DNA of 64,000 nt from positions 1 through 64,000 of the forward strand of contig JASJCP010000006.1 of the NCBI GenBank assembly GCA_030065935.1, written 5' to 3'. Below are positions 1 through 64,000 of the stretch, piece after piece. This stretch comes from Xenococcaceae cyanobacterium MO_167.B27 (GTDB lineage: Bacteria; Cyanobacteriota; Cyanobacteriia; Cyanobacteriales; Xenococcaceae). The notes beneath the pieces are model-generated. The model had not been told where the DNA came from. It saw only the letters and a list, made by a program, of their open reading frames with translations, and did no database searches. Positions within the stretch are counted from its first letter, which is position 1. Each line of letters begins with the position of its first letter. Made by a program: the position numbers and the translations under genes.

Positions 1-495
1 GGTGCAATTCCCTCAAACTCTCTTCATCAAAGCAAGCGCGAGAAATTGTACCCAGTAACGGGTAGTTAAAAAATCGCTACAACTACCTTGGATAAAGGCT
101 TTCGTTATTTTTTTTTGCAGGAAGTTCAGCTGTAAATTAAATTTAATTCATTTTCCAGGTAAAAAATTCTTTTTAGCGATCGCACTCTCGTTAATTGTTA
201 AGTTCGTCAGCAGTATCGGTTGCTACTCATAAGCCCTAAAGGATAATCACCACAAGAAAAACGTCTGATAGAATTACCCAATAATACTACTTTTAATTTC
301 AGTTAAAAGACATAATGCAGAGAAAACGTATCACTGTCCATGCTTACCCTGTATTGTTTTCAAATAGAAAAACCCCAAAAATGGTCACACTATAATTTAC
401 ACTACATTTAGTAACCATAAAACTACAAGCTCAGGGTTGTTTCTAAAAGGATAAACCCCACTCAGATAACTCAAATCAGGCGATAATCAGCCCAG

Positions 496-740
496 TTTGT
501 ATCCCCAATTTGAGAATTTATAACCCCCAATTTAAGAAATTGTGTCCCCATTTTCTTAAATTGTGTCCCTTAAAATTGAAATCATGCCCACAAGAGTGAG
601 AAGCTTTATTAATAAATCTAAAATATCTTAAATTGAGCAGTTTTAAAGTTGGACAAATTTATCAAAATTATGTCCCCTTTTTTAGAATTTGTGTCCCTTA
701 TTTTGTAAAATGGGGGTCACAATTTTAAAATCATGTCCCC
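496..740 (+). repeat. phased array of ~21-bp motifs (possible transposon-end binding sites)
   Basis: Nine imperfect copies of a motif close to WTTRTGTCCCC start at 496, 517, 539, 560, 581, 667, 688, 710 and 730. Spacing within each cluster is 20-22 bp, two DNA helical turns, and the 86-bp gap between clusters is four more such steps, so both clusters are in phase. The gap holds an inverted TTGGACAAATTT-like site near 649. Arrays like this are known as transposase (TnsB/TniA/MuA-type) binding sites at ends of Tn7-, Tn5053- and CAST-like elements; that reading is inference because no matching transposase lies in the window. A repressor or replication-initiator array is the alternative. The rest of 1-1385 shows no credible gene. 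Confidence 0.55.
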
Positions 741-1385
741 AAAAATCAGTTTTGGGGTACTGCTAACTGTTACCAATCCATCTGTTAAATCCCCAGGTCA
801 ATTGTCCTTGGGTTAAATTGTCCTGATTATTACTGCTACGCCTTTACAGGCTACGCGGTTCCGACCTATGGTCGTCGCATAGTACGCAAACTATTTTGCT
901 ATAGATAACCTCTGAAAGCCTTTTTAAATATAGCTTAATTCCAGTTTTTTAGATTATTTAGTTTTGTAAAATAAGCTGTATTAAAATATTTATAAAAAGT
1001 ATTTAATAAATTGAATTCTTATTCTCAATAAGTGCAATAAGATCCGAATTTTTAACATCTTTGAAATAGCTTGAAGACAAGAATTTTATTTCAAAGAAAA
1101 TACAGAATTAATAATTCTTAACCAACAAGTTTTTTAAACTACTTGAAAAAAAATAAGGACGAGTGATTATAAATCAAGTTGTAATACTATAAACTCCTAC
1201 CACGCCGTATAATTCGCTGCTGTTTTTGTTGTGACTGTTCCTTCAACATTCTGACTATATTATTTAACTTGTTCTGCCACTCCTTCTGGTAATCATTCAT
1301 ATGAGACAGAAAGATTACCAAGATCATCCTGGTGGTAGGTGGCCACAAAGAGAGGTGAGGAGCGATCGTTCTGAGAAATCGTTAT

Positions 1386-1794
1386 GGGGGAGAGCCGAGA
1401 TCCGTGTAAATTAGTGCAAGATAGGACTCAATCCCTTGCCAGATAAAGCTTTGAGAATCAGTTACCCAAAAAGGTCAATATCTGACCTCTATTTCATTGC
1501 CTAAAATCTATCATTCTCGGCAATGTTTAAATCTCAGATTCACCATTTATCAATGCTTTTAGCTTTTTGGACTACACCTACTCAACGTTCCTTTTTGGCA
1601 ATGTTGTTGAAGTGCAAAATTCTCAAAACAAATTAACCAGGATATTTAGGGTAAAAGCTGAAGTCTGAAAAGCCTATTCTTTCGTTTATAGCGATAGCCT
1701 TTGGCTTAAAAATATTCCAATCGCGCTCCACCATTGCTGCATAAAGCGTCAACCCTCATCTTGCACTATTTTACACATATCTCGGCTCTGCCCC
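1386..1794. mobile_element. MITE-like element with 37-bp terminal inverted repeats
   Basis: The sequence at 1386-1422 is repeated in inverted orientation at 1758-1794 with 33 of 37 positions matching; both ends carry GAGCCGAGAT and TAGTGCAAGAT. The 335-bp interior has no open frame long enough for a transposase, so this is either a MITE or an internally deleted IS. It interrupts a minus-strand reading frame: the frame ending at 1771 reads directly into the right repeat, which supplies its last residues and stop codon. The family is unknown; an IS630-like origin is only a guess. Confidence 0.6.
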
Positions 1795-1941
1795 AATTTG
1801 TTTTACTGTTTCTACCGTATGAGTTTTTAACCAATAAATGGTTTGTATTCTTTCTTTTTCTTGAGGTGTAGAAGCATTTTGTAAAAGCTGTTTAAGAGTT
1901 TCTGCCGATTCGGTTATTTCAATTTTTACTACTCCTGACAT
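1771..1941 (-). pseudogene. IS630-type transposase N-terminal fragment, interrupted
   Basis: The frame from the ATG at 1941 gives 56 residues. MSGVVKIEITES, the stretch with LKQLL, and KERIQTIYWLKT resemble the start of the helix-turn-helix region of cyanobacterial IS630-family transposases, from recalled family pattern. The match stops after VKQIGA, where the inverted-repeat element at 1386-1794 begins; the last six residues come from that element. The rest of the helix-turn-helix and the whole DDE domain are missing. An upstream in-frame start at 1962 is possible but adds only low-complexity residues. Confidence 0.55.
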
Positions 1942-2040
1942 AGTTGGCGGTGCCGCAGGCAACAGCGAAAGCTGGTCGCTATAATTAACTACTTCTACAA
2001 GTGTAGCTGAAGTTAGTGAAATTGGTATGATTAAAAGAAT

Positions 2041-4098
2041 CTAGAGATTTTCTCTAAAAGATACATATTCGATAGTGACATCTTGTGTCTGGTACAAGAT
2101 TAAAGACTGACCAATAAGACTTTCTAGATTTAAACTTTTTAATTTAGCACCAGAGACATTTCTAAAACTGATTCCATCAACAGAGGACAACTCTGGAATT
2201 GCACTCTCAATGGAAAAACCTCTCAACTCGACATCTTCGACAGTAGTTAGCGGGAAGCTTGCTGATGGTTCTACTTGTAGTGTGGCTTCTCCTGCGAAGT
2301 GAGTTTGTAAAATCGTTCGTCGCCATCCTTTACCAGCAATAATTAGGTGGCTGCGGTGAATTTTGAGTGGTTGTAATAGATCGATTTCGCCGATGGGCAA
2401 ATTTATTTGCACTTTTTCATCTCCAGACAAACTATCGAGAAGTGTTTGTAGTTTAATGGAGTCATCTTGATCATCACTAGGGATAATGTCATAATCCTGA
2501 ACATTAATGATACGTACAGGAGGAGGAGCCAGCACTACCCGACTCATCCACCAACTATCGCTTAAATCTCGAACTGGATTGAGAGTGCCAGCCATCCACA
2601 ATAAAATAACCGTAAAACCAAATAGTTGAACGTAATAGAGAAAGCGAGAGATCCCATATTTGACTGTTCGTACCCAACCAGAACCAGCAGCAGAAATCGA
2701 CTGGTTGCCACGGTTGTACCATTTTTGCTGCGCCAAGTTCATTTGCGTCCAGATTTTTACCAAGCAGGAACTCCACTGCGCTAGTAAAAAAATTGGTAAG
2801 TGAATGGGTTTGAGAAGAGATTGTCGACCCGTAAAGATAATAGCGAGGATAATTGGACGGCTGAAAAGAATCCAAGCACTAATTAATCCTACCAATAGCC
2901 AGTTACCTTGCCCCAAACCAATTAGTAAAGAACCAGGAGTAATTAAAGTAGTCCAAAAACTAATACGCTGATCCACCAAACAATACCAGACGAACCAACC
3001 CGTTTTTTGAGGTCCTATAGCAATCGCACGATCGCTGTTGCGTAGCATATTACCGTACCAGCGACGCATATTTTGGTAAGCACGAGTCAGCAAATCACCA
3101 GAAATAGTCTCAATAGAGTAAACAATAACATCGGGGATGTAGAGCATCTGGTATCCTCGTTGCAGTAGCCAAAACCAGGTGCTTTTATCGTCTCCAGAAA
3201 GAAACTTAAACTTGCCCCACAGCCAGTCATCGAGAGTGTCGGTTTCCAACTGGTCAATAAAACTGGGTGCCAAAGCAATTTCGCTGCTAAATAGGGAAAA
3301 ACGTCCTGTTAAGCACAGTACTTTCTGAGACAGACCGACAGAACACATTTGGTAATGTCTTTGAGACAGTCGCAAATGGAACCACTCAGAAAATAAATAA
3401 GAACCTTCAACCCGAGGTAATTCATCCGTAGTTAAAGCTCCTATGTTAGGAAACAGACGAAAGAAAGGCAGACAACCTAGCAAACTACCAGCAGTTAACT
3501 CTGAGTCCCCATCCATTAGTGCTACTACTGAATCGGCTGGTGGGTTGTGTCGTGCTAGTTCCCGCAAGCCATCGGCCATAGCTTTGCGCTTTCCTTCCCC
3601 AGTTTGCACCATAAAAATTAAGCGAACGTGCTTTAGTTCTGGGTCTACAGAGCGGACTATCTCAAGAATTAGCTCGTTTTCGGCATCGCTACCACTAGTG
3701 ACTAGGATAGTAACCGGATGGGCTAAAGTTTTGGCTTCTTTAGCGATCGCCCGAAATACTCGTTCGGTAATCCAGTCTTTTTCTTTGTAGGTAGGAACTA
3801 AAAAGTAAACTGACGGTAAATCTTCTACAGGAATAGAATTAGCCCGACGTCGCCATCGAGGAAATACCCAATGTAAATAAATCCGCGAACGAATAACTTG
3901 TGTTATCCACCAAGACCAACGCCAAGTTCCCAAAAGCCCCAAGGCAAATAAACCAGATATATCCCAAAAATTTGGCTCTGAAAGATTTTGCAACAGGTTA
4001 TAGGTAAAAAAACCACCAGCAGAAATACCCAGAAGTATTGACCACCGACCAAACCAGGGCAAATTTTTCCCTAACAAGGTTTTTTTTAGCGAGTCCAT
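2041..4098 (-). CDS. Alg8-like processive family 2 glycosyltransferase with C-terminal beta-helix segment
   Basis: This 685-residue inner-membrane protein should polymerise a sugar nucleotide and feed the chain across the membrane. Two N-terminal membrane segments (about 18-36 and 46-68) precede a GT-A domain (93-350) with VPTYKE, the DGD metal-binding motif at 196-198, SGDDKSTWFW at 301-310 and QNMRRW at 342-347. Several membrane helices follow (about 368-445 and 488-505). The GDDKSTWFWLL stretch and the RWYGNMLRN to CLVDQR region are closer to Alg8, the alginate polymerase, than to BcsA as I recall these families. Residues 528-685 look like the first coils of a pectate-lyase-type right-handed beta-helix and stop abruptly, beside IS debris at 1386-1941, so the 3' end may be lost. 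It overlaps the upstream HlyD gene by 13 bp, suggesting translational coupling. Hyaluronan or cellulose synthase-like activity is the alternative. Confidence 0.75.
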   Translation of the reverse strand: MDSLKKTLLGKNLPWFGRWSILLGISAGGFFTYNLLQNLSEPNFWDISGLFALGLLGTWRWSWWITQVIRSRIYLHWVFPRWRRRANSIPVEDLPSVYFLVPTYKEKDWITERVFRAIAKEAKTLAHPVTILVTSGSDAENELILEIVRSVDPELKHVRLIFMVQTGEGKRKAMADGLRELARHNPPADSVVALMDGDSELTAGSLLGCLPFFRLFPNIGALTTDELPRVEGSYLFSEWFHLRLSQRHYQMCSVGLSQKVLCLTGRFSLFSSEIALAPSFIDQLETDTLDDWLWGKFKFLSGDDKSTWFWLLQRGYQMLYIPDVIVYSIETISGDLLTRAYQNMRRWYGNMLRNSDRAIAIGPQKTGWFVWYCLVDQRISFWTTLITPGSLLIGLGQGNWLLVGLISAWILFSRPIILAIIFTGRQSLLKPIHLPIFLLAQWSSCLVKIWTQMNLAQQKWYNRGNQSISAAGSGWVRTVKYGISRFLYYVQLFGFTVILLWMAGTLNPVRDLSDSWWMSRVVLAPPPVRIINVQDYDIIPSDDQDDSIKLQTLLDSLSGDEKVQINLPIGEIDLLQPLKIHRSHLIIAGKGWRRTILQTHFAGEATLQVEPSASFPLTTVEDVELRGFSIESAIPELSSVDGISFRNVSGAKLKSLNLESLIGQSLILYQTQDVTIEYVSFRENL

Positions 4099-5483
4099 GG
4101 TAATTTTTTCCTAAAAGTCAAGTGAGCTGATTGACCTACGCCACAAAATTGATGGGATTTGGTATATTCTGGCGATGGGGGAATTTTCACCGTTACCCTG
4201 GCTAGAGACTGATTGACTAACTGATGCGGAATGAAGGGAACTAAGGCTTGTACTTGGGAGAGCTTACTTAGTTCTTTGCCACCTTGAAAACCACTAATTG
4301 GCTGGATTAAATCAATCTGACCAGCAAGAGCCTGGGAATGCCCTACCAATTTGACTTCTACTACCTCTTCTGAAGCTATGAGGCTGGCTTGAGAAGCACT
4401 AACAATTACTTCTACCCACAAATCATTACAATCTAAAAGGGATAGAAGTGAAGCAGACTCCTCTATTTGTTCTCCTTGTTCTTGGATAGTCTGATAGATT
4501 ACCCCCGAAAACGGAGCTTTGATTTCTTGAACTTGGGAATGATTTAAGATATTTTCTATAGATTGGACTATATCAGAGCGTTTTTGAGAAGATACTTGAG
4601 TTTGATTGAGTTCCTTATGCAGTTGAAAAAGCTCTGCTTGTAGCGTTTTTATCTTTTCTCTTTGCTTTTGGCTCTCTCGCAGCAAGTTATTGTGTTGGTC
4701 ATTAAGACTGCCACCCATAATTTTGTTCCGATTGTTGCGTAAATAACCATCTTTAGAAGCATTTAAAGCCTTTTTGATGCCTGCTAGTAAGGATTTAGCT
4801 TGTTTTACTTCTGCCTCAGCAGCTTGCCAAGCGAGTTTTAATTGCTCTGTTTCTCCTTGGGAAACGGCACCTTGTATTAAGAGTCGGCGGTGATTTTCGT
4901 ATTGGACATAGCTGGCTTTGGCTTTGACCTCAGCTTCCTCAACTACTGCTTGCTGTTCGTGAATTTCTTCTAAGTTTAACTCTGCATCCAATCGGAGTAC
5001 TAGTTGATCTCGCTCATCTATCTCCTGAAGTTGACGCTCTAATGCCAAAAGATATTCCTTAGCAGCAGTCAGTTGAGTTTCGTGTATTTCTACATTTCCT
5101 TGTAAATGAGCTTGAGCAAGTTCGGAGTTGCTTTTTTTCTCTTGCAGTTTAAGTAGGGATTGCTTTTCTGCTACGGTAGGTTCTGTGTGAATGCGAGCTA
5201 GTACCTGTTGATATTTTACCCATACTCCGGGTTGAGCGTAAAAGGCTTGAATCAGTCCGAATACAGGTGCTTGTATTTTGGTAATGCGACCGTTTACCTG
5301 TCCATGCTCTACAACTAAGTTAGTCAATCGATATTTAATGGAGTTGATGCCAATGAAAGCAACACTCAAGCCGACTGACACAAATAAGATGCCTTTAAAT
5401 AAGCGCTGCCAAGAAGCTTGTTTTGAAATTTTTTTCGCAGATTGAACTACCATGTTACAACTTAAAAACTTTAATAAAAGCAA
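4086..5483 (-). CDS. HlyD/Alg44-like periplasmic adaptor protein
   Basis: The 465-residue protein has one N-terminal membrane anchor (about 28-48), a first half-lipoyl segment (GRITKIQAPVFGLIQ), a long alpha-helical hairpin rich in Q, E, K and L (about 100-320), a second half-lipoyl segment (IKAPFSGVIYQT) and a beta-barrel region. This is the membrane-fusion-protein layout of HlyD and of the periplasmic part of Alg44. No PilZ domain is present, so direct c-di-GMP control through this subunit, as in Alg44, is not expected. Its last codons overlap the glycosyltransferase start, so the pair probably works as one synthase and export complex. HlyD-like proteins are known partners of cyanobacterial polysaccharide synthases, which fits. 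A type I protein exporter role is less likely because no ABC transporter is nearby. Confidence 0.8.
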   Translation of the reverse strand: MLLLKFLSCNMVVQSAKKISKQASWQRLFKGILFVSVGLSVAFIGINSIKYRLTNLVVEHGQVNGRITKIQAPVFGLIQAFYAQPGVWVKYQQVLARIHTEPTVAEKQSLLKLQEKKSNSELAQAHLQGNVEIHETQLTAAKEYLLALERQLQEIDERDQLVLRLDAELNLEEIHEQQAVVEEAEVKAKASYVQYENHRRLLIQGAVSQGETEQLKLAWQAAEAEVKQAKSLLAGIKKALNASKDGYLRNNRNKIMGGSLNDQHNNLLRESQKQREKIKTLQAELFQLHKELNQTQVSSQKRSDIVQSIENILNHSQVQEIKAPFSGVIYQTIQEQGEQIEESASLLSLLDCNDLWVEVIVSASQASLIASEEVVEVKLVGHSQALAGQIDLIQPISGFQGGKELSKLSQVQALVPFIPHQLVNQSLARVTVKIPPSPEYTKSHQFCGVGQSAHLTFRKKLPWTR

Positions 5484-5604
5484 TCACTGGAATTACCTTT
5501 CAAATAGCACCGAAATGCTCAACAAAATCTTGTATTATTTTTATATTAAGTTATGTATTAATCTGATAATACCAAGATTCTGGCTGATTCTATAAAAAGA
5601 TACT

Positions 5605-5692
5605 GTATGGATTTTGTATGGATTTTGTATGGATTTTGTATGGATTTTGTATGGATTTTGTATGGATTTTGTATGGATTTTGTATGGATTCT
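5605..5692. repeat. 11-bp tandem repeat, eight copies
   Basis: Eight tandem copies of GTATGGATTTT lie between the lyase gene and the adaptor gene; the last has one change (ATTCT). The period is close to one helical turn, so the array would present the same face of DNA repeatedly. It sits about 120 bp upstream of the adaptor start, in its probable promoter region. The 5484-5843 gap otherwise holds the 5756-5776 hairpin and no gene; a frame read through the repeat on the minus strand is repetitive and not credible as protein. Confidence 0.9.
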
Positions 5693-5755
5693 GCGAAGGT
5701 TTTTTCTTTCCCCAAAATGTCTAGCGATTAAATAGCAATAATAAGGAGGACAAGA

Positions 5756-5776
5756 CACCTGGGGTCTCCCCAGGTG
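5756..5776. terminator. strong inverted repeat, possible terminator or attenuator
   Basis: A 9-bp perfect stem (CACCTGGGG / CCCCAGGTG) with a 3-nt loop lies 68 bp past the stop of the minus-strand lyase gene. The following minus-strand sequence is pyrimidine-rich but not a clean T run, so termination is plausible rather than certain. It could separate lyase expression from the adaptor-glycosyltransferase pair. Confidence 0.45.
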
Positions 5777-5843
5777 CTTTATATGTCCGTATAGATAATA
5801 GACAAGCGTTTTACAACGTTTTACTCTGCTTTGTTGCTTACTC

Positions 5844-6719
5844 TTAAGTCCCAATAGAAAACTCGGCAAAATCTATGTGGGTATCTTTTGGTGTAGCCCA
5901 AGACGAATTACCCCCTCCAAAAAAAGTGGAAAAGAAGATGCCGTCAATTTTGAGGGAATCGACGTAGCGAAAAGTTATTCCTCCTATATCTAGAACCTGC
6001 ACTCCATCCAACCAAACTTTAATCCGACCATTGGCTTTCCCTGGACTGTTGAGTTTAATTTCTTGTTCTAGATGATGCCAAATACCTGGTTGAAATCGCC
6101 AATTTCCTCTGCCAATAGAAGTCCCATAATCTTTGCTAGTGGGAAGATAGGCATAAACTTCCCCGTCTCCATTTCTTCTCCACATAAAACGAGTAGAAAA
6201 ACCATCCGTACCATCGGGAATATTGCCACCACTAGCACCATTGCCACCAAAAAGTCCTGGGAGTTTCCCCCCTTTGACGAAATCAAAGTCATCAGCAAAA
6301 CGAAGATAGTAGCTTAATCTCAAAGAGTCATGAGGAGATATCCCTAAATCAGCATAAAATTGGCTTCCCCCTAGAGGGGCATTATCTTTACGGGATACGC
6401 TAGGACTAGCAGACCCTTGAGGATAATTTATGCGCAGCACGCGCTCAAATCTGCCACTAGAATCTGTAATGATTTCCAGATTGGCTAAACCCCAACTCTT
6501 TTCTGGTTTAATTGCCCAGTTTTCCTGCCAATTAGCATTATCAAATTGGTCATACCAAAGCTGTTTAACAACAGGACTAGAATCAATTTTACCAACAATC
6601 GGAGGAGAGCTAGTAGGAGAAGAAATACCTGAGCTAGACTGACGACAACTATTTAAATGAAAAATGGAAATAGCTGTTAATATTAGGACTAAAAATGATT
6701 TAGTTGGTTGGGTTCTCAT
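5844..6719 (-). CDS. PL14-like polysaccharide (alginate/glucuronan) lyase lipoprotein
   Basis: The 291-residue product begins with a lipoprotein signal peptide (hydrophobic 9-23, then LNSC with the lipidated cysteine near 25) and a Ser/Pro linker. The rest is a jelly-roll-like domain: WYDQFDN, RVLRINYPQGS, a Gly-rich KLPGLFGG segment, FSTRFMWRRNGDGEVYAYLP and a closing TFFGGGNSSWATP motif. That series resembles the polysaccharide lyase 14 fold, which includes alginate and glucuronan lyases; the call is from remembered motifs. It is probably outer-membrane or periplasmic and could trim or release the polymer made by the neighbouring synthase, much as AlgL does. It is the first gene of the minus-strand trio, 360 bp before the adaptor. 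A substrate-binding or structural role cannot be excluded. Confidence 0.65.
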   Translation of the reverse strand: MRTQPTKSFLVLILTAISIFHLNSCRQSSSGISSPTSSPPIVGKIDSSPVVKQLWYDQFDNANWQENWAIKPEKSWGLANLEIITDSSGRFERVLRINYPQGSASPSVSRKDNAPLGGSQFYADLGISPHDSLRLSYYLRFADDFDFVKGGKLPGLFGGNGASGGNIPDGTDGFSTRFMWRRNGDGEVYAYLPTSKDYGTSIGRGNWRFQPGIWHHLEQEIKLNSPGKANGRIKVWLDGVQVLDIGGITFRYVDSLKIDGIFFSTFFGGGNSSWATPKDTHIDFAEFSIGT

Positions 6720-6837
6720 CTATAAGCAGTTTTACTGAATGGAAGAGCCAAAATTTGTTGTTATCGTTTAGAGTTTACTTATTTTGAGCGGTTAATTGCT
6801 TTATAGCACTTGGTCTATTCAGTATATTGTGGAAAGA

Positions 6838-7300
6838 CTAGGTGAAAAGAGTGACTACTCCCGTGGGGTAAACCCACACGGGCTTCCTTACCTCGCGATA
6901 AGGCATTCGGAGCCCCACGCCTTTTATCTAGAACACGTTGGTACAAGCGATGATACATCTCCCACCGTTGGTTCCCCGACAGATCGACAAGAGAAGGCAA
7001 TTTATTTCCCCGAAAGTCCTTCGGTACTACTCCCAATCTTTTATTCAATTTCTGTCTATTTCCCTAGGTATGTCGCCCCTGTCAATCAGGTATTTGTCCT
7101 TGGTCGAGCATCTAGGTTGGGTAGTTCCCAATCCTGGGTCAATGTCAATAATGGTTGTTACCTTACGCCCAAAATATATTGTACAACGTCCCTTCGCTTT
7201 GTTATATAAAGATTCTGTATCCAATCTGTAAACCTATGACTCGTGATTTATCGCGCACAGCGAACATCCCGTCCCGTTTAGGGGACGGGAATTCCCGCTC
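6838..7300. mobile_element. decayed mobile-element or repeat debris with two GC-rich hairpins
   Basis: Several overlapping open frames occur on both strands, but none has a recognisable family pattern and they contradict one another, so I read this as decayed DNA. Two hairpins mark its ends: 6860-6882 (CCCGTG / CACGGG) and 7268-7289 (8-bp stem CCCGTCCC / GGGACGGG). GC content is clearly above the surrounding AT-rich DNA. Subterminal hairpins are typical of IS200/IS605-type elements, but I found no transposase remnant to confirm it. The rest of 6720-8272 holds only the short repeats listed separately. Confidence 0.3.
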
Positions 7301-7511
7301 GCACTTTAATTACGTTTCCTATCATGATTTTTGTTTCAGTGCGATTTCAATCTTGAACGTATCACTGGAATTCTTTATCCTGTGGTTGTTTTAAGGATAA
7401 AAAACATTAATTAGGTAACACAAAACTTATACTGCGTTAGAGAGAAAATAAAACTGAGCTTTTCACTTAAACTAAATATTTATATCGGTATATAAACCTT
7501 TTTTTAATGAA

Positions 7512-7567
7512 ATTATGACCCACAATTATATAATTGTGACAATTTATTGAGAAGCTTTATTAATAAA
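7512..7567 (+). repeat. partial copy of the 581-616 phased motif region
   Basis: Two motif-like sites start at 7512 (ATTATGACCC) and 7533 (ATTGTGAC), 21 bp apart, and are followed 15 bp later by a 20-bp stretch at 7548-7567 identical to 597-616. In the left copy the same 20-mer follows its last clustered motif by 16 bp, so order and phase are conserved. Both copies point the same way and flank the polysaccharide locus. Confidence 0.6.
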
Positions 7568-7985
7568 GATAATTTTCCCAATTTTGGGCTTCACCCCTAC
7601 CAAAAGACCTCTTGCAAAAATATTTTGTGCTATAATTTAAAGCTATTTTTTGGTCTAATTTTGCTTGATAAGATAGCCAGAATTCCTCATTTTTTTTGAA
7701 TAATTGAATTTTCGCGATCGCGCAGTGCCACCGAAGGCGATCTCGAAGAGAACGCTACGCGGTCGCCACCAAGTCAAATCATTAAAAATAAGCAGACTAA
7801 AAAAGTTCAGCCAATGATTAAAAGCTCAACTAACTAGAAATTTAAGAGATTTTACTTAAAACTTAATTAGCTAATTCGTAATTGAAGAAAAAGAACTATT
7901 AGACCAATATTGTTTGTTGAGGTGATAGAACCCAAACCGATGTAATCAGAGAATTGATCAGAAGCTTGAAAAGAAAGATGCTTAA

Positions 7986-8018
7986 AAGCTAGACATCTTG
8001 AGGATGATTGTCTAGCTT
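7986..8018. repeat. 10-bp inverted repeat
   Basis: AAGCTAGACA at 7986-7995 pairs with TGTCTAGCTT at 8009-8018 across a 13-nt loop. A further TCTAG-rich segment follows to 8043. It lies over 250 bp past the stop of the pentapeptide-repeat gene; function unknown. Confidence 0.45.
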
Positions 8019-8094
8019 TGTCTAGAAAAAACAAGGCTAGACTAAAGCTCTTGATTTCATCCTCGAACCAACTCAGCTAGCTTGTCAACATCTT

Positions 8095-8187
8095 TATAGT
8101 CATTTCAAATAAAAATGAAACACTTTTTTCTTCAAAGACTTGTGATAGGAAGAATGCTTTGTCTCAAACTTAATTGAAATGACTATA
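8095..8187. mobile_element. 93-bp palindromic MITE with TA ends
   Basis: TATAGTCATTTCAA at 8095-8108 is matched by its exact reverse complement at 8174-8187. Both ends finish in TA, the target duplication of the IS630/Tc1-mariner group. The interior has weaker self-complementarity and no coding potential, so this is a short non-autonomous element. Confidence 0.6.
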
Positions 8188-8272
8188 GTTTGCAGATGAG
8201 TAATTATCGGAACATCTTTTGTGCAAGAATCATCTGTCATAACCTGGTAATTATGAAAGTTTTAAGAACTGT

Positions 8273-9529
8273 CTAGCTACAACCTTGATCAGAGCTTGAG
8301 CCATCAGGCATAGTTGCACCACAGAGATTTAAATCTTCTAAATCCACATCAATCAGATTAGCATCAATCAGATTAGCATCAATCAGATTAGCATCATCTA
8401 AATCCGCATTAGTCAGGTTACTGTTGACTAAAGTAGCTTCTTTTAAGATAGTAAAGAGTTTATAACTATGTTCTGCTCCAATGATTTGAATAGAGCCAAA
8501 TTTTGTTTTCTCTAAGTTGGCATTACTCAAATTGGCTTTTTCTAGGTTAGCTCCATTCAATTGCGCTTTGCTGAGGTCAGTATCACTAAGATTAGCATTT
8601 TGGAGATTGGTACGAATGAAAGATTTGGTCCTTAAGTCTACATTTCGCAAAATCGCCTTTGCTAAATTAGCTCTTCGCAAATTAGCTCCTCGCAAATTAG
8701 CTCCCTCTAGATTTGCTCCCTCTAAATTGGCGTTTTCTAAATTAGCTCCTATGAGATTAGCATCTTGAAGATCGGCTTTTTGCAAATCAACTCCTCTCAA
8801 GTCACATCCTATACATTCATTAGTTTCTAATAGTTGAGCCAGAAGTTTCGATTTGAGTTTTTTGCTTCTTGTTGTTTCTGGGTGAATCAAGGTCCTAGGA
8901 TCTTGACCAATTAATTCCTCTAATCTCTCTCTTAAAGCAACTTCTTTTTCTGTTTCAATAAAAATTGTTGTGTAGGTTAGTATTCCTGTATCTAAACCTG
9001 AACCAGTTTTAAAACCAATGATTATTTCGGAAATTTCCCCTGGATTAGAAGTAATTGCATTAAGTGCTGCGACCCCTACTATGGCAGTAGGAAGTGGCAG
9101 TAATATTCTCATTGGGGCTCTATTTCTTTCAGATTGAAGCACATTTACCAGAGCCACATCCTCGACTGGAATGATAACTTCACGGGTTGTGAGCTGTTCA
9201 TCTAAAATCTCTAGAGGTTCTCCTTGTTCCAGATAAAGAGCTAGTCCATTTTCTGTAGCATTTACTTTGCATCTGCTGAATTGATTAGTGTTAACAGAGA
9301 TCAAAGAACATCTTGCCTCTTCCCCTGGTCTGTCTTGAAGAGCTACGGGTTGTTCAACATCAAATCCTTTACAAAGAGAATTATAGGGAAATTTAGAGCA
9401 TAGGCTGTAAAGATCTATTTCTCGTCCTTTTCCTACTGTTACAATTGTTTCACCTGTAGCAATGGAACCAGAGCAAAACAATGCAGAAATTGTCAAACTT
9501 ATCCAAACGCGAGAAAAGTTAATCTTCAT
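8273..9529 (-). CDS. secreted pentapeptide-repeat protein
   Basis: The 418-residue protein starts with a signal peptide (about 1-27, hydrophobic core SLTISALFCSGSIATG). Residues 28-235 form a mixed region with several cysteines that I do not recognise. From about 240 to 410 runs a pentapeptide-repeat domain of A(D/N)LXX units, interrupted near 345-370, ending in a cysteine-containing tail. Such repeats fold as a right-handed quadrilateral beta-helix; in cyanobacteria they are common in periplasmic, lumenal and cytosolic proteins of mostly unknown role. The repeat DNA includes near-identical 15-bp units (about 8350-8400), so length may vary between strains. It stands alone in an accessory region. 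A start at the ATG 9529 gives a good signal peptide. Confidence 0.8.
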   Translation of the reverse strand: MKINFSRVWISLTISALFCSGSIATGETIVTVGKGREIDLYSLCSKFPYNSLCKGFDVEQPVALQDRPGEEARCSLISVNTNQFSRCKVNATENGLALYLEQGEPLEILDEQLTTREVIIPVEDVALVNVLQSERNRAPMRILLPLPTAIVGVAALNAITSNPGEISEIIIGFKTGSGLDTGILTYTTIFIETEKEVALRERLEELIGQDPRTLIHPETTRSKKLKSKLLAQLLETNECIGCDLRGVDLQKADLQDANLIGANLENANLEGANLEGANLRGANLRRANLAKAILRNVDLRTKSFIRTNLQNANLSDTDLSKAQLNGANLEKANLSNANLEKTKFGSIQIIGAEHSYKLFTILKEATLVNSNLTNADLDDANLIDANLIDANLIDVDLEDLNLCGATMPDGSSSDQGCS

Positions 9530-9854
9530 TTTTTATTCTATTTTGTAAGCTTTATGTAGTTTACTTTGTATTATTTTTCAGTGATTCTACTGAGTGATCA
9601 TAATTTTTTCAACTTTCAAACCAAAAAAAGTCTACTTATCTTTGTAATTCAACCAAACTATAGTTAACTTGAACAAACTATTCAGTTACACTTTTTACAG
9701 ACGCATAATGAAGCTGCCCGCAATTGTTAATAAGCTGTTTAGCATTTAAAATGGGAGATCGCAGTCCTGAGAGTGTGATCGCAGTTAAGGAATGGGTTAC
9801 TAAAGAGAATCTAGAGATTGCAGGGATTAATCTTTATTCTAGTGGTGTTCACAC

Positions 9855-11450
9855 CTACTTAAAACCTAAACAAAGTTGCACATAAGTAGCACTATGTTTA
9901 GGGTTGGGACTCGGTGATTTCCCTTTTTTACGATTTGATTGGCTACTCGCAGGAGAGAGGGTAGAACCCGTCTCATTACTATCACTAATAACAAGAAATT
10001 TCCCTAGGGTTTTCGTCCAATCAAAAAGTTGTGAACGTCTAATTTTGTTAGATTTAAGGAATCGTGCGATACGATTCCAACTCGTCCAAGGATGCCTAGC
10101 TTGATCCTCTGGTCTGACTAGGCATTTGGGGGCGCGTTCGCTCATACCCATTGCCCGACGAGCAATAGTCATGGCTGCTGCCGTCCCCGAATTTAAGCCA
10201 TATCTAGGCATAAATTTAATCATACCAACGACACTGGTAAAAGCTGGATTAATAAAGTGCAAGCCTATTCCAAAACGCTTACATCTTGAGATTAATGCTT
10301 CTCTAAACATAGCTGTAGAGAGATTAGAGAGCATTGTGTTATAAACCTTTGAGGCTTCAGACTGTGATGCTTTTTTCTGGGAAAAATCAAGAGATTCAAT
10401 AGCAATGGGACATTGATAATCCATAGCCATGTCGGTTAGCTTAACTACCAAGTTACGCATCATTGCTTGTCGCTGCCTTTGACTAAAGCCTTTCCAAAAA
10501 AAAGATAATTTTCCTTTTTTCTTGATATTCCCATCGGCTAAGACGTAAGCCCATTCAACACTATCTCGATTAAAATCCACTCCAATACAGCCATTATCAA
10601 ATGAAGTTGTCACTGGAATCTCTTGAACATAAGTGGTTAGATGGATATACCACTGGTCTTTTTTATGTTCTCTGCGAAAAACTTGTACTGTAATTGGCTT
10701 CTGTTGTTGTAGCGCATAGAGCAAAGATGATTTTCTGCGACGACGACATTCTGTTACTTGAAACGGAATTTCCAGGAATTTGCCGTATTGAGAACTCATA
10801 AAGCGAGGTAGAGTTACTATTGCTTTAAAATCGTCTCCTGCTACATGAAAGATTTTAATCATCGTGCCTCCCCCTGATGTGGATTTTCCCACGCAATAAA
10901 ATCTTCCTCCTCGTTTCTTTCTCCAGTCAACTAACCATTCTTCATGGTTAGCATATCCGTTTTCTTCTAGATGATACTGAGCATTAAATAACTTTTTTGA
11001 GCCAAAACAAATATGTAATCTATCTGTTGACTGTAATTGTTTTAAATCATCTTTCAATGACTTAATTTTGATTACTTTTGATTTTAATCCTAATGCCTGA
11101 TTTTGTTGCTTAATTGATGGGGTTTTTACTTTGGATAAGCTCTTAAATAGATTCTTGGCAGATGCAGTTTTTTTGTTAATTTGTTCTTTAATTCGAGCAA
11201 TATTCAGTTTTTTGGCGGTAGTTAATTGGGAGTAAGTTTGCTTAACCTCAGTAGCGATAGAATCAGCCCATGCCCATTGAAGATTAAAGCGAGCCTGGTA
11301 AGATTTTTCAATCTGGTTTTCACTCATGCCTCGTTCCATATCATTCAAGCCAGTGCGACGGATAGATTCGTACTTATCTCCCAAAACATTAAAAATGGGA
11401 TTGTACTCAATTTTGGCTTCAATTCCGACTCGCAGTCCTTTGCAATACAT
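9855..11450 (-). CDS. tnpB: TnpB-family (IS200/IS605/IS607 OrfB) protein, probably lacking the zinc ribbon
   Basis: The 531-residue product has a basic helical N-terminal part and a RuvC-like C-terminal half. RuvC I is seen as GVDFNRD (Asp292) and RuvC II as IAIESLDF (Glu352). Where most TnpB proteins have a CxxC...CxxC zinc ribbon between RuvC II and III I see none, and the RuvC III position reads YGLNSGTAAAMTIARR (417-432) without the usual Asp. This matches a divergent TnpB-related group common in cyanobacteria, as I recall. TnpB proteins are normally RNA-guided nucleases that keep the element in place; with a missing third acidic residue this copy may be catalytically weak or act only as a binder. 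It sits directly downstream of a broken tnpA, so the element is probably not mobile by itself. Confidence 0.75.
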   Translation of the reverse strand: MYCKGLRVGIEAKIEYNPIFNVLGDKYESIRRTGLNDMERGMSENQIEKSYQARFNLQWAWADSIATEVKQTYSQLTTAKKLNIARIKEQINKKTASAKNLFKSLSKVKTPSIKQQNQALGLKSKVIKIKSLKDDLKQLQSTDRLHICFGSKKLFNAQYHLEENGYANHEEWLVDWRKKRGGRFYCVGKSTSGGGTMIKIFHVAGDDFKAIVTLPRFMSSQYGKFLEIPFQVTECRRRRKSSLLYALQQQKPITVQVFRREHKKDQWYIHLTTYVQEIPVTTSFDNGCIGVDFNRDSVEWAYVLADGNIKKKGKLSFFWKGFSQRQRQAMMRNLVVKLTDMAMDYQCPIAIESLDFSQKKASQSEASKVYNTMLSNLSTAMFREALISRCKRFGIGLHFINPAFTSVVGMIKFMPRYGLNSGTAAAMTIARRAMGMSERAPKCLVRPEDQARHPWTSWNRIARFLKSNKIRRSQLFDWTKTLGKFLVISDSNETGSTLSPASSQSNRKKGKSPSPNPKHSATYVQLCLGFK

Positions 11451-11466
11451 GGTTTAGCATTGAATC

Positions 11467-11647
11467 TTATTTTGTAATTTTAACAGAAGATATTGGTTTT
11501 AGTCCCAATGAGCGTGCCAAATCCTCTTCTGTATAATAGCGATGATTACGCTTGAGTTCTTTTGGCTTTAAGTTTTCCTGTTCTATCCCAACGTCTTAAT
11601 GTTTCAACTGATACTCCAATTTCTTTGGCAAATTCATGGGGTCGCAT
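11467..11647 (-). pseudogene. truncated, frameshifted IS607 tnpA (MerR-like helix-turn-helix only)
   Basis: From the ATG at 11647 the frame reads MRPHEFAKEIGVSVETLRRWDRTGKL, the helix-turn-helix opening of IS607 serine-recombinase TnpA, then hits a stop. A shift to another frame restores a plausible continuation with KRNHRYYTEEDLARSLG down to a stop at 11467-11469. The resolvase catalytic domain is absent, so this remnant could bind DNA at most. tnpB starts 17 bp further on. Confidence 0.65.
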
Positions 11648-11681
11648 ACTTATACATTATTTCGAGCTTTGTATAAGTATG
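11645..11681. promoter_or_regulatory. 11-bp inverted repeat at the tnpA start
   Basis: CATACTTATAC (11645-11655) pairs with GTATAAGTATG (11671-11681) across 15 nt, overlapping the tnpA start codon. It lies about 30 bp inside the inferred element end. It could be an autoregulatory operator or a recombinase-binding site. Confidence 0.5.
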
Positions 11682-11961
11682 TATAATAAATCAGCTACTA
11701 GAAGTCAACAGTCGCAGAAGTTGGCTACTATACAAAAAAGTTTTCGAGCCAGAAATTAAAGTAGGTGTAATTGCCCATGCTCCTACAGCTTATGATGCTA
11801 ATGTGTGGTGGCAATAAGCGTGAAGGAGTAAGAACTATAATTTCTGAGAGATCGCATATATTTATGTGAAACTCTTTAACTATTAAATCAAAACGATATT
11901 AGTTCTCTCTACATCTATAATGTGTTAGCTTGAGGAATTTGATGAACAAGGGAACAAGATA

Positions 11962-13506
11962 ATGAAACGGTTAGCACTTCTGAGCGTGTCAGACAAAACT
12001 GGAATTGTGGATTTAGCGCGTCAGTTAGTTGAAAAGTTCGACTTTGACCTAATCAGTAGTGGTGGGACAGCTAAAACCCTACAAGAAGATGGATTACCCG
12101 TAACTAAAGTTAGTGATTACACAGGCTCCCCTGAAATTTTGGGAGGAAGAGTTAAAACTTTGCATCCTCGCATTCATGGAGGAATTTTAGGTCGTCCAGA
12201 TGTGGAACAAGATAAAGTGGATATGGAAGCTAATGGAATTCGCCCTGTAGATTTAGTAGTAGTAAATCTCTATCCTTTTGAAAAGACTATCGCCCAACCT
12301 AATGTCACTGTAGCAGAAGCTATTGAAAAGATTGATATTGGAGGACCTACTATGGTGCGTGCTGCTGCTAAAAACTTTGCTCATCTGACTATTCTTTGCG
12401 ACCCTAGTCAATATGATGAGTATTTAGGGGAGTTGGCTAATTCTGATGGTGCGGTTTCCTTAGAATTTCGGCAAAAAATGGCTGGTCAGGCTTTTGCTCA
12501 TACTTATAACTATGACCGTGCTATTTCTAGCTACTTTGCTGAGTTAAACCAAGAAGAAGATACAGCCTTATCCACCACCTATAATTTATCAGGTAACAAA
12601 ATACAGACTCTCCGCTATGGGGAAAATCCTCATCAAGTTGCTAGTTGGTATAGTAGTGGGTCAACAGGATGGACAAGTGCTACTAAATTACAAGGAAAAG
12701 AACTTAGCTACAACAATTTAGTTGATTTAGAAGCAGCAAGACGTATTATCGCAGAATTCCCTGATGATGAACCAGCAGCAGCCGTACTAAAACATACTAA
12801 TCCCTGTGGTGTCGCAGTAGCAGGAAGTCTCGCAGAAGCTTATGAAAAGGCTTTTAATGCAGATTCGATTTCCGCTTTTGGTGGTATTGTGGCTCTCAAT
12901 CAACCTATAGATGCAACTACTGCGACTGCTTTAACTAAAACTTTTCTGGAATGTGTGGTTGCGCCAGGATGCGACTCAGAAGCAGAAGCCATCTTAAAAG
13001 CTAAATCTAAATTGAGAATATTACTACTACCAGATTTAGTTACAGGAGAAAAGCACACCATTAAAGCTATAGCAGGAGGGTTTTTAGTCCAAGCTAGGGA
13101 CGATCTCTTAGAAAATCCCTCTCAGTGGGAAATTGTTACAGAAAAACAGCCCACACCCCAACAAATAGCCGAGATGTTGTTTGCTCAAAAAGTAGTCAAG
13201 CACGTTAAATCTAATGCTATTGTAGTAACAGGCGATCGCACTACTCTGGGTATTGGTGCAGGACAAATGAACCGCGTTGGCTCAGTGAAAATTGCTCTAG
13301 AACAAGCAGGAGAAAAGGCGCAAGGAGCAGTATTAGCTAGTGATGGTTTCTTCCCCTTCGATGATTCAGTGCGGAGCGCAGCCAACGCAGGAATTACCGC
13401 CATTATTCAACCAGGAGGTTCAATTCGAGACAAAGATTCTATCGCTGCTGCCAATGAATTAGGAATTGTTATGGTACTAAGTGGGGTTCGTCACTTCTTA
13501 CACTAA
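11962..13506 (+). CDS. purH: bifunctional AICAR transformylase / IMP cyclohydrolase
   Basis: PurH carries out the last two steps of de novo purine synthesis: formylation of AICAR with 10-formyl-THF and ring closure to IMP, in the cytosol. The 514-residue length is normal. The N-terminal MGS-like IMP cyclohydrolase domain (1-150) shows SVSDKTGI, the SSGGTAKTL turn and GGRVKTLHPRIHGG; the C-terminal transformylase domain (about 200-514) shows KLQGKELSYNN, AAAVLKHTNPCG and the closing RSAANAGITAIIQPGGS region. The ATG at 11962 follows GGGAACAAGATA, an acceptable ribosome-binding context. It stands alone, with rpsU downstream in the same direction. Confidence 0.97.
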   Translation: MKRLALLSVSDKTGIVDLARQLVEKFDFDLISSGGTAKTLQEDGLPVTKVSDYTGSPEILGGRVKTLHPRIHGGILGRPDVEQDKVDMEANGIRPVDLVVVNLYPFEKTIAQPNVTVAEAIEKIDIGGPTMVRAAAKNFAHLTILCDPSQYDEYLGELANSDGAVSLEFRQKMAGQAFAHTYNYDRAISSYFAELNQEEDTALSTTYNLSGNKIQTLRYGENPHQVASWYSSGSTGWTSATKLQGKELSYNNLVDLEAARRIIAEFPDDEPAAAVLKHTNPCGVAVAGSLAEAYEKAFNADSISAFGGIVALNQPIDATTATALTKTFLECVVAPGCDSEAEAILKAKSKLRILLLPDLVTGEKHTIKAIAGGFLVQARDDLLENPSQWEIVTEKQPTPQQIAEMLFAQKVVKHVKSNAIVVTGDRTTLGIGAGQMNRVGSVKIALEQAGEKAQGAVLASDGFFPFDDSVRSAANAGITAIIQPGGSIRDKDSIAAANELGIVMVLSGVRHFLH

Positions 13507-13590
13507 AAATCGTGATAAGATGTTATGGCAGTTTACGATACAACAATAGTCACTGTAATACAATTATAAATTTAAGGAGGATGAATTTTA

Positions 13591-13767
13591 ATGACCCAAG
13601 TGGTTGTTGGACAAAATGAGAATATAGAATCCGCACTACGTAGATTTAAACGTCAGGTGTCCAAAGCAGGTATTTTTGCAGATATTAAACGTCGCCGTCA
13701 CTACGAAACCCCAATTGAAAAGCGGAAACGTAAAGCAATTGCTCGTCGTAAAAAGCGTTACCGTTAA
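13591..13767 (+). CDS. rpsU: 30S ribosomal protein S21
   Basis: A 58-residue basic protein starts at the ATG 13591, preceded by a strong AAGGAGGA ribosome-binding site at 13574-13581. Its sequence ([21 protein letters not shown], then [13 protein letters not shown] and a Lys/Arg-rich tail) is a typical cyanobacterial S21. S21 joins the small subunit near the 3' end of 16S rRNA and helps translation initiation. It is 84 bp after purH and ends before a HIP1-containing hairpin at 13863-13896. Confidence 0.95.
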
Positions 13768-13862
13768 GCAAGTTTATCCTTACAATTCAAGCTTTAAATA
13801 AGTTATTTTACGTTGTCTGATGACAATCTTACTCAGAGAAATAACTAATCAACATTGCGTAG

Positions 13863-13896
13863 AAGCGATCGCTAAAATTCAGAATGCGATCGCTTT
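13863..13896 (+). terminator. hairpin formed by two HIP1 octamers
   Basis: AAGCGATCGC and GCGATCGCTT form a 10-bp stem with a 13-nt loop, followed by TAATTTTAATATTTA. The AT-rich tail makes it a plausible terminator after rpsU. The stem is built from the HIP1 repeat itself. Confidence 0.5.
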
Positions 13897-13936
13897 AATT
13901 TTAATATTTAGTCAACCAACTCAATCTTAAGTAATT

Positions 13937-15412
13937 GTGAGTTCTATAGTGGTATCAGACGCTCAGGGATATCTGATTATAGATAATAATTTTCTGCTTT
14001 TAGAGTTATCTCCCAACGCTAAAAAATTTGCCGAATCACCAGAAACTTTAGAATTAGGTCAAGATATCCGTCCTAATTTTCCTGAACTTATTGGTTTAGA
14101 AGAAACTTTAATTGCCTTGAACCATACCAGTGAACACAGCTTTATTCTAGAAGGTATTGCCAGGGAAAAAACTTCTGATTCCAATTTATATTTTAATCTT
14201 ACTGTTAAAAAGCTCGCCCATAAATTAATTCTTTTCTTAGACGATGTCACAGAATTAATGTTATTGAAGCAATCTTATAATCAAAAAGTCAATGAAGCGG
14301 AAATATCTCTAAATACCCTTAAAAGATTTGAATATTGTACCAATAAAATTATTGCTTCTATGGGAGATATTCTGTTAATTAGTGATGCTTCAGGAATTAT
14401 TAATCGTGCCAATAAAGCAGTTAAAAATATTTTAGGCTATTCTCCCTCAGAAGTTTTAAATCGCAAGATTACAGAAATTGTTGACGATCCTAAATTTGAT
14501 TACCCCAAAATTTTTAAATCTCTTAAATTAGAAGATAGCTATTCCCAAAAACTAGAATTTACCTGCACAACTAAAAAGCAAAACCAAGAACAAGTAACAA
14601 TAGAATTTAACTGTTTTTTAGCCCCTACTGAAGTTAAAGAAATTTTTAATTGTGTCTGTATCGGGCGAGATATTACTGTGAGAAAAAAAGCAGAAGCAGA
14701 AATGCGGATGGCTCTGGAAAAAGAAAAAGAATTAAGAGAACTAAAATCTAGTTTTATCTCTATGGCATCCCACGAATTTCGTAATCCTTTAAGTAGTATT
14801 TTAGTTTGTGCTGATGTCTTGAATACGAATAATAAGAGTTTAGATTCAGAAGAAACCAAGTTTTATGCGACTTTAATTAAAGAAGCTGCACTTAATATGC
14901 AGTACATACTAGAAGATGTCTTAATCTTAAGTAAAACCGAAGCAAAACAGCAAAAGCTCAACTTTAGCTATTTTGATTTAAAAGAATTTTGTCAGCAACT
15001 TATTCAAGAAGTAAAACTATCTCATCAAGATAGAATTATCAACTTAATTGTGTCAGAGGATTCTTTAGAAGTTAATGCTGATAGCCAAATTTTATGGCAC
15101 ATCATTACTAACTTATTATCTAATGCTCTAAAATATTCTACTGCTGACAAACCTGTAAATTTGCAACTGGTTCAACAAGAAAATATTGTAGTTTTAGAAG
15201 TACAAGATCAGGGTATTGGAATTCCCCCAGAAGCCCAAAAACATCTTTTTGAATCTTTCTACCGAGCTAATAATGTAGGGGATATTCCTGGTACAGGTTT
15301 AGGTTTAGCTATTGTCAAAAGAGCTATTGATTTACATCAAGGAAATGTCTCTATAATGAGTGAGTCAGGAAGAGGAACAACTATTAGAGTAGAATTACCA
15401 ATCAAGACATAA
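13937..15412 (+). CDS. PAS-domain sensor histidine kinase
   Basis: The 491-residue soluble kinase has a PAS-like N-terminal region (1-105), a short coiled coil, a PAS domain with PAC motif (about 135-248, LLISDASGIINRANKA to GRDITVRKKAEAE), a HisKA dimerisation domain with FISMASHEFRNP (phospho-acceptor His279) and an HATPase domain with DQGIGIP and GTGLGLAIVKRA. No membrane segment is visible. No response regulator sits beside it, so its partner is unknown. The start is a GTG at 13937; there is no clear ribosome-binding site and no better in-frame start nearby. Ligand not inferable. Confidence 0.85.
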   Translation: MSSIVVSDAQGYLIIDNNFLLLELSPNAKKFAESPETLELGQDIRPNFPELIGLEETLIALNHTSEHSFILEGIAREKTSDSNLYFNLTVKKLAHKLILFLDDVTELMLLKQSYNQKVNEAEISLNTLKRFEYCTNKIIASMGDILLISDASGIINRANKAVKNILGYSPSEVLNRKITEIVDDPKFDYPKIFKSLKLEDSYSQKLEFTCTTKKQNQEQVTIEFNCFLAPTEVKEIFNCVCIGRDITVRKKAEAEMRMALEKEKELRELKSSFISMASHEFRNPLSSILVCADVLNTNNKSLDSEETKFYATLIKEAALNMQYILEDVLILSKTEAKQQKLNFSYFDLKEFCQQLIQEVKLSHQDRIINLIVSEDSLEVNADSQILWHIITNLLSNALKYSTADKPVNLQLVQQENIVVLEVQDQGIGIPPEAQKHLFESFYRANNVGDIPGTGLGLAIVKRAIDLHQGNVSIMSESGRGTTIRVELPIKT

Positions 15413-15500
15413 CTCTAACGTTAATTGTCTTAGAGTAAAAGTATCTTGAAAGTGGTTAGTGGTTAGTGGTTAGTACCAATAAATTTTCTTAAAAATCTTA

Positions 15501-16040
15501 TTATCTGATTTTTCTAGCAGCACTGGCGAACCTTTTTAGTTTGATCAAACTGATGATGACGCAAAATGCGAATAATCTCCAGTAAGTAAGAATAATAACT
15601 TTCCATCTCGGACAATGACGCTCTAGCAATTGACGACGGATTAACAGAATATCATGCAACCAATCTTGATACTCTTCCCATTCTCTGGGTGATTTAGTAG
15701 CAAGAATTTGAGCAATATTATCAGCTAACTTGACTTCTCCTCGAACCCGAAGATAAGAATTTCTCCTGACTTTATTTGTAATATTACGATGTTTTATGTA
15801 TGCGATCGCACTGACTAATAAAATCAAAATAACTAAAATCAAACTTAAAGCTATAGCTACAGATGTGGAAAATCCTAACCAGATTAAGATACGAGCAAAT
15901 CCAGCAAAAATAACATAAAGTCCTATAGGAAGCACAACTTCAAAACCAAATCCATAAGTTAGACGAATTAAGACTTTTCTCACAAAAGCTAGGAACTTTT
16001 GCTTAATTGAAGTTAGAATTCTTTTTCGAGATTTTTTCAT
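15501..16040 (-). CDS. membrane protein of unknown function, partner of PadR
   Basis: The 179-residue protein has a basic N-terminus, hydrophobic segments at about 32-52 and 57-80, a charged middle (95-140, KLADNIAQIL, SPREWEEYQDWLHD) and another hydrophobic stretch at 146-168. It begins 6 bp after the padR stop, so the two are cotranscribed and PadR probably controls it. PadR partners are often small membrane proteins or transporters, but I do not recognise this family. A ~75-bp fragment of the padR-membrane gene junction is duplicated at 44453-44528. Confidence 0.7.
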   Translation of the reverse strand: MKKSRKRILTSIKQKFLAFVRKVLIRLTYGFGFEVVLPIGLYVIFAGFARILIWLGFSTSVAIALSLILVILILLVSAIAYIKHRNITNKVRRNSYLRVRGEVKLADNIAQILATKSPREWEEYQDWLHDILLIRRQLLERHCPRWKVIILTYWRLFAFCVIISLIKLKRFASAARKIR

Positions 16041-16046
16041 GACTCC

Positions 16047-16385
16047 TCAACAAGATGGTTGTAAGTGCTGCAAAGTTGCTAAAAATTGTTGTTTGTTTTC
16101 TACAGCTTGCAAACCATTACCAGTAATTTTGTAGTAGCGTCGGCGCGCTCCTGTAGTTTCTTCAGGGGTTTCATCTCCCCAACGTGATGTAACAAATCCT
16201 CGCTTTTCTAGCTTTCGTAGGGTGGGGTAGAGAGAACTAAAGCCAATGGTTTTTTTCCCTTTACTAGCTTCTGCGATCGCATTCATGATTTCTAATCCAT
16301 AACGCTCTCGGAATATCAGTGTGTGTAATATGGCTTCTTCATTCAAAGTTAAATCTAAAGGGTCATCTTGCTTTTTGCTTGACAT
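16047..16385 (-). CDS. PadR-family transcriptional regulator
   Basis: The 112-residue protein has the PadR winged-helix pattern: LNEEAILHTLIFRERYGLEI, then FSSLYPTLRKLEKRGFVTSRW and the RRRYYKITGNG wing. PadR proteins repress transcription as dimers and are released by small molecules or stress signals. The gene is first of a two-gene operon with the membrane protein at 15501-16040. An inverted repeat at 16420-16441, 35 bp upstream of the start, is a natural candidate for its own operator. The C-terminal dimerisation helix is short, as in the PadR-s1 group. Confidence 0.9.
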   Translation of the reverse strand: MSSKKQDDPLDLTLNEEAILHTLIFRERYGLEIMNAIAEASKGKKTIGFSSLYPTLRKLEKRGFVTSRWGDETPEETTGARRRYYKITGNGLQAVENKQQFLATLQHLQPSC

Positions 16386-16419
16386 AAGAAGATTTACTAA
16401 GTATATCTATGTTTTAATA

Positions 16420-16441
16420 GTATATCTAAAAACCGATATAC
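16420..16441. promoter_or_regulatory. candidate PadR operator upstream of padR
   Basis: GTATATC (16420-16426) and GATATAC (16435-16441) form a perfect 7-bp inverted repeat with an 8-nt spacer. A third partial copy, GTATATCTATG, occurs at 16401. PadR regulators commonly bind such ATAT-rich dyads in their own promoters; autoregulation here is inference. Confidence 0.55.
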
Positions 16442-16515
16442 ATCTAAAAATTATAGATAATAAAAAAAGAAACAAGAAAAAAAATCCTTGTTCCTTACTC
16501 CTGGTTGCTTTATCC

Positions 16516-17880
16516 TTACTTAATCCAGACAGTTTTAGTGTTGACAAACTCTTGAATTCCCTGAATACTAAGCTCTCTACCGTAACCAGAGCGTTTAATT
16601 CCACCAAAAGGAAGACGAGGATCGGATTTGACTAAGCCATTGATAAAAACTGCACCTGCTTCTATTTCTGTAATTAATTGTTGTTGCTCTGTGGGGTTTT
16701 GAGTCCAAGCACTAGCACCCAAACCAAAGGGAGTATCATTAGCAAGTGCGATCGCCTCATCAAGATTTTTGACGCGAAATACCATTGCTACAGGACCAAA
16801 AAACTCTTCTTTGGCAATGTCAGAATTAGGCTCGATATTGGTCAAAATGGTAGGAGGATAGAAATTACCATTACTTTCTATGGCTTTTCCTCCAATCAGT
16901 ACTTTTGCACCTTGAGCGATAGCGGTTTGAACTTGCTGTTCTATATCTTGGAGAATTGTAGCAGTTGCTAAAGGACCAATGTTAGTATCTTCTTCCATTG
17001 GATCTCCTACTTTTAGGGACTCAAATTGATCCATTAGAGCTTGTTCAAAGCGATCGCCGATACTGTCACTGACAATAAATCTTTTAGCAGCAATACAAGA
17101 TTGTCCATTATTCAGCATTCTAGCTGTCGTACCTGTTTTTACCGCAGCTTCTATATCGGCACTTTCCAGAACAATAAAAGGATCGCTTCCACCCAATTCT
17201 AAGACAGTTTTTTTGAGGTTTTTTCCGGCAATACTAGCTAAACTTGCTCCTGCTGGTTCACTTCCTGTAAGGGTTGCAGCCTTAACTCTATCATCTTCCA
17301 CAATAGCTGCAACTTGTTTTGCACCAACAAGTAAAGTTTGAAACGCTCCTTCGGGGAACCCTGCTTCTTTGATAATAGCTTCAATAGCTAAAGCACATTG
17401 AGGTACATTAGAAGCGTGTTTGAGGATACCCACATTTCCCGCCATTAAAGCTGGTGCTGCAAAGCGAAACACTTGCCAAAATGGGAAATTCCAAGGCATA
17501 ACAGCGAGAATTATTCCTAAAGGTTGGTAGCTAACATAGCTATTACTCGCGTCAGTAGCAATAGAAACATCAGCCAGAAATTCTGGTGCTTTCTCACTGT
17601 AGAAACGACACACCAAGGCGCATTTTGCCACTTCCGCCATCGCGCTTTTTAAGGGTTTGCCCATTTCTAAGGTCATAATCTCAGCATATTTAGCCTGATC
17701 TCGCTCCAAGATAGCTGCTGCTTGATTTAACCAATTACTGCGGGTGGCAAAATCTGTTTTACGATACTCTTGAAATGTTGATGCTGCTAAGGCTAGCTTA
17801 GTCTCAATTTCCGCATCTGTTAGTGGCTCAAAAGTAGCTAAGGTTTCACCTGTTGTGGGGTTAATTGTTGCGATCGCCAT
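16516..17880 (-). CDS. gabD: NAD(P)-dependent succinate-semialdehyde dehydrogenase
   Basis: This oxidises succinate semialdehyde to succinate. In cyanobacteria that step follows 2-oxoglutarate decarboxylase or the GABA shunt and closes the TCA cycle. The 454-residue length equals Synechocystis Slr0370 as I recall it. Visible motifs are VMPWNFPFWQ (128-137), LTGSEPAG in the cofactor site, the general base Glu228 in VLELGGSDPF and the nucleophile Cys262 in NNGQSCIAAKRF. The C-terminal LPFGGIKRSGYGRE motif is intact. It is upstream of padR on the same strand, with 130 bp between them. Another aldehyde dehydrogenase substrate is possible. Confidence 0.88.
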   Translation of the reverse strand: MAIATINPTTGETLATFEPLTDAEIETKLALAASTFQEYRKTDFATRSNWLNQAAAILERDQAKYAEIMTLEMGKPLKSAMAEVAKCALVCRFYSEKAPEFLADVSIATDASNSYVSYQPLGIILAVMPWNFPFWQVFRFAAPALMAGNVGILKHASNVPQCALAIEAIIKEAGFPEGAFQTLLVGAKQVAAIVEDDRVKAATLTGSEPAGASLASIAGKNLKKTVLELGGSDPFIVLESADIEAAVKTGTTARMLNNGQSCIAAKRFIVSDSIGDRFEQALMDQFESLKVGDPMEEDTNIGPLATATILQDIEQQVQTAIAQGAKVLIGGKAIESNGNFYPPTILTNIEPNSDIAKEEFFGPVAMVFRVKNLDEAIALANDTPFGLGASAWTQNPTEQQQLITEIEAGAVFINGLVKSDPRLPFGGIKRSGYGRELSIQGIQEFVNTKTVWIK

Positions 17881-18500
17881 AATTCTTCCCTTACTCTACA
17901 GGGTTTCTATATCCTTACATTATGAATGATTTAGGCGTTAATTCCAGGTTTTTTAGCAAAAATTATCAAAAGAAAAAAAATTTGAGGTTTTCACCCCCTA
18001 GCCCCTAGGGCAGGGCTGTTTCATTCTCATAAAAGGTAGATGGGGATTTGGGGATTTGGGGATTTGGGGCTATTTTTAGCAACAGGGCGGTGATTTTGAG
18101 CAAATTAGTTGAACTAGAATTTTGGTCGACGGACGAATACATCATCATTTAAGTCCAGCTACTAGAATAATTAACTAAAAAACTCAGGCTGACTAGGTTT
18201 TAAATATTATTTTTGAAATTTAAAATAATACATAGTTTGCAAGAATTATGTAACCTTTTATTTGTTTTATGGGAATGATTAGAACAGTGAGAAACCCAAT
18301 CTCAATTTAGTAGTAACCCGAACCCCGATGACTGAATACTGAATCCTGATTACTGAATCCTGATTACTGAATTAGTTTAGTACTCAGTGTTTAAAAAATT
18401 CTCTAAATACTATTGTGTCTATTCTATTGATTTTAGATTCTAACTTATTTTAATTTCCAACTTAATACTTGTGACGAATTAAAGTAGAGCTAAAAATAAA
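17881..18500. other. 620-bp intergenic region with simple repeats
   Basis: No gene is visible. It contains GGGCTGTTTCATTCTC at 18013-18028, matching the ends of the element at 25178-25423; four tandem copies of GGGGATTT near 18043-18070; and repeated ACTGAATCCTGATT units at about 18330-18372. Promoters of the divergent aldehyde dehydrogenase and chemosensory operon must lie here. Confidence 0.6.
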
Positions 18501-19664
18501 ATGATTGATTTTAAAGCTGAAAATTTCAAAAATGTCTTGTATGAGTTAGAGCAGAAAGATTCAGAAGGAGTTTTCCAAATTAATGTCACAACTAATACAG
18601 GAAATTCTAACTTTTCTCAAATTATTGCTCTAAAAAAAGGTCGTATTGTTTATGGTTCTTCAGAGCTTACCACACCAGAAGCTTTGGCGAAGAGAATCGC
18701 CCAAAAACTGGATATTACAGTTATTAATGCTGCCTTAAAAACTTCTGCTAGCAAAATTTTAGATCAAACATCTTTTGAAGAATTATTTGACTTTTTTAAA
18801 AAATATAGATTACTTAAACCTCACCAAATTGAAGAGGTTTTGACTCAAGATATTATTCAAACTTTAGAGCAAGTTTTACCTTATGGTGGCTCAATAAGCC
18901 CTCGTCCTGAACTCAAATTTGATTTATCTTGTGAAGGAAGACCTTGGACTGAATTGTCTTTGAAATTAGCAGAAAGAAAACTAGAGTGGAGTAAATTGCT
19001 TCCAGTTATTAATTCTGCAAGAGATGTGCCTCGGTTAGCTTCTGAAGGCTTGAGTAAGATATCTAGTATTACTGTAAGTCAGCACTGTCAAAAATGGATT
19101 GATGGCAAGCGATCACTGGCTGAAATAGCCGAAGCCACCAATCAAGACCCTCTAACATTAGCTCAAGATTACTATCGTTGGGTAAAACAAGGCTGGATCA
19201 ATTTTGGCAAAGAGCCTCAACCCAAGCCTACTGTCTCAAAAGCAGTTTCTAAACCTCAACCTCAAGTTATTGATTCTAAACTACAAACTATTCTTAGTGT
19301 GGATGATAGCCCCATAGTTCAAGCCATGATTAAGCGAGCCTTAAGCGATCGCTATAATCTACTTTTAGCAACAAACGGCATGGATGCACTAAAAGTATTA
19401 AACGCCAACAAAGACACTATAAGGTTAGCTTTACTCGATGTCACTATGCCTGATATTGATGGACTAGAACTCTGTCGTACTATCCGCAAAATTAAGTATT
19501 TTACCCACCTACCTATTATTATGCTGACGGCTAAAGATGGAATGTTAGATAAATTCAAAGGGAAATTTGCTGGCTCTACAGAATATCTCACCAAACCAGT
19601 AAATCAAGAACAACTATTAGCCACCATACAGAAATATGTTGTTTCTCCCACAAATAGTAAGTAG
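18501..19664 (+). CDS. PATAN-domain response regulator (PatA/PixG/PilG type)
   Basis: This 387-residue protein has an N-terminal PATAN/DUF4388-like domain (about 1-130; a GRIVYGSS turn at 47-54), an alpha-helical middle with LAERKLEWSKLLPVI and a DGKRSLAEIAEAT winged-helix-like segment, and a C-terminal CheY receiver (262-382) with the acidic pair VDDS, phospho-acceptor Asp313 in LLDVTMPDIDG and Lys in YLTKPV. Proteins of this build open the cyanobacterial pix, pil and tax operons and act as signal outputs on type IV pili or phototaxis; PATAN domains are reported to bind motor-associated proteins. It is the first gene of the chemosensory run 18501-28595. The ATG at 18501 has only weak ribosome-binding sequence. 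Confidence 0.88.
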   Translation: MIDFKAENFKNVLYELEQKDSEGVFQINVTTNTGNSNFSQIIALKKGRIVYGSSELTTPEALAKRIAQKLDITVINAALKTSASKILDQTSFEELFDFFKKYRLLKPHQIEEVLTQDIIQTLEQVLPYGGSISPRPELKFDLSCEGRPWTELSLKLAERKLEWSKLLPVINSARDVPRLASEGLSKISSITVSQHCQKWIDGKRSLAEIAEATNQDPLTLAQDYYRWVKQGWINFGKEPQPKPTVSKAVSKPQPQVIDSKLQTILSVDDSPIVQAMIKRALSDRYNLLLATNGMDALKVLNANKDTIRLALLDVTMPDIDGLELCRTIRKIKYFTHLPIIMLTAKDGMLDKFKGKFAGSTEYLTKPVNQEQLLATIQKYVVSPTNSK

Positions 19665-19690
19665 TGAAGGATGAAGGATGAAGGATGATG

Positions 19691-19760
19691 AAGTAATAAG
19701 TAATAAGTAATAAGTAATAAGTAATAAGTAATAAGTAATAAGTATTAAGTATTAAGTATT
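19691..19760. repeat. 7-bp tandem repeat, ten copies
   Basis: Seven copies of AAGTAAT are followed by three of AAGTATT between the first two chemosensory genes. A short GAAGGAT repeat (about 19666-19686) precedes it. The 7-bp unit is typical of cyanobacterial short tandem repeats and likely varies in copy number. Confidence 0.9.
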
Positions 19761-19830
19761 ACTTCCCAGTCTCCCCCTAGTTCCCCTACTTGCCTATTGC
19801 CTATTCCCTATCCTAACTATCTAATTAATT

Positions 19831-20913
19831 TTGCCTAAGTACATGAAAGAAAAGTCCTATCTCATCTTTCGGTTACACGACCTGTTATACGGTATTGAAA
19901 CTTCTCTAGTAAAAGAGATTTTTCAGCTACCAGAAATCAGTCCTATTCCTGAAGCTCCCCCAGACATTATCGGTATTCTCAATTTAAGAGGCACAATTTT
20001 ACCGATAATGCACTTAGACCGCAGACTGGGACAACCCATTCAAGAATGTACTCCCAGTGATAGTGTCATTGTCATAGAATGGCACATGATTCAAGTGGGA
20101 ATTGTCATCAATGAAGTTTTAGATGTACAAACAATTCCCAATACCTTTATTGAAACAGAGCCAGACTATGGTCGAGAGAAGCATATTAATACTGCTTTTA
20201 TTTCTGGTATCGCTACAGTAGCAGACAAGACAATTATTTTGCTCAATTCCGAAGCCTTAATTCGTCATCCCAATGAAGTGGCGATGCTGGCTTGGGGAAC
20301 AGAAGTAGAGCCAGAAGCAGAAATCGACTCAGAAACTTTACAACCAGAGAAAATTCTCAGAAACTTTTATGAGTTGTATTCTCCTCAAGCTACTACTAAA
20401 GACAAAAGGATTTTTCGTCAAAGAGCAGAGGGGCTAAGAAAGTCCCTAGAAGACTTGTCTGCTACTGTTACATTACCTCTGACGGTGTTTAGCTTGGGAG
20501 AAGAATATTTTGCTTTTGATCTAGAAATCGTCAAGGAATTGATTGACATTCCCCATATAACGCCAATTCCTTGCTGTCCCGACTATATTGTGGGCAATAT
20601 CAACCTCAGAGGACAAATTGTTACTCTAGTAGATTTGCGTCCAATTCTGCAACTGGAAACGGGAAATCGAGATAACCACAAGCAAGCCATAGTTGTTGAA
20701 ATAGACGATATCAAGGCAGGTATTGTAGTTGATGAAATTTTTGATGTGCTGTATCTGGATCAAGAGCAATTTTCTTCTACTCCTATAGCAGTTGCTTCTA
20801 GCATTAAACCCTATCTCAAAGGGACTGCTCCTTACAAAAGCACTATGCTCACCAGAATCGATTTAGTCAGAATTATGGCAGAGGATCGCTTACTAGTTAA
20901 TCAAAATATTTAA
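19831..20913 (+). CDS. double CheW-domain scaffold protein
   Basis: The 360-residue protein contains two CheW domains, about 8-150 (YLIFRLHDLLYGIE, then GILNLRGTILPIMHLDRRLG) and 205-350 (FSLGEEYFAFDLEIVKELI, then GNINLRGQIVTLVDLRPIL), joined by a linker. CheW couples receptors to CheA in the chemoreceptor array; tandem forms may add a second array contact. It sits between the PATAN regulator and the MCP. The TTG at 19831 and ATG at 19843 are both possible starts; the ATG leaves both domains whole and may be the real one. Confidence 0.9.
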   Translation: MPKYMKEKSYLIFRLHDLLYGIETSLVKEIFQLPEISPIPEAPPDIIGILNLRGTILPIMHLDRRLGQPIQECTPSDSVIVIEWHMIQVGIVINEVLDVQTIPNTFIETEPDYGREKHINTAFISGIATVADKTIILLNSEALIRHPNEVAMLAWGTEVEPEAEIDSETLQPEKILRNFYELYSPQATTKDKRIFRQRAEGLRKSLEDLSATVTLPLTVFSLGEEYFAFDLEIVKELIDIPHITPIPCCPDYIVGNINLRGQIVTLVDLRPILQLETGNRDNHKQAIVVEIDDIKAGIVVDEIFDVLYLDQEQFSSTPIAVASSIKPYLKGTAPYKSTMLTRIDLVRIMAEDRLLVNQNI

Positions 20914-20962
20914 ACAGCAACAAGTTTATTTTTTATTTAATTAATTCAGACGGAGAAAAACT

Positions 20963-22414
20963 ATGTTTGAGAATATGAGACTGAAAAATCGTATTTTGCT
21001 AGGGTATGGTATCCCTATCACTCTTTCTTTATTTGTTACGGCATTAGTTGCTAATAATGTGACTAGAGCTAAACAAGACTTACAAAAAATCAGCAAATTT
21101 AGTACAGTCTTAGAAAATGGCCAAACTACGGCTTTTCATATCGCAAGTATTAAAAATGCAGCAAGGGGCTATATTTTTGCTCAAAATGAAACTTCTCTTC
21201 AGGAATTTAACCAATACAAAGAGCTTTTTGCAGAAGAAGTAGTTGAACAACAGAAATTGCTTGAAGACTCTGAAGCCATAGCTATTTTTGAAAAAATTAA
21301 GCAGTTAGGAAATAATGCTATTGAATATAACGATCGCTTGATCAGTTTGGTCAGTCAAGGTAAAAAGGAAGAAGCGATCGCAATTTGGCAGCAAGGAGGA
21401 GACAATCAGTTAGTATCTCAACTAGATAAATTACTAACAGAATTTGTCGCTATAGAAGAAGCCAACCGCCAAGCCAGACAAGAACAAGAATATAAGTTAT
21501 TAAATAATATTACTTGGTTTGCTATCTCGGGTGCTTTTTTAACGGCTGGAGCTTCGATAGCTCTTGGTTTATGGGTTGCTTCGGTAATTTCTGCTCAAGT
21601 CAATGAAACAGTAAATCAAGTAGCAACTACTTCCAATCAAATTGCAGCCACTATCACAGAGCAAGAAAGGACAATTTCTGAACAAGCAAGTTCTGTTAAT
21701 GAAACCACCACCACAGTAGAAGAATTGGGAGCTACTACTAGACAAACTGCTCAACAAGCGGATGTTTCGACTCAAGGGGCGCGTCAAGCCTTAGAACTAT
21801 CGGAAACTGGTAAAGCCTCTGTAAATCAGACTATGGAAGGGATTGGAAATATCCAAAATCAAGTTAGTGCGATCGCAGACCAAATTATTCGTCTCAGTGA
21901 GCAAACAGGAAAAATCTCGACTATTTCTGATCTAGTAGCAGATGTTGCCAACCAGACTAATATGTTAGCTCTCAATGCAGCAGTAGAAGCAGCAAGAGCA
22001 GGAGAACAGGGTAAAGGTTTTACCGTAGTAGCTGGAGAAATTCGTAAGTTAGCAGACCAGACTAAAAAATCCGCTGAGAAAATTAATCTATTAGTGGAAA
22101 ACATCCAAGCCTCAATTAACAGTACTGTCATGGTGACTGACCAAGGAAATAAACAAGCTATTGAAGGAATTAAATTAGCCGAAAGCACTGTTATAGTATT
22201 CCAAGAAATTGCTGATGCTGTTAATAACGTCTTCCTCAACAGTCAACAGATTTCCATGAGTTCCAAACAGCAAGCAGTAGCAGTACAGCAAGTAGTTTCC
22301 GCAATGAATGCTATTAACCTTGGTGCAAAAGAAAATGCTGCTGGTATTAATCAAGTACAAAGTGCAACCAAAGAACTCTCCAAGAGCGCGGAAAAACTCA
22401 AAGCCTCTGTTTAA
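20963..22414 (+). CDS. methyl-accepting chemotaxis protein
   Basis: This 483-residue receptor has a first membrane segment at about 9-28, a periplasmic helical region (30-180) resembling a four-helix-bundle ligand domain, a second membrane segment at 185-210 and a cytoplasmic signalling coiled coil. The hairpin tip is clear: [44 protein letters not shown] region (about 320-362). No distinct HAMP domain is seen between the second membrane segment and the coiled coil. Gln/Glu-rich positions flanking the tip could be methylated by the CheR encoded downstream. Good ribosome-binding site GACGGAGAAA lies upstream of the ATG. Ligand unknown. Confidence 0.93.
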
Positions 22415-22459
22415 AAAAGTAGCAAGTAGCAATATTTATCAATCTATCAATTCAAAATT

Positions 22460-24706
22460 ATGTTCATCGAAGATGACGAACTCCGAGAACTATATAAAAT
22501 AGCTAGCAGCGATCACATCGAAAAAATTGAAAGTGGTCTGCTACACCTCGAAAAACATCCCTCAGACCAAGGCAAATTAGACGAGTTATTAAGAGCTACT
22601 CATTCTCTCAAAGGTGACTCTCGAATGCTAGGGGTGGAAGAAGCAGAAATGCTAGTCCATCAAATGGAAGACTTGTTAAACGAAGTCAAAGAAAGTCAAG
22701 GTCTAGTTTCCGAAAATTTATGCGATCGCCTGTACCATGGAATAGACGCAGTCAAAAAAATTGCCCGTGAAGCTGTAACAGGTGAATCCTCTGGCGTTAG
22801 CATTTTTGATGTGGTAGCCCAAATGATGGGAGCAGAGGAAGCAGAGGAAGCAGAGGAAGCAGGGGGAGCAGAGGAAGCAGGGGGTGAAGAAGAAGTAAGC
22901 CCAATCTTCAACAGAGAAACAGCACCCTCTTATCAAGCTCAAACTGAAGAACATCAAATTGAAACCGTTAGAGTTGACTTTAACAAGTTAGACAGTCTGA
23001 TGGCTCAATCAGGGGAGCTATTAGCCACTCAAATGCGTTTAGCTCGCCGTAGTGACGATATTTCCCAGATTACCGAGCTTTGGGAAGATTGGAGTCGTAA
23101 TTTATTTCTCAATCAACTGAGATTTCAAGAATTAGAGCCTAAGCTAACTTCAGAAGAAATCGCAGCCTTACAACAATTTGAACAGATTAATCAGCAGTAT
23201 TTAGAAAACCTAGGAGACTTTGTTAATAAGCTACAAGCTGTTGTAGTAGAAGACAATGCACGCTTAGAATCTGTTACTAATGATTTAGAATCAGGAATTC
23301 GCAATCTACGACTTGTACCCCTATCCCATATCTTTAACTTGTTTCCTCGCATGGTGCGAGACTTGGGTAAACAACTCCAGAAAAAGATTGATTTCCAGAT
23401 AGAGGGTGGAGATACTGCGGTTGACAAAAGAATTTTACAAGAAATCAAAGACCCCTTAACCCATATTATTCGTAACGCGATCGATCATGGTTTAGAAACT
23501 TCTGAAGAACGAGCCTTAACAGACAAATCCCCCACTGCGAGTCTTATCCTGAGAGGCTATCAAAACGGTAATAACATTGTTATCGAAACTATAGACGATG
23601 GCAAGGGTTTAGATGTAGCCAAAATTAAAGCTACTGCTTTACGTCGCTGCGCTTACACCGAAACGGAATTAGAGAGCATGAACCAGAATCAAATTCAGTC
23701 TCTAATTTTTGCTCCAGGGTTTTCCACCAGTACCAAAGTAAGTGAAATTTCAGGGCGAGGAGTAGGTTTAGATGTAGTTCGTGCTAATGTAGAACGTCTC
23801 AAAGGTTCAATTCAAGTCGAGTCTATCCCAGGACAAGGTTGTAAGTTTCAAATTACCTTACCCACCAGTCTCAGTACAATTCAAGTTCTTCTCATCGAAG
23901 TCAATAAGACTCCTTATGCTTTACCCATTGATTTCCTCGACAAAATGATTTTGGTTGCTAAAACCGATATCTTTCAACTGGAAGGAAAACCTACTATCTC
24001 TTGGAACAATGAACCGCTTTCTGTAGTTTGGTTAGCAGATTTATTAAAGCTACCTTCTAAACCAGATGACTCTCTTGTAAAACAAAAAATACCCTGTGTC
24101 ATCTTAAAAGTTGGTTCAGAGCGTTTAGGGATATTTGTTGACCAATTTTTCGACCAGCAAAATATAATCCTCAAACCTCAAAGTAAACTACTCCAAAAAA
24201 TTCCCAATATTTCTGGCGCAACAATCCTCAGTGGTGGTGATGTTTGCATGGTGCTAAATCCCAGAGATTTAATGCTCACTGCTACTCAAAAAACTGGCTT
24301 TGCTAGTGAACCCTCTCAACTGCTAACCAAAGCCGTAGTTAAGCCCAAAGTCTTGCTCGTAGAAGATTCCCTGCCAATACGCACTCAAGTTAAGCGGATT
24401 CTAGAAGCAGCAGGTTACGATGTCACGGTTGCGGTGGACGGACTAGAAGGCTTTAAAACCATACGAGCAGGTAAAGCCTTTGATGTCGTAGTCTCCGATG
24501 TCGAAATGCCTAACCTTTCAGGGTTAGAAATGACGGCTCGCATTCGAGAGTATCCCGAATACGAAGAATTGCCAATCATTCTCGTAACTACTCTTGCTAA
24601 AGAAGACGATAAACGCAGAGGCGCAGAAGCAGGAGCTAACGCCTATATTACCAAGGGCGATTTCGATCAAAATCTGTTACTCAATACTCTTAAGAGGTTA
24701 ATTTAG
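22460..24706 (+). CDS. hybrid chemotaxis histidine kinase CheA with C-terminal receiver
   Basis: The 748-residue kinase has an Hpt domain (1-105) with phospho-acceptor His48 in LLRATHSLKGDSRM, a Glu/Ala/Gly linker (115-150), a dimerisation and HATPase core (RNAIDHGLETSEERA, DDGKGLD, SGRGVGLDVVRANVERLKG), a CheW-like domain (about 465-610) and a receiver (635-748) with VLLVEDS, the acceptor Asp in VVSDVEMPNLSG and YITKGDF. This is the PilL/PixL/TaxAY layout of cyanobacteria. It should relay receptor signals to its own receiver and to the two separate receiver proteins next to it. The linker is encoded by GCAGAGGAA-type tandem repeats (22832-22890). The next gene starts 3 bp after its stop. Confidence 0.93.
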   Translation: MFIEDDELRELYKIASSDHIEKIESGLLHLEKHPSDQGKLDELLRATHSLKGDSRMLGVEEAEMLVHQMEDLLNEVKESQGLVSENLCDRLYHGIDAVKKIAREAVTGESSGVSIFDVVAQMMGAEEAEEAEEAGGAEEAGGEEEVSPIFNRETAPSYQAQTEEHQIETVRVDFNKLDSLMAQSGELLATQMRLARRSDDISQITELWEDWSRNLFLNQLRFQELEPKLTSEEIAALQQFEQINQQYLENLGDFVNKLQAVVVEDNARLESVTNDLESGIRNLRLVPLSHIFNLFPRMVRDLGKQLQKKIDFQIEGGDTAVDKRILQEIKDPLTHIIRNAIDHGLETSEERALTDKSPTASLILRGYQNGNNIVIETIDDGKGLDVAKIKATALRRCAYTETELESMNQNQIQSLIFAPGFSTSTKVSEISGRGVGLDVVRANVERLKGSIQVESIPGQGCKFQITLPTSLSTIQVLLIEVNKTPYALPIDFLDKMILVAKTDIFQLEGKPTISWNNEPLSVVWLADLLKLPSKPDDSLVKQKIPCVILKVGSERLGIFVDQFFDQQNIILKPQSKLLQKIPNISGATILSGGDVCMVLNPRDLMLTATQKTGFASEPSQLLTKAVVKPKVLLVEDSLPIRTQVKRILEAAGYDVTVAVDGLEGFKTIRAGKAFDVVVSDVEMPNLSGLEMTARIREYPEYEELPIILVTTLAKEDDKRRGAEAGANAYITKGDFDQNLLLNTLKRLI
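22832..22890 (+). repeat. 9-bp GCAGAGGAA repeats inside cheA
   Basis: The segment encodes Glu-Glu-Ala runs in the linker after the Hpt domain. The same GCAGAGGAAGCAGGGG-type sequence occurs in a non-coding gap at about 36235-36265. In-frame copy-number change would alter linker length only. Confidence 0.75.
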
Positions 24707-24708
24707 TT

Positions 24709-25119
24709 ATGTCTAAAATCAAAGTAGCTTTAGTAGAAGACTCCCCTGTAGCTTTAGAAATTTTAAAACGATTAATCAATTCCTCTACTGAAGCAGAAGT
24801 AGTAGGGACAGCAACCGATGGTATTCAAGCTCTCCAGATGATTGGTAGTACTAATCCTGATGTGATTTGCACGGATTTGGAAATGCCTGGAATGAATGGG
24901 TTAGCCTTTACCAAAGAGGTTATGGCAAAATATCCCCGACCAATTTTGGTTATCAGTAATGCGGTACATCCTTCTGATGTAGATAATATCTACAACTTAA
25001 TGGAAGCTGGAGCTTTAGACTTTTTTCCTAAACCCAATACAGGTACATCTACTGATTACGAAAAGCTCACCAAAATGTTAATTACTAAGATCAAAGTTTT
25101 GGCTAGTAAGAAAGTTTAA
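24709..25119 (+). CDS. stand-alone CheB-type receiver protein
   Basis: This 136-residue protein is a single receiver domain with the acidic pair VEDS (10-12), phospho-acceptor Asp56 in CTDLEMPGMNG and Lys in FFPKPNTG. Its sequence is much closer to the receiver of the CheB at 25811 than to CheY or PilH types, and it ends where CheB would enter its linker. It therefore looks like a duplicated CheB receiver that lost, or never had, the methylesterase domain. It begins 3 bp after cheA. It could serve as a CheY-like output or as a phosphate sink competing with CheB. The 25120-25810 gap shows no methylesterase remnant. Confidence 0.85.
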   Translation: MSKIKVALVEDSPVALEILKRLINSSTEAEVVGTATDGIQALQMIGSTNPDVICTDLEMPGMNGLAFTKEVMAKYPRPILVISNAVHPSDVDNIYNLMEAGALDFFPKPNTGTSTDYEKLTKMLITKIKVLASKKV

Positions 25120-25177
25120 CAAGTAACTAATGGCTGATGACTTAGTCGGTTAGGTTAAACTCAGACTGCAAAACCCA

Positions 25178-25423
25178 GGGTCATTTCATTCTCGCGCTTC
25201 CAGAAAATAAATTTTCTGTCTGATACTATAAGTCCTATAAGATGGACTTTAAATGTAAGCCAACTCGCGCTACGAACGTGCGCCGTCTTACGGCGCGGGG
25301 GTAGAAGTCCGCTTTATAGGCTTTATCTTCTGTATATAGAGTTGAATTGCTGTGTTCTGAAGCGGACTTCCCGCGCTCGTCAAATTCATTTCTTGGTTAA
25401 CTAGGATAAGAATGAAATAGCCC
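25178..25423. mobile_element. 246-bp hairpin-rich MITE-like element
   Basis: The ends GGGTCATTTCATTCT (25178-25192) and AGAATGAAATAGCCC (25409-25423) are inverted repeats matching at 13 of 15 positions. Inside are two hairpins: GCGCCGT / ACGGCGC at 25280-25296 and GAAGTCCGCTT / AAGCGGACTTC at 25304-25314 and 25360-25370. Single end-like copies occur at 18013-18028 and 26916-26934 (the latter identical to 25184-25202). No coding capacity, so non-autonomous if mobile. Confidence 0.55.
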
Positions 25424-25429
25424 TATGTA

Positions 25430-25810
25430 AAACCCAACAAAACCTTGTAGATATCTGTTGGGTTTCGTCCCTCTTATACCCGAAAGGTGCTTCGGTGGGG
25501 AAACCACCAAGACCGCACTTTCGCGCTACCCAACCTACACTTATAGCAATTTTCGCCATTTATGAGGTACACCACAAGAGCGCAATTAACAATCGTAAGC
25601 CGGTGCATCGGTTATCTTTCGGCTAAATTCTTTACTCTTAGATTTGCCAACCCTACCCAACTAACAACGCTCCAACTAACAACTAACAATTAACTTTCAA
25701 CCAGGGTTTCAGACTTTACCTCATTTACATGAGAACCCCTATAAATTTCCTCTCTCTTACTACTTTGGCAAAACGGTATAAGTCAAAGCAATCAAGTTCA
25801 TCTTTTTAGA
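25430..25810. other. intergenic region upstream of cheB with dispersed hairpin repeat
   Basis: A stem AAACCCAACA / TGTTGGGTTT at 25430-25465 is followed by CGTCCCTCTTATACC. Nearly the same arrangement recurs at 37760-37806, so it is a dispersed repeat. No gene is visible in the rest of the gap; it must carry the cheB promoter if cheB is not read from the upstream operon. Confidence 0.5.
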
Positions 25811-26905
25811 ATGCCATCAATTCCAATTAAAGTTTTTTTAGTAGAAGATTCTCCCGTTGCTTTAACAATTTTGCAACGGGTATTAAATAATTCTCCAGAA
25901 ATACAAATTGTCGGTACAGCTAGCAATGGTGTGATTGCTTTAAGGCAAATTCCTATCTTAAAACCAGATCTAGTTTGTACTGATTTACTTATGAGTAAAA
26001 TGGATGGTTTGGAATTTAGTCAACAATTAATGGCTGTATATCCCATACCCATTTTAGTAATTAGTGACCTAGTAACTAATAAAGATAGTACCAAAATTGA
26101 ACAATTGATAGAAGCAGGAGTTTTAGATGTTTTTCCGAAACCCAAAACAGGATTTATTCAGGATTATGAAAAACAGCAGCAAGCTTTAGTACAAAAAATC
26201 AAGCTGTTATCGGGAGTTAAAGTTTTCTCCAAAAGAAATAAATCTTTATCTTCCACTAAAATTACTCATCAGATTCCTAGTAATTTTAATTTTACTAATG
26301 ATATATTCTCCAAGCAAAAATACAAAATTGTAACTATTGGTGTTTCTACAGGAGGTCCTAAAGCACTGCAAACTATTTTGAAAAAATTACCTGCTGATTT
26401 TCCCTTACCCATAGTTTGTATTCAACACATTACTGATGGGTTTTTAAATAGTTTTATAGACTGGCTTGATGCAGACTGTAGCCTCAATATTAAAGTAGCA
26501 GAAAGGGGGGAAAAGCCATTACCAGGAATCGTCTATTTTGCTCCAGAACAATATCATCTAGAATTAGATTTTAAAGGAAAATTTATTTATTCTGATGCTC
26601 CACCAATTAATAGTCATCGTCCTTCTGTCACTATTAGTTTTACCTCTATTGCTCAATTTTACGGAAAACAAGCGATCGCTATTTTGTTAACAGGAATGGG
26701 AAAAGACGGAGTTTTAGGAATGGAAAAGATTTACCACATAGGAGGAATGACAATTGCTCAAGATGAAGCTACTAGTATTATTTTTGGAATGCCAAAAGAA
26801 GCCATTAAATTAGGAATAGTACAGCAAATTTTACCTTTACAAGAAATTGCTTATGCCTTGATGGAATTAGTTGGTTATAACAATAAAATAAATAATTTTC
26901 CTTGA
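25811..26905 (+). CDS. cheB: chemotaxis response regulator protein-glutamate methylesterase
   Basis: CheB removes methyl groups from, and deamidates, receptor glutamates, resetting receptor sensitivity. The 364-residue protein has a receiver (6-125; acceptor Asp58 in CTDLLMSKMDG), a linker and a methylesterase domain (170-360). The catalytic triad is visible as Ser180 in GVSTGGP, His207 in IQHITDGF and Asp300 in TGMGKDG. The usual receiver MP motif reads MS here. With CheR downstream it gives this array a methylation-based adaptation system, which the well-studied Synechocystis pil/tax operons lack. A 691-bp gap separates it from the upstream receiver gene. Confidence 0.95.
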   Translation: MPSIPIKVFLVEDSPVALTILQRVLNNSPEIQIVGTASNGVIALRQIPILKPDLVCTDLLMSKMDGLEFSQQLMAVYPIPILVISDLVTNKDSTKIEQLIEAGVLDVFPKPKTGFIQDYEKQQQALVQKIKLLSGVKVFSKRNKSLSSTKITHQIPSNFNFTNDIFSKQKYKIVTIGVSTGGPKALQTILKKLPADFPLPIVCIQHITDGFLNSFIDWLDADCSLNIKVAERGEKPLPGIVYFAPEQYHLELDFKGKFIYSDAPPINSHRPSVTISFTSIAQFYGKQAIAILLTGMGKDGVLGMEKIYHIGGMTIAQDEATSIIFGMPKEAIKLGIVQQILPLQEIAYALMELVGYNNKINNFP

Positions 26906-26915
26906 TTTCAATAAG

Positions 26916-26934
26916 TTTCATTCTCGCGCTTCCA
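26916..26934 (+). repeat. copy of the 25184-25202 repeat
   Basis: Nineteen bases are identical to 25184-25202, including CATTCTCGCGCTTCC. It lies in the short gap between cheB and cheR, so the insert sits inside the operon. Confidence 0.7.
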
Positions 26935-26987
26935 AAGAATAAATTATTTGTAGTATTTTACAGAGAAGTAATTATCAATTATTCAAG

Positions 26988-28595
26988 ATGAATCAACTTT
27001 TATGTGAGAAGTTAATCAGTCTGATATCTCAGCAGATTGGATTTCATATTAAACCCAAATATTATGCTACTTTAGAAGATATTATTCAAAAAAGAATTAA
27101 AATATTAAACCTCTCAAATTCCTGGGATTATTATAATCTATTAAGACATATTATTGACAGTAAATCTGGTGATATTTCTCTCCAACAAAAATATAAAGCA
27201 GAAAAAGAATGGCAGACATTAGCTACTATTATTACTAATGGAGAAAGTTTCTTTTTTCGCGATCGCGGACAATTTAACTTATTAGAAAAAACTATTATTC
27301 CTCAATTAATTGCTAGCAAAAGACAAGCTTACAAAAACAAACAAGCTCTCGCTCTTAGTCTAAAAATCTGGAGTTCAGGATGTTCAATGGGACAAGAACC
27401 TTACTCCTTGGCTATTTTACTTCACAAAATAATTCCTGATATCCTTCAATGGAATATTACTATTATTGGCACAGATATTAATCAAGATTTTCTTGACAAA
27501 GCTAAAATCGGAATTTATCAAGATTGGTCTTTTCGTCTGAGTGACTCATCCTTAAAAAAAGATTACTTTACTACCACTAAAAAAGGATGGCAAATTAATA
27601 CTCATATTCAAAAGATGGTTACATTTTGGCAAGATAATATAGTCCAAGATAAAATACTTCCTGCTCCTTGTTATGGCATAGACTTGATTATTTGTCGTAA
27701 CGTCTTTATTTATTTTGAAAAACACTCTATTACTAAAGGAGTAAACAAATTCTATTCCGCTTTAAATCCTGAAGGATATTTTATGACTGGTCATGCAGAA
27801 TTACAAGGAGTTTCTTTAAAGGGATTTAAAACTTTAAGCTTTCCTGAATCAATTATTTATCAAAGATTAGCCAAGGGCACAAGAGATGATTTTTTACCCT
27901 TACCTCAAAACAATCTAAATTATCAATCTGTTGGGATAAGCTTACAAGAAAATAATCCTTTACAATCTGCTATAGCTTATCCTCAAAATATTTTAAATAA
28001 AAATTACTCAGATAGCCCTACTTGCTCCTCTCAAAAAAATCAAATTCAAACTACTTCACCATCTAGTAATAATAACAGTGATGATCGCATTTTATTACGG
28101 GACTTAGAAAACTTATTAGCAGCAGGTAAATATAATCAAGTTATTGCACAAGGACAACAAATTATTCAACAACAATCCAATGAGCATCTTATATATTACA
28201 TCATGGCTCAAGCTCATACTAATCAAGGCAACATAGAACAAGCAGAACAATATTGCCAACAAGTACTAAAAATAGATTCTATATTTGTTCCTTCTATATA
28301 TCTTTTAGCACAAATTGCTAAATCGCAAAACAACCTGAAAAAAGCTAAAGAATTACTCAAAAGAATAATTTATCTTGAACCATCTTCGATTATAGCTTAT
28401 CTAGAATTAGCCTCAGTTTATACCAGCGAAGCTGATAGCAATAGAGCCAGCAAAATGTATCGTACTGCTCATGAAATCTTACAAGACTTTCCATCAGATA
28501 AAACATTTGACTATCAAGGAACAGTTACAGTCAGTCAATTAAGAAGTCATATTGAAGATAAATTATCTGGATTTTCAGAATGCGATCGCCTATAA
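26988..28595 (+). CDS. cheR: CheR chemotaxis methyltransferase with C-terminal TPRs
   Basis: CheR methylates receptor glutamates using S-adenosylmethionine. The 535-residue protein has the CheR N-terminal helical domain (1-75), the methyltransferase domain (about 80-295) with NGESFFFRD, WSSGCSMGQEPYSLA, IGTDIN, a central ICRNVFIYF and FMTGHAE, a low-complexity linker (300-365) and TPR-like helices (about 370-510). CheR-TPR fusions are known to act in non-classical chemosensory pathways. It is the last gene of the chemosensory run, and its 3' end lies in HIP1-rich sequence (28581-28611). Confidence 0.93.
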   Translation: MNQLLCEKLISLISQQIGFHIKPKYYATLEDIIQKRIKILNLSNSWDYYNLLRHIIDSKSGDISLQQKYKAEKEWQTLATIITNGESFFFRDRGQFNLLEKTIIPQLIASKRQAYKNKQALALSLKIWSSGCSMGQEPYSLAILLHKIIPDILQWNITIIGTDINQDFLDKAKIGIYQDWSFRLSDSSLKKDYFTTTKKGWQINTHIQKMVTFWQDNIVQDKILPAPCYGIDLIICRNVFIYFEKHSITKGVNKFYSALNPEGYFMTGHAELQGVSLKGFKTLSFPESIIYQRLAKGTRDDFLPLPQNNLNYQSVGISLQENNPLQSAIAYPQNILNKNYSDSPTCSSQKNQIQTTSPSSNNNSDDRILLRDLENLLAAGKYNQVIAQGQQIIQQQSNEHLIYYIMAQAHTNQGNIEQAEQYCQQVLKIDSIFVPSIYLLAQIAKSQNNLKKAKELLKRIIYLEPSSIIAYLELASVYTSEADSNRASKMYRTAHEILQDFPSDKTFDYQGTVTVSQLRSHIEDKLSGFSECDRL

Positions 28596-28617
28596 ATAAG
28601 CGATCGCTTAAACCTGA

Positions 28618-28926
28618 TCACTTTAGCCTACTCGATAACTCTTTGGAGTTTATCGAACGAGTATTATAAGGAGATGGTTCTGGGTCTATTTGCGGTACAA
28701 CTAGATAAATTAAGATGCAACCCACTAAAACAATGATTGATTTTGTCTGAGGACTGATTTTCCAATTAAATCGCTTTTGAGTCAGTTGATTGGTTGATGG
28801 TAATAGTATTAGACCCATTAGCAGAAAAACCGTACCAATTACGATGTATGGAGGGGGATTCATTAAAGCAGCAAAACAAGCCATTAGAAACAGAATCCCT
28901 AGTAATCGACTGAAAGAAGAAGCCAT
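28618..28926 (-). CDS. small membrane protein of unknown function
   Basis: The 102-residue product has three or four hydrophobic stretches (about 6-23, 25-43 and 63-80) and a polar C-terminus. It is convergent with cheR and starts 282 bp from the TetR gene. I do not recognise the family; the hydrophobic pattern and the absence of a competing frame support it being real. Confidence 0.5.
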   Translation of the reverse strand: MASSFSRLLGILFLMACFAALMNPPPYIVIGTVFLLMGLILLPSTNQLTQKRFNWKISPQTKSIIVLVGCILIYLVVPQIDPEPSPYNTRSINSKELSSRLK

Positions 28927-29153
28927 TATTAATATTGTTATAAGTCTGCTTAATTTATTGGTAACTCTTTAATTAAGAGTTTTATCACTACTTCATAGTT
29001 CCCTATGTATCCCCTAAAAATATCAATAACACGAGTTAGTGGTTAGTAGGAGCGTGGTTAGTAGTTAGTTGTTGATTACTGTTTACTGATTACTGATTAC
29101 TGTTCTGATGTCCTTAATCCTTTATTCCTCATCCTTTACCAAGGAAAATATTT

Positions 29154-29172
29154 GAACAATCATTCTAAAAAA
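29154..29172 (+). promoter_or_regulatory. candidate TetR operator, copy 1
   Basis: GAACAATCATTCTAAAAAA, 37 bp upstream of the regulator's start, matches GAACATTCATTCAAAAAA found before the peroxiredoxin gene. Two near-identical motifs before two adjacent units suggest a common regulator, most simply the TetR protein itself. Confidence 0.4.
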
Positions 29173-29208
29173 TGTTATAGTGTTTCTAGAGTAAAAAAGC
29201 AGGAGGCA

Positions 29209-29790
29209 ATGGCAAGAAAGAAAGAGTTTGATAAAGAAGAAGTATTAGGCAAAGCAATGATAACTTTCTGGCGTTATGGCTATGAAGGGACATCGATGCA
29301 AAAATTAGTGGAAAGTATGGGGATTAACCGAGGGAGTCTCTACGACACTTTTGGGGATAAACGCTCTCTGTTTTTATCTGCGATGGCTCATTACGAACAA
29401 ACAGTAATGAAAAATATAATCGCTTCCCTCAAAAGCGATGATGCCTCAAAACAGAGTATTATTGATTTGTTTCGGAATGTAGTGGCACAAACAGTCAAAA
29501 ATAATCACTATTATGGTTGTTTAATTACCAATACGGCGATCGAACTCTGTCCCCATGATAGGGAGACACAAAATCAAGTTGATACCAATTTTCGCCAAGT
29601 TGCTAATGCTTTTAAACACGCTCTGAGTAAGGCTCAAGCCAAAGGAGAGATAAGGAGCGATCGCGATATAAATAGTATTGCTCAGTATTTGACTTCCAGT
29701 CTGCAAGGCTTACAAGTTATTGCCAAAGTTAACCGCGATCGCGATACCTTGAATAATATCGTCAATGTTATTGTGTCGGTATTAGACTAA
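29209..29790 (+). CDS. TetR-family transcriptional regulator
   Basis: I choose the ATG at 29209, preceded by AGGAGG at 29201-29206, giving 193 residues; a TTG at 29152 would add unlikely N-terminal residues. The helix-turn-helix is FDKEEVLGKAMITFWRYGYE then GTSMQKLVESMGINRGSLYDTFGDKRSLF, typical of TetR/AcrR proteins. The C-terminal ligand domain contains GCLITNTAIE. It is followed by a peroxiredoxin-like and a thioredoxin gene in the same direction, so it probably controls a redox-stress unit. A shared motif lies upstream of both units (see 29154-29172 and 29815-29832). Confidence 0.9.
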   Translation: MARKKEFDKEEVLGKAMITFWRYGYEGTSMQKLVESMGINRGSLYDTFGDKRSLFLSAMAHYEQTVMKNIIASLKSDDASKQSIIDLFRNVVAQTVKNNHYYGCLITNTAIELCPHDRETQNQVDTNFRQVANAFKHALSKAQAKGEIRSDRDINSIAQYLTSSLQGLQVIAKVNRDRDTLNNIVNVIVSVLD

Positions 29791-29814
29791 GGGAATTTTT
29801 TTGACTCTTTACTA

Positions 29815-29832
29815 GAACATTCATTCAAAAAA
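29815..29832 (+). promoter_or_regulatory. candidate TetR operator, copy 2
   Basis: GAACATTCATTCAAAAAA lies 10 bp upstream of the peroxiredoxin-like start codon, overlapping its ribosome-binding region. It repeats the motif at 29154-29172, with one base changed and one missing. Confidence 0.4.
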
Positions 29833-29842
29833 GGAAATCAAG

Positions 29843-30499
29843 ATGAACTTAACTGAACAATTAACTGATGTTCGTAATAAATTCCGCAGCAATCAACCAG
29901 AAGAAATTAAAGAGGTAATGGCAAAAGCTACAACAGATTTAATTAACTCCAAAATTGCCGAACAAAGTCTGAATGTGGGGGATCAAGTACCCTACTTTAC
30001 CCTACCCAACGCGGTAGGAAAAAATATAAACATACAATCTCTATTAGAAAAAGGTGCAGTAGTAATTTCCTTTTATCGTGGTGGTTGGTGTCCCTACTGC
30101 AACTTAGAATTAAGAGCCTTACAAAAATCTTTACCCGAAATTGAAGCTAAAGGAGCTACTCTAGTGGCGATTTCCCCTGAAACTCCTGATAATTCCCTCT
30201 CCACTAGCGAAAAAAATGAACTAACATTTGAAGTCTTAAGCGATCAAGGAAACCAGATAGCTAAACAATTTGGCTTAGTTTTTACCCTTCCTGAAGAATT
30301 AAGACCAATTTACGAGCAATTTGGTATTGATCTACCTGCTTATAACGGCGATGAAACTTTTGAGTTACCAATACCAGCCACCTATATAGTTGCACCCGAT
30401 GGCAAGATTACTCATAGCTTTGTCAACCCCGACTATACTCAGAGACTTGATCCCACAGAAATTATTACAGCCATCAAAAGTATTACTGTCAATGCTTAA
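29843..30499 (+). CDS. peroxiredoxin-like (AhpC/TSA family) protein
   Basis: The 218-residue thioredoxin-fold protein carries FYRGGWCPYCNLEL with Cys83 and Cys86, the AhpC/TSA-like redox-active pair. This CxxC form belongs to the peroxiredoxin-like group rather than the classical two-cysteine Prx. It probably reduces peroxides in the cytosol using the thioredoxin encoded 36 bp downstream. Residues 1-40 form a helical extension. Control by the upstream TetR gene is likely. Confidence 0.88.
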   Translation: MNLTEQLTDVRNKFRSNQPEEIKEVMAKATTDLINSKIAEQSLNVGDQVPYFTLPNAVGKNINIQSLLEKGAVVISFYRGGWCPYCNLELRALQKSLPEIEAKGATLVAISPETPDNSLSTSEKNELTFEVLSDQGNQIAKQFGLVFTLPEELRPIYEQFGIDLPAYNGDETFELPIPATYIVAPDGKITHSFVNPDYTQRLDPTEIITAIKSITVNA

Positions 30500-30535
30500 A
30501 GTTAGTTAACTTTAAATCTCACAGGAGAATGCACT

Positions 30536-30886
30536 ATGTCAGATCAAGTTAAATACATCACTCTCAGCACGGACAAGTTTGAAACAGAAGTGATTAAAAG
30601 TGATATTCCAGTTGTAGTTGATTTTTGGGCTGCTTGGTGTGGTCCTTGTCGGGTTATGAACCCGATAATTGAAAACCTAGCAACAGAATTGGAAGGGGTA
30701 GCAAAAGTAGCCAAAGTAAATATTGACGACCATGGAACCCTAGCTACTAATTACGGTATTGAGGCAATTCCTACGATCTTAATCTTCCAAAATGGAGAAG
30801 TAATTCACCGTATCTCAGGGATTATTTCTCAAGCAGCATTACAAGATAAAATTGAAGTCTTAACTAATAGGGTGTCTGCCGTGTGA
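30536..30886 (+). CDS. trxA: thioredoxin
   Basis: The 116-residue protein has the active site WAAWCGPC (Cys35 and Cys38) and the cis-proline region GIEAIPTILIF. Thioredoxins reduce disulfides in target enzymes. The gene follows the peroxiredoxin-like gene by 36 bp with the ribosome-binding site ACAGGAGAA, consistent with its serving as that enzyme's electron donor. Cyanobacteria carry several thioredoxins, so the symbol is generic. Confidence 0.93.
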   Translation: MSDQVKYITLSTDKFETEVIKSDIPVVVDFWAAWCGPCRVMNPIIENLATELEGVAKVAKVNIDDHGTLATNYGIEAIPTILIFQNGEVIHRISGIISQAALQDKIEVLTNRVSAV

Positions 30887-31026
30887 TGCAATCTTTAGAT
30901 ATAGATTGTAGTAAATAGAGGGAGTTTCCGAAGCAGGAAAGGGGCGGAAGTCGCAGCGCGTCGGAGAATTTCTCCCTTTATCCCTGCTCCTGACGAAGCC
31001 CTTTTCCCCTAATGTTTGCGATCTAT

Positions 31027-31476
31027 TTATATTTCGCCACGAATGTCCTCTATTACACCATCTCTGAGGACAATTTCTACATTGAGTTTTTTAACCAGAT
31101 TATCCCCCTTCTCGACTCGGAAAAAGCTTTCCATTTGGGCTTGGACAACTTCTTGATCTAGTTCTAACAGTTGTACTTGTTGTAGCTGTTGCAGAAACTG
31201 ATTTTTCTTGTTGAGAAGTTCACTTTTCTTTTGATTAACCTGAGTTTGAATATTCTCAATTTGTTTTGCTGTTTGAGGGCTAGAAGGGTTTTTGGTTTGT
31301 TTTTGAATTTCCTCTACAGTTCTTTTTCCCTGCATCTCTAACTGCTGTAACTGTTGATCTAGTTGGGAAATTTGGCTTTGAAGTTGTTGCTGTACTTCTT
31401 CTTTCCAACGGGAAGTAACGATCGCCTTGACAGTAATAGGGCGTTTTAACATTAAGCTAGAAGTAACGTGTTCCAT
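31027..31476 (-). CDS. YlqD-family protein
   Basis: The 149-residue protein is mostly a long coiled coil (about 25-110, rich in Q, E and K) with a conserved opening LKRPITVKAIVTSRWKEEVQ and a closing beta-rich segment VEKGDNLVKKLNVEIVLRDGVIEDIRGE. This matches the YlqD family known from Bacillus and cyanobacteria, whose function is not established. It is convergent with trxA and diverges from the DUF3172 gene. Confidence 0.8.
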   Translation of the reverse strand: MEHVTSSLMLKRPITVKAIVTSRWKEEVQQQLQSQISQLDQQLQQLEMQGKRTVEEIQKQTKNPSSPQTAKQIENIQTQVNQKKSELLNKKNQFLQQLQQVQLLELDQEVVQAQMESFFRVEKGDNLVKKLNVEIVLRDGVIEDIRGEI

Positions 31477-31671
31477 GAAAAAAATTCCTTAATCGCTTTT
31501 TGAAGACTACCAGTCTAATCGATATACCATTAAAGTTAAACATTTTTTCTTTACAATCATAAAAGGGATAAAAGATAAAGGATAAAGGATAAGGAAATAT
31601 CACCCGACTATAAGATCTCGTCCATTATTTGCTCATCATTCATCCCTCATCGTTACCTTACTTCTAAATCT

Positions 31672-32232
31672 ATGGCACCCAGAAATAGATACGATTATGA
31701 TCGCTATAATGGTTCTTCCTCTCGAAAGTCTGCACCCCCTGGTGGTGGTGGAAAAAGTCCTATTGATGTGGCAAAAGCAGCTATTTTAGCCAGTGTATTT
31801 ATTTTAGGTGTGGTAGTGGGTATTGCCCTCAACTTTAGCAATAATTCCAATTTAGATACCGTTGACTCTCGGTTTGAAATTGACCAACAAGCACCTAATG
31901 CAGAACTATGTCAACAATTTGGGGCTAGCGCGATCGTCTCTAATATGCGAGTATACCTAACATTGAACCCCTTTAATGTGTTTGTAACTCAACCTGTAAT
32001 GGAACCTGGTTGTGTATTGCGTCAAAATAATTGGTCATTACTAGAAAAGCAAAATTTAGTAACATCAGAACAAGTGAGAGACTGTAAAAGGAGAATGAAT
32101 ACTTTTGGCTTTACAGGAGTTTTAGAAGGTTCACCCAAGATTAACTGTATTTATCAAAATGATTCTATGGGTAACTTGTTCCTGAATAAGTCTGGTGGCT
32201 CTACTGTAAGACCTGAGTCTGATAATTTTTAG
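31672..32232 (+). CDS. DUF3172 membrane protein
   Basis: The 186-residue protein has a basic, Gly-rich N-terminus, one membrane helix (about 40-60, AAILASVFILGVVVGIAL) and a C-terminal domain with three conserved cysteines (ELCQQFGASA, EPGCVLR, INCIYQN). This is the cyanobacterial and plastid DUF3172 family, whose role is unknown. The domain probably faces the lumen or periplasm, where the cysteines could form disulfides. It is convergent with ubiD. Confidence 0.85.
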   Translation: MAPRNRYDYDRYNGSSSRKSAPPGGGGKSPIDVAKAAILASVFILGVVVGIALNFSNNSNLDTVDSRFEIDQQAPNAELCQQFGASAIVSNMRVYLTLNPFNVFVTQPVMEPGCVLRQNNWSLLEKQNLVTSEQVRDCKRRMNTFGFTGVLEGSPKINCIYQNDSMGNLFLNKSGGSTVRPESDNF

Positions 32233-32296
32233 TAGTAGGGTGGGTATTGCCCACCTTATCAAAATTTCAGTGTTGGGGGGCTAAAACTTAAAATTT

Positions 32297-33805
32297 TTAC
32301 TTCATGTCATAACCAAACAAATTGGCATCAACTTCAGACAAATGAATATCCCCTAAACCATATTCCGCCCAACGTCTTGATACCATATCAGCAGTATCAG
32401 GATCCGATTCTAAAGGTTTACCCCATTCGTGGTTAGTTTCAGGGTGTATTTTAGTAGTTGCATCAATTCCCATGCGCCCACCTAAACCTATTTTGGCACT
32501 GGCAAAATCAAGGGTATCAAAGGGAGTATCAGGGAGAATAAACACATCACGAGAAGGATCGACTTTAGAAGAAATTGCCCAAACTACCTGACGCGGATCG
32601 CGGATATTAATATCTTTGTCCACCACAATGACAAACTTGGTGTAAGTAAATTGGGGTAGCGCGCTCCAAAAAGCCAAGGCTGCACGTCTGGCTTGACCAG
32701 GATAAGCTTTATCAATAGAGATAATAGCTGCTTTGTAACTTAATGCTTCCATAGGGAGGAAGAAATCTACAATTTCCGAGACTTGTTGACGGAGAATTGG
32801 GGTATAGATGCGGTTAAGTGCGATCGCCATCATCGCTTCTTCTTTGGGGGGGCGACCGCTAAAAGTAGTAAGATAAATTGGGTCTTTGCGATGGGTCATG
32901 CAGTGGAAACGCACTAGGGGAGAATCTTCCACACCGCCATAGTAGCCCATATGATCTCCGAATGGACCATCGGGTAATACTTCCCCTGGGGTAATGGTTC
33001 CTTCTAAGACAAATTCTGAATCTGCTGGTACTTCTAGATCGAGGGTTTTACATTTGGCGAGTTTTACCCCACTACCACCATATAAACCTGCAAATAACCA
33101 TTCTGATAAATCTACAGGAATAGGGGTAGCTGCTGCCATAATAATTAATGGATCCACTCCAAGGGCGATCGCAACTTCCAGTTTTTTCCCTGCTTCTGCT
33201 GCTTTCCTTAAGTGTCTTGCACCACCTCTAACAGATAACCAGTGAACCGTCATGGTAGTTTTAGATTGCAACTGTAAGCGATATACCCCTACATTGGGCG
33301 TACCTGTTTCTACATCTTTAGTAATTACCAATCCCAGAGTGATAATTTTTCCTGCATCCCCAATATAGGGGCGAATCATGGGAATTGTGTTTAAGTCTAA
33401 ATCTGAATCCTCAATAACTACCTGCTGACAGGGAGGGAAAAAGTCTCTTCCTGGTTTAGCTTTAACCACATCAAATAAGACTTTGCCAAAATCTATAGCT
33501 TGAGATACTTTTTTAGGTGGTTTGGGTTGTTGCAGCATTGCCAATTTGCGCCCCAAGTCTTCTAACTCCTCTGGTTGCTGCATATTCATCGCCCAGCAGA
33601 TTCTTTCTACTGTACCCATAAGGTTCACTGCTACAGGAAAGGGCGAACCTTTAACATTCTCAAATAATAAACCAGGCCCCCCTGCTTGTAGCATTCGGTT
33701 AGAAATTTCCGCAATTTCTAAGTCCCCATCTACTAAAGCATTAATCCGTCGTAGTTGTCCTCTCTCTTCTAAGATTTTGATAAATCCCCGTAAATCCCTA
33801 GCCAT
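32297..33805 (-). CDS. ubiD: UbiD-family decarboxylase
   Basis: UbiD enzymes use prenylated FMN to decarboxylate aromatic or alpha,beta-unsaturated acids; in cyanobacteria this one is thought to act on 4-hydroxybenzoate-derived intermediates of plastoquinone synthesis. The 502-residue length is normal. Conserved stretches are RDLRGFIKILEERGQLRRI, GDHMGYYGG, HCMTHRKDPIYLTTFSGRPP and DKDINIRDPRQVVWA. The UbiX partner that makes the cofactor is not in this window. Confidence 0.93.
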   Translation of the reverse strand: MARDLRGFIKILEERGQLRRINALVDGDLEIAEISNRMLQAGGPGLLFENVKGSPFPVAVNLMGTVERICWAMNMQQPEELEDLGRKLAMLQQPKPPKKVSQAIDFGKVLFDVVKAKPGRDFFPPCQQVVIEDSDLDLNTIPMIRPYIGDAGKIITLGLVITKDVETGTPNVGVYRLQLQSKTTMTVHWLSVRGGARHLRKAAEAGKKLEVAIALGVDPLIIMAAATPIPVDLSEWLFAGLYGGSGVKLAKCKTLDLEVPADSEFVLEGTITPGEVLPDGPFGDHMGYYGGVEDSPLVRFHCMTHRKDPIYLTTFSGRPPKEEAMMAIALNRIYTPILRQQVSEIVDFFLPMEALSYKAAIISIDKAYPGQARRAALAFWSALPQFTYTKFVIVVDKDINIRDPRQVVWAISSKVDPSRDVFILPDTPFDTLDFASAKIGLGGRMGIDATTKIHPETNHEWGKPLESDPDTADMVSRRWAEYGLGDIHLSEVDANLFGYDMK

Positions 33806-33851
33806 AGTTGAGTAGTATTAAAATTTCACTATTTATTGTGACGCTTTCTGG

Positions 33852-33955
33852 GGAAAAATGGGAATGGGGAAGTGGGGATTGGGGAAGTGGGGAAGTGGGG
33901 AAGTCGGGAAGTGGGGGAATGGGGAAGTGGGGAATGGGGAAGTGGGGATTGGGAA
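33852..33955. repeat. G-rich GGGGAAGT/GGGGATTG repeats
   Basis: Roughly a dozen degenerate 7-10 bp units of GGGGAAGT, GGGGAAT and GGGGATTG run together, followed by four copies of GCTAGTT at 33966-33990. The plus strand has many G-runs of four, so quadruplex formation is possible. It separates the start of ubiD from the end of the pirin gene. Confidence 0.85.
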
Positions 33956-33998
33956 ATTAACTACTTGCTAGTTGCTAGTTGCTAGTTGCTACTTTGAT

Positions 33999-34703
33999 TC
34001 AAGAAGCCAAATCAAATAAGAGAACTTCTGTCTTGTCTGCTAGACCTTTTAAGTTAATCTTCTCTTCTAGAAAGATAGCAGCACCATCACCAGCACTTAG
34101 AGATTGGTCATTAACACTAACTGCACCTTTTACTACTTGTAACCAGAGAGAACGGTTTGTAGCAAGATTGTGAGTCACTTTTTGATCAACATCTAGGATA
34201 GTACTGTAAAGATTAACATCTTGATGAATAGTTACAGAACCATCTCTTCCATCTTGTGAACCAACTAACCGAAGTTTGCCTTGTTTTTCTGCTTCTGAAA
34301 AAGCTTTCTCCTCGTAACTGGGTTTTAATCCTGTTTGTTCGGGAATAATCCAAATTTGCAAAAAGTGAACAGGATGATCACTAGAAGGATTATATTCGCT
34401 GTGGGTAATACCTGTACCTGCGGACATTCGCTGCACATCTCCAGGGCGAATAATCGAGCCATTCCCCATATTATCTTTGTGTTCTAATTCCCCTTCGATG
34501 ACATAGGAAATTATTTCCATATCTCGATGACTATGGCTAGCAAAGCCTTGTTTTGGGGTTACTTTGTCTTCGTTAATTACTCTTAGATTCCCAAAACCCA
34601 TATAGTTAGGGTCGTAATATCTACCAAAAGAAAAACTATGTCTGCTATCGAGCCAACCAAAGTTAGCAGCACCCCTTTCATTAGCAGGACGAATTGTAAT
34701 CAT
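33999..34703 (-). CDS. pirin-family cupin protein (YhhW-like)
   Basis: The 234-residue bicupin starts with [23 protein letters not shown] and has the N-terminal metal-site motif [24 protein letters not shown] with its three histidines and glutamate. YhhW/YhaK-type pirins can have quercetin 2,3-dioxygenase activity in vitro; the physiological role is often linked to redox stress. It lies upstream of ubiD and downstream of a CDGSH gene on the same strand. Confidence 0.9.
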
Positions 34704-34743
34704 GATATCTTTCCTCGAAATACCAAATTAAAAGATAGTTATT

Positions 34744-34764
34744 AGACTTCTTGTAAGAGGTCTA
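34744..34764. repeat. short inverted repeat resembling a MITE end
   Basis: The stretch from AGACTTCTTG to AAGAGGTCT folds back on itself. AGACCTCTTGCAAAAA at about 7605 shares the same core, a common dispersed sequence in cyanobacterial genomes. It sits just upstream of the pirin start. Confidence 0.35.
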
Positions 34765-34884
34765 TTAATCATCAACTTTGTCTGCGTTCATCTGTGTATT
34801 GGTTGTGAATCATCATTAAAAGCCATAACTTATGCCAGAAATCTCGGTTTATGGCGATCGCCAGCCCTAACGAATTACCAAGAA

Positions 34885-35121
34885 TTAAAGACTCGCGTGA
34901 CTACCATCACAAAATGGCGAATTTTTAGTATTTTTGCACAAACACATAGCTACTTTCTTTTCTTCAGTAATTGTAAATTCCATTGGTGTAAAAGAAGTTC
35001 CTTGATGAGAACCATCACAAAAGGGTTGCTTACTGGAACTACCGCAACTACACCAGTAGTATTTTCCTGGTTTTAAAGTCATTAATTGGGGTTTAGTATC
35101 TGCAATTACAGGTTTTGTCAC
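34885..35121 (-). CDS. double CDGSH iron-sulfur protein
   Basis: The protein carries two CDGSH motifs, WCSCGSSSKQPFCDGSHQG and MCLCKNTKNSPFCDGSHAS, each with the three cysteines and one histidine that hold a 2Fe-2S cluster. This tandem type occurs in bacteria and in MiNT/CISD3 proteins and is linked to redox or iron handling. I choose the GTG at 35121 (78 residues, VTKPVIADTKP); longer frames upstream translate an AT-rich promoter region shared with the divergent LysR gene. An ATG inside (LMTLKPGKYY) is another option. Confidence 0.82.
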   Translation of the reverse strand: MTKPVIADTKPQLMTLKPGKYYWCSCGSSSKQPFCDGSHQGTSFTPMEFTITEEKKVAMCLCKNTKNSPFCDGSHASL

Positions 35122-35236
35122 GGTGTTATTGGTAAAAAATTTGTTGCTTTGAAGTTGATACTGATATTGTATATTGAATCTATTTTGAAGACAATATACA
35201 ATTTTAAAGACACAATGTTTCTTTAAAAGCGACAAT

Positions 35237-36136
35237 ATGATGGATAAATTTGACAGTATGCAAGCTTTTACAAAAGTTGTGGAAGCAGGTGGATTTGCAG
35301 CAGCAGCTAGAAAGATGAATCTATCTCGTTCAGCAGTTAATAAATTAGTGATTAATTTAGAAAAACAATTAGGGGTGCAACTGTTATATAGAACTACACG
35401 ACAAGTTACCCTGACGGATACTGGTAAAGCTTTTTATGAAAGGTGTCTTAGCATCCTGGGAGATGTACAAGAAGCAGAGTTAGAAGCATCACAAAACAAT
35501 ACTCAACCCAAAGGAACTTTTAAAATTAATGCACCCATGTCTTTTGGGATATCCAAGTTGGGTTCTTTAGTAGCAGATTTTATGGCTCAATATTCTGATA
35601 TTAAAATTCAGTTGATTCTAGAAGATAGATTTGTTGACCCTATCAGAGAAGGTTATGATTTTGTGATTAGGATTGCTGCAAAAACAGAATCACCCAATTT
35701 AGTTAATAATCCCATAGCACCGATTAAAAGAGTTTTGTGCGCTGCGCCTAGTTATTTAGAAGCGAAAGGAATCCCCACTCATCCAGAACAATTAGCCAAT
35801 CATTCTTGTTTACACTACGGTTATTTAGCTACTAATAGTCAGTGGTTACTGAGGAATTCAGAACGAGAATGGAAAGTTCCAATCCATGGTGTTTTCTCTT
35901 CTAATAATGGAGAAGTTTTAAGAGATGTGGCGGTTCGGGGTTTAGGAATTACTCTTTTGCCGAGTTTCATTGTGGAACAAGAATTACAAACTGGTAAATT
36001 ACAAGTTGTTTTACCTGAGTACAATCCACCAGATGTGTTTCTTTGGGCAGTTTATCCTGTAAATCGTCATCTTTGTGCTAAAAATAAACTATTTACCCAA
36101 TTTTTGAGCGATCGCTTTGCCCATAGCAACTTATAA
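35237..36136 (+). CDS. LysR-family transcriptional regulator
   Basis: The 299-residue protein has a LysR helix-turn-helix (DSMQAFTKVVEAGGFAAAARKMNLSRSAVNKLVINLEKQLG) in its first 50 residues and a substrate-binding-like C-terminal domain ending in QFLSDRF. It belongs to the CrgA/DmlR-like subgroup by its FKINAPMSFG opening. It is divergent from the CDGSH gene with a 115-bp shared promoter region, so it likely controls that gene and perhaps the pirin. Two adjacent ATG codons form the start. Confidence 0.93.
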   Translation: MMDKFDSMQAFTKVVEAGGFAAAARKMNLSRSAVNKLVINLEKQLGVQLLYRTTRQVTLTDTGKAFYERCLSILGDVQEAELEASQNNTQPKGTFKINAPMSFGISKLGSLVADFMAQYSDIKIQLILEDRFVDPIREGYDFVIRIAAKTESPNLVNNPIAPIKRVLCAAPSYLEAKGIPTHPEQLANHSCLHYGYLATNSQWLLRNSEREWKVPIHGVFSSNNGEVLRDVAVRGLGITLLPSFIVEQELQTGKLQVVLPEYNPPDVFLWAVYPVNRHLCAKNKLFTQFLSDRFAHSNL

Positions 36137-36365
36137 TTATCTACAATCAAACTACTGACTAATTGCTGATTATGGGGACTGGGGACTGCTTTCAAGGGTA
36201 TGATTTTTAGATTTGAAGGTTGAGATGGGCAGAGGGAGCAGAGGAAGCAGGGGAGGCAGGGGGAGAAAACCCTATTTTCTCGTTCTAACTGGAGTAAATA
36301 TTGACAACTTTATTAAAATCATACCCCTGAGAGGATGGGGGGTACTGGGATGACTGGGGGTGGTT

Positions 36366-36417
36366 GATGATAACTGATAACTGATAACTGATAACTGATA
36401 ACTGATAACTGATAACT
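36366..36417. repeat. tandem TGATAAC repeats, 10-bp period
   Basis: The unit TGATAACTGA recurs with minor offset about five times and ends exactly before the start codon at 36418. A purine-rich GCAGAGGAAGCAGG stretch lies upstream at about 36227-36267. The whole 36137-36417 gap has no gene. The repeat replaces any normal ribosome-binding site for the next gene. Confidence 0.85.
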
Positions 36418-36627
36418 ATGACTATTTGGGTAAATGAACAAATCGATCCTTGCGGAATTGTCTATTCTTGTATTGCTTGTTGTGATGAACAAGCTGCAAA
36501 AGACTGTCATCACAATTGGCAAACTAGTTTAACAGAAGCACAAAAACAACAAGGGTGGGTTGCTCGTCTGAGAACAGTTGATTCTTGGGATGATGTTCCT
36601 GTAAATGCTTTGAAATTAAGTTTTTAG
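36418..36627 (+). CDS. small conserved cyanobacterial protein
   Basis: The 69-residue protein contains four cysteines (DPCGIVYSCIACCDE and AKDCHHNW) and ends with WVARLRTVDSWDDVP. It looks like a small cyanobacterial protein family I have seen annotated only as hypothetical. The cysteine spacing could hold a metal or cluster. The start follows directly on a tandem repeat without a Shine-Dalgarno sequence. A short GACAG/CTGTC hairpin followed by TTTTTT at about 36655-36680 may end its transcript. Confidence 0.65.
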   Translation: MTIWVNEQIDPCGIVYSCIACCDEQAAKDCHHNWQTSLTEAQKQQGWVARLRTVDSWDDVPVNALKLSF

Positions 36628-36760
36628 GGAAATAGTTAACAAATGAAACAAGTTTGACAGGCTGTCTATTGATTTTTTGAGGTAGTTTCGGCATCTATGA
36701 AAAACCAACGCCTGAAAAGGTAAATCTTTTAGGTTCACTATCTACTCTCAATTTAACTGT

Positions 36761-37669
36761 ATGATCTTTTTGCGCCGAGTCTTCTTAAGTAGCTTGTTGT
36801 CAATTCTTGCTGTAACTTTCTGCTTCAGTTCACCAGTTTCGGCTATATCTGATGGAAATAGTCAGCATATATTCGACTCCGCTTTGGAAAATATCCGTCA
36901 ACAAAACTATCAAGATGCTCTTATGGGCTTGACTAAGGTAATTAACTTCAATGATGATTTAGTTGGTGCAGCTTATAGCGATCGCTGTTTAGTTAATTTA
37001 CAACTACAACAGTATCTAGATGCAGAATCAGACTGCACTATGGCAATTGAGTATAACCAAGATAACTTAGAAGCTCATCTGAATTTGGGGTTAGCCTATT
37101 ATCGTTTAGGGGAATCAAAACAGGCAATTTCTCAATATAATAAAGTCATTAAAAGCGATCGCCACGACTATCGAGCTTTTTACAATCGGGGATTAGCCCA
37201 TTTTGCCCTCAAAGATTATCCAGCAGCAATAGCAGACTATAATCTAGCTATGATGTCTCACCAGGAAATCAAAGAGGAGCAAAAAACCTTAATTTATAAC
37301 GATCGCGGTGTAACTTATTGGATGTTAGGAGATTATTCTAATGCAGTTGCCAATTTTAATCAGGCGATCGATTTAGAGCCAGATAATTATACTGCTTACT
37401 TTAATCGTGGCTGCCTTTACCATCTGCAAAACAATTATATAGCAGCTATTGAAGACTTTACCGAAGTGATAAGACTCAATCCTGACTTGACTAAAGCATA
37501 CGTTAATCGAGCGATATTGCATCATACATTGGGACAAAATTACAATGCTTTTGAGGATTTAGAGATTGCTCTGAAGCAATATAAACAGCAAGGAAATAAT
37601 ACTGCTTATCACAAGATTTTAGCGTTCAAGCAAGCTCTGCGTCAGTCTCAACCCAGTCAATTTGCCTAA
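36761..37669 (+). CDS. secreted TPR-repeat protein
   Basis: The 302-residue protein has a signal peptide (about 1-28, LSSLLSILAVTFCFSSPVSA) and seven or so TPR units (about 33-290) with repeated A..DYN.A, YNRGLAHF and AYFNRGCLYH patterns. It probably acts in the periplasm or thylakoid lumen as a protein-protein scaffold; the partner is unknown. It is convergent with opcA. Confidence 0.85.
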   Translation: MIFLRRVFLSSLLSILAVTFCFSSPVSAISDGNSQHIFDSALENIRQQNYQDALMGLTKVINFNDDLVGAAYSDRCLVNLQLQQYLDAESDCTMAIEYNQDNLEAHLNLGLAYYRLGESKQAISQYNKVIKSDRHDYRAFYNRGLAHFALKDYPAAIADYNLAMMSHQEIKEEQKTLIYNDRGVTYWMLGDYSNAVANFNQAIDLEPDNYTAYFNRGCLYHLQNNYIAAIEDFTEVIRLNPDLTKAYVNRAILHHTLGQNYNAFEDLEIALKQYKQQGNNTAYHKILAFKQALRQSQPSQFA

Positions 37670-37759
37670 CAATACCAAATTTAACTCCGCAAATCTTGCA
37701 GCTAATACTCTTTATCAAAAGTAACTGGAAACGAAGGTAGGTTTGGTTAAAGCATAGTG

Positions 37760-37806
37760 CAACCCAACAATTCTTGGTATAGGTTGGGTTTTGTCCTTCT
37801 TATACC
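37760..37806. repeat. dispersed hairpin repeat, second copy
   Basis: CAACCCAACA and a GGTTGGGTT arm frame a hairpin followed by TTGTCCTTCTTATACC, closely matching 25430-25480. Both copies are intergenic. Confidence 0.55.
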
Positions 37807-37930
37807 AAATCTGATAACAATAGTATGCTTATTTTTATAGTCTGCGTAGGCAGACTGAGCCTGTATAGCAGTAGGTTTTAACCTATCAGCTATAAGTATA
37901 ATTTCTACATCACCAAGAAATTAATGTCTT

Positions 37931-37961
37931 GGCTAAAAGAAAAAGTCCTCTTAAGAGGACT
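37931..37961 (-). terminator. intrinsic terminator of the opcA operon
   Basis: The perfect 18-bp palindrome AGTCCTCTTAAGAGGACT (37944-37961) is followed on the minus strand by TTTTCTTTT. It lies 76 bp beyond the opcA stop and is a good intrinsic terminator for that strand. A second hairpin, CGAAACT / AGTTTCG at 37998-38013, lies closer to the stop. Confidence 0.75.
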
Positions 37962-38036
37962 AAACTGTGGTTTATATTAGACTTTGTGTATTAGCCACGA
38001 AACTTGAGTTTCGCGACTGTTTTGGGTTAAGTATTG

Positions 38037-39404
38037 CTATTGATTTCCTAACTCTAATATTTTGACTGTTACTGCCATACTTTCTTCATACAATACCTCT
38101 CTACCCCAACGCTGTAGTTGTTGTCCGAGTAAATCTTCGGTTTTTTGGTCGAATAAAGGTGCAACCTGCTGAATATAGCAAGACTGTGCGCCTCCTCCTG
38201 CTTCCATCCGCATACAACCAGTAGTGCTAGAACACAAGACAGTACAGCAATCAGCATCCAGATTAGTAGAACTTAAACGCAAGCTAATTAAGTCTCCTGG
38301 GATTTCTCCCCAGTCAGCAATAGGAATAGCTGCTAATTCTGCGGTGATTTCTTGATTGTGAGAGTCACTAAATTTAACTCTACAGATGTCATAATCTCCA
38401 CCCTCTTTATCGTATGCAGTAGGAGTCCAGTTTAAACGAGAAGCAAGCCATCCCAAGAACATTAAAGCTTGTGTTTGATTACCTTTTTCGTAGTCAATAG
38501 TTACTTTGTCTATCTCATAGATATAGGCTCGTCTTTCAGGAGGATCGAAAGCTTCAGCGGATAATTCTTGCCAAGGTGCAAGTCTGCGCCAGTTAAGATC
38601 GGCTAAAATTACTCCTTGTTGAATCATTTTGGCAACGCAAGCTAGGTCTGATTCAGGATTAGTAAAACTACTAGAATCAAAAATGATACTATCACAATAG
38701 CTTTCTAAACGTTTGAATAAAGGATTATCAGCAACAGGAGTCGCTTTCCACCAAACAAACTTTGGTAAGCCTCCGATAGTAAGTTCGGTGATGATTCCCC
38801 CGATTCTTTCTAGGGCTTCTACTGTTCCACTAAGAGTAATATACTCACAACAGATCATATTATCTTTGTCCTTTTTATTAACAGGACAATAAGCAGATAC
38901 CTGTGCTTTTACTCCATCGTCTTGTCCTAAACTGGGTACAAGAGCAATGACTCGACAGGGATGAGCAGCAGCAATCGCATCAGCTACAGCCCCTTGGGAG
39001 TCAGCAGAGTATTGAATAGCAGGAGTTTGATTTTCAGTCGAGACACTATCTTCTGATTTAGCTTCAGCAAACTTAGCTTGTAGTATCGATAATAATTCGG
39101 GGCTAGCTTTTCCTGTAACTTCCATCCCATAGGCTTTTTGAGCAGCAGTAATTGCAGCTTCGTTTCTGGGTCCTACAATGCCATCAATTGGCCCAGTATA
39201 AAATCCTAATGCTGCTAACAGTTGTTGTGTGCCATCAGGTTCATAAACAATCAGACTAAAAGTGGTTGCTCTAGAGGCTGCTGCGCCTTCTTCGTCCCCA
39301 CTAACGGAAGTCCACAGCGAGCGCAATTCCGCTTCGATTTCTTCAATGGAAACATCTTTGGGAGTTTGAAGCGATACAATAGGTGATGCTTTTGTAGTAA
39401 CCAT
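38037..39404 (-). CDS. opcA: glucose-6-phosphate dehydrogenase assembly protein OpcA
   Basis: OpcA is the redox-responsive activator of cyanobacterial glucose-6-phosphate dehydrogenase. The 455-residue protein has an N-terminal region with a peptidoglycan-binding-like repeat (about 55-110, LGFYTGPIDGIVGPRNE) and the conserved OpcA domain (125-455) with several cysteines (VSAYCPVNK, MICCEYITL, DADCCTVLC). Those cysteines fit the known thioredoxin control of the family. It follows zwf on the same strand with a 76-bp gap holding AGTAGTT repeats. Confidence 0.95.
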   Translation of the reverse strand: MVTTKASPIVSLQTPKDVSIEEIEAELRSLWTSVSGDEEGAAASRATTFSLIVYEPDGTQQLLAALGFYTGPIDGIVGPRNEAAITAAQKAYGMEVTGKASPELLSILQAKFAEAKSEDSVSTENQTPAIQYSADSQGAVADAIAAAHPCRVIALVPSLGQDDGVKAQVSAYCPVNKKDKDNMICCEYITLSGTVEALERIGGIITELTIGGLPKFVWWKATPVADNPLFKRLESYCDSIIFDSSSFTNPESDLACVAKMIQQGVILADLNWRRLAPWQELSAEAFDPPERRAYIYEIDKVTIDYEKGNQTQALMFLGWLASRLNWTPTAYDKEGGDYDICRVKFSDSHNQEITAELAAIPIADWGEIPGDLISLRLSSTNLDADCCTVLCSSTTGCMRMEAGGGAQSCYIQQVAPLFDQKTEDLLGQQLQRWGREVLYEESMAVTVKILELGNQ

Positions 39405-39480
39405 TTTGCCAGTAGTTAGTAGTTAGTAGTTAGTAGTTGGTGGTCAGTTCCTACTGTTACTGACCAGGATTGAACTAAGA

Positions 39481-41010
39481 TTATAATCTGCGCCAACTTC
39501 TGCCCTCTCTTTCGAGGAGAAATTCTGCTTCTGTAGGTTGCCAAGTTCCTGCTTCATACTGAGGGATTAAGTTAGGATCGTAGGGAGACTCCCAAGCATT
39601 GAGTACGGGAGTCACAATCCGCCAAGCTTCTTCTACTTCATCTGCACGAGTAAAGAGAGTTTGATCTCCTAGCATACAATCTAGTAATAAGCGGTGGTAA
39701 GCATCTGCTGTTGCCATACCAAAAGATGACCCATAACTGAAGTCCATATTAACGGTGCGAGTCCGTAAGTCAGCACCAGGCATCTTAGCTTCAAAGTTTA
39801 AAGATATGCCCTCATTGGGTTGTATCCGCATAGTAAGAATATTGGGGTTTGTTTGTTGGGCTGCGGATTTGAAGATGAGTAGAGGTACTTCTTTGAAATG
39901 AATCGAAATTTCGGTAACTTTTTTCGGCATCCGTTTTCCTGTACGGAGGTAAAAGGGTACACCTTTCCAGCGCCAGTTATCGATCATTAATTTCATAGCA
40001 ACAAAAGTTGGAGTAAGAGACTCAGGATTAACCCCGTCTTCTTCCCGATAACCTTGTACAGGCTTGCCTTTCATCCAACCTGCACTATATTGCCCCCTAA
40101 TGGCAGATTTTTCTAAGTTACTGACATCAGCAATATTAGTTGCTTGCAGTACCTTAGTTTTTTCACTGCGGATACTATCAGCATCCAAAGCATTGGGAGC
40201 TTCCATCGCAGTAATAGCGAATAGCTGCATTAGGTGATTTTGCAACATATCTCGTAATGCGCCAGAAGTTTCGTAATAACCAGCCCTTTCTTCTACACCA
40301 ACTGTTTCTGCCACAGTAATCTGAACATGATCGACAAATTGGCGATTCCACAAGGGTTCAAAAATGGCATTACCAAAGCGAAATACCAAAATATTTTGTA
40401 CTGTTTCTTTCCCGAGATAGTGATCGATGCGATAGACTTGCTGTTCTTGACAAACTTTCTGCACTACACGGTTTAGAGACTTGGCGGAAGCTAAATCTTT
40501 GCCAAAAGGCTTCTCAATTACAATGCGGTGCTTAACAGGATCGGCTAACATTCCTGCTGCACCTAGCTGTTTGAGGGCTGGTTTAAAGAATCGGGGAGAT
40601 ACAGAAAGATAAAATACTCTGTTACCTCTTGTTCCCCTTTTTCCGTCTAATTCTGCTAAAAATTCCTTTAATTTCTCATAACTTTCCGGTTGATCCATGT
40701 TGCCAGAGTGATAGAACAAACCTTCTTGAAAGTCGTTCCATAGTTCCTCTGAATCAATACCATCGCTAAATTGTTCAATACCTTCTTTAAGATGTTGACG
40801 GAAATACTCATGACTCCAATCACGACGAGCAACCCCCACTACAGTTATTTCTGGAGGTAGTCGGCGTTCTTTTTTGAGTTTATAGATAGCAGGAATTAGT
40901 TTTCTTTGGGTTAAGTCTCCTGATGCCCCAAAGATTACCATAATCAAGGGTTCGGCAGTTCTTTCTTGTTGTAAACCTACTCTTAGGGGATTTTCTAGTA
41001 TTGCAACCAT
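39481..41010 (-). CDS. zwf: glucose-6-phosphate 1-dehydrogenase
   Basis: Zwf oxidises glucose 6-phosphate to 6-phosphogluconolactone with NADP, the entry to the oxidative pentose phosphate pathway used at night. The 509-residue enzyme has the nucleotide-binding [14 protein letters not shown] (28-41), the EKPFGKDL strand and the active-site RIDHYLGKE. The ATG at 41010 gives the normal cyanobacterial N-terminus. The order fbp-tal-zwf-opcA is a classic cyanobacterial cluster. Confidence 0.97.
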
Positions 41011-41479
41011 GTTTTTAGGGAATAGGGAATAGGGAATAGGGAATAGGGATTGGAGTGTATGTTATTTTTGTCTCTCCCCCTTTCCCTGTCTTAGAAGTTA
41101 TAGCAGTCGAAGTAACGGTTAGGACAATAGGAAATAATTTCACGCTCCAGGCGAATCTCCCCTTGATCCCCCCTTAATAAGGGGGATAGGCGCAGAGGAA
41201 TTAAGAGATGTCCTTATCTATGATTCGATTGCTATATCTTTCAAATCTCATACCGAGTTGCATTCGCTCTTTGTAATTTTACTCTCTGCGTTACCCCTCT
41301 TCCCAAGGAGGGATTAAGGGGGGGATCGCGAGATAATCTTGTCTTATGACAAAGCAAATCAGTATCAGAAAGCTACATTCAATCCCCCTTAGTTTGTCCT
41401 CCCAGGGATGGAGGATATATATATGCAAGGGGGATCGAAAACTTAAAACTGAGTTAAATCTAATTCTCACACCACCGTC
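41011..41479. other. 469-bp gap in the pentose-phosphate cluster with dispersed repeats
   Basis: No gene is visible. It holds GGGAATA repeats just upstream of zwf (41017-41048), an inverted repeat CCCCCCTTAATAAGGGGG near 41173-41190, and related AAGGAGGGATTAAGGGGG and GCAAGGGGGATCG stretches near 41311 and 41424. These look like a family of CCCTTAATAAGGG-type repeats; zwf probably has its own promoter here. Confidence 0.55.
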
Positions 41480-42619
41480 TTAGACAGTGGCGAGTTGTTT
41501 AACTTTGGCTTCGAGAGATGACATTAATGATTCAAAGGGCTTGATGAATTTATCGATCCCTTCTTCTAGTAGTTCGTCCATAACTTCATTAATATCAATG
41601 GCAACATCATCATGTTTCAGACTACTCATAACCTGATTAGCTGCATCAATGTTGCTTTCGATGCGGTTAGCAGGATCGCAGTGATCGGCACAAGCTTCAA
41701 TAGTGTTGGGAGGTAGAGTATTAACTGTATCAGCCCCTACTAGTTCATCAACATACATTACATCACTGTATTCAGGATTTTTTGTACTGGTGGAAGCCCA
41801 CAATAAACGTTGTACTCTTGCTCCTTTATTGGCTAAGGTTTGCCATCTGTCACTACCAAAGATTTCTTTGTATTTTTGGTAAGCAATTTTGGCATTAGCG
41901 ATCGCAACTTTCCCTTTTAAACCGCTCAGTTTTTCAACATTACCCCCTGCTTCCATTTTAGCGTCGAGGCGATTATCCATATTAGTATCAATACGACTGA
42001 GGAAGAAACTGGCAACCGAAGAGATTTTACTAACATCTCCTCCTGCTTCCGCGAGTTTTTCTAAACCGCGAATATAAGCCCAAGCTGTTTCTACATAGCT
42101 TTCTACAGAGAATAGTAAAGTAACATTAACATTAATTCCTGCTGCAATAGTTGCTTCTACTGCTGGTAAACCTTCAGGAGTACCAGGGATTTTAATCATC
42201 ACATTAGGGCGATCAATCGCATCATAGTAACGACGAGCTTCGGAAATTGTCGTTGCAGTATCTTTAGCAATAGTAGGAGGTACTTCAATACTTACATAAC
42301 CGTCTAAACCGTTGGTTTGTTCATAGACAGGTAAGAAAATATCGCAAGCATTACGAATATCAGTAAATACTAAATCTTCATATATTTCATCTACAGATTT
42401 ACCAGCCTTAATTCCTGCTTCGATATCTGCATCGTAAATCTGATTACCAGCGATCGCTTTTTCAAAAATTGCAGGATTGGAAGTGATCCCACAAATTCCT
42501 CTATTGGTAATTAATTCTTTAAGTTCTCCAGACTCAATAATATCTCGACTCAGATTATCCATCCAGATACTTTGACCATAGGTATTTTCAATCTCAAAAA
42601 TTGGTTTAGAAACTACCAT
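41480..42619 (-). CDS. tal: transaldolase
   Basis: Transaldolase moves a dihydroxyacetone unit between sugar phosphates in the pentose phosphate pathway. The 379-residue protein is the long bacterial type, with ITSNPAIFEKAI near the N-terminus and the Schiff-base lysine in NVMIKIPGT (about 143). KVAIANAK and the ASTSTKNPEYSD segment are also present. It lies between fbp and zwf in the same direction. Confidence 0.95.
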   Translation of the reverse strand: MVVSKPIFEIENTYGQSIWMDNLSRDIIESGELKELITNRGICGITSNPAIFEKAIAGNQIYDADIEAGIKAGKSVDEIYEDLVFTDIRNACDIFLPVYEQTNGLDGYVSIEVPPTIAKDTATTISEARRYYDAIDRPNVMIKIPGTPEGLPAVEATIAAGINVNVTLLFSVESYVETAWAYIRGLEKLAEAGGDVSKISSVASFFLSRIDTNMDNRLDAKMEAGGNVEKLSGLKGKVAIANAKIAYQKYKEIFGSDRWQTLANKGARVQRLLWASTSTKNPEYSDVMYVDELVGADTVNTLPPNTIEACADHCDPANRIESNIDAANQVMSSLKHDDVAIDINEVMDELLEEGIDKFIKPFESLMSSLEAKVKQLATV

Positions 42620-42902
42620 GTTTATTTACTCCTATTCGTTGTTCGTCAATAGCTGATGAGGGTTCATTATTAGGCTGATATACATTTAATTGGCACAATT
42701 TTAAGTCTCGTAAAAAAGCTTTATAGCAGGGGAAAATAACAAAAAATAAAGTTTCATCTATCCGCTTGCTTACCATTACCCTTTACAGGGTTTATGCTTC
42801 CTAACCATTCCTTCGATTGCTATAATCTTTGTTCCCCGTCCGCCTTCTACGGCACACCAAAACCCGTGCAATTAGAATTAAGACCAGCTTACTAGCATGA
42901 CT

Positions 42903-44009
42903 TTATACCTTAGCCACCCTCTCTGGCTCTTGGTTTTTCTGAGTATCTGTCTCTTTTGTTCCTATATCAGTTTGTCTCCTTCTCCAATCTTGAATAAAAG
43001 ACTCTACTAACTCCACATCCTCTGTACTACCTATAACTAGAGGACTGCGAGCGTGTAACTTATCTGGTACAACATCTAATAATCTTTGTGTTCCAGTACT
43101 GGCTTTTCCTCCAGCTTGTTCAATCAACATTGACAAAGGAGCAGACTCATAAAGTAAGCGTATTTTACCGTTAGGATTATTGGTTGTACCAGGATAGAGA
43201 AATACTCCACCTTGTAACAAAATACGGTGAATATCTCCTACCAACGCCCCACTGTAACGAGCCGTATAACCTTCGTGGCGATGAACATAACGGATATACT
43301 CCCTAATTGACTCATCCCATTGCCAATAGTTACCTTCGTTAACGCTATAAACTGGACCATGAGTAGGAATCTGGATATTCTCTTCTGCTAAAATAAACTC
43401 TCCCAAACTGGGGTCAAGAATAAAAGAGTGTACCCCTTTTCCGAGAGAATAAACTAAAACTGTAGAAGGTCCATAGAGAACATAACCTGCTGCAATTTGT
43501 TCATTTCCTGCTTGCAGCAAATCCTTAGCTTCTCCATCTAAATCTTCTCCTTGCTGCTGACGCAAAGAAAAAATTGAACCTACATTCAGATTAATATCTA
43601 CATTAGAAGAACCATCTATCGGGTCATAAAGCAGCGTATAACGTCCAATAGGACAATTTTCAGGTATATAATAGGGGTTCTCCATTTCCTCCGATGCCAA
43701 ACGACAGATTAAGCCACTTTGCTTAAATACAGAAATAAAAACATCGTTAGCATAAATATCCATCTTTTTGACGGATTCCCCTTGAACATTAGTTTCTCCT
43801 GTAAAACCTAACGCTCCAGCCATCAATCCCGCACGAGACAGACGACGAGAAACCAACTTAGCTGCTAAAGCAATGCGATTCATAATCGCACTAATATCTT
43901 GAGCTTCAGCAGTAAAACTAGAAAACTGTTGCAGAACATGACGAGACAAAGTAGTGCAGTCTCGATCTAAACTATGCTCTGGTATTATTGGTGGTTCTGG
44001 ATGCTGCAT
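42903..44009 (-). CDS. fbp: class I fructose-1,6-bisphosphatase
   Basis: This enzyme hydrolyses fructose 1,6-bisphosphate for gluconeogenesis and sugar regeneration. The 368-residue protein has the metal-binding [22 protein letters not shown] signature near 105-125 and [13 protein letters not shown] near 240. It is the first gene of the fbp-tal-zwf-opcA cluster; 283 bp separate it from tal. The 20-residue Arg/Gln/Lys-rich tail is longer than usual. Confidence 0.95.
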
Positions 44010-44194
44010 ATATATATAATCCCTCTCAGAGAGAGTATCCTAGAAAAGCAAATTTCAGAATTGGTTAAACTAACAACTCCTAATTACTTTCTTCTACTCG
44101 TTTATATTAGAAAGGGATTTTGTTGGAGTACAACAACCTTAAGATCGACTTTAGGTTGTGGTTCTTTTTAGTCGGTAAGGGTTGCCTACTCAAA

Positions 44195-44392
44195 TCAATC
44201 TATAGAAATAGTTTTGGGACGATTATCATCATCATCATTGCTGTCTTTGGTGTATCCTTGTTTGGTTAACCAACCAGCAAGAGGTTCTTCATTAAGTTTT
44301 AGTTTCAACAACCCCGAAAAGAAACCACCAGAGAAAGCAACGGGTTGTTGTAAAAATTCTCGGCACACTGGGGACAATTCTGATAAAAACAT
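44195..44392 (-). CDS. small conserved cyanobacterial protein
   Basis: The 65-residue protein starts MFLSELSPVCREFLQQPVAF and continues SGGFFSGLLKLKL, then PLAGWLTKQG and an acidic tail. The pattern SPVCREFL..PVAF.GGF..GLL.L recalls a small cyanobacterial family of unknown function. An antisense frame of the same length exists but has no family resemblance. Confidence 0.6.
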   Translation of the reverse strand: MFLSELSPVCREFLQQPVAFSGGFFSGLLKLKLNEEPLAGWLTKQGYTKDSNDDDDNRPKTISID

Positions 44393-44452
44393 ACTATTCC
44401 AATCTAATTAGAAGGTTTTTTAAAAGATTTTAGCTTGTAAATTGAATTTATA

Positions 44453-44528
44453 ACCATCTTGCTAGAGGAGTCATGAAAAAATATCAAACAAGAATTCTAA
44501 CTTCAATTAAGCAAAAGTTCCTAGCTTG
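44453..44528 (+). repeat. duplicated fragment of the padR-membrane gene junction
   Basis: This segment closely matches the reverse strand of 15986-16060, which covers the padR stop and the first ~18 codons of the membrane protein; the last ~37 bp are identical. It reads MKKYQTRILTSIKQKFLAC before a stop 8 codons on. It ends 2 bp from the stop of the hypothetical gene at 44530. Confidence 0.85.
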
Positions 44529-44529
44529 T

Positions 44530-45048
44530 TTACTTTTGCTTGAGACTATCTAATAACTTGAGCAAATTTTCAGCACTGAGACTAACTTTAACTTCTAGCT
44601 TTTGCTGTTTGTCTTGCAGCAACAATAAATAGTTTTTTCCCACTGTTCCAGCGACGATTAAAGGATTATCCATATCGATAGTGTGATAAACAATTTCAGC
44701 TAATCCCACTCTTATGATTACTTGAGGCTGAGATTGGGGATAAATATAAAGCTTTTGGTGTTCTGTATCTAACTCTAACTTCCGTGCCGTGATATTTCTT
44801 TGCTGCTGTTGCTGATTTTTAGACCAATAAACTGTAATCCCTCTTAGTTGAGGTTGAGATAATACTAGTTTCTCATCGAAATTATTTTCTGTCTTCCAGT
44901 CTATTGCTGTAATGTCTTCGTGTTCGGGAATTAATCTTTGTTGCCAAGTAATTTCTTGCTCTGCTAACTTAGACCACCATTGAGCTACAGCATCTAAATT
45001 GTTGGAGTTTTGAGGATTATTGCTATTTTGTTCCCACACTATATTCAT
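44530..45048 (-). CDS. hypothetical protein coupled to an M23 peptidase
   Basis: The 172-residue protein has an Asn/Gln-rich N-terminus and a beta-rich remainder with LELDTEHQKLYIYPQSQP and KLEVKVSLSAENLLKLLDSLKQK. No signal peptide or membrane helix is visible. It overlaps the upstream peptidase by 4 bp (ATGA), so the two are translationally coupled. I do not recognise the family. A foreign padR-operon fragment abuts its 3' end. Confidence 0.65.
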   Translation of the reverse strand: MNIVWEQNSNNPQNSNNLDAVAQWWSKLAEQEITWQQRLIPEHEDITAIDWKTENNFDEKLVLSQPQLRGITVYWSKNQQQQQRNITARKLELDTEHQKLYIYPQSQPQVIIRVGLAEIVYHTIDMDNPLIVAGTVGKNYLLLLQDKQQKLEVKVSLSAENLLKLLDSLKQK

Positions 45049-46046
45049 AGAACTCTAACATCCTTTTTGACTTCAAAAATCAGCTTGTTTCCTCGCCATA
45101 GTTGGTATTTTCCTTGCCAAACCCCAGATGCGATCCTTCTTGTTCCAGAATAACCAATCCAACTGCGGTAAGACTTATCTAAAATATTATCTCGATTTAA
45201 GACTACTTCTCCTGAAGGAGAGGTTAATTGCCACTTTTCTACATCTCCCTGTAATACTCCATAAGCTTGAACCCAAAACAAAAGTGCAGGGATATTCCTT
45301 GGTAATTGAGTATCTTTATATTTTCCTTGCCATAATTCTGTTTGATTGGGGGGAGTAGCAGCAAAACCTGCTCGAATCAATCCTGTGGGAGTATAAGTAA
45401 GAGATTCATCCCAAAGAGAATTTTGATTATCAATATCACAGCCAGAAGTATTATCAACTCCCCCAAAAGGGTCAATTATCTTTTGTTGATGACGAACTGT
45501 TATATGAACATGAGGAAAAGAAGCTAAACCAGATGCACCCACCATTCCCAAGACTGCTCCTTTGTCTATAGTCATTCCTGGTTTAACAGCAATACTTCCA
45601 TTGCGAAGATGACAATATTGGGTTTCCCAACCGTTACCGTGATCGATGACAATTCCGTTACCGCATTCTCTTGCTGCTATAGCTTGTCTTTCTTCTGGGC
45701 TGTCTACCAAGTCATCAGGAATGCCATCTCGCACCCTTAACACTGTACCTGATGCTGCTGCTAACACAGGTACACCCTCTTGGGCTACCTCTAAATCGGA
45801 AATAGCAAAATCTGTACCCTTGTGTCCATCATAAGTCTGTCTGCCACAGCTAAAGTCTTTGGCTTCGGAGCTAGGTTCTCGATCTACATAGAGCATGATA
45901 AAGCAGTCTTCACCTAGATTACAATCAATGGGAATTCCCAATTTTGGCAAAGAGTCTTGAGAATTTAATGAACCCACGCAACCCACAGCCAAAGTTAGAA
46001 CCAGAGTAGTTAAAACTATGACTTGGTTGCGGAAAGAGAAAAACAT
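45045..46046 (-). CDS. M23-family metallopeptidase lipoprotein
   Basis: M23 peptidases cleave peptidoglycan cross-bridges or act as amidase activators. The 333-residue protein has a lipoprotein-like signal (VLTLAVGC, cysteine near 23), a LytM domain with HKGTDFAIS (metal His and Asp), VPVLAAASGTVLRVRDG, GNGIVIDHGNGWETQYCHL and PHVHITVRH, and a C-terminal beta domain of about 120 residues. The metal ligands are complete, so activity is expected. It follows dnaJ with a 1-bp overlap. Confidence 0.88.
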   Translation of the reverse strand: MFFSFRNQVIVLTTLVLTLAVGCVGSLNSQDSLPKLGIPIDCNLGEDCFIMLYVDREPSSEAKDFSCGRQTYDGHKGTDFAISDLEVAQEGVPVLAAASGTVLRVRDGIPDDLVDSPEERQAIAARECGNGIVIDHGNGWETQYCHLRNGSIAVKPGMTIDKGAVLGMVGASGLASFPHVHITVRHQQKIIDPFGGVDNTSGCDIDNQNSLWDESLTYTPTGLIRAGFAATPPNQTELWQGKYKDTQLPRNIPALLFWVQAYGVLQGDVEKWQLTSPSGEVVLNRDNILDKSYRSWIGYSGTRRIASGVWQGKYQLWRGNKLIFEVKKDVRVL

Positions 46047-47056
46047 TATAAAGTAACTTGTTGTAAATAATTACGAGGATTATAAGTACGATAGCTACGG
46101 ATTTTTTCGTAATATTCTCGTTCTTGGTAACTGATGTTTTGCGGTGTGGCAATAGTAATACGTACTAGTTGATCTCCTCTTCCTCCTTTGGGTAAAGACC
46201 AACCCTTACCCCGCAGTCTTAAGGTTTGACCTGAACGGATACCAGGTGGAACTTTCATTGTCACCATCCCATCAGGGGTGGGTACTTCAATAGAAGTTCC
46301 GAGTACTGCTTCATCAGGAGTTATGGGAACTTCACACACCAAATTATCCCCTTCAAATTGGAAAAAATTGTGAGGCAACAGAGAAACTTTTAAGTATAAA
46401 TCCCCTCTCTGTTGAGTATAGAGATTTTGTTTTCCTTTACCTTTTACTCTAATTCGACTCTCAGCCTTCGCCCCTGGAGGAATACGAACTTCGATAAATT
46501 CACCGTTAAGATTCAGCCGTTTGATTGTGCCTTCAAAAGCTTCCTTAAAACTTAATGGTATAGTAGCTTCTTGGTCTGTTGATTTTGTTTGATTCTCAAA
46601 ACCTCCGCTAGTGGCAAAGTTACTAAAGTCACTAAAAGGGCTACTTTTTGAGGTTGAACCCCCAGAGTAAGAATAGCTACCAGAGCTACCAATATCTTCT
46701 GAGGTGGAGAAGCGACCTAATAATTCGTTAATAAATTCTTCAAAATTTCCGTATTGACTGAAATCAAATCCTTCTGTACCAGCACTAGTAGCAGGATTAT
46801 ATGACCAAGCTGTTTGTCTTCCTCCTTGCCGATATTGACTAAACTGATCGTATCTAGCTCTTTTTTCTGGGTCGGAGAGTACTTCATAGGCTTCGCTAAT
46901 CGCTTTAAAACGGTTTTCTGCTTCTTTATCTCCTGGGTTGCGGTCTGGATGATACTTGAGTGCTTGTTTGCGAAATTGTTGCTTAATTTCGTTAGCACTG
47001 GCGGTTTTACTCACACCCAAAATAGCATAGTAATCTTTATAGTCAGCAGATGGCAT
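46046..47056 (-). CDS. dnaJ: DnaJ/CbpA-type co-chaperone
   Basis: The 336-residue protein has an N-terminal J domain (5-72) with the HPD tripeptide in [16 protein letters not shown], a Gly/Ser/Phe linker (75-165) and the two C-terminal substrate-binding domains (from about 170). It lacks the CxxCxGxG zinc fingers, so it is the type II or CbpA form. It stimulates DnaK ATPase. It opens a three-gene operon with the M23 peptidase and the hypothetical protein. Confidence 0.93.
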
Positions 47057-47314
47057 CTAGAGACTTTCTCCTCAAAGGCTTCGGCGTACTTGTCAATTAT
47101 GTAATAAAAGTTAATAATATATTACGAAAAGTTTAGCCTGGATTTAGATTAACAAGAATTTTTACTTGATTAGGTTCGGTTTTCCGCTTATTTTATGATT
47201 GATTTTTATCATTAGGTGAGATGACAATTATAGTCTAGCTTATATACTTGATATGGCGATCGCCAATTGATAAGTCAGGCTTGAAGACTGGACAAACTAA
47301 GTTTTCTCTCAGTT

Positions 47315-47794
47315 ATGAGGCAACTAAAACTATCATCTAAGATAAACAAAGTTAATCGTCTCCGTCGTCTTTCCCATCTACTAGATAATGCTATCCCCAT
47401 ACCTGGAACTGGCTATAGTATTGGAATAGACCCTATTTTAGGATTAGTCCCTGGTGGAGGAGATACTGTAGCAGGAGCATTGTCCGCTTATATCGTTATC
47501 GAAGCTGCAAGGATGGGATTACCACCCAAAGTTTTATGGGAAATGACAGGTAATATCTTGCTAGATTCAATCTTAGGCATAGTGCCAGTCTTAGGTGATC
47601 TTTTTGATGTTGTCTGGAAAGCTAATGTTAGAAATATTGCGTTAGTCGAAAAACATTTATATATTGCTCCTAGAAATCAAAAAAGCAACCTTTTATTTTT
47701 AATGGGGCTGACACTAATCTTAGCAGTTATTGTTCTGGGATTTGCTACTTTAACCTTTGTGTTAATTAGTTGGTTATCGACTGTCGTTAATTAA
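47315..47794 (+). CDS. DUF4112 membrane protein
   Basis: The 159-residue protein contains LDNAIPIPGTGYSIGIDPILGLVPGGGDTVAG and LDSILGIVPVLGDLFDVVWKANVRN, the paired motifs of DUF4112, and a C-terminal membrane helix (129-155). Function is unknown. It is divergent from dnaJ. Confidence 0.85.
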   Translation: MRQLKLSSKINKVNRLRRLSHLLDNAIPIPGTGYSIGIDPILGLVPGGGDTVAGALSAYIVIEAARMGLPPKVLWEMTGNILLDSILGIVPVLGDLFDVVWKANVRNIALVEKHLYIAPRNQKSNLLFLMGLTLILAVIVLGFATLTFVLISWLSTVVN

Positions 47795-47858
47795 ATCAAC
47801 TGTATTTTTGGGATAATTCTGCAATATCAGCATCTTATTTGATCGGAGCTTGAAATAT

Positions 47859-47889
47859 AAAAAAGGGATAATTAAGATTTAATTACCCC
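47859..47889 (-). terminator. intrinsic terminator of glgC
   Basis: A stem of GGGATAATTAA and TTAATTACCC (one bulge) is followed on the minus strand by TTTTTTATA. It lies 30 bp beyond the glgC stop. Confidence 0.75.
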
Positions 47890-47918
47890 TCCGCGAAAAA
47901 TTTACTTTAACCCGTCAA

Positions 47919-49208
47919 TTAGATAATCGTGTTATCGGGAATTGTTGTATTTTTAATGATCACGACAATGCCATTACGAATATAGAACCCTTCGTCTTCT
48001 TTTTGAGCCTCTTCGATTCTATCTTTGTTGATAATTTGGACATTGCGACCAATGCGAGCATTTTTGTCAATAATTGCATGACGGATGATTGTTCCAGCAC
48101 CAATTCCTACAGGAACATTACCTTGCTGTAACCCTGAAATTCTCTCGGCAAAAGGTTCGTAAAAGTCTGCACCCATAATGAGAGTATCTTCAATGGTACT
48201 GTCAGACTCGATACGAGTCCGAACCCCTATTACAGAATGATGAATGCGACATTCTTTGAAAATACATCCTTCTCCAATCATGGATTCTGTCACTTGACAG
48301 TTTAGGAGTTTAGTAGGTGGTAAATATCGAGAACGGGTATAAATAGGAGCATTCTCGTCATAAAAACTAAAAGATGGTTGAGGTTGCTGAGTTAGAGCTA
48401 AATTGGCTCTATAAAAAGCTTCAATAGTTCCAATATCTTCCCAATAACCTTTAAACAGATAAGCTTGGACATTGTGATCTTTGGCAGCATCGGGGATGAT
48501 TTCTTTACCAAAGTCAGTTTTTTCTAAGTTCTCCTGTAATAAGTTAATTAATACCTCTTTTTTAAAAACATAAATCCCCATAGAGGCAATATAGGGCTGT
48601 TCTTTAGCTTGTTGAGGGTTTAATCCTAAGATAGTAGTATCCACCTGCATACGCTGGAGGTCTGCCCCTTTGGGTTTTTCATAAAAATCAACTACTCTTC
48701 CTTGATCGTTGATTTTCATTACTCCGAAACTAGAAGCTCTTTTTTGGTCAATGGGAACTACAGAAAGGGTAATATCTGCTTGTGTTTCTCGATGACGTTG
48801 AATGAACTTACCATAGTCCATACGGTAGAGATGATCTCCTGAGAGAATAATATACTCATCAATGTCCCATTCTTTTAAGAGATTGATATATTGACGTACT
48901 GCATCCGCTGTTCCCTGAAACCAATCAGGATTTTCTTTGGTTTGTTGGGCGGATAAAACCTCTACAAAACCTTCTCTGAAGCCAGAAAAATTATAAGTGC
49001 GATTCAGATGTCGATTGAGAGAAGCAGAATTAAATTGAGTCAGAACGTAGATTTTGAGAATCTCAGAATTTATACAATTACTAACAGGAATGTCTATTAA
49101 ACGGTATTTACTAGCCAATGGTACTGCTGGTTTTGCCCGGAGTTTGGTTAGGGGATAGAGACGAGTACCTGCGCCTCCTCCCAAAATAATGCCTAGTACT
49201 CTTTTCAC
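47919..49208 (-). CDS. glgC: glucose-1-phosphate adenylyltransferase
   Basis: GlgC makes ADP-glucose, the committed step of glycogen synthesis. I choose the GTG at 49208, giving 429 residues beginning [20 protein letters not shown], the normal cyanobacterial start; an ATG at 49274 would add 22 atypical residues. Visible motifs are [37 protein letters not shown] and the C-terminal left-handed helix repeats. 3-Phosphoglycerate activation is known for the family. Confidence 0.96.
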
Positions 49209-49349
49209 AAGAAGAACCTCGCGACTGCCTTGATCTCTCAAGATAAAGTTTATCTGACTGTGGTACAGATTCAACTATTGAGTTTCCAGTAATTCTTTAA
49301 AATAATATAAGTTAACTTTTTACTCATCCCGTAATCTAGCACTATACTC

Positions 49350-49796
49350 ATGTCCTATTCTGCTGAATCTTTGCCTAATAATCTCGCAAAAATTGTGCAA
49401 CGTTTTAAGCGTCGTTCTAATCCCAAACAGAAATACGAGCAACTACTTTGGTATGCTAAAAAGCTGCCAGCTATGGCAGAGAGTGATAAGACACCAGATA
49501 ATAAGGTTCATGGTTGTGTGTCTCAGGTGTTTATTACTGCCAATTTGGAAGATGGGAAAGTTTTGTACCAAGGTGATTCTGATGCTCAATTGGTTAAGGG
49601 ATTGGTAGCTTTTTTGATTGAAGGCTTAAATGGTTTAACTCCTGAAGAAATTATCCAAGTCACTCCCGATTTTATTGCGGATACAGGCTTACAAGTGAGT
49701 CTGACTCCTTCTCGTGCTAATGGCTTCTATAACATCTTTAAGATGATGCAGAAAAAAGCTATGGGATTCCATCTTGGCACCTCCGCTTCCAGTTAA
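49350..49796 (+). CDS. sufE: SufE-like sulfur acceptor
   Basis: SufE accepts persulfide sulfur from the cysteine desulfurase SufS for Fe-S cluster assembly. The 148-residue protein has the active-site cysteine in HGCVSQVF (Cys56) and the typical LIEGLNGLTPEEI helix. It is divergent from glgC and distant from other suf genes, common in cyanobacteria. Confidence 0.95.
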   Translation: MSYSAESLPNNLAKIVQRFKRRSNPKQKYEQLLWYAKKLPAMAESDKTPDNKVHGCVSQVFITANLEDGKVLYQGDSDAQLVKGLVAFLIEGLNGLTPEEIIQVTPDFIADTGLQVSLTPSRANGFYNIFKMMQKKAMGFHLGTSASS

Positions 49797-49879
49797 TTTG
49801 ATACGCTCAGAATTGAATCTACAGTTAAAATTTAATGGCTACTGTTAGCGGTTATTATTTTGTGGAGCAGTAAAGTATC

Positions 49880-50530
49880 ATGACAGAGATAAGTAAAGAA
49901 GATATGCGTCGTAAATTGGGTAATATTACCCAGTTACGAGAGCTTCTGTTTGGTGAACAAATGGAAGAGTATGACAATAAATTGGAACAGTCTTCTCAAC
50001 GTTTAGAGCAGCTAAGTGCAGAAATAAAGCAATTAGAAGTCAAATTTGGAGAATTTCGGGCTGATGTCAGACAGCAACTCTACGAATTAGAAAATAATCT
50101 ATCTCAGGAAATTAGCTCTGCTGTTGATTCTTTGGAGAAAAAGATTCAATATCTTAACTTGAATACTCGTAGTGAAACTAAAAAACTGCAACAAGAGATA
50201 CGAGAAGTTTCTGAAAGTACTACTCAAAGCATTAATGAGATAACAGATAACCTCAACTCTGAAACTCAGTATCTCAAGGATGAATTATCTCAGACCAAAG
50301 ATAATCTGGAACAAGATGTACAAAATCTCAAACAACAACTTACAGAAAGGATTGAGAAAAATTTGCTCTTGTTGACTGATACTAAAGTTGCTCGTAGTGA
50401 CTTGGCAGAAATCTTATTTGAGCTATGTTTGAAAATTAAAGACACCAGTAAAGTTTCTGATGTTGCACAAAATAGTAACGGAGAAATGAAGACAGAATTA
50501 TTACTTCCAGAGAATAAAGTTGAAAGTTAA
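49880..50530 (+). CDS. coiled-coil protein of unknown function
   Basis: The 216-residue protein is nearly all coiled coil (about 25-185) with repeated EQLSAEIKQLE, LYELENNL and YLKDELSQ patterns; there is no signal peptide or membrane helix. The opening KEDMRRKLGNITQLRELLFGEQMEEYDNKL and the closing DLAEILFELCLKIK look conserved. It may bind polymers or act as a scaffold; no function can be assigned. It starts 83 bp after sufE. Confidence 0.75.
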   Translation: MTEISKEDMRRKLGNITQLRELLFGEQMEEYDNKLEQSSQRLEQLSAEIKQLEVKFGEFRADVRQQLYELENNLSQEISSAVDSLEKKIQYLNLNTRSETKKLQQEIREVSESTTQSINEITDNLNSETQYLKDELSQTKDNLEQDVQNLKQQLTERIEKNLLLLTDTKVARSDLAEILFELCLKIKDTSKVSDVAQNSNGEMKTELLLPENKVES

Positions 50531-50836
50531 CTTTTATTACCCAATTTCTCTGCTAGTTTCAAACCTGAAAAAAATACCAAGATTTGGATAAACTCGAAAA
50601 TACTCTGAGAAACTATATACTTTGACTAGGGCTTCGCCCCATCGCTTGTCAGGATAAGTCCCCTTGGAGGGAGATTGGGAATTTCCTTTCTCTTGAGCAA
50701 GAGCGGTACAAATTCCTCACCTTTCCCGCCCGAAAACTCAGGCGCAAAGATGAATGAATGATTCTTCTTCTTTATCCATAGCTCATCTTTTATCCTTAAA
50801 TACTCCTCAATCTTTAAATTGACTATTGTGGCAAAC

Positions 50837-52003
50837 ATGATCAAACTAGCAGCAAGAGTAAGTCAGGTAAGTCCTTCCCTCACTCTAGCAATCGCAGCTA
50901 AAGCTAAAGCAATGCAAGCAGACGGAATTGATGTGTGTAGTTTTAGTGCAGGAGAGCCAGACTTCCCCACTCCAAGCCACATTTGTCAAGCTGCTAAAAA
51001 AGCTCTAGATGAAGGAAAAACTAGATATGGTCCTGCTGCTGGTGAACCTCTCTTAAGACAGGAGATCTCCAATAAGTTAAGAGTTGATAACAATCTTGAT
51101 TTTGCCCCAGAAAATATTATTGTCACTAACGGTGGTAAATACTCTCTGTTTAACTTAATGCAGGTGTTGATTGAAGAAGGAGATGAGGTGATCATTCCTG
51201 CACCCTATTGGTTGAGTTATCCCGAAATGGTCAAAATAGCAGGGGGAGAGCCTGTAATTGTGAATACTTTGGGGGAAAATAGCTACAAAATTACACCAGA
51301 ACAGTTAAAGCAAGCTATTACTTCTAAAAGCAAGCTATTTGTCCTTAATTCTCCTTCTAATCCTACAGGAACAGTTTATACACCTGAAGAAATCCGTGTT
51401 CTGGCTCAAGTAATTTTAGAACATGATTTACTGGTGGTTTCAGATGAGATTTACGAAAAAATCCTCTATGATGACGCGAAACATCTCAGTATTGGTGCTG
51501 TTAATTCCGATATTTTCCAACGCACTATTATTAGTAACGGTTTTGCTAAAAGTTACTCTATGACTGGTTGGCGCGTCGGTTATGCTGCTGCTTCCGTAGA
51601 AATTATTAAAGCGATGTCCAAGATTCAAGGTCATAGTACCTCTAATGTGTGTACCTTTGCTCAATATGGAGCGATCGCAGCTTTAACGGGATCACAAGAT
51701 TGTGTTAAAGAAATGGTTTCTGCTTTTGCCCAGAGAAGAGAAGTTATTTATGATGCTATTAACAGTATTCCTGGGTTATCTTGTCCTAAACCTGATGGGG
51801 CGTTTTATGTTTTTGTGGATATCAGCAAAACAGGTAAAAAATCTTTAGAATTTTGCAATAGCTTATTAGAATCCCAAAAAGTAGCTGCTGTTCCTGGTAT
51901 TGCTTTTGGTGCAGATAATTGTATTCGTTTATCTTACGCTACAGATATGAAGACTATTAAAACAGGAATGGAGCGATTGAGTAAGTTTGTCAGTAAACAG
52001 TAA
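50837..52003 (+). CDS. aspC: aspartate aminotransferase (class I)
   Basis: This PLP enzyme exchanges amino groups between aspartate and 2-oxoglutarate. I choose the ATG at 50837 (388 residues, [19 protein letters not shown]); TTG and GTG codons just upstream are also in frame. Motifs include [22 protein letters not shown], the PLP lysine in [17 protein letters not shown] and the C-terminal IRLSYA arginine. It belongs to the Thermus-like Igamma group. It is followed 41 bp later by coaX. Confidence 0.94.
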
Positions 52004-52043
52004 TCAGTAAGCAGTAATCAGTTTGCAACAAGTCTAATATTAA

Positions 52044-52826
52044 ATGTTAAATGAATCCTGGTTAGGGTTGGTAATTGGTAATTCAAGATTACATTGGGCT
52101 TATTTTGAAACAAATACTTTAATTGAAGTTTGGCACAGTCAACATCTTACTAAAGCAGTTACTCCAAAAATCTTATTACATGATTTATTACCTTCTACTG
52201 TAAAAAAGATAGTTACTAATCAAAAATTACCTGTTTATCTAGCCTCGGTTGTCCCCTCACAAACAGCTTTGTGGCAAAATTATCCTCATTTGGTACAGGT
52301 TACTCTCAAAGATATTCCTCTTAAAGCCATGTATCCGACGATGGGAGTTGATCGCGCTTTAGCAAGTTATGGCGGAGGGGAAGTATATGGTTATCCTTGT
52401 TTGGTAATTGATGGGGGTACAGCTTTAACTTTTACAGGAGTAGACCCCTCTCAAACTTTGGTAGGAGGGGCGATTCTCCCTGGATTGCGATCGCAATTTA
52501 AGTCATTAAATCATGAGACGGCTGCATTACCCCCAGTAGAGTTACCATCTTCCTTCCCCCATCGCTGGGCTAATGATACTCCTAATGCGATAAGAAGTGG
52601 CATTATCCATACTGTAGTAGCAGGAATTTACAGTTTTATGAATGATTGGATACAGCAATTTCCTGATAGTCAGATTATCCTAACTGGAGGAGATGGTAAT
52701 AGTCTTTATCACTATTTAGAAGTTCAGTATCCAGAATTAGCCCCCAAGATAGTCATCGATCATTATTTAATTTTCCAAGGACTGCAACTAGGGCGTGTCA
52801 TCATTGGGAGGGAAAGAGGCTTTTGA
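52044..52826 (+). CDS. coaX: type III pantothenate kinase, C-terminus altered by a MITE
   Basis: CoaX phosphorylates pantothenate, the first step of coenzyme A synthesis. The 260-residue protein has GLVIGNSRLHWAYF (phosphate 1), MGVDRALASYGG and LVIDGGTALTFTGV (metal site), GGAILPGLR and TGGDGNSLYHYL. The last ~13 codons, from LGRVIIG to the stop, lie inside the left end of the inverted-repeat element at 52788-52954, so the native C-terminus has been replaced. The catalytic core precedes this point, so function is probably retained. Confidence 0.92.
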   Translation: MLNESWLGLVIGNSRLHWAYFETNTLIEVWHSQHLTKAVTPKILLHDLLPSTVKKIVTNQKLPVYLASVVPSQTALWQNYPHLVQVTLKDIPLKAMYPTMGVDRALASYGGGEVYGYPCLVIDGGTALTFTGVDPSQTLVGGAILPGLRSQFKSLNHETAALPPVELPSSFPHRWANDTPNAIRSGIIHTVVAGIYSFMNDWIQQFPDSQIILTGGDGNSLYHYLEVQYPELAPKIVIDHYLIFQGLQLGRVIIGRERGF

Positions 52827-52954
52827 AGGTATTTTTGCGAGATACAAGAAGAAAAATGTTCTGCGTAGCACCGCTACGGAGGTTATTTTTCGACGCAGTA
52901 GGTCGCGAAAAGAGCAAAAAAAGACCTTTTTTTCTAATTGATGACACGCCCTAG
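52788..52954. mobile_element. 167-bp MITE with GGGCGTGTCATCA ends and CTAG duplication
   Basis: CTAGGGCGTGTCATCA at 52788-52803 is matched exactly by its reverse complement at 52939-52954. The outer CTAG at both ends looks like a 4-bp target duplication of the IS5 type, leaving GGGCGTGTCATCA as the terminal repeat. The interior is itself partly palindromic (CTGCGTAGC and GACGCAG regions). Its left end encodes the last residues of coaX. Confidence 0.75.
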
Positions 52955-52964
52955 TAGTTAAGAA

Positions 52965-53072
52965 CTAGTTTCCTACAAATATAAAAGTTATCCACCAGAC
53001 AAATCCCCAACCCACTGTATAAAAGGTGATACCTCTGGTAAAGTTTTGTAAACTGGGGGGATGACTAAGCAT
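52965..53072 (-). CDS. possible 35-residue single-helix membrane protein
   Basis: An ATG at 53072 opens a short frame: MLSHPPSLQNFTRGITFYTV, then GWGFVWWITFIFVGN and a stop. It has one aromatic-rich transmembrane helix (about 15-33) and short polar ends, like many small thylakoid or plasma-membrane proteins. The start codon lies inside the palindrome at 53065-53082. No clear ribosome-binding site is visible and I do not recognise the family, so this stays tentative. It occupies most of the gap between the MITE and sulP. Confidence 0.4.
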   Translation of the reverse strand: MLSHPPSLQNFTRGITFYTVGWGFVWWITFIFVGN

Positions 53073-53082
53073 TAATGCTTAG
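53065..53082. promoter_or_regulatory. 18-bp perfect palindrome upstream of sulP
   Basis: CTAAGCATTAATGCTTAG is fully palindromic and lies 33 bp before the sulP start. It may be an operator for sulP or for the minus-strand small frame that it overlaps. Confidence 0.45.
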
Positions 53083-53114
53083 ACTGTTGAGTTCAAAATT
53101 AAGGAGGGAAGTAA

Positions 53115-54611
53115 TTGCAGCAAATATTCAAACCCGAAGAGTGGTCAAGTAACATCAAGGCTGACATTTTAGCAGGAGCAGTAGTAGGTTTAGCTTTAAT
53201 ACCAGAAGCGATAGCCTTTTCCATTATTGCAGGAGTTGATCCCAAAATAGGCTTATATGCTTCTTTTATTATTGCTGTAATTACGTCTTTTCTTGGTGGT
53301 CGTCCCGCGATGATTACTGCTGCAACAGGCGGTACTGCACTATTAATGACGGATTTAGTTAGTACTCATGGCTTACAGTATCTTTTAGCAGCAACTATCT
53401 TAGCAGGAATTTTCCAATTAGGTTGGAATCTAATTAAAATTGGGAATCAGGCTAAATTTATTTCTCGTGCGGTAACAATTGGCTTTGCTAACGCCCTTGG
53501 TATTTTAATTTTTAAAGCACAATTACCCCAGATCTTCGATCTTCCTCAAGATGTTGTTCCTTGGCACGTCTATGCAATGGTAGCAGGTGGCTTAGGGATT
53601 ATTTATTTATTACCACGTTTAACGACGGTTGTGCCTTCTCCTTTGGTAGCAATTGTGGTAATTACAACTATTTCTAGGATGATAGGTAGTAACGTACCAA
53701 CGGTAGGAGACATGGGAGAATTACCAGAAACCTTACCTATTTTTGGTCTTCCTCAAGTACCTTTGAGTTTAGAAACTTTGACAATTATTTTTCCTACAGC
53801 ATTGGCTATATCTGTTGTTGGGGTTTTACAGTGTTTTTTAACTGCTAATGTGGTCGATGAATTAACTGATACTTCTAGCAATAAAAATCAAGAAGTAAAA
53901 GCATTAGGAATTGGTAATATTGTGTCAGGATTTTTTGGCGCAATGGCTGGCTCGGCAATGATTGGACAGTCAGTGATTAATGTCAAATCAGGAGGAAGAA
54001 CTCGTTTATCCACTCTAAGCGCAGCGATTTTATTATTATTCTTTCTTTTAATCTTAAATAAGTGGGTAGCAACAATTCCTATGGCTGTATTGGTAGCAGT
54101 GATGATTATGGTATCTATTGGTACTTTTAATTGGGCATCTATCAGAAATATTAAGCGAGTACCTCGTAGTGAAACTGCTGTGATGTTAACAACAGTAGTT
54201 ATTACAATTTTTACTAGTAATTTAGCTTTAGGAGTAATTGTAGGAATCTCTTTAAATGCCCTATTGTTCTCTCGTAAATTAGCTGATTTAGTATTTGTAG
54301 ATACAGTACTTAGTCCTAATGGTAACGAACGTATTTACAGTGTGGCTGGTCAAATCTTCTTTGTTTCAGTTAACAATTTTCTCAAAGCATTTAACTTTAA
54401 AGAAGATATAGAATTAGTCAGAATCGATCTAACCCATGCACATCTTTGGGATCAGTCAGCGATCGCAACTATTGATAAAGTAGTTTTAAATTTCCGTCGT
54501 AATGGGATTGAAGTGAATATCGTAGGATTGAATGAAGCTAGTGCAACTTTAATAGATCGACTAGCAATTCATGATAAACCAGAAGCTCTGCAAAATTTTA
54601 GAAGCTCTTAA
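53115..54611 (+). CDS. SulP-family anion transporter with STAS domain
   Basis: The 498-residue protein has about ten to twelve membrane helices (20-400), with the SulP signature region [34 protein letters not shown], and a C-terminal STAS domain (about 410-495; [18 protein letters not shown]). SulP carriers move sulfate, bicarbonate or other anions; the cyanobacterial BicA is a SulP protein, but the substrate here is not inferable. The TTG at 53115 is supported by AAGGAGG at 53101-53107. The usp gene follows 15 bp later, a common SulP-USP pairing. Confidence 0.9.
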
Positions 54612-54625
54612 CTATTCATAATCTC

Positions 54626-55483
54626 ATGAAAATTCTTTTATGTACTGATGGATCTTCATACTCTCAAGTTAGCTATGAATATGCAGCTTGGATGGCAATG
54701 CGAACAGATGCGGAAATAGAAGTACTTTATGTGACAGACCGCCGTAAAGAACAAGCTCTCAGAAATCCTGATTTCAGTGGTAGTATTGGTATAGATTCTT
54801 ATCAACAATTATTGAGTGAATTAGTAGAGCTTGAGAGAAATCGGGCTAAACTAAATCATCAGAGAGCTAAATACATCTTAGAGCAAGCACAGTCTTTTCT
54901 GGTAAGTCGAGAAGTAGATGCAGTAAAACTCACTCATGAAACAGGGTTTTTAGTAGATTTGTTTCATAAATTTGAACAGAATGCGGATTTAATTATTCTC
55001 GGAAAACGAGGAGAAACTGCAAATTTTGCGACTAAACATCTTGGCTCTAATATGGAAAGAGTGGTTAGATCAAGCCATAAACCTTGTTTAGTCACTCCTA
55101 GAGAGTTCCAACCCATAGAGCGCATTTTATTGGCTTATGATGGGGGAAAAAGTTGTCAAAAAGCTCTGAAATATTTGGCTAGCGTCCCCGCTTTCCAAAA
55201 TTTAGAGTTACACATTATCACAGTAACCCAAAAAGAGCGTACAACCGCTTTCGATCATCTGAATCAAGCAGTTGCGATTGCAGAAGAAGCTGGTTTTACC
55301 CCCATCTCTCAACTAATTCATGGAGAAGCTGAACCAGAAATGGAAAAATATGTCGAAGATAACAACATTGACTTTATGATTATGGGAGCTTATGGTCACA
55401 GTCGTATTCGTCATTTAGTAATTGGCAGTACTACCACCCAAATGCTACGTAATTCTTCGATTCCTATTTTGTTATTCAGGTAA
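54626..55483 (+). CDS. tandem universal stress protein
   Basis: The 285-residue protein has two USP domains, about 1-150 (ILLCTDGSSYSQVSYEYAAWMA) and 160-285 (ILLAYDGGKSCQKALKYLAS, then MGAYGHSRIRHLVIGSTTTQML). The second keeps the Gx2Gx9G(S/T) ATP-binding pattern. Beside a SulP transporter it may regulate transport in response to nucleotide levels; that link is inference from gene pairing. Confidence 0.92.
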   Translation: MKILLCTDGSSYSQVSYEYAAWMAMRTDAEIEVLYVTDRRKEQALRNPDFSGSIGIDSYQQLLSELVELERNRAKLNHQRAKYILEQAQSFLVSREVDAVKLTHETGFLVDLFHKFEQNADLIILGKRGETANFATKHLGSNMERVVRSSHKPCLVTPREFQPIERILLAYDGGKSCQKALKYLASVPAFQNLELHIITVTQKERTTAFDHLNQAVAIAEEAGFTPISQLIHGEAEPEMEKYVEDNNIDFMIMGAYGHSRIRHLVIGSTTTQMLRNSSIPILLFR

Positions 55484-55641
55484 CTGAACAAGTCAATTTC
55501 TCGATTTAGGCTCTTGTATGCTCTAATTAACTGAAAATTGGTGATGTGTAGCAGCTTACTTCATCTCAAAAGCTCTACTACTTTCCTATCTCAGTTCTAT
55601 AATTTGTATAAGGCAGAACCCCAAGGTGAGCAGAAGAAAAC

Positions 55642-56832
55642 ATGAATTTATCATTGAACAAGCTTGGTGTCTATCTGGGCGTATTGATATGTGGCACAAG
55701 TATTGGGTTTGTAGCCAGTCGCTACCATAAACAACAACCATTAGTTGTGGAAACACCGATTTATTCCACTGCGTTACCAGGATTATCAATTCAACCACCA
55801 GCACTCAACTCTAATCAAAACGTCAATTTTATAGCCCAAGCAGTACAAAAAGTAGGCCCAGCAGTAGTTCGGATTGATGCTTCTCGTACACTCACCTCTT
55901 CGTTACCAGAAAAATTTACTCAACCATTTTTCCGTCGTTTTTTTGGTGATGGTGAAGGCATCCAAGAAAGAGTAGAAAGAGGTACAGGCTCAGGCTTTAT
56001 TATTAGCGAAGATGGGCGTTTAATCACCAATGCTCATGTGGTAGAAGGGTCTAAAACCGTTAAAGTCACTCTCAGAGATGGTCAAATTCATGAAGGGCAA
56101 GTAATAGGACTCGATAAGATTACTGATGTAGCAGTTGTGAAAATAGACGCTACCAATTTACCTACAGCAATTCTGGGGAAAGCGGAAAATCTCACCCCTG
56201 GAGAATGGGCGATAGCCATAGGCAATCCCTTGGGTTTAGACAACACCGTAACAGTAGGAATTATTAGCGCAATTGACCGCTCTAGCTCTCAAGTAGGTGT
56301 GCCAGATAAGCGAGTCAGATTTATTCAAACCGATGCAGCGATTAACCCTGGTAACTCTGGAGGTCCCTTACTCAATGCTCAAGGAGAAGTAGTAGGGATC
56401 AATACTGCTATTCGTGCTGACGCTCAAGGATTAGGATTTGCTATCCCGATTGAAACAGCCCAACGGATTGCTAAACAATTATTTACCAAAGGAAAAGCGG
56501 ATCATCCCTATTTGGGAGTCCACATGATTAATCTCAGTCCAGAAGCTAAAAAAGAAATCAATCTTCAAAAAGCATTAGAGTTTGAAATTACCGAAGAGAA
56601 AGGAGTACTAATTGTCAAAGTTGTCCCCAATTCTCCTGCGGATGAAGCTGGATTTCAAATGGGAGATACCATTATTAAGGTAGGAGAAAGGTCCGTGGAA
56701 AACTCTTTACAAGTTCAAGAAGAAGTTGAAAACAGTGAAATTGGTCAAATTCTAGCAGTAGAAGTCATTAGAAACGGGAAAATCCAAACCATTGAAGTTC
56801 GACCCAGTGCATTTCCTGAAGAAGAATTCTAA
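55642..56832 (+). CDS. HtrA/DegP-type serine protease (HhoA/HhoB-like)
   Basis: The 396-residue protein has an N-terminal membrane anchor or signal (7-26), a trypsin-like domain with catalytic His132 (TNAHVVEG), Asp162 (TDVAVVKID) and Ser239 (NPGNSGGPL), and one PDZ domain (about 290-385). It degrades misfolded proteins in the periplasm or lumen and helps in light and heat stress. Cyanobacteria usually have three such genes; I cannot tell which this is. Confidence 0.93.
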   Translation: MNLSLNKLGVYLGVLICGTSIGFVASRYHKQQPLVVETPIYSTALPGLSIQPPALNSNQNVNFIAQAVQKVGPAVVRIDASRTLTSSLPEKFTQPFFRRFFGDGEGIQERVERGTGSGFIISEDGRLITNAHVVEGSKTVKVTLRDGQIHEGQVIGLDKITDVAVVKIDATNLPTAILGKAENLTPGEWAIAIGNPLGLDNTVTVGIISAIDRSSSQVGVPDKRVRFIQTDAAINPGNSGGPLLNAQGEVVGINTAIRADAQGLGFAIPIETAQRIAKQLFTKGKADHPYLGVHMINLSPEAKKEINLQKALEFEITEEKGVLIVKVVPNSPADEAGFQMGDTIIKVGERSVENSLQVQEEVENSEIGQILAVEVIRNGKIQTIEVRPSAFPEEEF

Positions 56833-56858
56833 GCTTAAGCTAGAAAGCAAAAATTTGA

Positions 56859-58379
56859 TTGATTGTGATTGAAGCAGAAGTTCATTCTTCCTTAAGAGAT
56901 TTTTTGCGCGAAAAATCTCCCCAAAAGTGGCCCCATCATTTAACAATGGCGCGGTTAGTTGCTAGAGCCTTACGATTAGGTCGTCCAGCTTTGATACAAA
57001 CTGGTAGTAGCTTCAGAAAATATAGCCTAAGTTATCTGATGCCCGCTTTAATGGGAGACTGGTCGGTAATTATTGTTACTCCTCTTGCTACACAACACCA
57101 CCTACTACAAACAGAAATTCCTCAATTACAAGATTGGTTAGGTATCACTAAAAAAGTGCGAATGGGGGAACAATGGCAAGAAAGCGATAATTTACTGTTA
57201 ACAACTCCTAAAAACTGGTTACGCGATCGCCTGTACCAAGAAAATCGCTTCCCTCCCGACATTCTCACAATTATTGATGGTGCTGATGAGTTGGAAGAAT
57301 TAGCCAGACAACAATTGACTATCAGCTTAAAAGGGTCAGATTGGGATGAATTATTACAAGCTAATCCACAAGAGACAGAATTAATCCGTAACACTAGAGT
57401 TAAATTAACTAAAGCTGTTTTCTCCCATCCTCCTAATCCCTATGAATGCTATTTATTAGAAGCAGAAGAAAAAGAAATATTAAAGCATCTTTGTCAGAAA
57501 CTAGACACAAATCCCGCACTAAATCCTAAATTTTGCCAGTTTTGCCAGCATTTATCCCAAAACTCTCTTGTTGACCCCCTGGCTTCAGATAAAATCTTCT
57601 GGATTTCTCGCTCCCAAACCACAGGGTTTTTTCAAATTCATCTTGCTCCTATTGAAATTGCTAGTTTCCTAACTCCCATTTGGAATCAACAACCCCTAGT
57701 TTTAATCGGAAGTTTCCTTGCTGATGAATCCGATGATTCTTTATATCGTCAGAAACTAGGCTTACCAGAAATACTCTTTGTTAAATTTTCTCCCAATCGT
57801 CAATACGAACATATCCGTCTCTATTTACCTTCTCGGCTTCCTCTTCACAATACACCCCAGTTTCGGGATGCGGTAATGGAACAAATCCGCATTCTAGTAG
57901 GTTTTAGCACCAATCAAGCAGTAGTAATTTTAGTCGAGGATGTTCCCCTTAGAGGACAAGTAGGCTTGTCTTTAGCTAGTCAATTTGGCTCACGAGTGAA
58001 AGTAGATGAAACAAAATTACCTGAAGACGGAATATTAGTTACAGGTTGGCAATTTTGGAAACAACATCAAGATATATTACCCACACCACAACTTCTAATT
58101 ATTACCACTTTACCTCTACCCTCTCTAGAAAATCCTGTGGTCGCTAGTAGAGTGGCTTACTACAAACGTCTGCGTAAAGATTGGTTTCGCCTTTATCTGT
58201 TACCTACTGCTCTGAATATGTTGCAACAAGCTATAGTCCCTCTGCGAGAATCCCAAGGAATTGTAGCTTTATTAGATCATCGAGTTAATTGTCGTAGTTA
58301 TGGCAAAACTATTTTATCGGTTTTAGAACCCTGCGCTCGCATCAACTATATCGATCCTAATTGGTTTGGGGTGTTTTAA
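56859..58379 (+). CDS. DinG-like helicase relative with degraded ATPase motifs
   Basis: The 506-residue protein looks like a cyanobacterial DinG-related helicase. The Walker A region reads GRPALIQTGSSFRKYSLSYL, lacking the GKT, and the Walker B region reads TIIDGADELEE instead of DEAH. C-terminal helicase features (VGFSTNQAVVILVEDVPLRGQVG, LPTPQLLIITTLPLPS) remain. It therefore may bind but not hydrolyse ATP. Few cysteines are present, so a DinG-type Fe-S cluster is unlikely. The start is a TTG at 56859 or a GTG at 56865. It follows the protease by 26 bp. Confidence 0.65.
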   Translation: MIVIEAEVHSSLRDFLREKSPQKWPHHLTMARLVARALRLGRPALIQTGSSFRKYSLSYLMPALMGDWSVIIVTPLATQHHLLQTEIPQLQDWLGITKKVRMGEQWQESDNLLLTTPKNWLRDRLYQENRFPPDILTIIDGADELEELARQQLTISLKGSDWDELLQANPQETELIRNTRVKLTKAVFSHPPNPYECYLLEAEEKEILKHLCQKLDTNPALNPKFCQFCQHLSQNSLVDPLASDKIFWISRSQTTGFFQIHLAPIEIASFLTPIWNQQPLVLIGSFLADESDDSLYRQKLGLPEILFVKFSPNRQYEHIRLYLPSRLPLHNTPQFRDAVMEQIRILVGFSTNQAVVILVEDVPLRGQVGLSLASQFGSRVKVDETKLPEDGILVTGWQFWKQHQDILPTPQLLIITTLPLPSLENPVVASRVAYYKRLRKDWFRLYLLPTALNMLQQAIVPLRESQGIVALLDHRVNCRSYGKTILSVLEPCARINYIDPNWFGVF

Positions 58380-58387
58380 GTTTTTGT

Positions 58388-59089
58388 TTAGCTAAAATAC
58401 ATGATTAATATCAATATCGTTACTGTAAAAATCAATAAAAAAACTAAATTTTGTAGGTATAAAAATCTTTTTTTAAACTCATCTATATGAGAATGTAAGT
58501 AATAAAGTTTTTGCTTTAAAGTAAAAATTTCATTTTGTAATTGAGCGTTATTTGTGGTTGCTTCAGACGATGAATTACTTGGTTTTGGTTCAGAGCGAAG
58601 CTGGTTTAATAAATTAGATTGTTGGCTGATTATTGTTTTTAGTTCTTGGAATTCCTGAAAATCTGATTTTAATTGACTAATTTTATACAAATATTTTTCT
58701 AATAAACCAGGACCTAATTGAAAATATCCTTTATGAGCAGAATAAATTGCATTAATTAATTCTTTAGCTGGCGTATTTTTTAAAAGATAGCCTTTAGCTC
58801 CTACTTGCAAAGCAGCGTTGAGATAAGTATCTTCATCATGAACAGTTAAAATTAAGACACTAGATTGAATAAATTGCTCTGCAATAATTCTAGTTGCACT
58901 TAAACCATCTAGTACTGGCATTTCAATGTCCATTAAGACTATATCAGGTCGATGAACTTTCACCATCTCTAAAGCATCTTGACCATTTTCTGCAAACCCA
59001 ATGATTTCTAAACTTGGTTCGTTCTCTAAATAATCATTTAATAATGCTTGGACTGTTTTTTGGTCATCAACTATTAAGATTTTGAGCAT
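58388..59089 (-). CDS. response regulator with coiled coil and C-terminal membrane helix
   Basis: The 233-residue protein has a NarL-like receiver (2-122) with VDDQ, acceptor Asp54 in LMDIEMPVLDG, and GAKGYLLKNTPAKEL. Where a LuxR-type DNA-binding domain would be expected there is a Ser/Asn/Gln-rich linker and a coiled coil (145-205), ending in one hydrophobic helix (about 210-232). It should be a tail-anchored membrane protein, not a transcription factor. No histidine kinase is adjacent. It is convergent with the DinG-like gene. Confidence 0.85.
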   Translation of the reverse strand: MLKILIVDDQKTVQALLNDYLENEPSLEIIGFAENGQDALEMVKVHRPDIVLMDIEMPVLDGLSATRIIAEQFIQSSVLILTVHDEDTYLNAALQVGAKGYLLKNTPAKELINAIYSAHKGYFQLGPGLLEKYLYKISQLKSDFQEFQELKTIISQQSNLLNQLRSEPKPSNSSSEATTNNAQLQNEIFTLKQKLYYLHSHIDEFKKRFLYLQNLVFLLIFTVTILILIMYFS

Positions 59090-59546
59090 TCTTTTATAAA
59101 TTTAATTTGAGTATATAAAATAATTTGAATTATTCTAAGAGCAAACAAAGCTTCAAAGAAACAACAAAAATGAATGCAATAGTAAATTAAATCACAATAA
59201 AAGTATTATTCTGGTAATGATTTAAAAAGCATTTTCATAGTCAGAGTGGAAGATACTCCCACCATGATGGGCGAAGTCTGCTTGGAGGGAATCAAAATTA
59301 ATACTATTGATCTATGATATTTTTTGTATTATTGCTGTAGATAGATTCTGTCCAAGTTTTATTAAGCTACACAGCATTTTTATAAAATATTTAATTAATT
59401 AGATTAACTATTATAACAATCTTAGATGACATAACAGAGTCAGTGAGATTAAGATGCTGGTGAGTAATCTGCTTATATTACTATCTAATATCAATTCTCA
59501 CATCTCAAATAGGAACGCTATATTTATAGCCGATTATTAAACTCTG
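59090..59546. other. 457-bp AT-rich intergenic region
   Basis: It separates the divergent response-regulator and permease genes and must hold both promoters. Apart from a short stretch with CTCCCACCATGATGGGCG near 59250 I see no gene, repeat or strong hairpin. Confidence 0.5.
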
Positions 59547-60656
59547 ATGAAAATAAAAGTAAAGCTCTTAGACCAATATATTTGGCAACAACTAATTGTT
59601 TTCTTTATTGGTAGTGTTGGTTTATTGGCTTCTTTAGCAGTAGCTTTAGGTACTATTTCTGATTTAACTTACAAAATTAATGAATACAATTTACCTTATC
59701 TTGTAGCTATACAAATTTTTTGCTTAAAAATTCCTGAATATACTGCTTATGCTTTACCCATTGCTTTATTGTTAACAACTTTATTAGTATATGGTAGTTT
59801 TAATAATAATCTAGAGTTAATTGCTTTTTACAGTTCAGGAATTAATGTTTATTCTATAGTCACTCCTGCTATTATTTTTAGTTTATTTATTACTGGTGCA
59901 ACATTTTTAGTGAACGAATTTATTGTGCCTAATGCTAATTATCAAGTAGTTCAGTTAGAAAATCCTTTTCTTCCAGAAACTAAGTTTACCTTACAGAATA
60001 AAGATATATTTTATCCCGAGTATCAAGTTATTGGAGATAATAATTATCAACTTGTAAGATTATATTATGCTAAAAAATTTGATGGCAATCATTTCCAAAA
60101 TATTATAATCCTTAATTGGAATATATCTCAGCTTCAAAAAATAATTATTGCTGAACGAGCTAGTTGGAATCAAGACCAAAACACTTGGGAATTTACTAAG
60201 GGCAGAATTGAAAATTTTGAACCTCTGAAAGTAGATTTTTTTGAAAAAAAGACTCTATTTTTGCCTCCTGTTTTTTTTGAAATAACTAATCAAACTAGAG
60301 AACCTCAAGAAATGAGTCTCAGTCAAGCCAGAAAATATTTAAAGTTAATTATTAATAGTAATGATGAGCAGAAAATTAGATTATTGAAAGTTCGCATTCA
60401 ACAAAAACTAGCCTTTCCTTGGATTTGTATTGTTTTTGCTATTATTGGCTCTGGTGTAGGGGTAAATTTTCATCAGGTAAATCGAGGGAGAGGATTTGCT
60501 ATTTGTGTCGGAATTGTGTTTACCTATTATGTACTAGGATTTGTTATGGGTTCTTTGGGTATTTTAGGGTTAGTTTCTCCTGTTGTCGCTGGTTGGTTGC
60601 CTAATTTTCTGGGATGGGGAATGGGTGGTTGGTTGCTGTATCGTAATAATCATTAG
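59547..60656 (+). CDS. LptF/LptG-family permease
   Basis: The 369-residue protein has membrane helices near 13-35, 50-80, 95-122 and 290-365 around a periplasmic beta-jellyroll domain (about 125-270), the YjgP/YjgQ layout. LptF and LptG form the inner-membrane part of the ABC system that moves lipopolysaccharide to the outer membrane. Cyanobacteria usually encode a single such protein, which probably forms a homodimer with LptB. The ATG at 59547 follows no strong ribosome-binding site. Confidence 0.9.
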   Translation: MKIKVKLLDQYIWQQLIVFFIGSVGLLASLAVALGTISDLTYKINEYNLPYLVAIQIFCLKIPEYTAYALPIALLLTTLLVYGSFNNNLELIAFYSSGINVYSIVTPAIIFSLFITGATFLVNEFIVPNANYQVVQLENPFLPETKFTLQNKDIFYPEYQVIGDNNYQLVRLYYAKKFDGNHFQNIIILNWNISQLQKIIIAERASWNQDQNTWEFTKGRIENFEPLKVDFFEKKTLFLPPVFFEITNQTREPQEMSLSQARKYLKLIINSNDEQKIRLLKVRIQQKLAFPWICIVFAIIGSGVGVNFHQVNRGRGFAICVGIVFTYYVLGFVMGSLGILGLVSPVVAGWLPNFLGWGMGGWLLYRNNH

Positions 60657-60689
60657 AACTGTCAGGTGAGGTCAAAGAAATATCATAAC

Positions 60690-63600
60690 CTAGTTCTGTT
60701 CTGGCTTAGATATTGAAGGAATATCTTTATCAAATAAATTATCGAACCATTGTTTGACTTCGGTATTAAAGATTCCGTTAAAAAATAAGGCAATGATAGT
60801 AGCTATAGCTGCTATCATTGCTAACCATTGAGTAAGCTTAGATTCTTGTTGCTGCGGAGAATTATCCTTATCCTGGGGGATATCTTTGGTAATCGTAGCT
60901 TGATTGTCACCTTGGCTTAAAGCATTAGTACCACTGGCAGTAACTTGAGCATTACCTGATATATTTATATTTCCGCTTTGATTAATTTTGTTATCTCCAA
61001 TAACATTGTCACCATTGCCAGGGTGAAATTGTTTTATATTGCCTTTGCCTGCCATAACATCTCCTAAAATATTACCTTCTTTGGCTAATTGAACAATTAA
61101 TTGATTTATGTCACCTTGAAAATTAATTTTTCTATTATTATCTTCTTGTAGTTGAGAAATTAATTTTTGGATATCTATAGAATTATCGATTAAACTGAAG
61201 ACTTTAACTTCATGATAAGGAGGATTCCCGCATTCAATAGTTAGTTTTTTATGGGCAAATCGTTCTAAAAGTTTATGGTATTCATAAGAATGAGGATTTT
61301 GACTATTTTTACAGGCGGAACAATTACAAGGAATTAATTTCTGATACTTCAACCTTTTATATGGATTATGAATTTTATCTAGTTCATGAGTGATGATTGT
61401 TAGTAAATCTTTTTTACGTTTACCAGCAACTCGAATCTTTAATTCTCGTTTATTGTAATCTTCAATAACTTCGGCTAGAGTTTCATCTTTGTCAAGAAGA
61501 ACCCCACTTCTCCAAACAGATTTTTGTTGATAAATATATTGGTGCATGGCAACAATCAACTGAGTAATAATGCCTTTGGGCATAAACTCATAGCTGTAGC
61601 GGAGAATAAGATTATCAGTTTCATTCCAGTCATAAGTCGGTTTAGTTTTAGTTAGTAATTGAGGCGCAATATAAGTATCTTTAGTATCAGGAATTTGATA
61701 GCAGAGTTTGAACCGCATCATTAATTCAAGTAGTTCTGCTTGTTTAAAACAATATTGTTCATCACTCCAGATATTGTCTAAATCCTTAGTGGTAAATCGA
61801 CCCTGATTATTAATAACTTGTTTATCATCGAGAACTTTGTAAACTGCATCAGTACCCCATTCAGGTTTTAGAATGACAGTATTCCTTAATAAAGTACTAT
61901 CTTGGAAGTGGAGACATACACCTAAATCATGTAAATAACTGCTTAACTGTAATTTATCTTGAAGTGTACTAAAACCATTATCTTGACAAATAGTAAGATA
62001 TTCTTCGAGGCTAATATAATTACGATCATCTTGTTCTAAAGCTTCTCTAACTCTTTTCCAAGTAGTGGGTAATGTGCTGCCAACATGACGTAATTTAGTA
62101 ATATGGTATTGGATACTTTTTAAAATATCGTTTAAACCGCGATTATCTTTAAGGTTAGTAGCTAAAGATTCCTTGAGATTTTCAAACCTACCTCGCAATG
62201 AATTAACATCTATTTCAATATAGCGATCGTCTTTCTGATTCTTGACAATAATTAAAGGGCTATTATTACTTAGAAGTTCAACAACATTGAGCCAATAATA
62301 GAAGTCTGTATCTTCTTTACGAGTATCGGCTACTAGAGCATAAAGAGAACGTTTCGTTAAAAAGAATTGATGGGTAGCGTGATATATTTCCTGTCCTCCA
62401 AAGTCCCAAATATTAACTCGAAATTCTCGTTCTTTTTTTTCTTTATCTAAAAAATGAAAACTCCATTTAGTTATGTCAATACCTTCTGTAGATTTTTCGT
62501 TACTGTTTAATTGATAGTTAGAGTCTTCGATTTTTTTAGCAAGGGTAGTTTTACCAGCACCAGCTTCACCAACAATTAATAACTTAGCCTCATAAATATA
62601 GTCTTTTCCTTTTTCTTTGAGTTGGCGAAAATATGCTCTAATGGCTTCAATTCCTTGTTGTGCCACTTCTATCGGTGGTTTTTCCAAAGGATTACCACTT
62701 AAATATAGCTCGGTTAAATTGGAGAGATTCCCTAGAGATTCTGGTAAGACCGATATTTGATTATAACTTAAATATAGCTCGGTTAAATTGAAGAGATTAG
62801 TTATTGCTTCTGGTAGGGCTGATATTTGATTTCCATTTAAATCTACCTCGGTTAAATTGGAGAGATTAGTTACTGCTTCTGGTAGGGCTGATATTTGATT
62901 ATTACTTAAATCTAGCCCGATTAAATTGGAGAGATTAGTTACTGCTTCTGGTAGGGCTGATATTTGATTATTACTTAAATCTAGCCTAGTTAAATTGGAG
63001 AGATTCCCTAGAGATTCTGGTAGGGTTGATAGTTGATTTCCACTTAAATCTAGCCTGGTTAAATTGGAGAGATTCCCTAGAGATTCTGGTAGGGTTGATA
63101 GTTGATTTCCACTTAAATCTAGCCTAGTTAAATTGGAGAGATTCCCTAGAGATTCTGGTAGGGTTGATAGTTGATTTCCACTTAAATCTAGCCTAGTTAA
63201 ATTGGAGAGATTAGTTATTACTTCTGGTAGGGCTGATATTTGATTATTACTTAAATCTAGCTCGGTTAAATTGGAGAGATTAGTTATTGCTTCTGGTAGG
63301 GCTGATATTTGATTATTACTTAAATCTAGCTCGGTTAAATTGGAGAGCTTAGTTACTGCTTCTGGTAAGTCTGATAGTTGATTAAAAGTTAAATCTAGCC
63401 TAGTTAAATTGGAGAGATTAGTTATTGCTTCTGGTAGGGTTGATATTTGATTTCCACTTAAATATAGCCTAGTTAAATTGGAGAGACTAGTTACTGCTTC
63501 TGGTAGGGCTGATATTTGATTAAAAGTTAAATCTAGCTCGGTTAAATTGGAGAGCTTAGTTACTGCTTCTGGTAGGGCTGATATTTGATTATTACTTAAA

Positions 63601-64000
63601 TATAGCCTAGTTAAATTGGAGAGACTAGTTACTACTTCTGGTAGGGCTGATATTTGATTAAAAGTTAAATCTAGCTCGGTTAAATTGGAGAGCTTAGTTA
63701 CTACTTCTGGTAGGGCTGATATTTGATTATTACTTAAATATAGCTTGGTTAAATTGGAGAGCTTAGTTACTGCTTCTGGTAGGGCTGATATTTGATTAAA
63801 AGTTAAATTTAGCTCTAATTCTTTTAAGCCTTGAAGCCAAGAAATCCAATGGTTAGAATATCTAAGCCATATCTTCAAAAAAACTAAATTTTCAAGATTA
63901 AGTATCTCATCAGGTATTGTTGTTATAATTCTAGGAAATTTTAATTTATCCTCCTCAATGATTTCTAATCCAAGTTGTTTGATTTGACTAAAACATTCAG
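60690..64000 (-). CDS. Roco protein: LRR-Roc GTPase-COR with C-terminal membrane helix (partial, runs off right edge)
   Basis: The frame stays open to position 64000, so the N-terminus lies outside; a TTG at 63878 is not the true start because coding (IPDEILNLENLVFLK) continues upstream. In order: about 17 leucine-rich repeats of 23 residues; a Roc GTPase with GEAGAGKTT (P-loop, 62545-62574) and IWDFGGQE (switch II); a COR domain; a region with a CNCSACKNS cysteine cluster and another CGNPPYHE motif; a Gly/Asn-rich GDN/SGN segment; a Pro/Gln linker and one membrane helix (LTQWLAMIAAIATIIALF). Bacterial Roco proteins dimerise through COR and cycle GTP; cellular roles are poorly known. The membrane anchor points to signalling at a membrane; an NLR-like conflict role is also possible. 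Confidence 0.9.
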   Translation of the reverse strand, partial: ECFSQIKQLGLEIIEEDKLKFPRIITTIPDEILNLENLVFLKIWLRYSNHWISWLQGLKELELNLTFNQISALPEAVTKLSNLTKLYLSNNQISALPEVVTKLSNLTELDLTFNQISALPEVVTSLSNLTRLYLSNNQISALPEAVTKLSNLTELDLTFNQISALPEAVTSLSNLTRLYLSGNQISTLPEAITNLSNLTRLDLTFNQLSDLPEAVTKLSNLTELDLSNNQISALPEAITNLSNLTELDLSNNQISALPEVITNLSNLTRLDLSGNQLSTLPESLGNLSNLTRLDLSGNQLSTLPESLGNLSNLTRLDLSGNQLSTLPESLGNLSNLTRLDLSNNQISALPEAVTNLSNLIGLDLSNNQISALPEAVTNLSNLTEVDLNGNQISALPEAITNLFNLTELYLSYNQISVLPESLGNLSNLTELYLSGNPLEKPPIEVAQQGIEAIRAYFRQLKEKGKDYIYEAKLLIVGEAGAGKTTLAKKIEDSNYQLNSNEKSTEGIDITKWSFHFLDKEKKEREFRVNIWDFGGQEIYHATHQFFLTKRSLYALVADTRKEDTDFYYWLNVVELLSNNSPLIIVKNQKDDRYIEIDVNSLRGRFENLKESLATNLKDNRGLNDILKSIQYHITKLRHVGSTLPTTWKRVREALEQDDRNYISLEEYLTICQDNGFSTLQDKLQLSSYLHDLGVCLHFQDSTLLRNTVILKPEWGTDAVYKVLDDKQVINNQGRFTTKDLDNIWSDEQYCFKQAELLELMMRFKLCYQIPDTKDTYIAPQLLTKTKPTYDWNETDNLILRYSYEFMPKGIITQLIVAMHQYIYQQKSVWRSGVLLDKDETLAEVIEDYNKRELKIRVAGKRKKDLLTIITHELDKIHNPYKRLKYQKLIPCNCSACKNSQNPHSYEYHKLLERFAHKKLTIECGNPPYHEVKVFSLIDNSIDIQKLISQLQEDNNRKINFQGDINQLIVQLAKEGNILGDVMAGKGNIKQFHPGNGDNVIGDNKINQSGNINISGNAQVTASGTNALSQGDNQATITKDIPQDKDNSPQQQESKLTQWLAMIAAIATIIALFFNGIFNTEVKQWFDNLFDKDIPSISKPEQN
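62690..63835 (-). repeat. 69-bp tandem LRR-coding repeats, about 17 units
   Basis: Each unit encodes one 23-residue leucine-rich repeat. Three consecutive units near 63000-63205 are almost identical at DNA level, encoding LPESLGN variants, and units nearer the N-terminus alternate SNN and TFN types in a 138-bp two-unit pattern. This points to recent expansion by unequal recombination. Assembly of this stretch from short reads could be wrong. Confidence 0.9.

Follow-up and report, generated by a model that had tools for sequence, protein, structure and literature searches.

A compact alginate-type synthase, adaptor and lyase locus in a Xenococcaceae cyanobacterium, with a glucuronan-like polymer as its likely product

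Gene content and conservation of the locus

The window, i.e., the entire 64,000-nucleotide stretch of Xenococcaceae cyanobacterium MO_167.B27 that was analysed, begins at one end of contig C252 and carries three adjacent genes on the minus strand. Their products were assigned by Pfam to glycosyltransferase (GT) family GT2 (PF13641, E 5e-30), the HlyD adaptors (HlyD_3/HlyD_D23, E about 1e-12) and polysaccharide lyase family 14 (PF21294 Polysacc_lyase_14, E 1e-64), in agreement with a preliminary description of the same DNA that had placed a polymerase, an adaptor and a lyase here. The features are as follows.

2041..4098, minus strand: GT2 synthase of the Alg8 family, 685 aa (open reading frame list and Pfam)
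2041..2529, minus strand: C-terminal right-handed parallel beta-helix domain of the synthase (residues about 524-685), with a PF12708-type cap
4086..5483, minus strand: HlyD-family periplasmic adaptor, 465 aa, with one N-terminal transmembrane segment (Pfam)
5604..5690, no strand: 11-bp tandem repeat TGTATGGATTT without mismatches, 7.9 copies, in the interval that separates PL14 and HlyD
5844..6719, minus strand: PL14 polyuronate lyase, 291 aa, predicted lipoprotein with Cys25 (Pfam)

The GT and HlyD genes overlap by 13 bp, and the PL14 gene lies 360 bp upstream of the HlyD gene, whose listed start is a TTG codon with an in-frame ATG 10 codons inside. No clear gene was recognised in the region surrounding the TGTATGGATTT repeat. 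That the synthase had been cut short, either by the close-lying end of the contig or through a mobile element, was considered and rejected, given that complete relatives measure about 646-745 aa and the window protein 685 aa. In the vicinity, the open frame that immediately follows the stop codon of the synthase (1771-2040, minus strand) resembles by eye, in its C-terminal part, a fragment of an IS630-type transposase, and a 531-aa open reading frame (9855-11450, minus strand), for which Pfam gave no more than a weak DUF3155 match, appears by eye to be of the TnpB type found in IS200/IS605 elements. A pentapeptide-repeat protein is encoded at 8273-9529 (minus strand) by DNA containing 15-bp tandem repeats.

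Scanning of GTDB species genomes yielded 18 related cyanobacterial synthase loci; a 19th (L020), a contig-edge fragment sharing 91% identity with a portion of the beta-helix of the window, stands outside this set. HlyD and PL14 genes adjoin the synthase gene in every one of the 18 loci with enough flanking DNA, the PL14 gene having the opposite orientation in some of them. In an even sample of 386 genomes from the cyanobacterial phylum, the synthase was detected in 6 and PL14 in 8, and all 6 synthase genomes were also PL14-positive (hypergeometric P about 6e-12). The trio is patchily distributed but tightly linked in cyanobacteria and represents a conserved module rather than a chance neighbourhood; its recurrence in other cyanobacteria, which the preliminary description had singled out for checking, is hence documented.

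Synthase, adaptor and lyase in relation to alginate proteins

The synthase comprises two N-terminal transmembrane segments, a GT2 domain (about residues 95-350) with the motifs DGD (196-198), GDD (302-304) and MRRW (344-347), three C-terminal transmembrane segments and finally the beta-helix. Its best matches in a plasmid collection were all alphaproteobacterial (34-40% identity, about 60-67% of the query), followed only by two NodC proteins with about 22% identity. In four of the matched loci, the annotation lists a nucleotide sugar dehydrogenase, a GT, a hypothetical protein at the place of Alg44, a sugar phosphate nucleotidyltransferase and a beta-helix protein. An MBOAT protein is present in two of the four as well, and one of these two contains AlgF. 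Domain scans of one matched locus revealed AlgX domains and an AlgA-type enzyme, and the dehydrogenases of this locus and of a Rhizobium locus had their best match, by a wide margin, in the GDP-mannose dehydrogenase (GMD) of Pseudomonas aeruginosa. Six such alphaproteobacterial proteins, which are called Alg8 on the basis of locus content and do not include the characterised P. aeruginosa enzyme, were combined into an Alg8 profile.

This profile matched the window GT with 388 bits, as the sole match among the 20 top-ranking GT2 matches of the genome, and the part aligned with Alg8 proteins extends from about residue 48 to 508 (about 460 residues). The reverse profile recovered the Alg8 proteins with 334-384 bits and none of the genome's cellulose-synthase-like proteins. 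Since the reciprocal profiles pair the window GT with Alg8 proteins, the synthase is, as judged by sequence, an Alg8 homologue, and the Alg8-like polymerase proposed in the preliminary description stands; cellulose and hyaluronan synthases, a clearly closer fit to which had been named as the observation that would speak against it, did not prove to be such a fit by sequence. A search of solved structures with the GT sequence alone returned nothing at E <= 1, and a profile search gave weak partial matches. An attempt to root the synthase tree with the genome's XcsA-like protein and the C75 GT2 protein as the outgroup was abandoned on account of excessively long branches.

For the C-terminal domain, a beta-helix resembling AlgG-type epimerases had been suggested, of which the fold is correct and the AlgG relationship is not. 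Folded alone, the domain forms a right-handed parallel beta-helix (pLDDT 93, pTM 0.89), and PF12708 is matched in 12 of the 18 members. Among its structural neighbours are inulin lyases, phage tailspikes, RbmB and the modules of the AlgE4/AlgE6 epimerases, with no class standing out. A profile comparison with AlgG gave a probability of 0.5%, and an AlgG origin was rejected. Membership in the AlgG/AlgE C5-epimerases agrees with the fold and lacks the conserved catalytic residues: conservation is confined to the N-terminal cap, no column past domain residue 72 is conserved in 90% of the relatives, and later helix turns are missing in three of them. The domain, a short PF12708-type beta-helix, also occurs on the synthases of those relatives that carry an AlgD gene in the operon (see below). 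Hydropathy and positive-inside charge (two transmembrane segments ahead of the GT domain, three behind it) would place it in the periplasm. Its most likely function is binding or docking.

The adaptor was correctly anticipated to be HlyD/Alg44-like and devoid of PilZ: HlyD families were matched in 18 of the 18 adaptors and PilZ in none, and the window protein has a single N-terminal transmembrane segment and neither a PilZ nor an EAL domain. Alg44 carries a PilZ domain at its N-terminus. The complete Alg44 architecture of cytosolic PilZ, transmembrane segment and barrel-sandwich is therefore not found, and a profile comparison with Alg44 (probability 73.5%) covers only 75 columns around the transmembrane segment and the barrel. 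Three relatives encode EAL-HlyD fusion adaptors beside the synthase, with the EAL domain at the N-terminus (L003, 7658-9784; L105, 8067-10256; L106, 5780-7900). The first Glu of the EAL motif is kept in these fusions (EVLLRW), and the Glu of EGVE is, by eye, apparently replaced; because the latter residue appears absent, a role of the EAL domain in binding rather than cleaving c-di-GMP is plausible. The fusions suggest that the adaptor of these relatives bears a c-di-GMP-type receptor in the way that Alg44 bears PilZ, with a different domain in this role.

The lyase, announced as a PL14-like lipoprotein, conforms to this assignment, with a lipoprotein-like signal at its N-terminus. It aligns with the solved PL14 relatives 5gmt and 3a0n, including the residues K152, S175, R177, Y189 and Y191, which are invariant in 16 of 16 relatives and which we take to be the PL14 catalytic set. 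The solved relatives are alginate lyases, and the PL14 member vAL-1 has been classed as a glucuronan lyase (EC 4.2.2.14; PMC8618178). For lyases and hydrolases in such operons, clearance of the periplasm has been proposed, and it has been shown for AlgL (PMC8829089); by analogy, a comparable clearing function is likely for the PL14 lyase. A literature search found no paper linking a cyanobacterial PL14 protein to exopolysaccharide synthesis. Two further PL14 genes were observed in genomes in which the search found no Alg8-type synthase, namely one in G023 (L109, 8208-9104) and a GH9-PL14 fusion in G082, a member of the window's family (L093, 1-2094).

AlgD and the donor sugar

Alginate synthesis needs GDP-mannuronate, which is made by AlgD. 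In the window genome, no AlgD match was obtained at E <= 1e-70, and the same search recovered AlgD in the two related genomes G080 and G380. The only strong match to this dehydrogenase family is a UDP-glucose dehydrogenase (UGDH; 401 bits versus 205 bits for GMD). Among the relatives, AlgD was likewise not detected in a set of 12 genomes, in G074 and G130 or in six others, which include partial genomes. The AlgD-less trio genomes thus total 21 (the window genome and 20 relatives), several of them near complete, and nearly all contain a UGDH-type enzyme. UGDH is common in bacteria, and for this reason its presence is weak evidence on the donor. Three dehydrogenases considered as a hidden AlgD (L050, L065 and L066) were rejected, as they matched AlgD no better than UGDH or were weak to both.

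The situation differs in G080 and G380, where AlgD lies between the HlyD and synthase genes and has its best match in the P. aeruginosa GMD. The two in-operon proteins are 56% identical to each other, and the G080 dehydrogenase reached 343 bits with AlgD versus 209 bits with UGDH in BLAST comparisons and 397 bits with GMD in the PDB. The synthase gene of G080 is followed by a gene for a beta-helix protein that contains a PPC domain and by a PL7-type alginate lyase gene (L104, 13381-16330). The AlgD-plus pair probably makes a mannuronate polymer. As observations apart from this, a group II intron-type reverse transcriptase is encoded near the AlgD-plus locus of G380 (L105, 2074-3396), and AlgD-like dehydrogenases with 39-42% identity (L112, L113 and L114) occur in genomes of the cyanobacterial phylum that gave no Alg8-type synthase match.

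The split by AlgD is mirrored in the synthase tree, in which the AlgD-plus synthases form a clade (support 97/89) that includes one long branch and is sister to the AlgD-less synthases, the separation of the two clades being supported with only 82/68. Eight alignment columns are fixed in all 20 AlgD-less synthases and different in both AlgD-plus proteins, compared with a mean of 0.15 and a maximum of 5 for control pairs. Position 135, for example, is Ser in the AlgD-less synthases and hydrophobic in the AlgD-plus synthases and the Alg8 proteins. This pattern looks like a donor switch, and some of the columns may be neutral. The PTYxE motif, located at the nucleotide site, was discarded as a mark of a UDP-linked donor, since its P and E are shared by the AlgD-plus synthases.

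UDP-glucuronate is most likely the donor in the window genome and in its AlgD-less relatives, since searches of the genome recovered a biosynthetic enzyme for no other nucleotide uronate and since glucuronan is among the polyuronates accepted by PL14. The alginate-like identity of the polymer put forward in the preliminary description is not supported for the window genome, in which AlgD was not found; its product is probably something other than alginate. A true alginate (poly-mannuronate) would presuppose that GDP-mannuronate stems from an unrecognised enzyme or from a dehydrogenase missing from the assembly. The homology of the synthase to Alg8, the alginate lyases among the solved PL14 relatives and the in-operon AlgD of two close relatives, one of them also with the PL7 lyase, are in line with this reading. 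It is nonetheless unlikely, as searches that detect AlgD in two positive genomes did not find it in any of the 21 trio genomes. Moreover, the window genome gave no matches to AlgG or AlgX, in searches that lacked a positive control, and none to an AlgE-type porin, in a search that was positive in one control genome.

Proposed polymer and its significance

With an estimated probability of about 0.55, we interpret the locus as a compact alginate-type system for synthase-dependent exopolysaccharide production that belongs to an AlgD-less branch and makes a glucuronan-like product. The Alg8-family GT2 would polymerise an activated uronic acid at the cytoplasmic face and thread the chain through its own membrane domain, at whose periplasmic exit the fused beta-helix would serve as a probably non-catalytic module that binds the chain or the adaptor. 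The chain would then cross the periplasm via HlyD, probably to a TolC-type outer membrane channel encoded elsewhere, and the PL14 lipoprotein would trim or clear stray polymer in an AlgL-like manner. In the AlgD-less branch, UDP-glucuronate would yield a glucuronan-like beta-polyuronate, and in the sister branch with the in-operon AlgD, the donor would be GDP-mannuronate.

The same machinery might instead produce a mixed or modified polymer, e.g., one that combines glucuronate with an amino sugar or a neutral sugar, or one with a hyaluronan-like alternation. The nearest solved folds of the GT model are hyaluronan synthases (Z 17-19), which use UDP-GlcA and two alternating donors, and the class 2 enzyme of a Chlorella virus, as the nearest solved fold, shares Y and E of the PTYxE motif at its Tyr91/Glu93 positions. 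However, no Alg8 structure was evident among the listed fold matches, so that the ranking is not specific, and the viral enzyme is only about 15% identical to the window GT and has neither a beta-helix nor a HlyD partner. Together with strong Alg8 matches and sequence searches that returned no hyaluronan synthase match to the window GT, this makes a mixed polymer improbable. A neutral glucan from another XcsABC-type system (GT2, HlyD, endoglucanase), with a PL14 unrelated to the product, would have the identical three-part plan of synthase, HlyD and degrading enzyme (PMC12430437), but it is very improbable, as PL14 tracks the GT in six of six genomes and lies near it in nearly all loci, and as the BcsA/XcsA-like proteins of the genome are very distant, the XcsA-like protein being separated from the window GT by >4 changes per column and recovered by neither profile, which places the window synthase outside the BcsA/XcsA-type GT2 proteins.

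The alginate-type, glucuronan-like reading can be set against three known systems. The locus resembles alginate loci in its Alg8-family synthase with conserved motifs and C-terminal transmembrane layout, its inner-membrane adaptor with a barrel-sandwich domain, its periplasmic-type polyuronate lyase and the AlgD of two relatives. In contrast to them, it lacks AlgD, AlgA, AlgG, AlgI/J/X, AlgK and AlgE, its lyase is PL14 rather than AlgL-type, the adaptor is a full HlyD protein without PilZ, and the beta-helix is fused to the synthase. The compact mirror of Alg8, Alg44, AlgG and AlgL that had been proposed is accordingly accurate for synthase, adaptor and lyase and fails for AlgG and for alginate itself. 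The cyanobacterial tripartite cellulose system XcsA-XcsB-XcsC (Maeda et al. 2018, reviewed in PMC12430437) also clusters a synthase, a HlyD protein and a polymer-degrading enzyme, and a TolC exit has been proposed for it, whereas the window synthase is Alg8-type rather than BcsA-type and without PilZ, and the degrading enzyme is a uronate lyase and not an endoglucanase. The glucuronan producers Sinorhizobium meliloti M5N1CS and Peteryoungia rosettiformans are comparable by product alone, with the predicted beta-1,4-linked polyglucuronate and a lyase that accompanies synthesis; a 2023 paper states that the glucuronan biosynthesis genes remain unknown (PMC10180729).

The findings add cyanobacteria to the groups with Alg8-type polyuronate synthesis, here in a strongly reduced format. 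Alginate has been reported from a Synechocystis isolate, without an apparent link to cyanobacterial genes (PMC10629183). Two sister branches that differ by AlgD alone offer a naturally occurring test of how a processive synthase chooses its donor. Of the two, the AlgD-less branch provides a concrete and directly testable candidate for the missing glucuronan biosynthesis genes. Tentatively, its members might be glucuronan synthases that arose by a donor switch from an alginate-type synthase, working as a minimal machine of synthase, adaptor and lyase, and the locus might then be the first one for beta-glucuronan synthesis.
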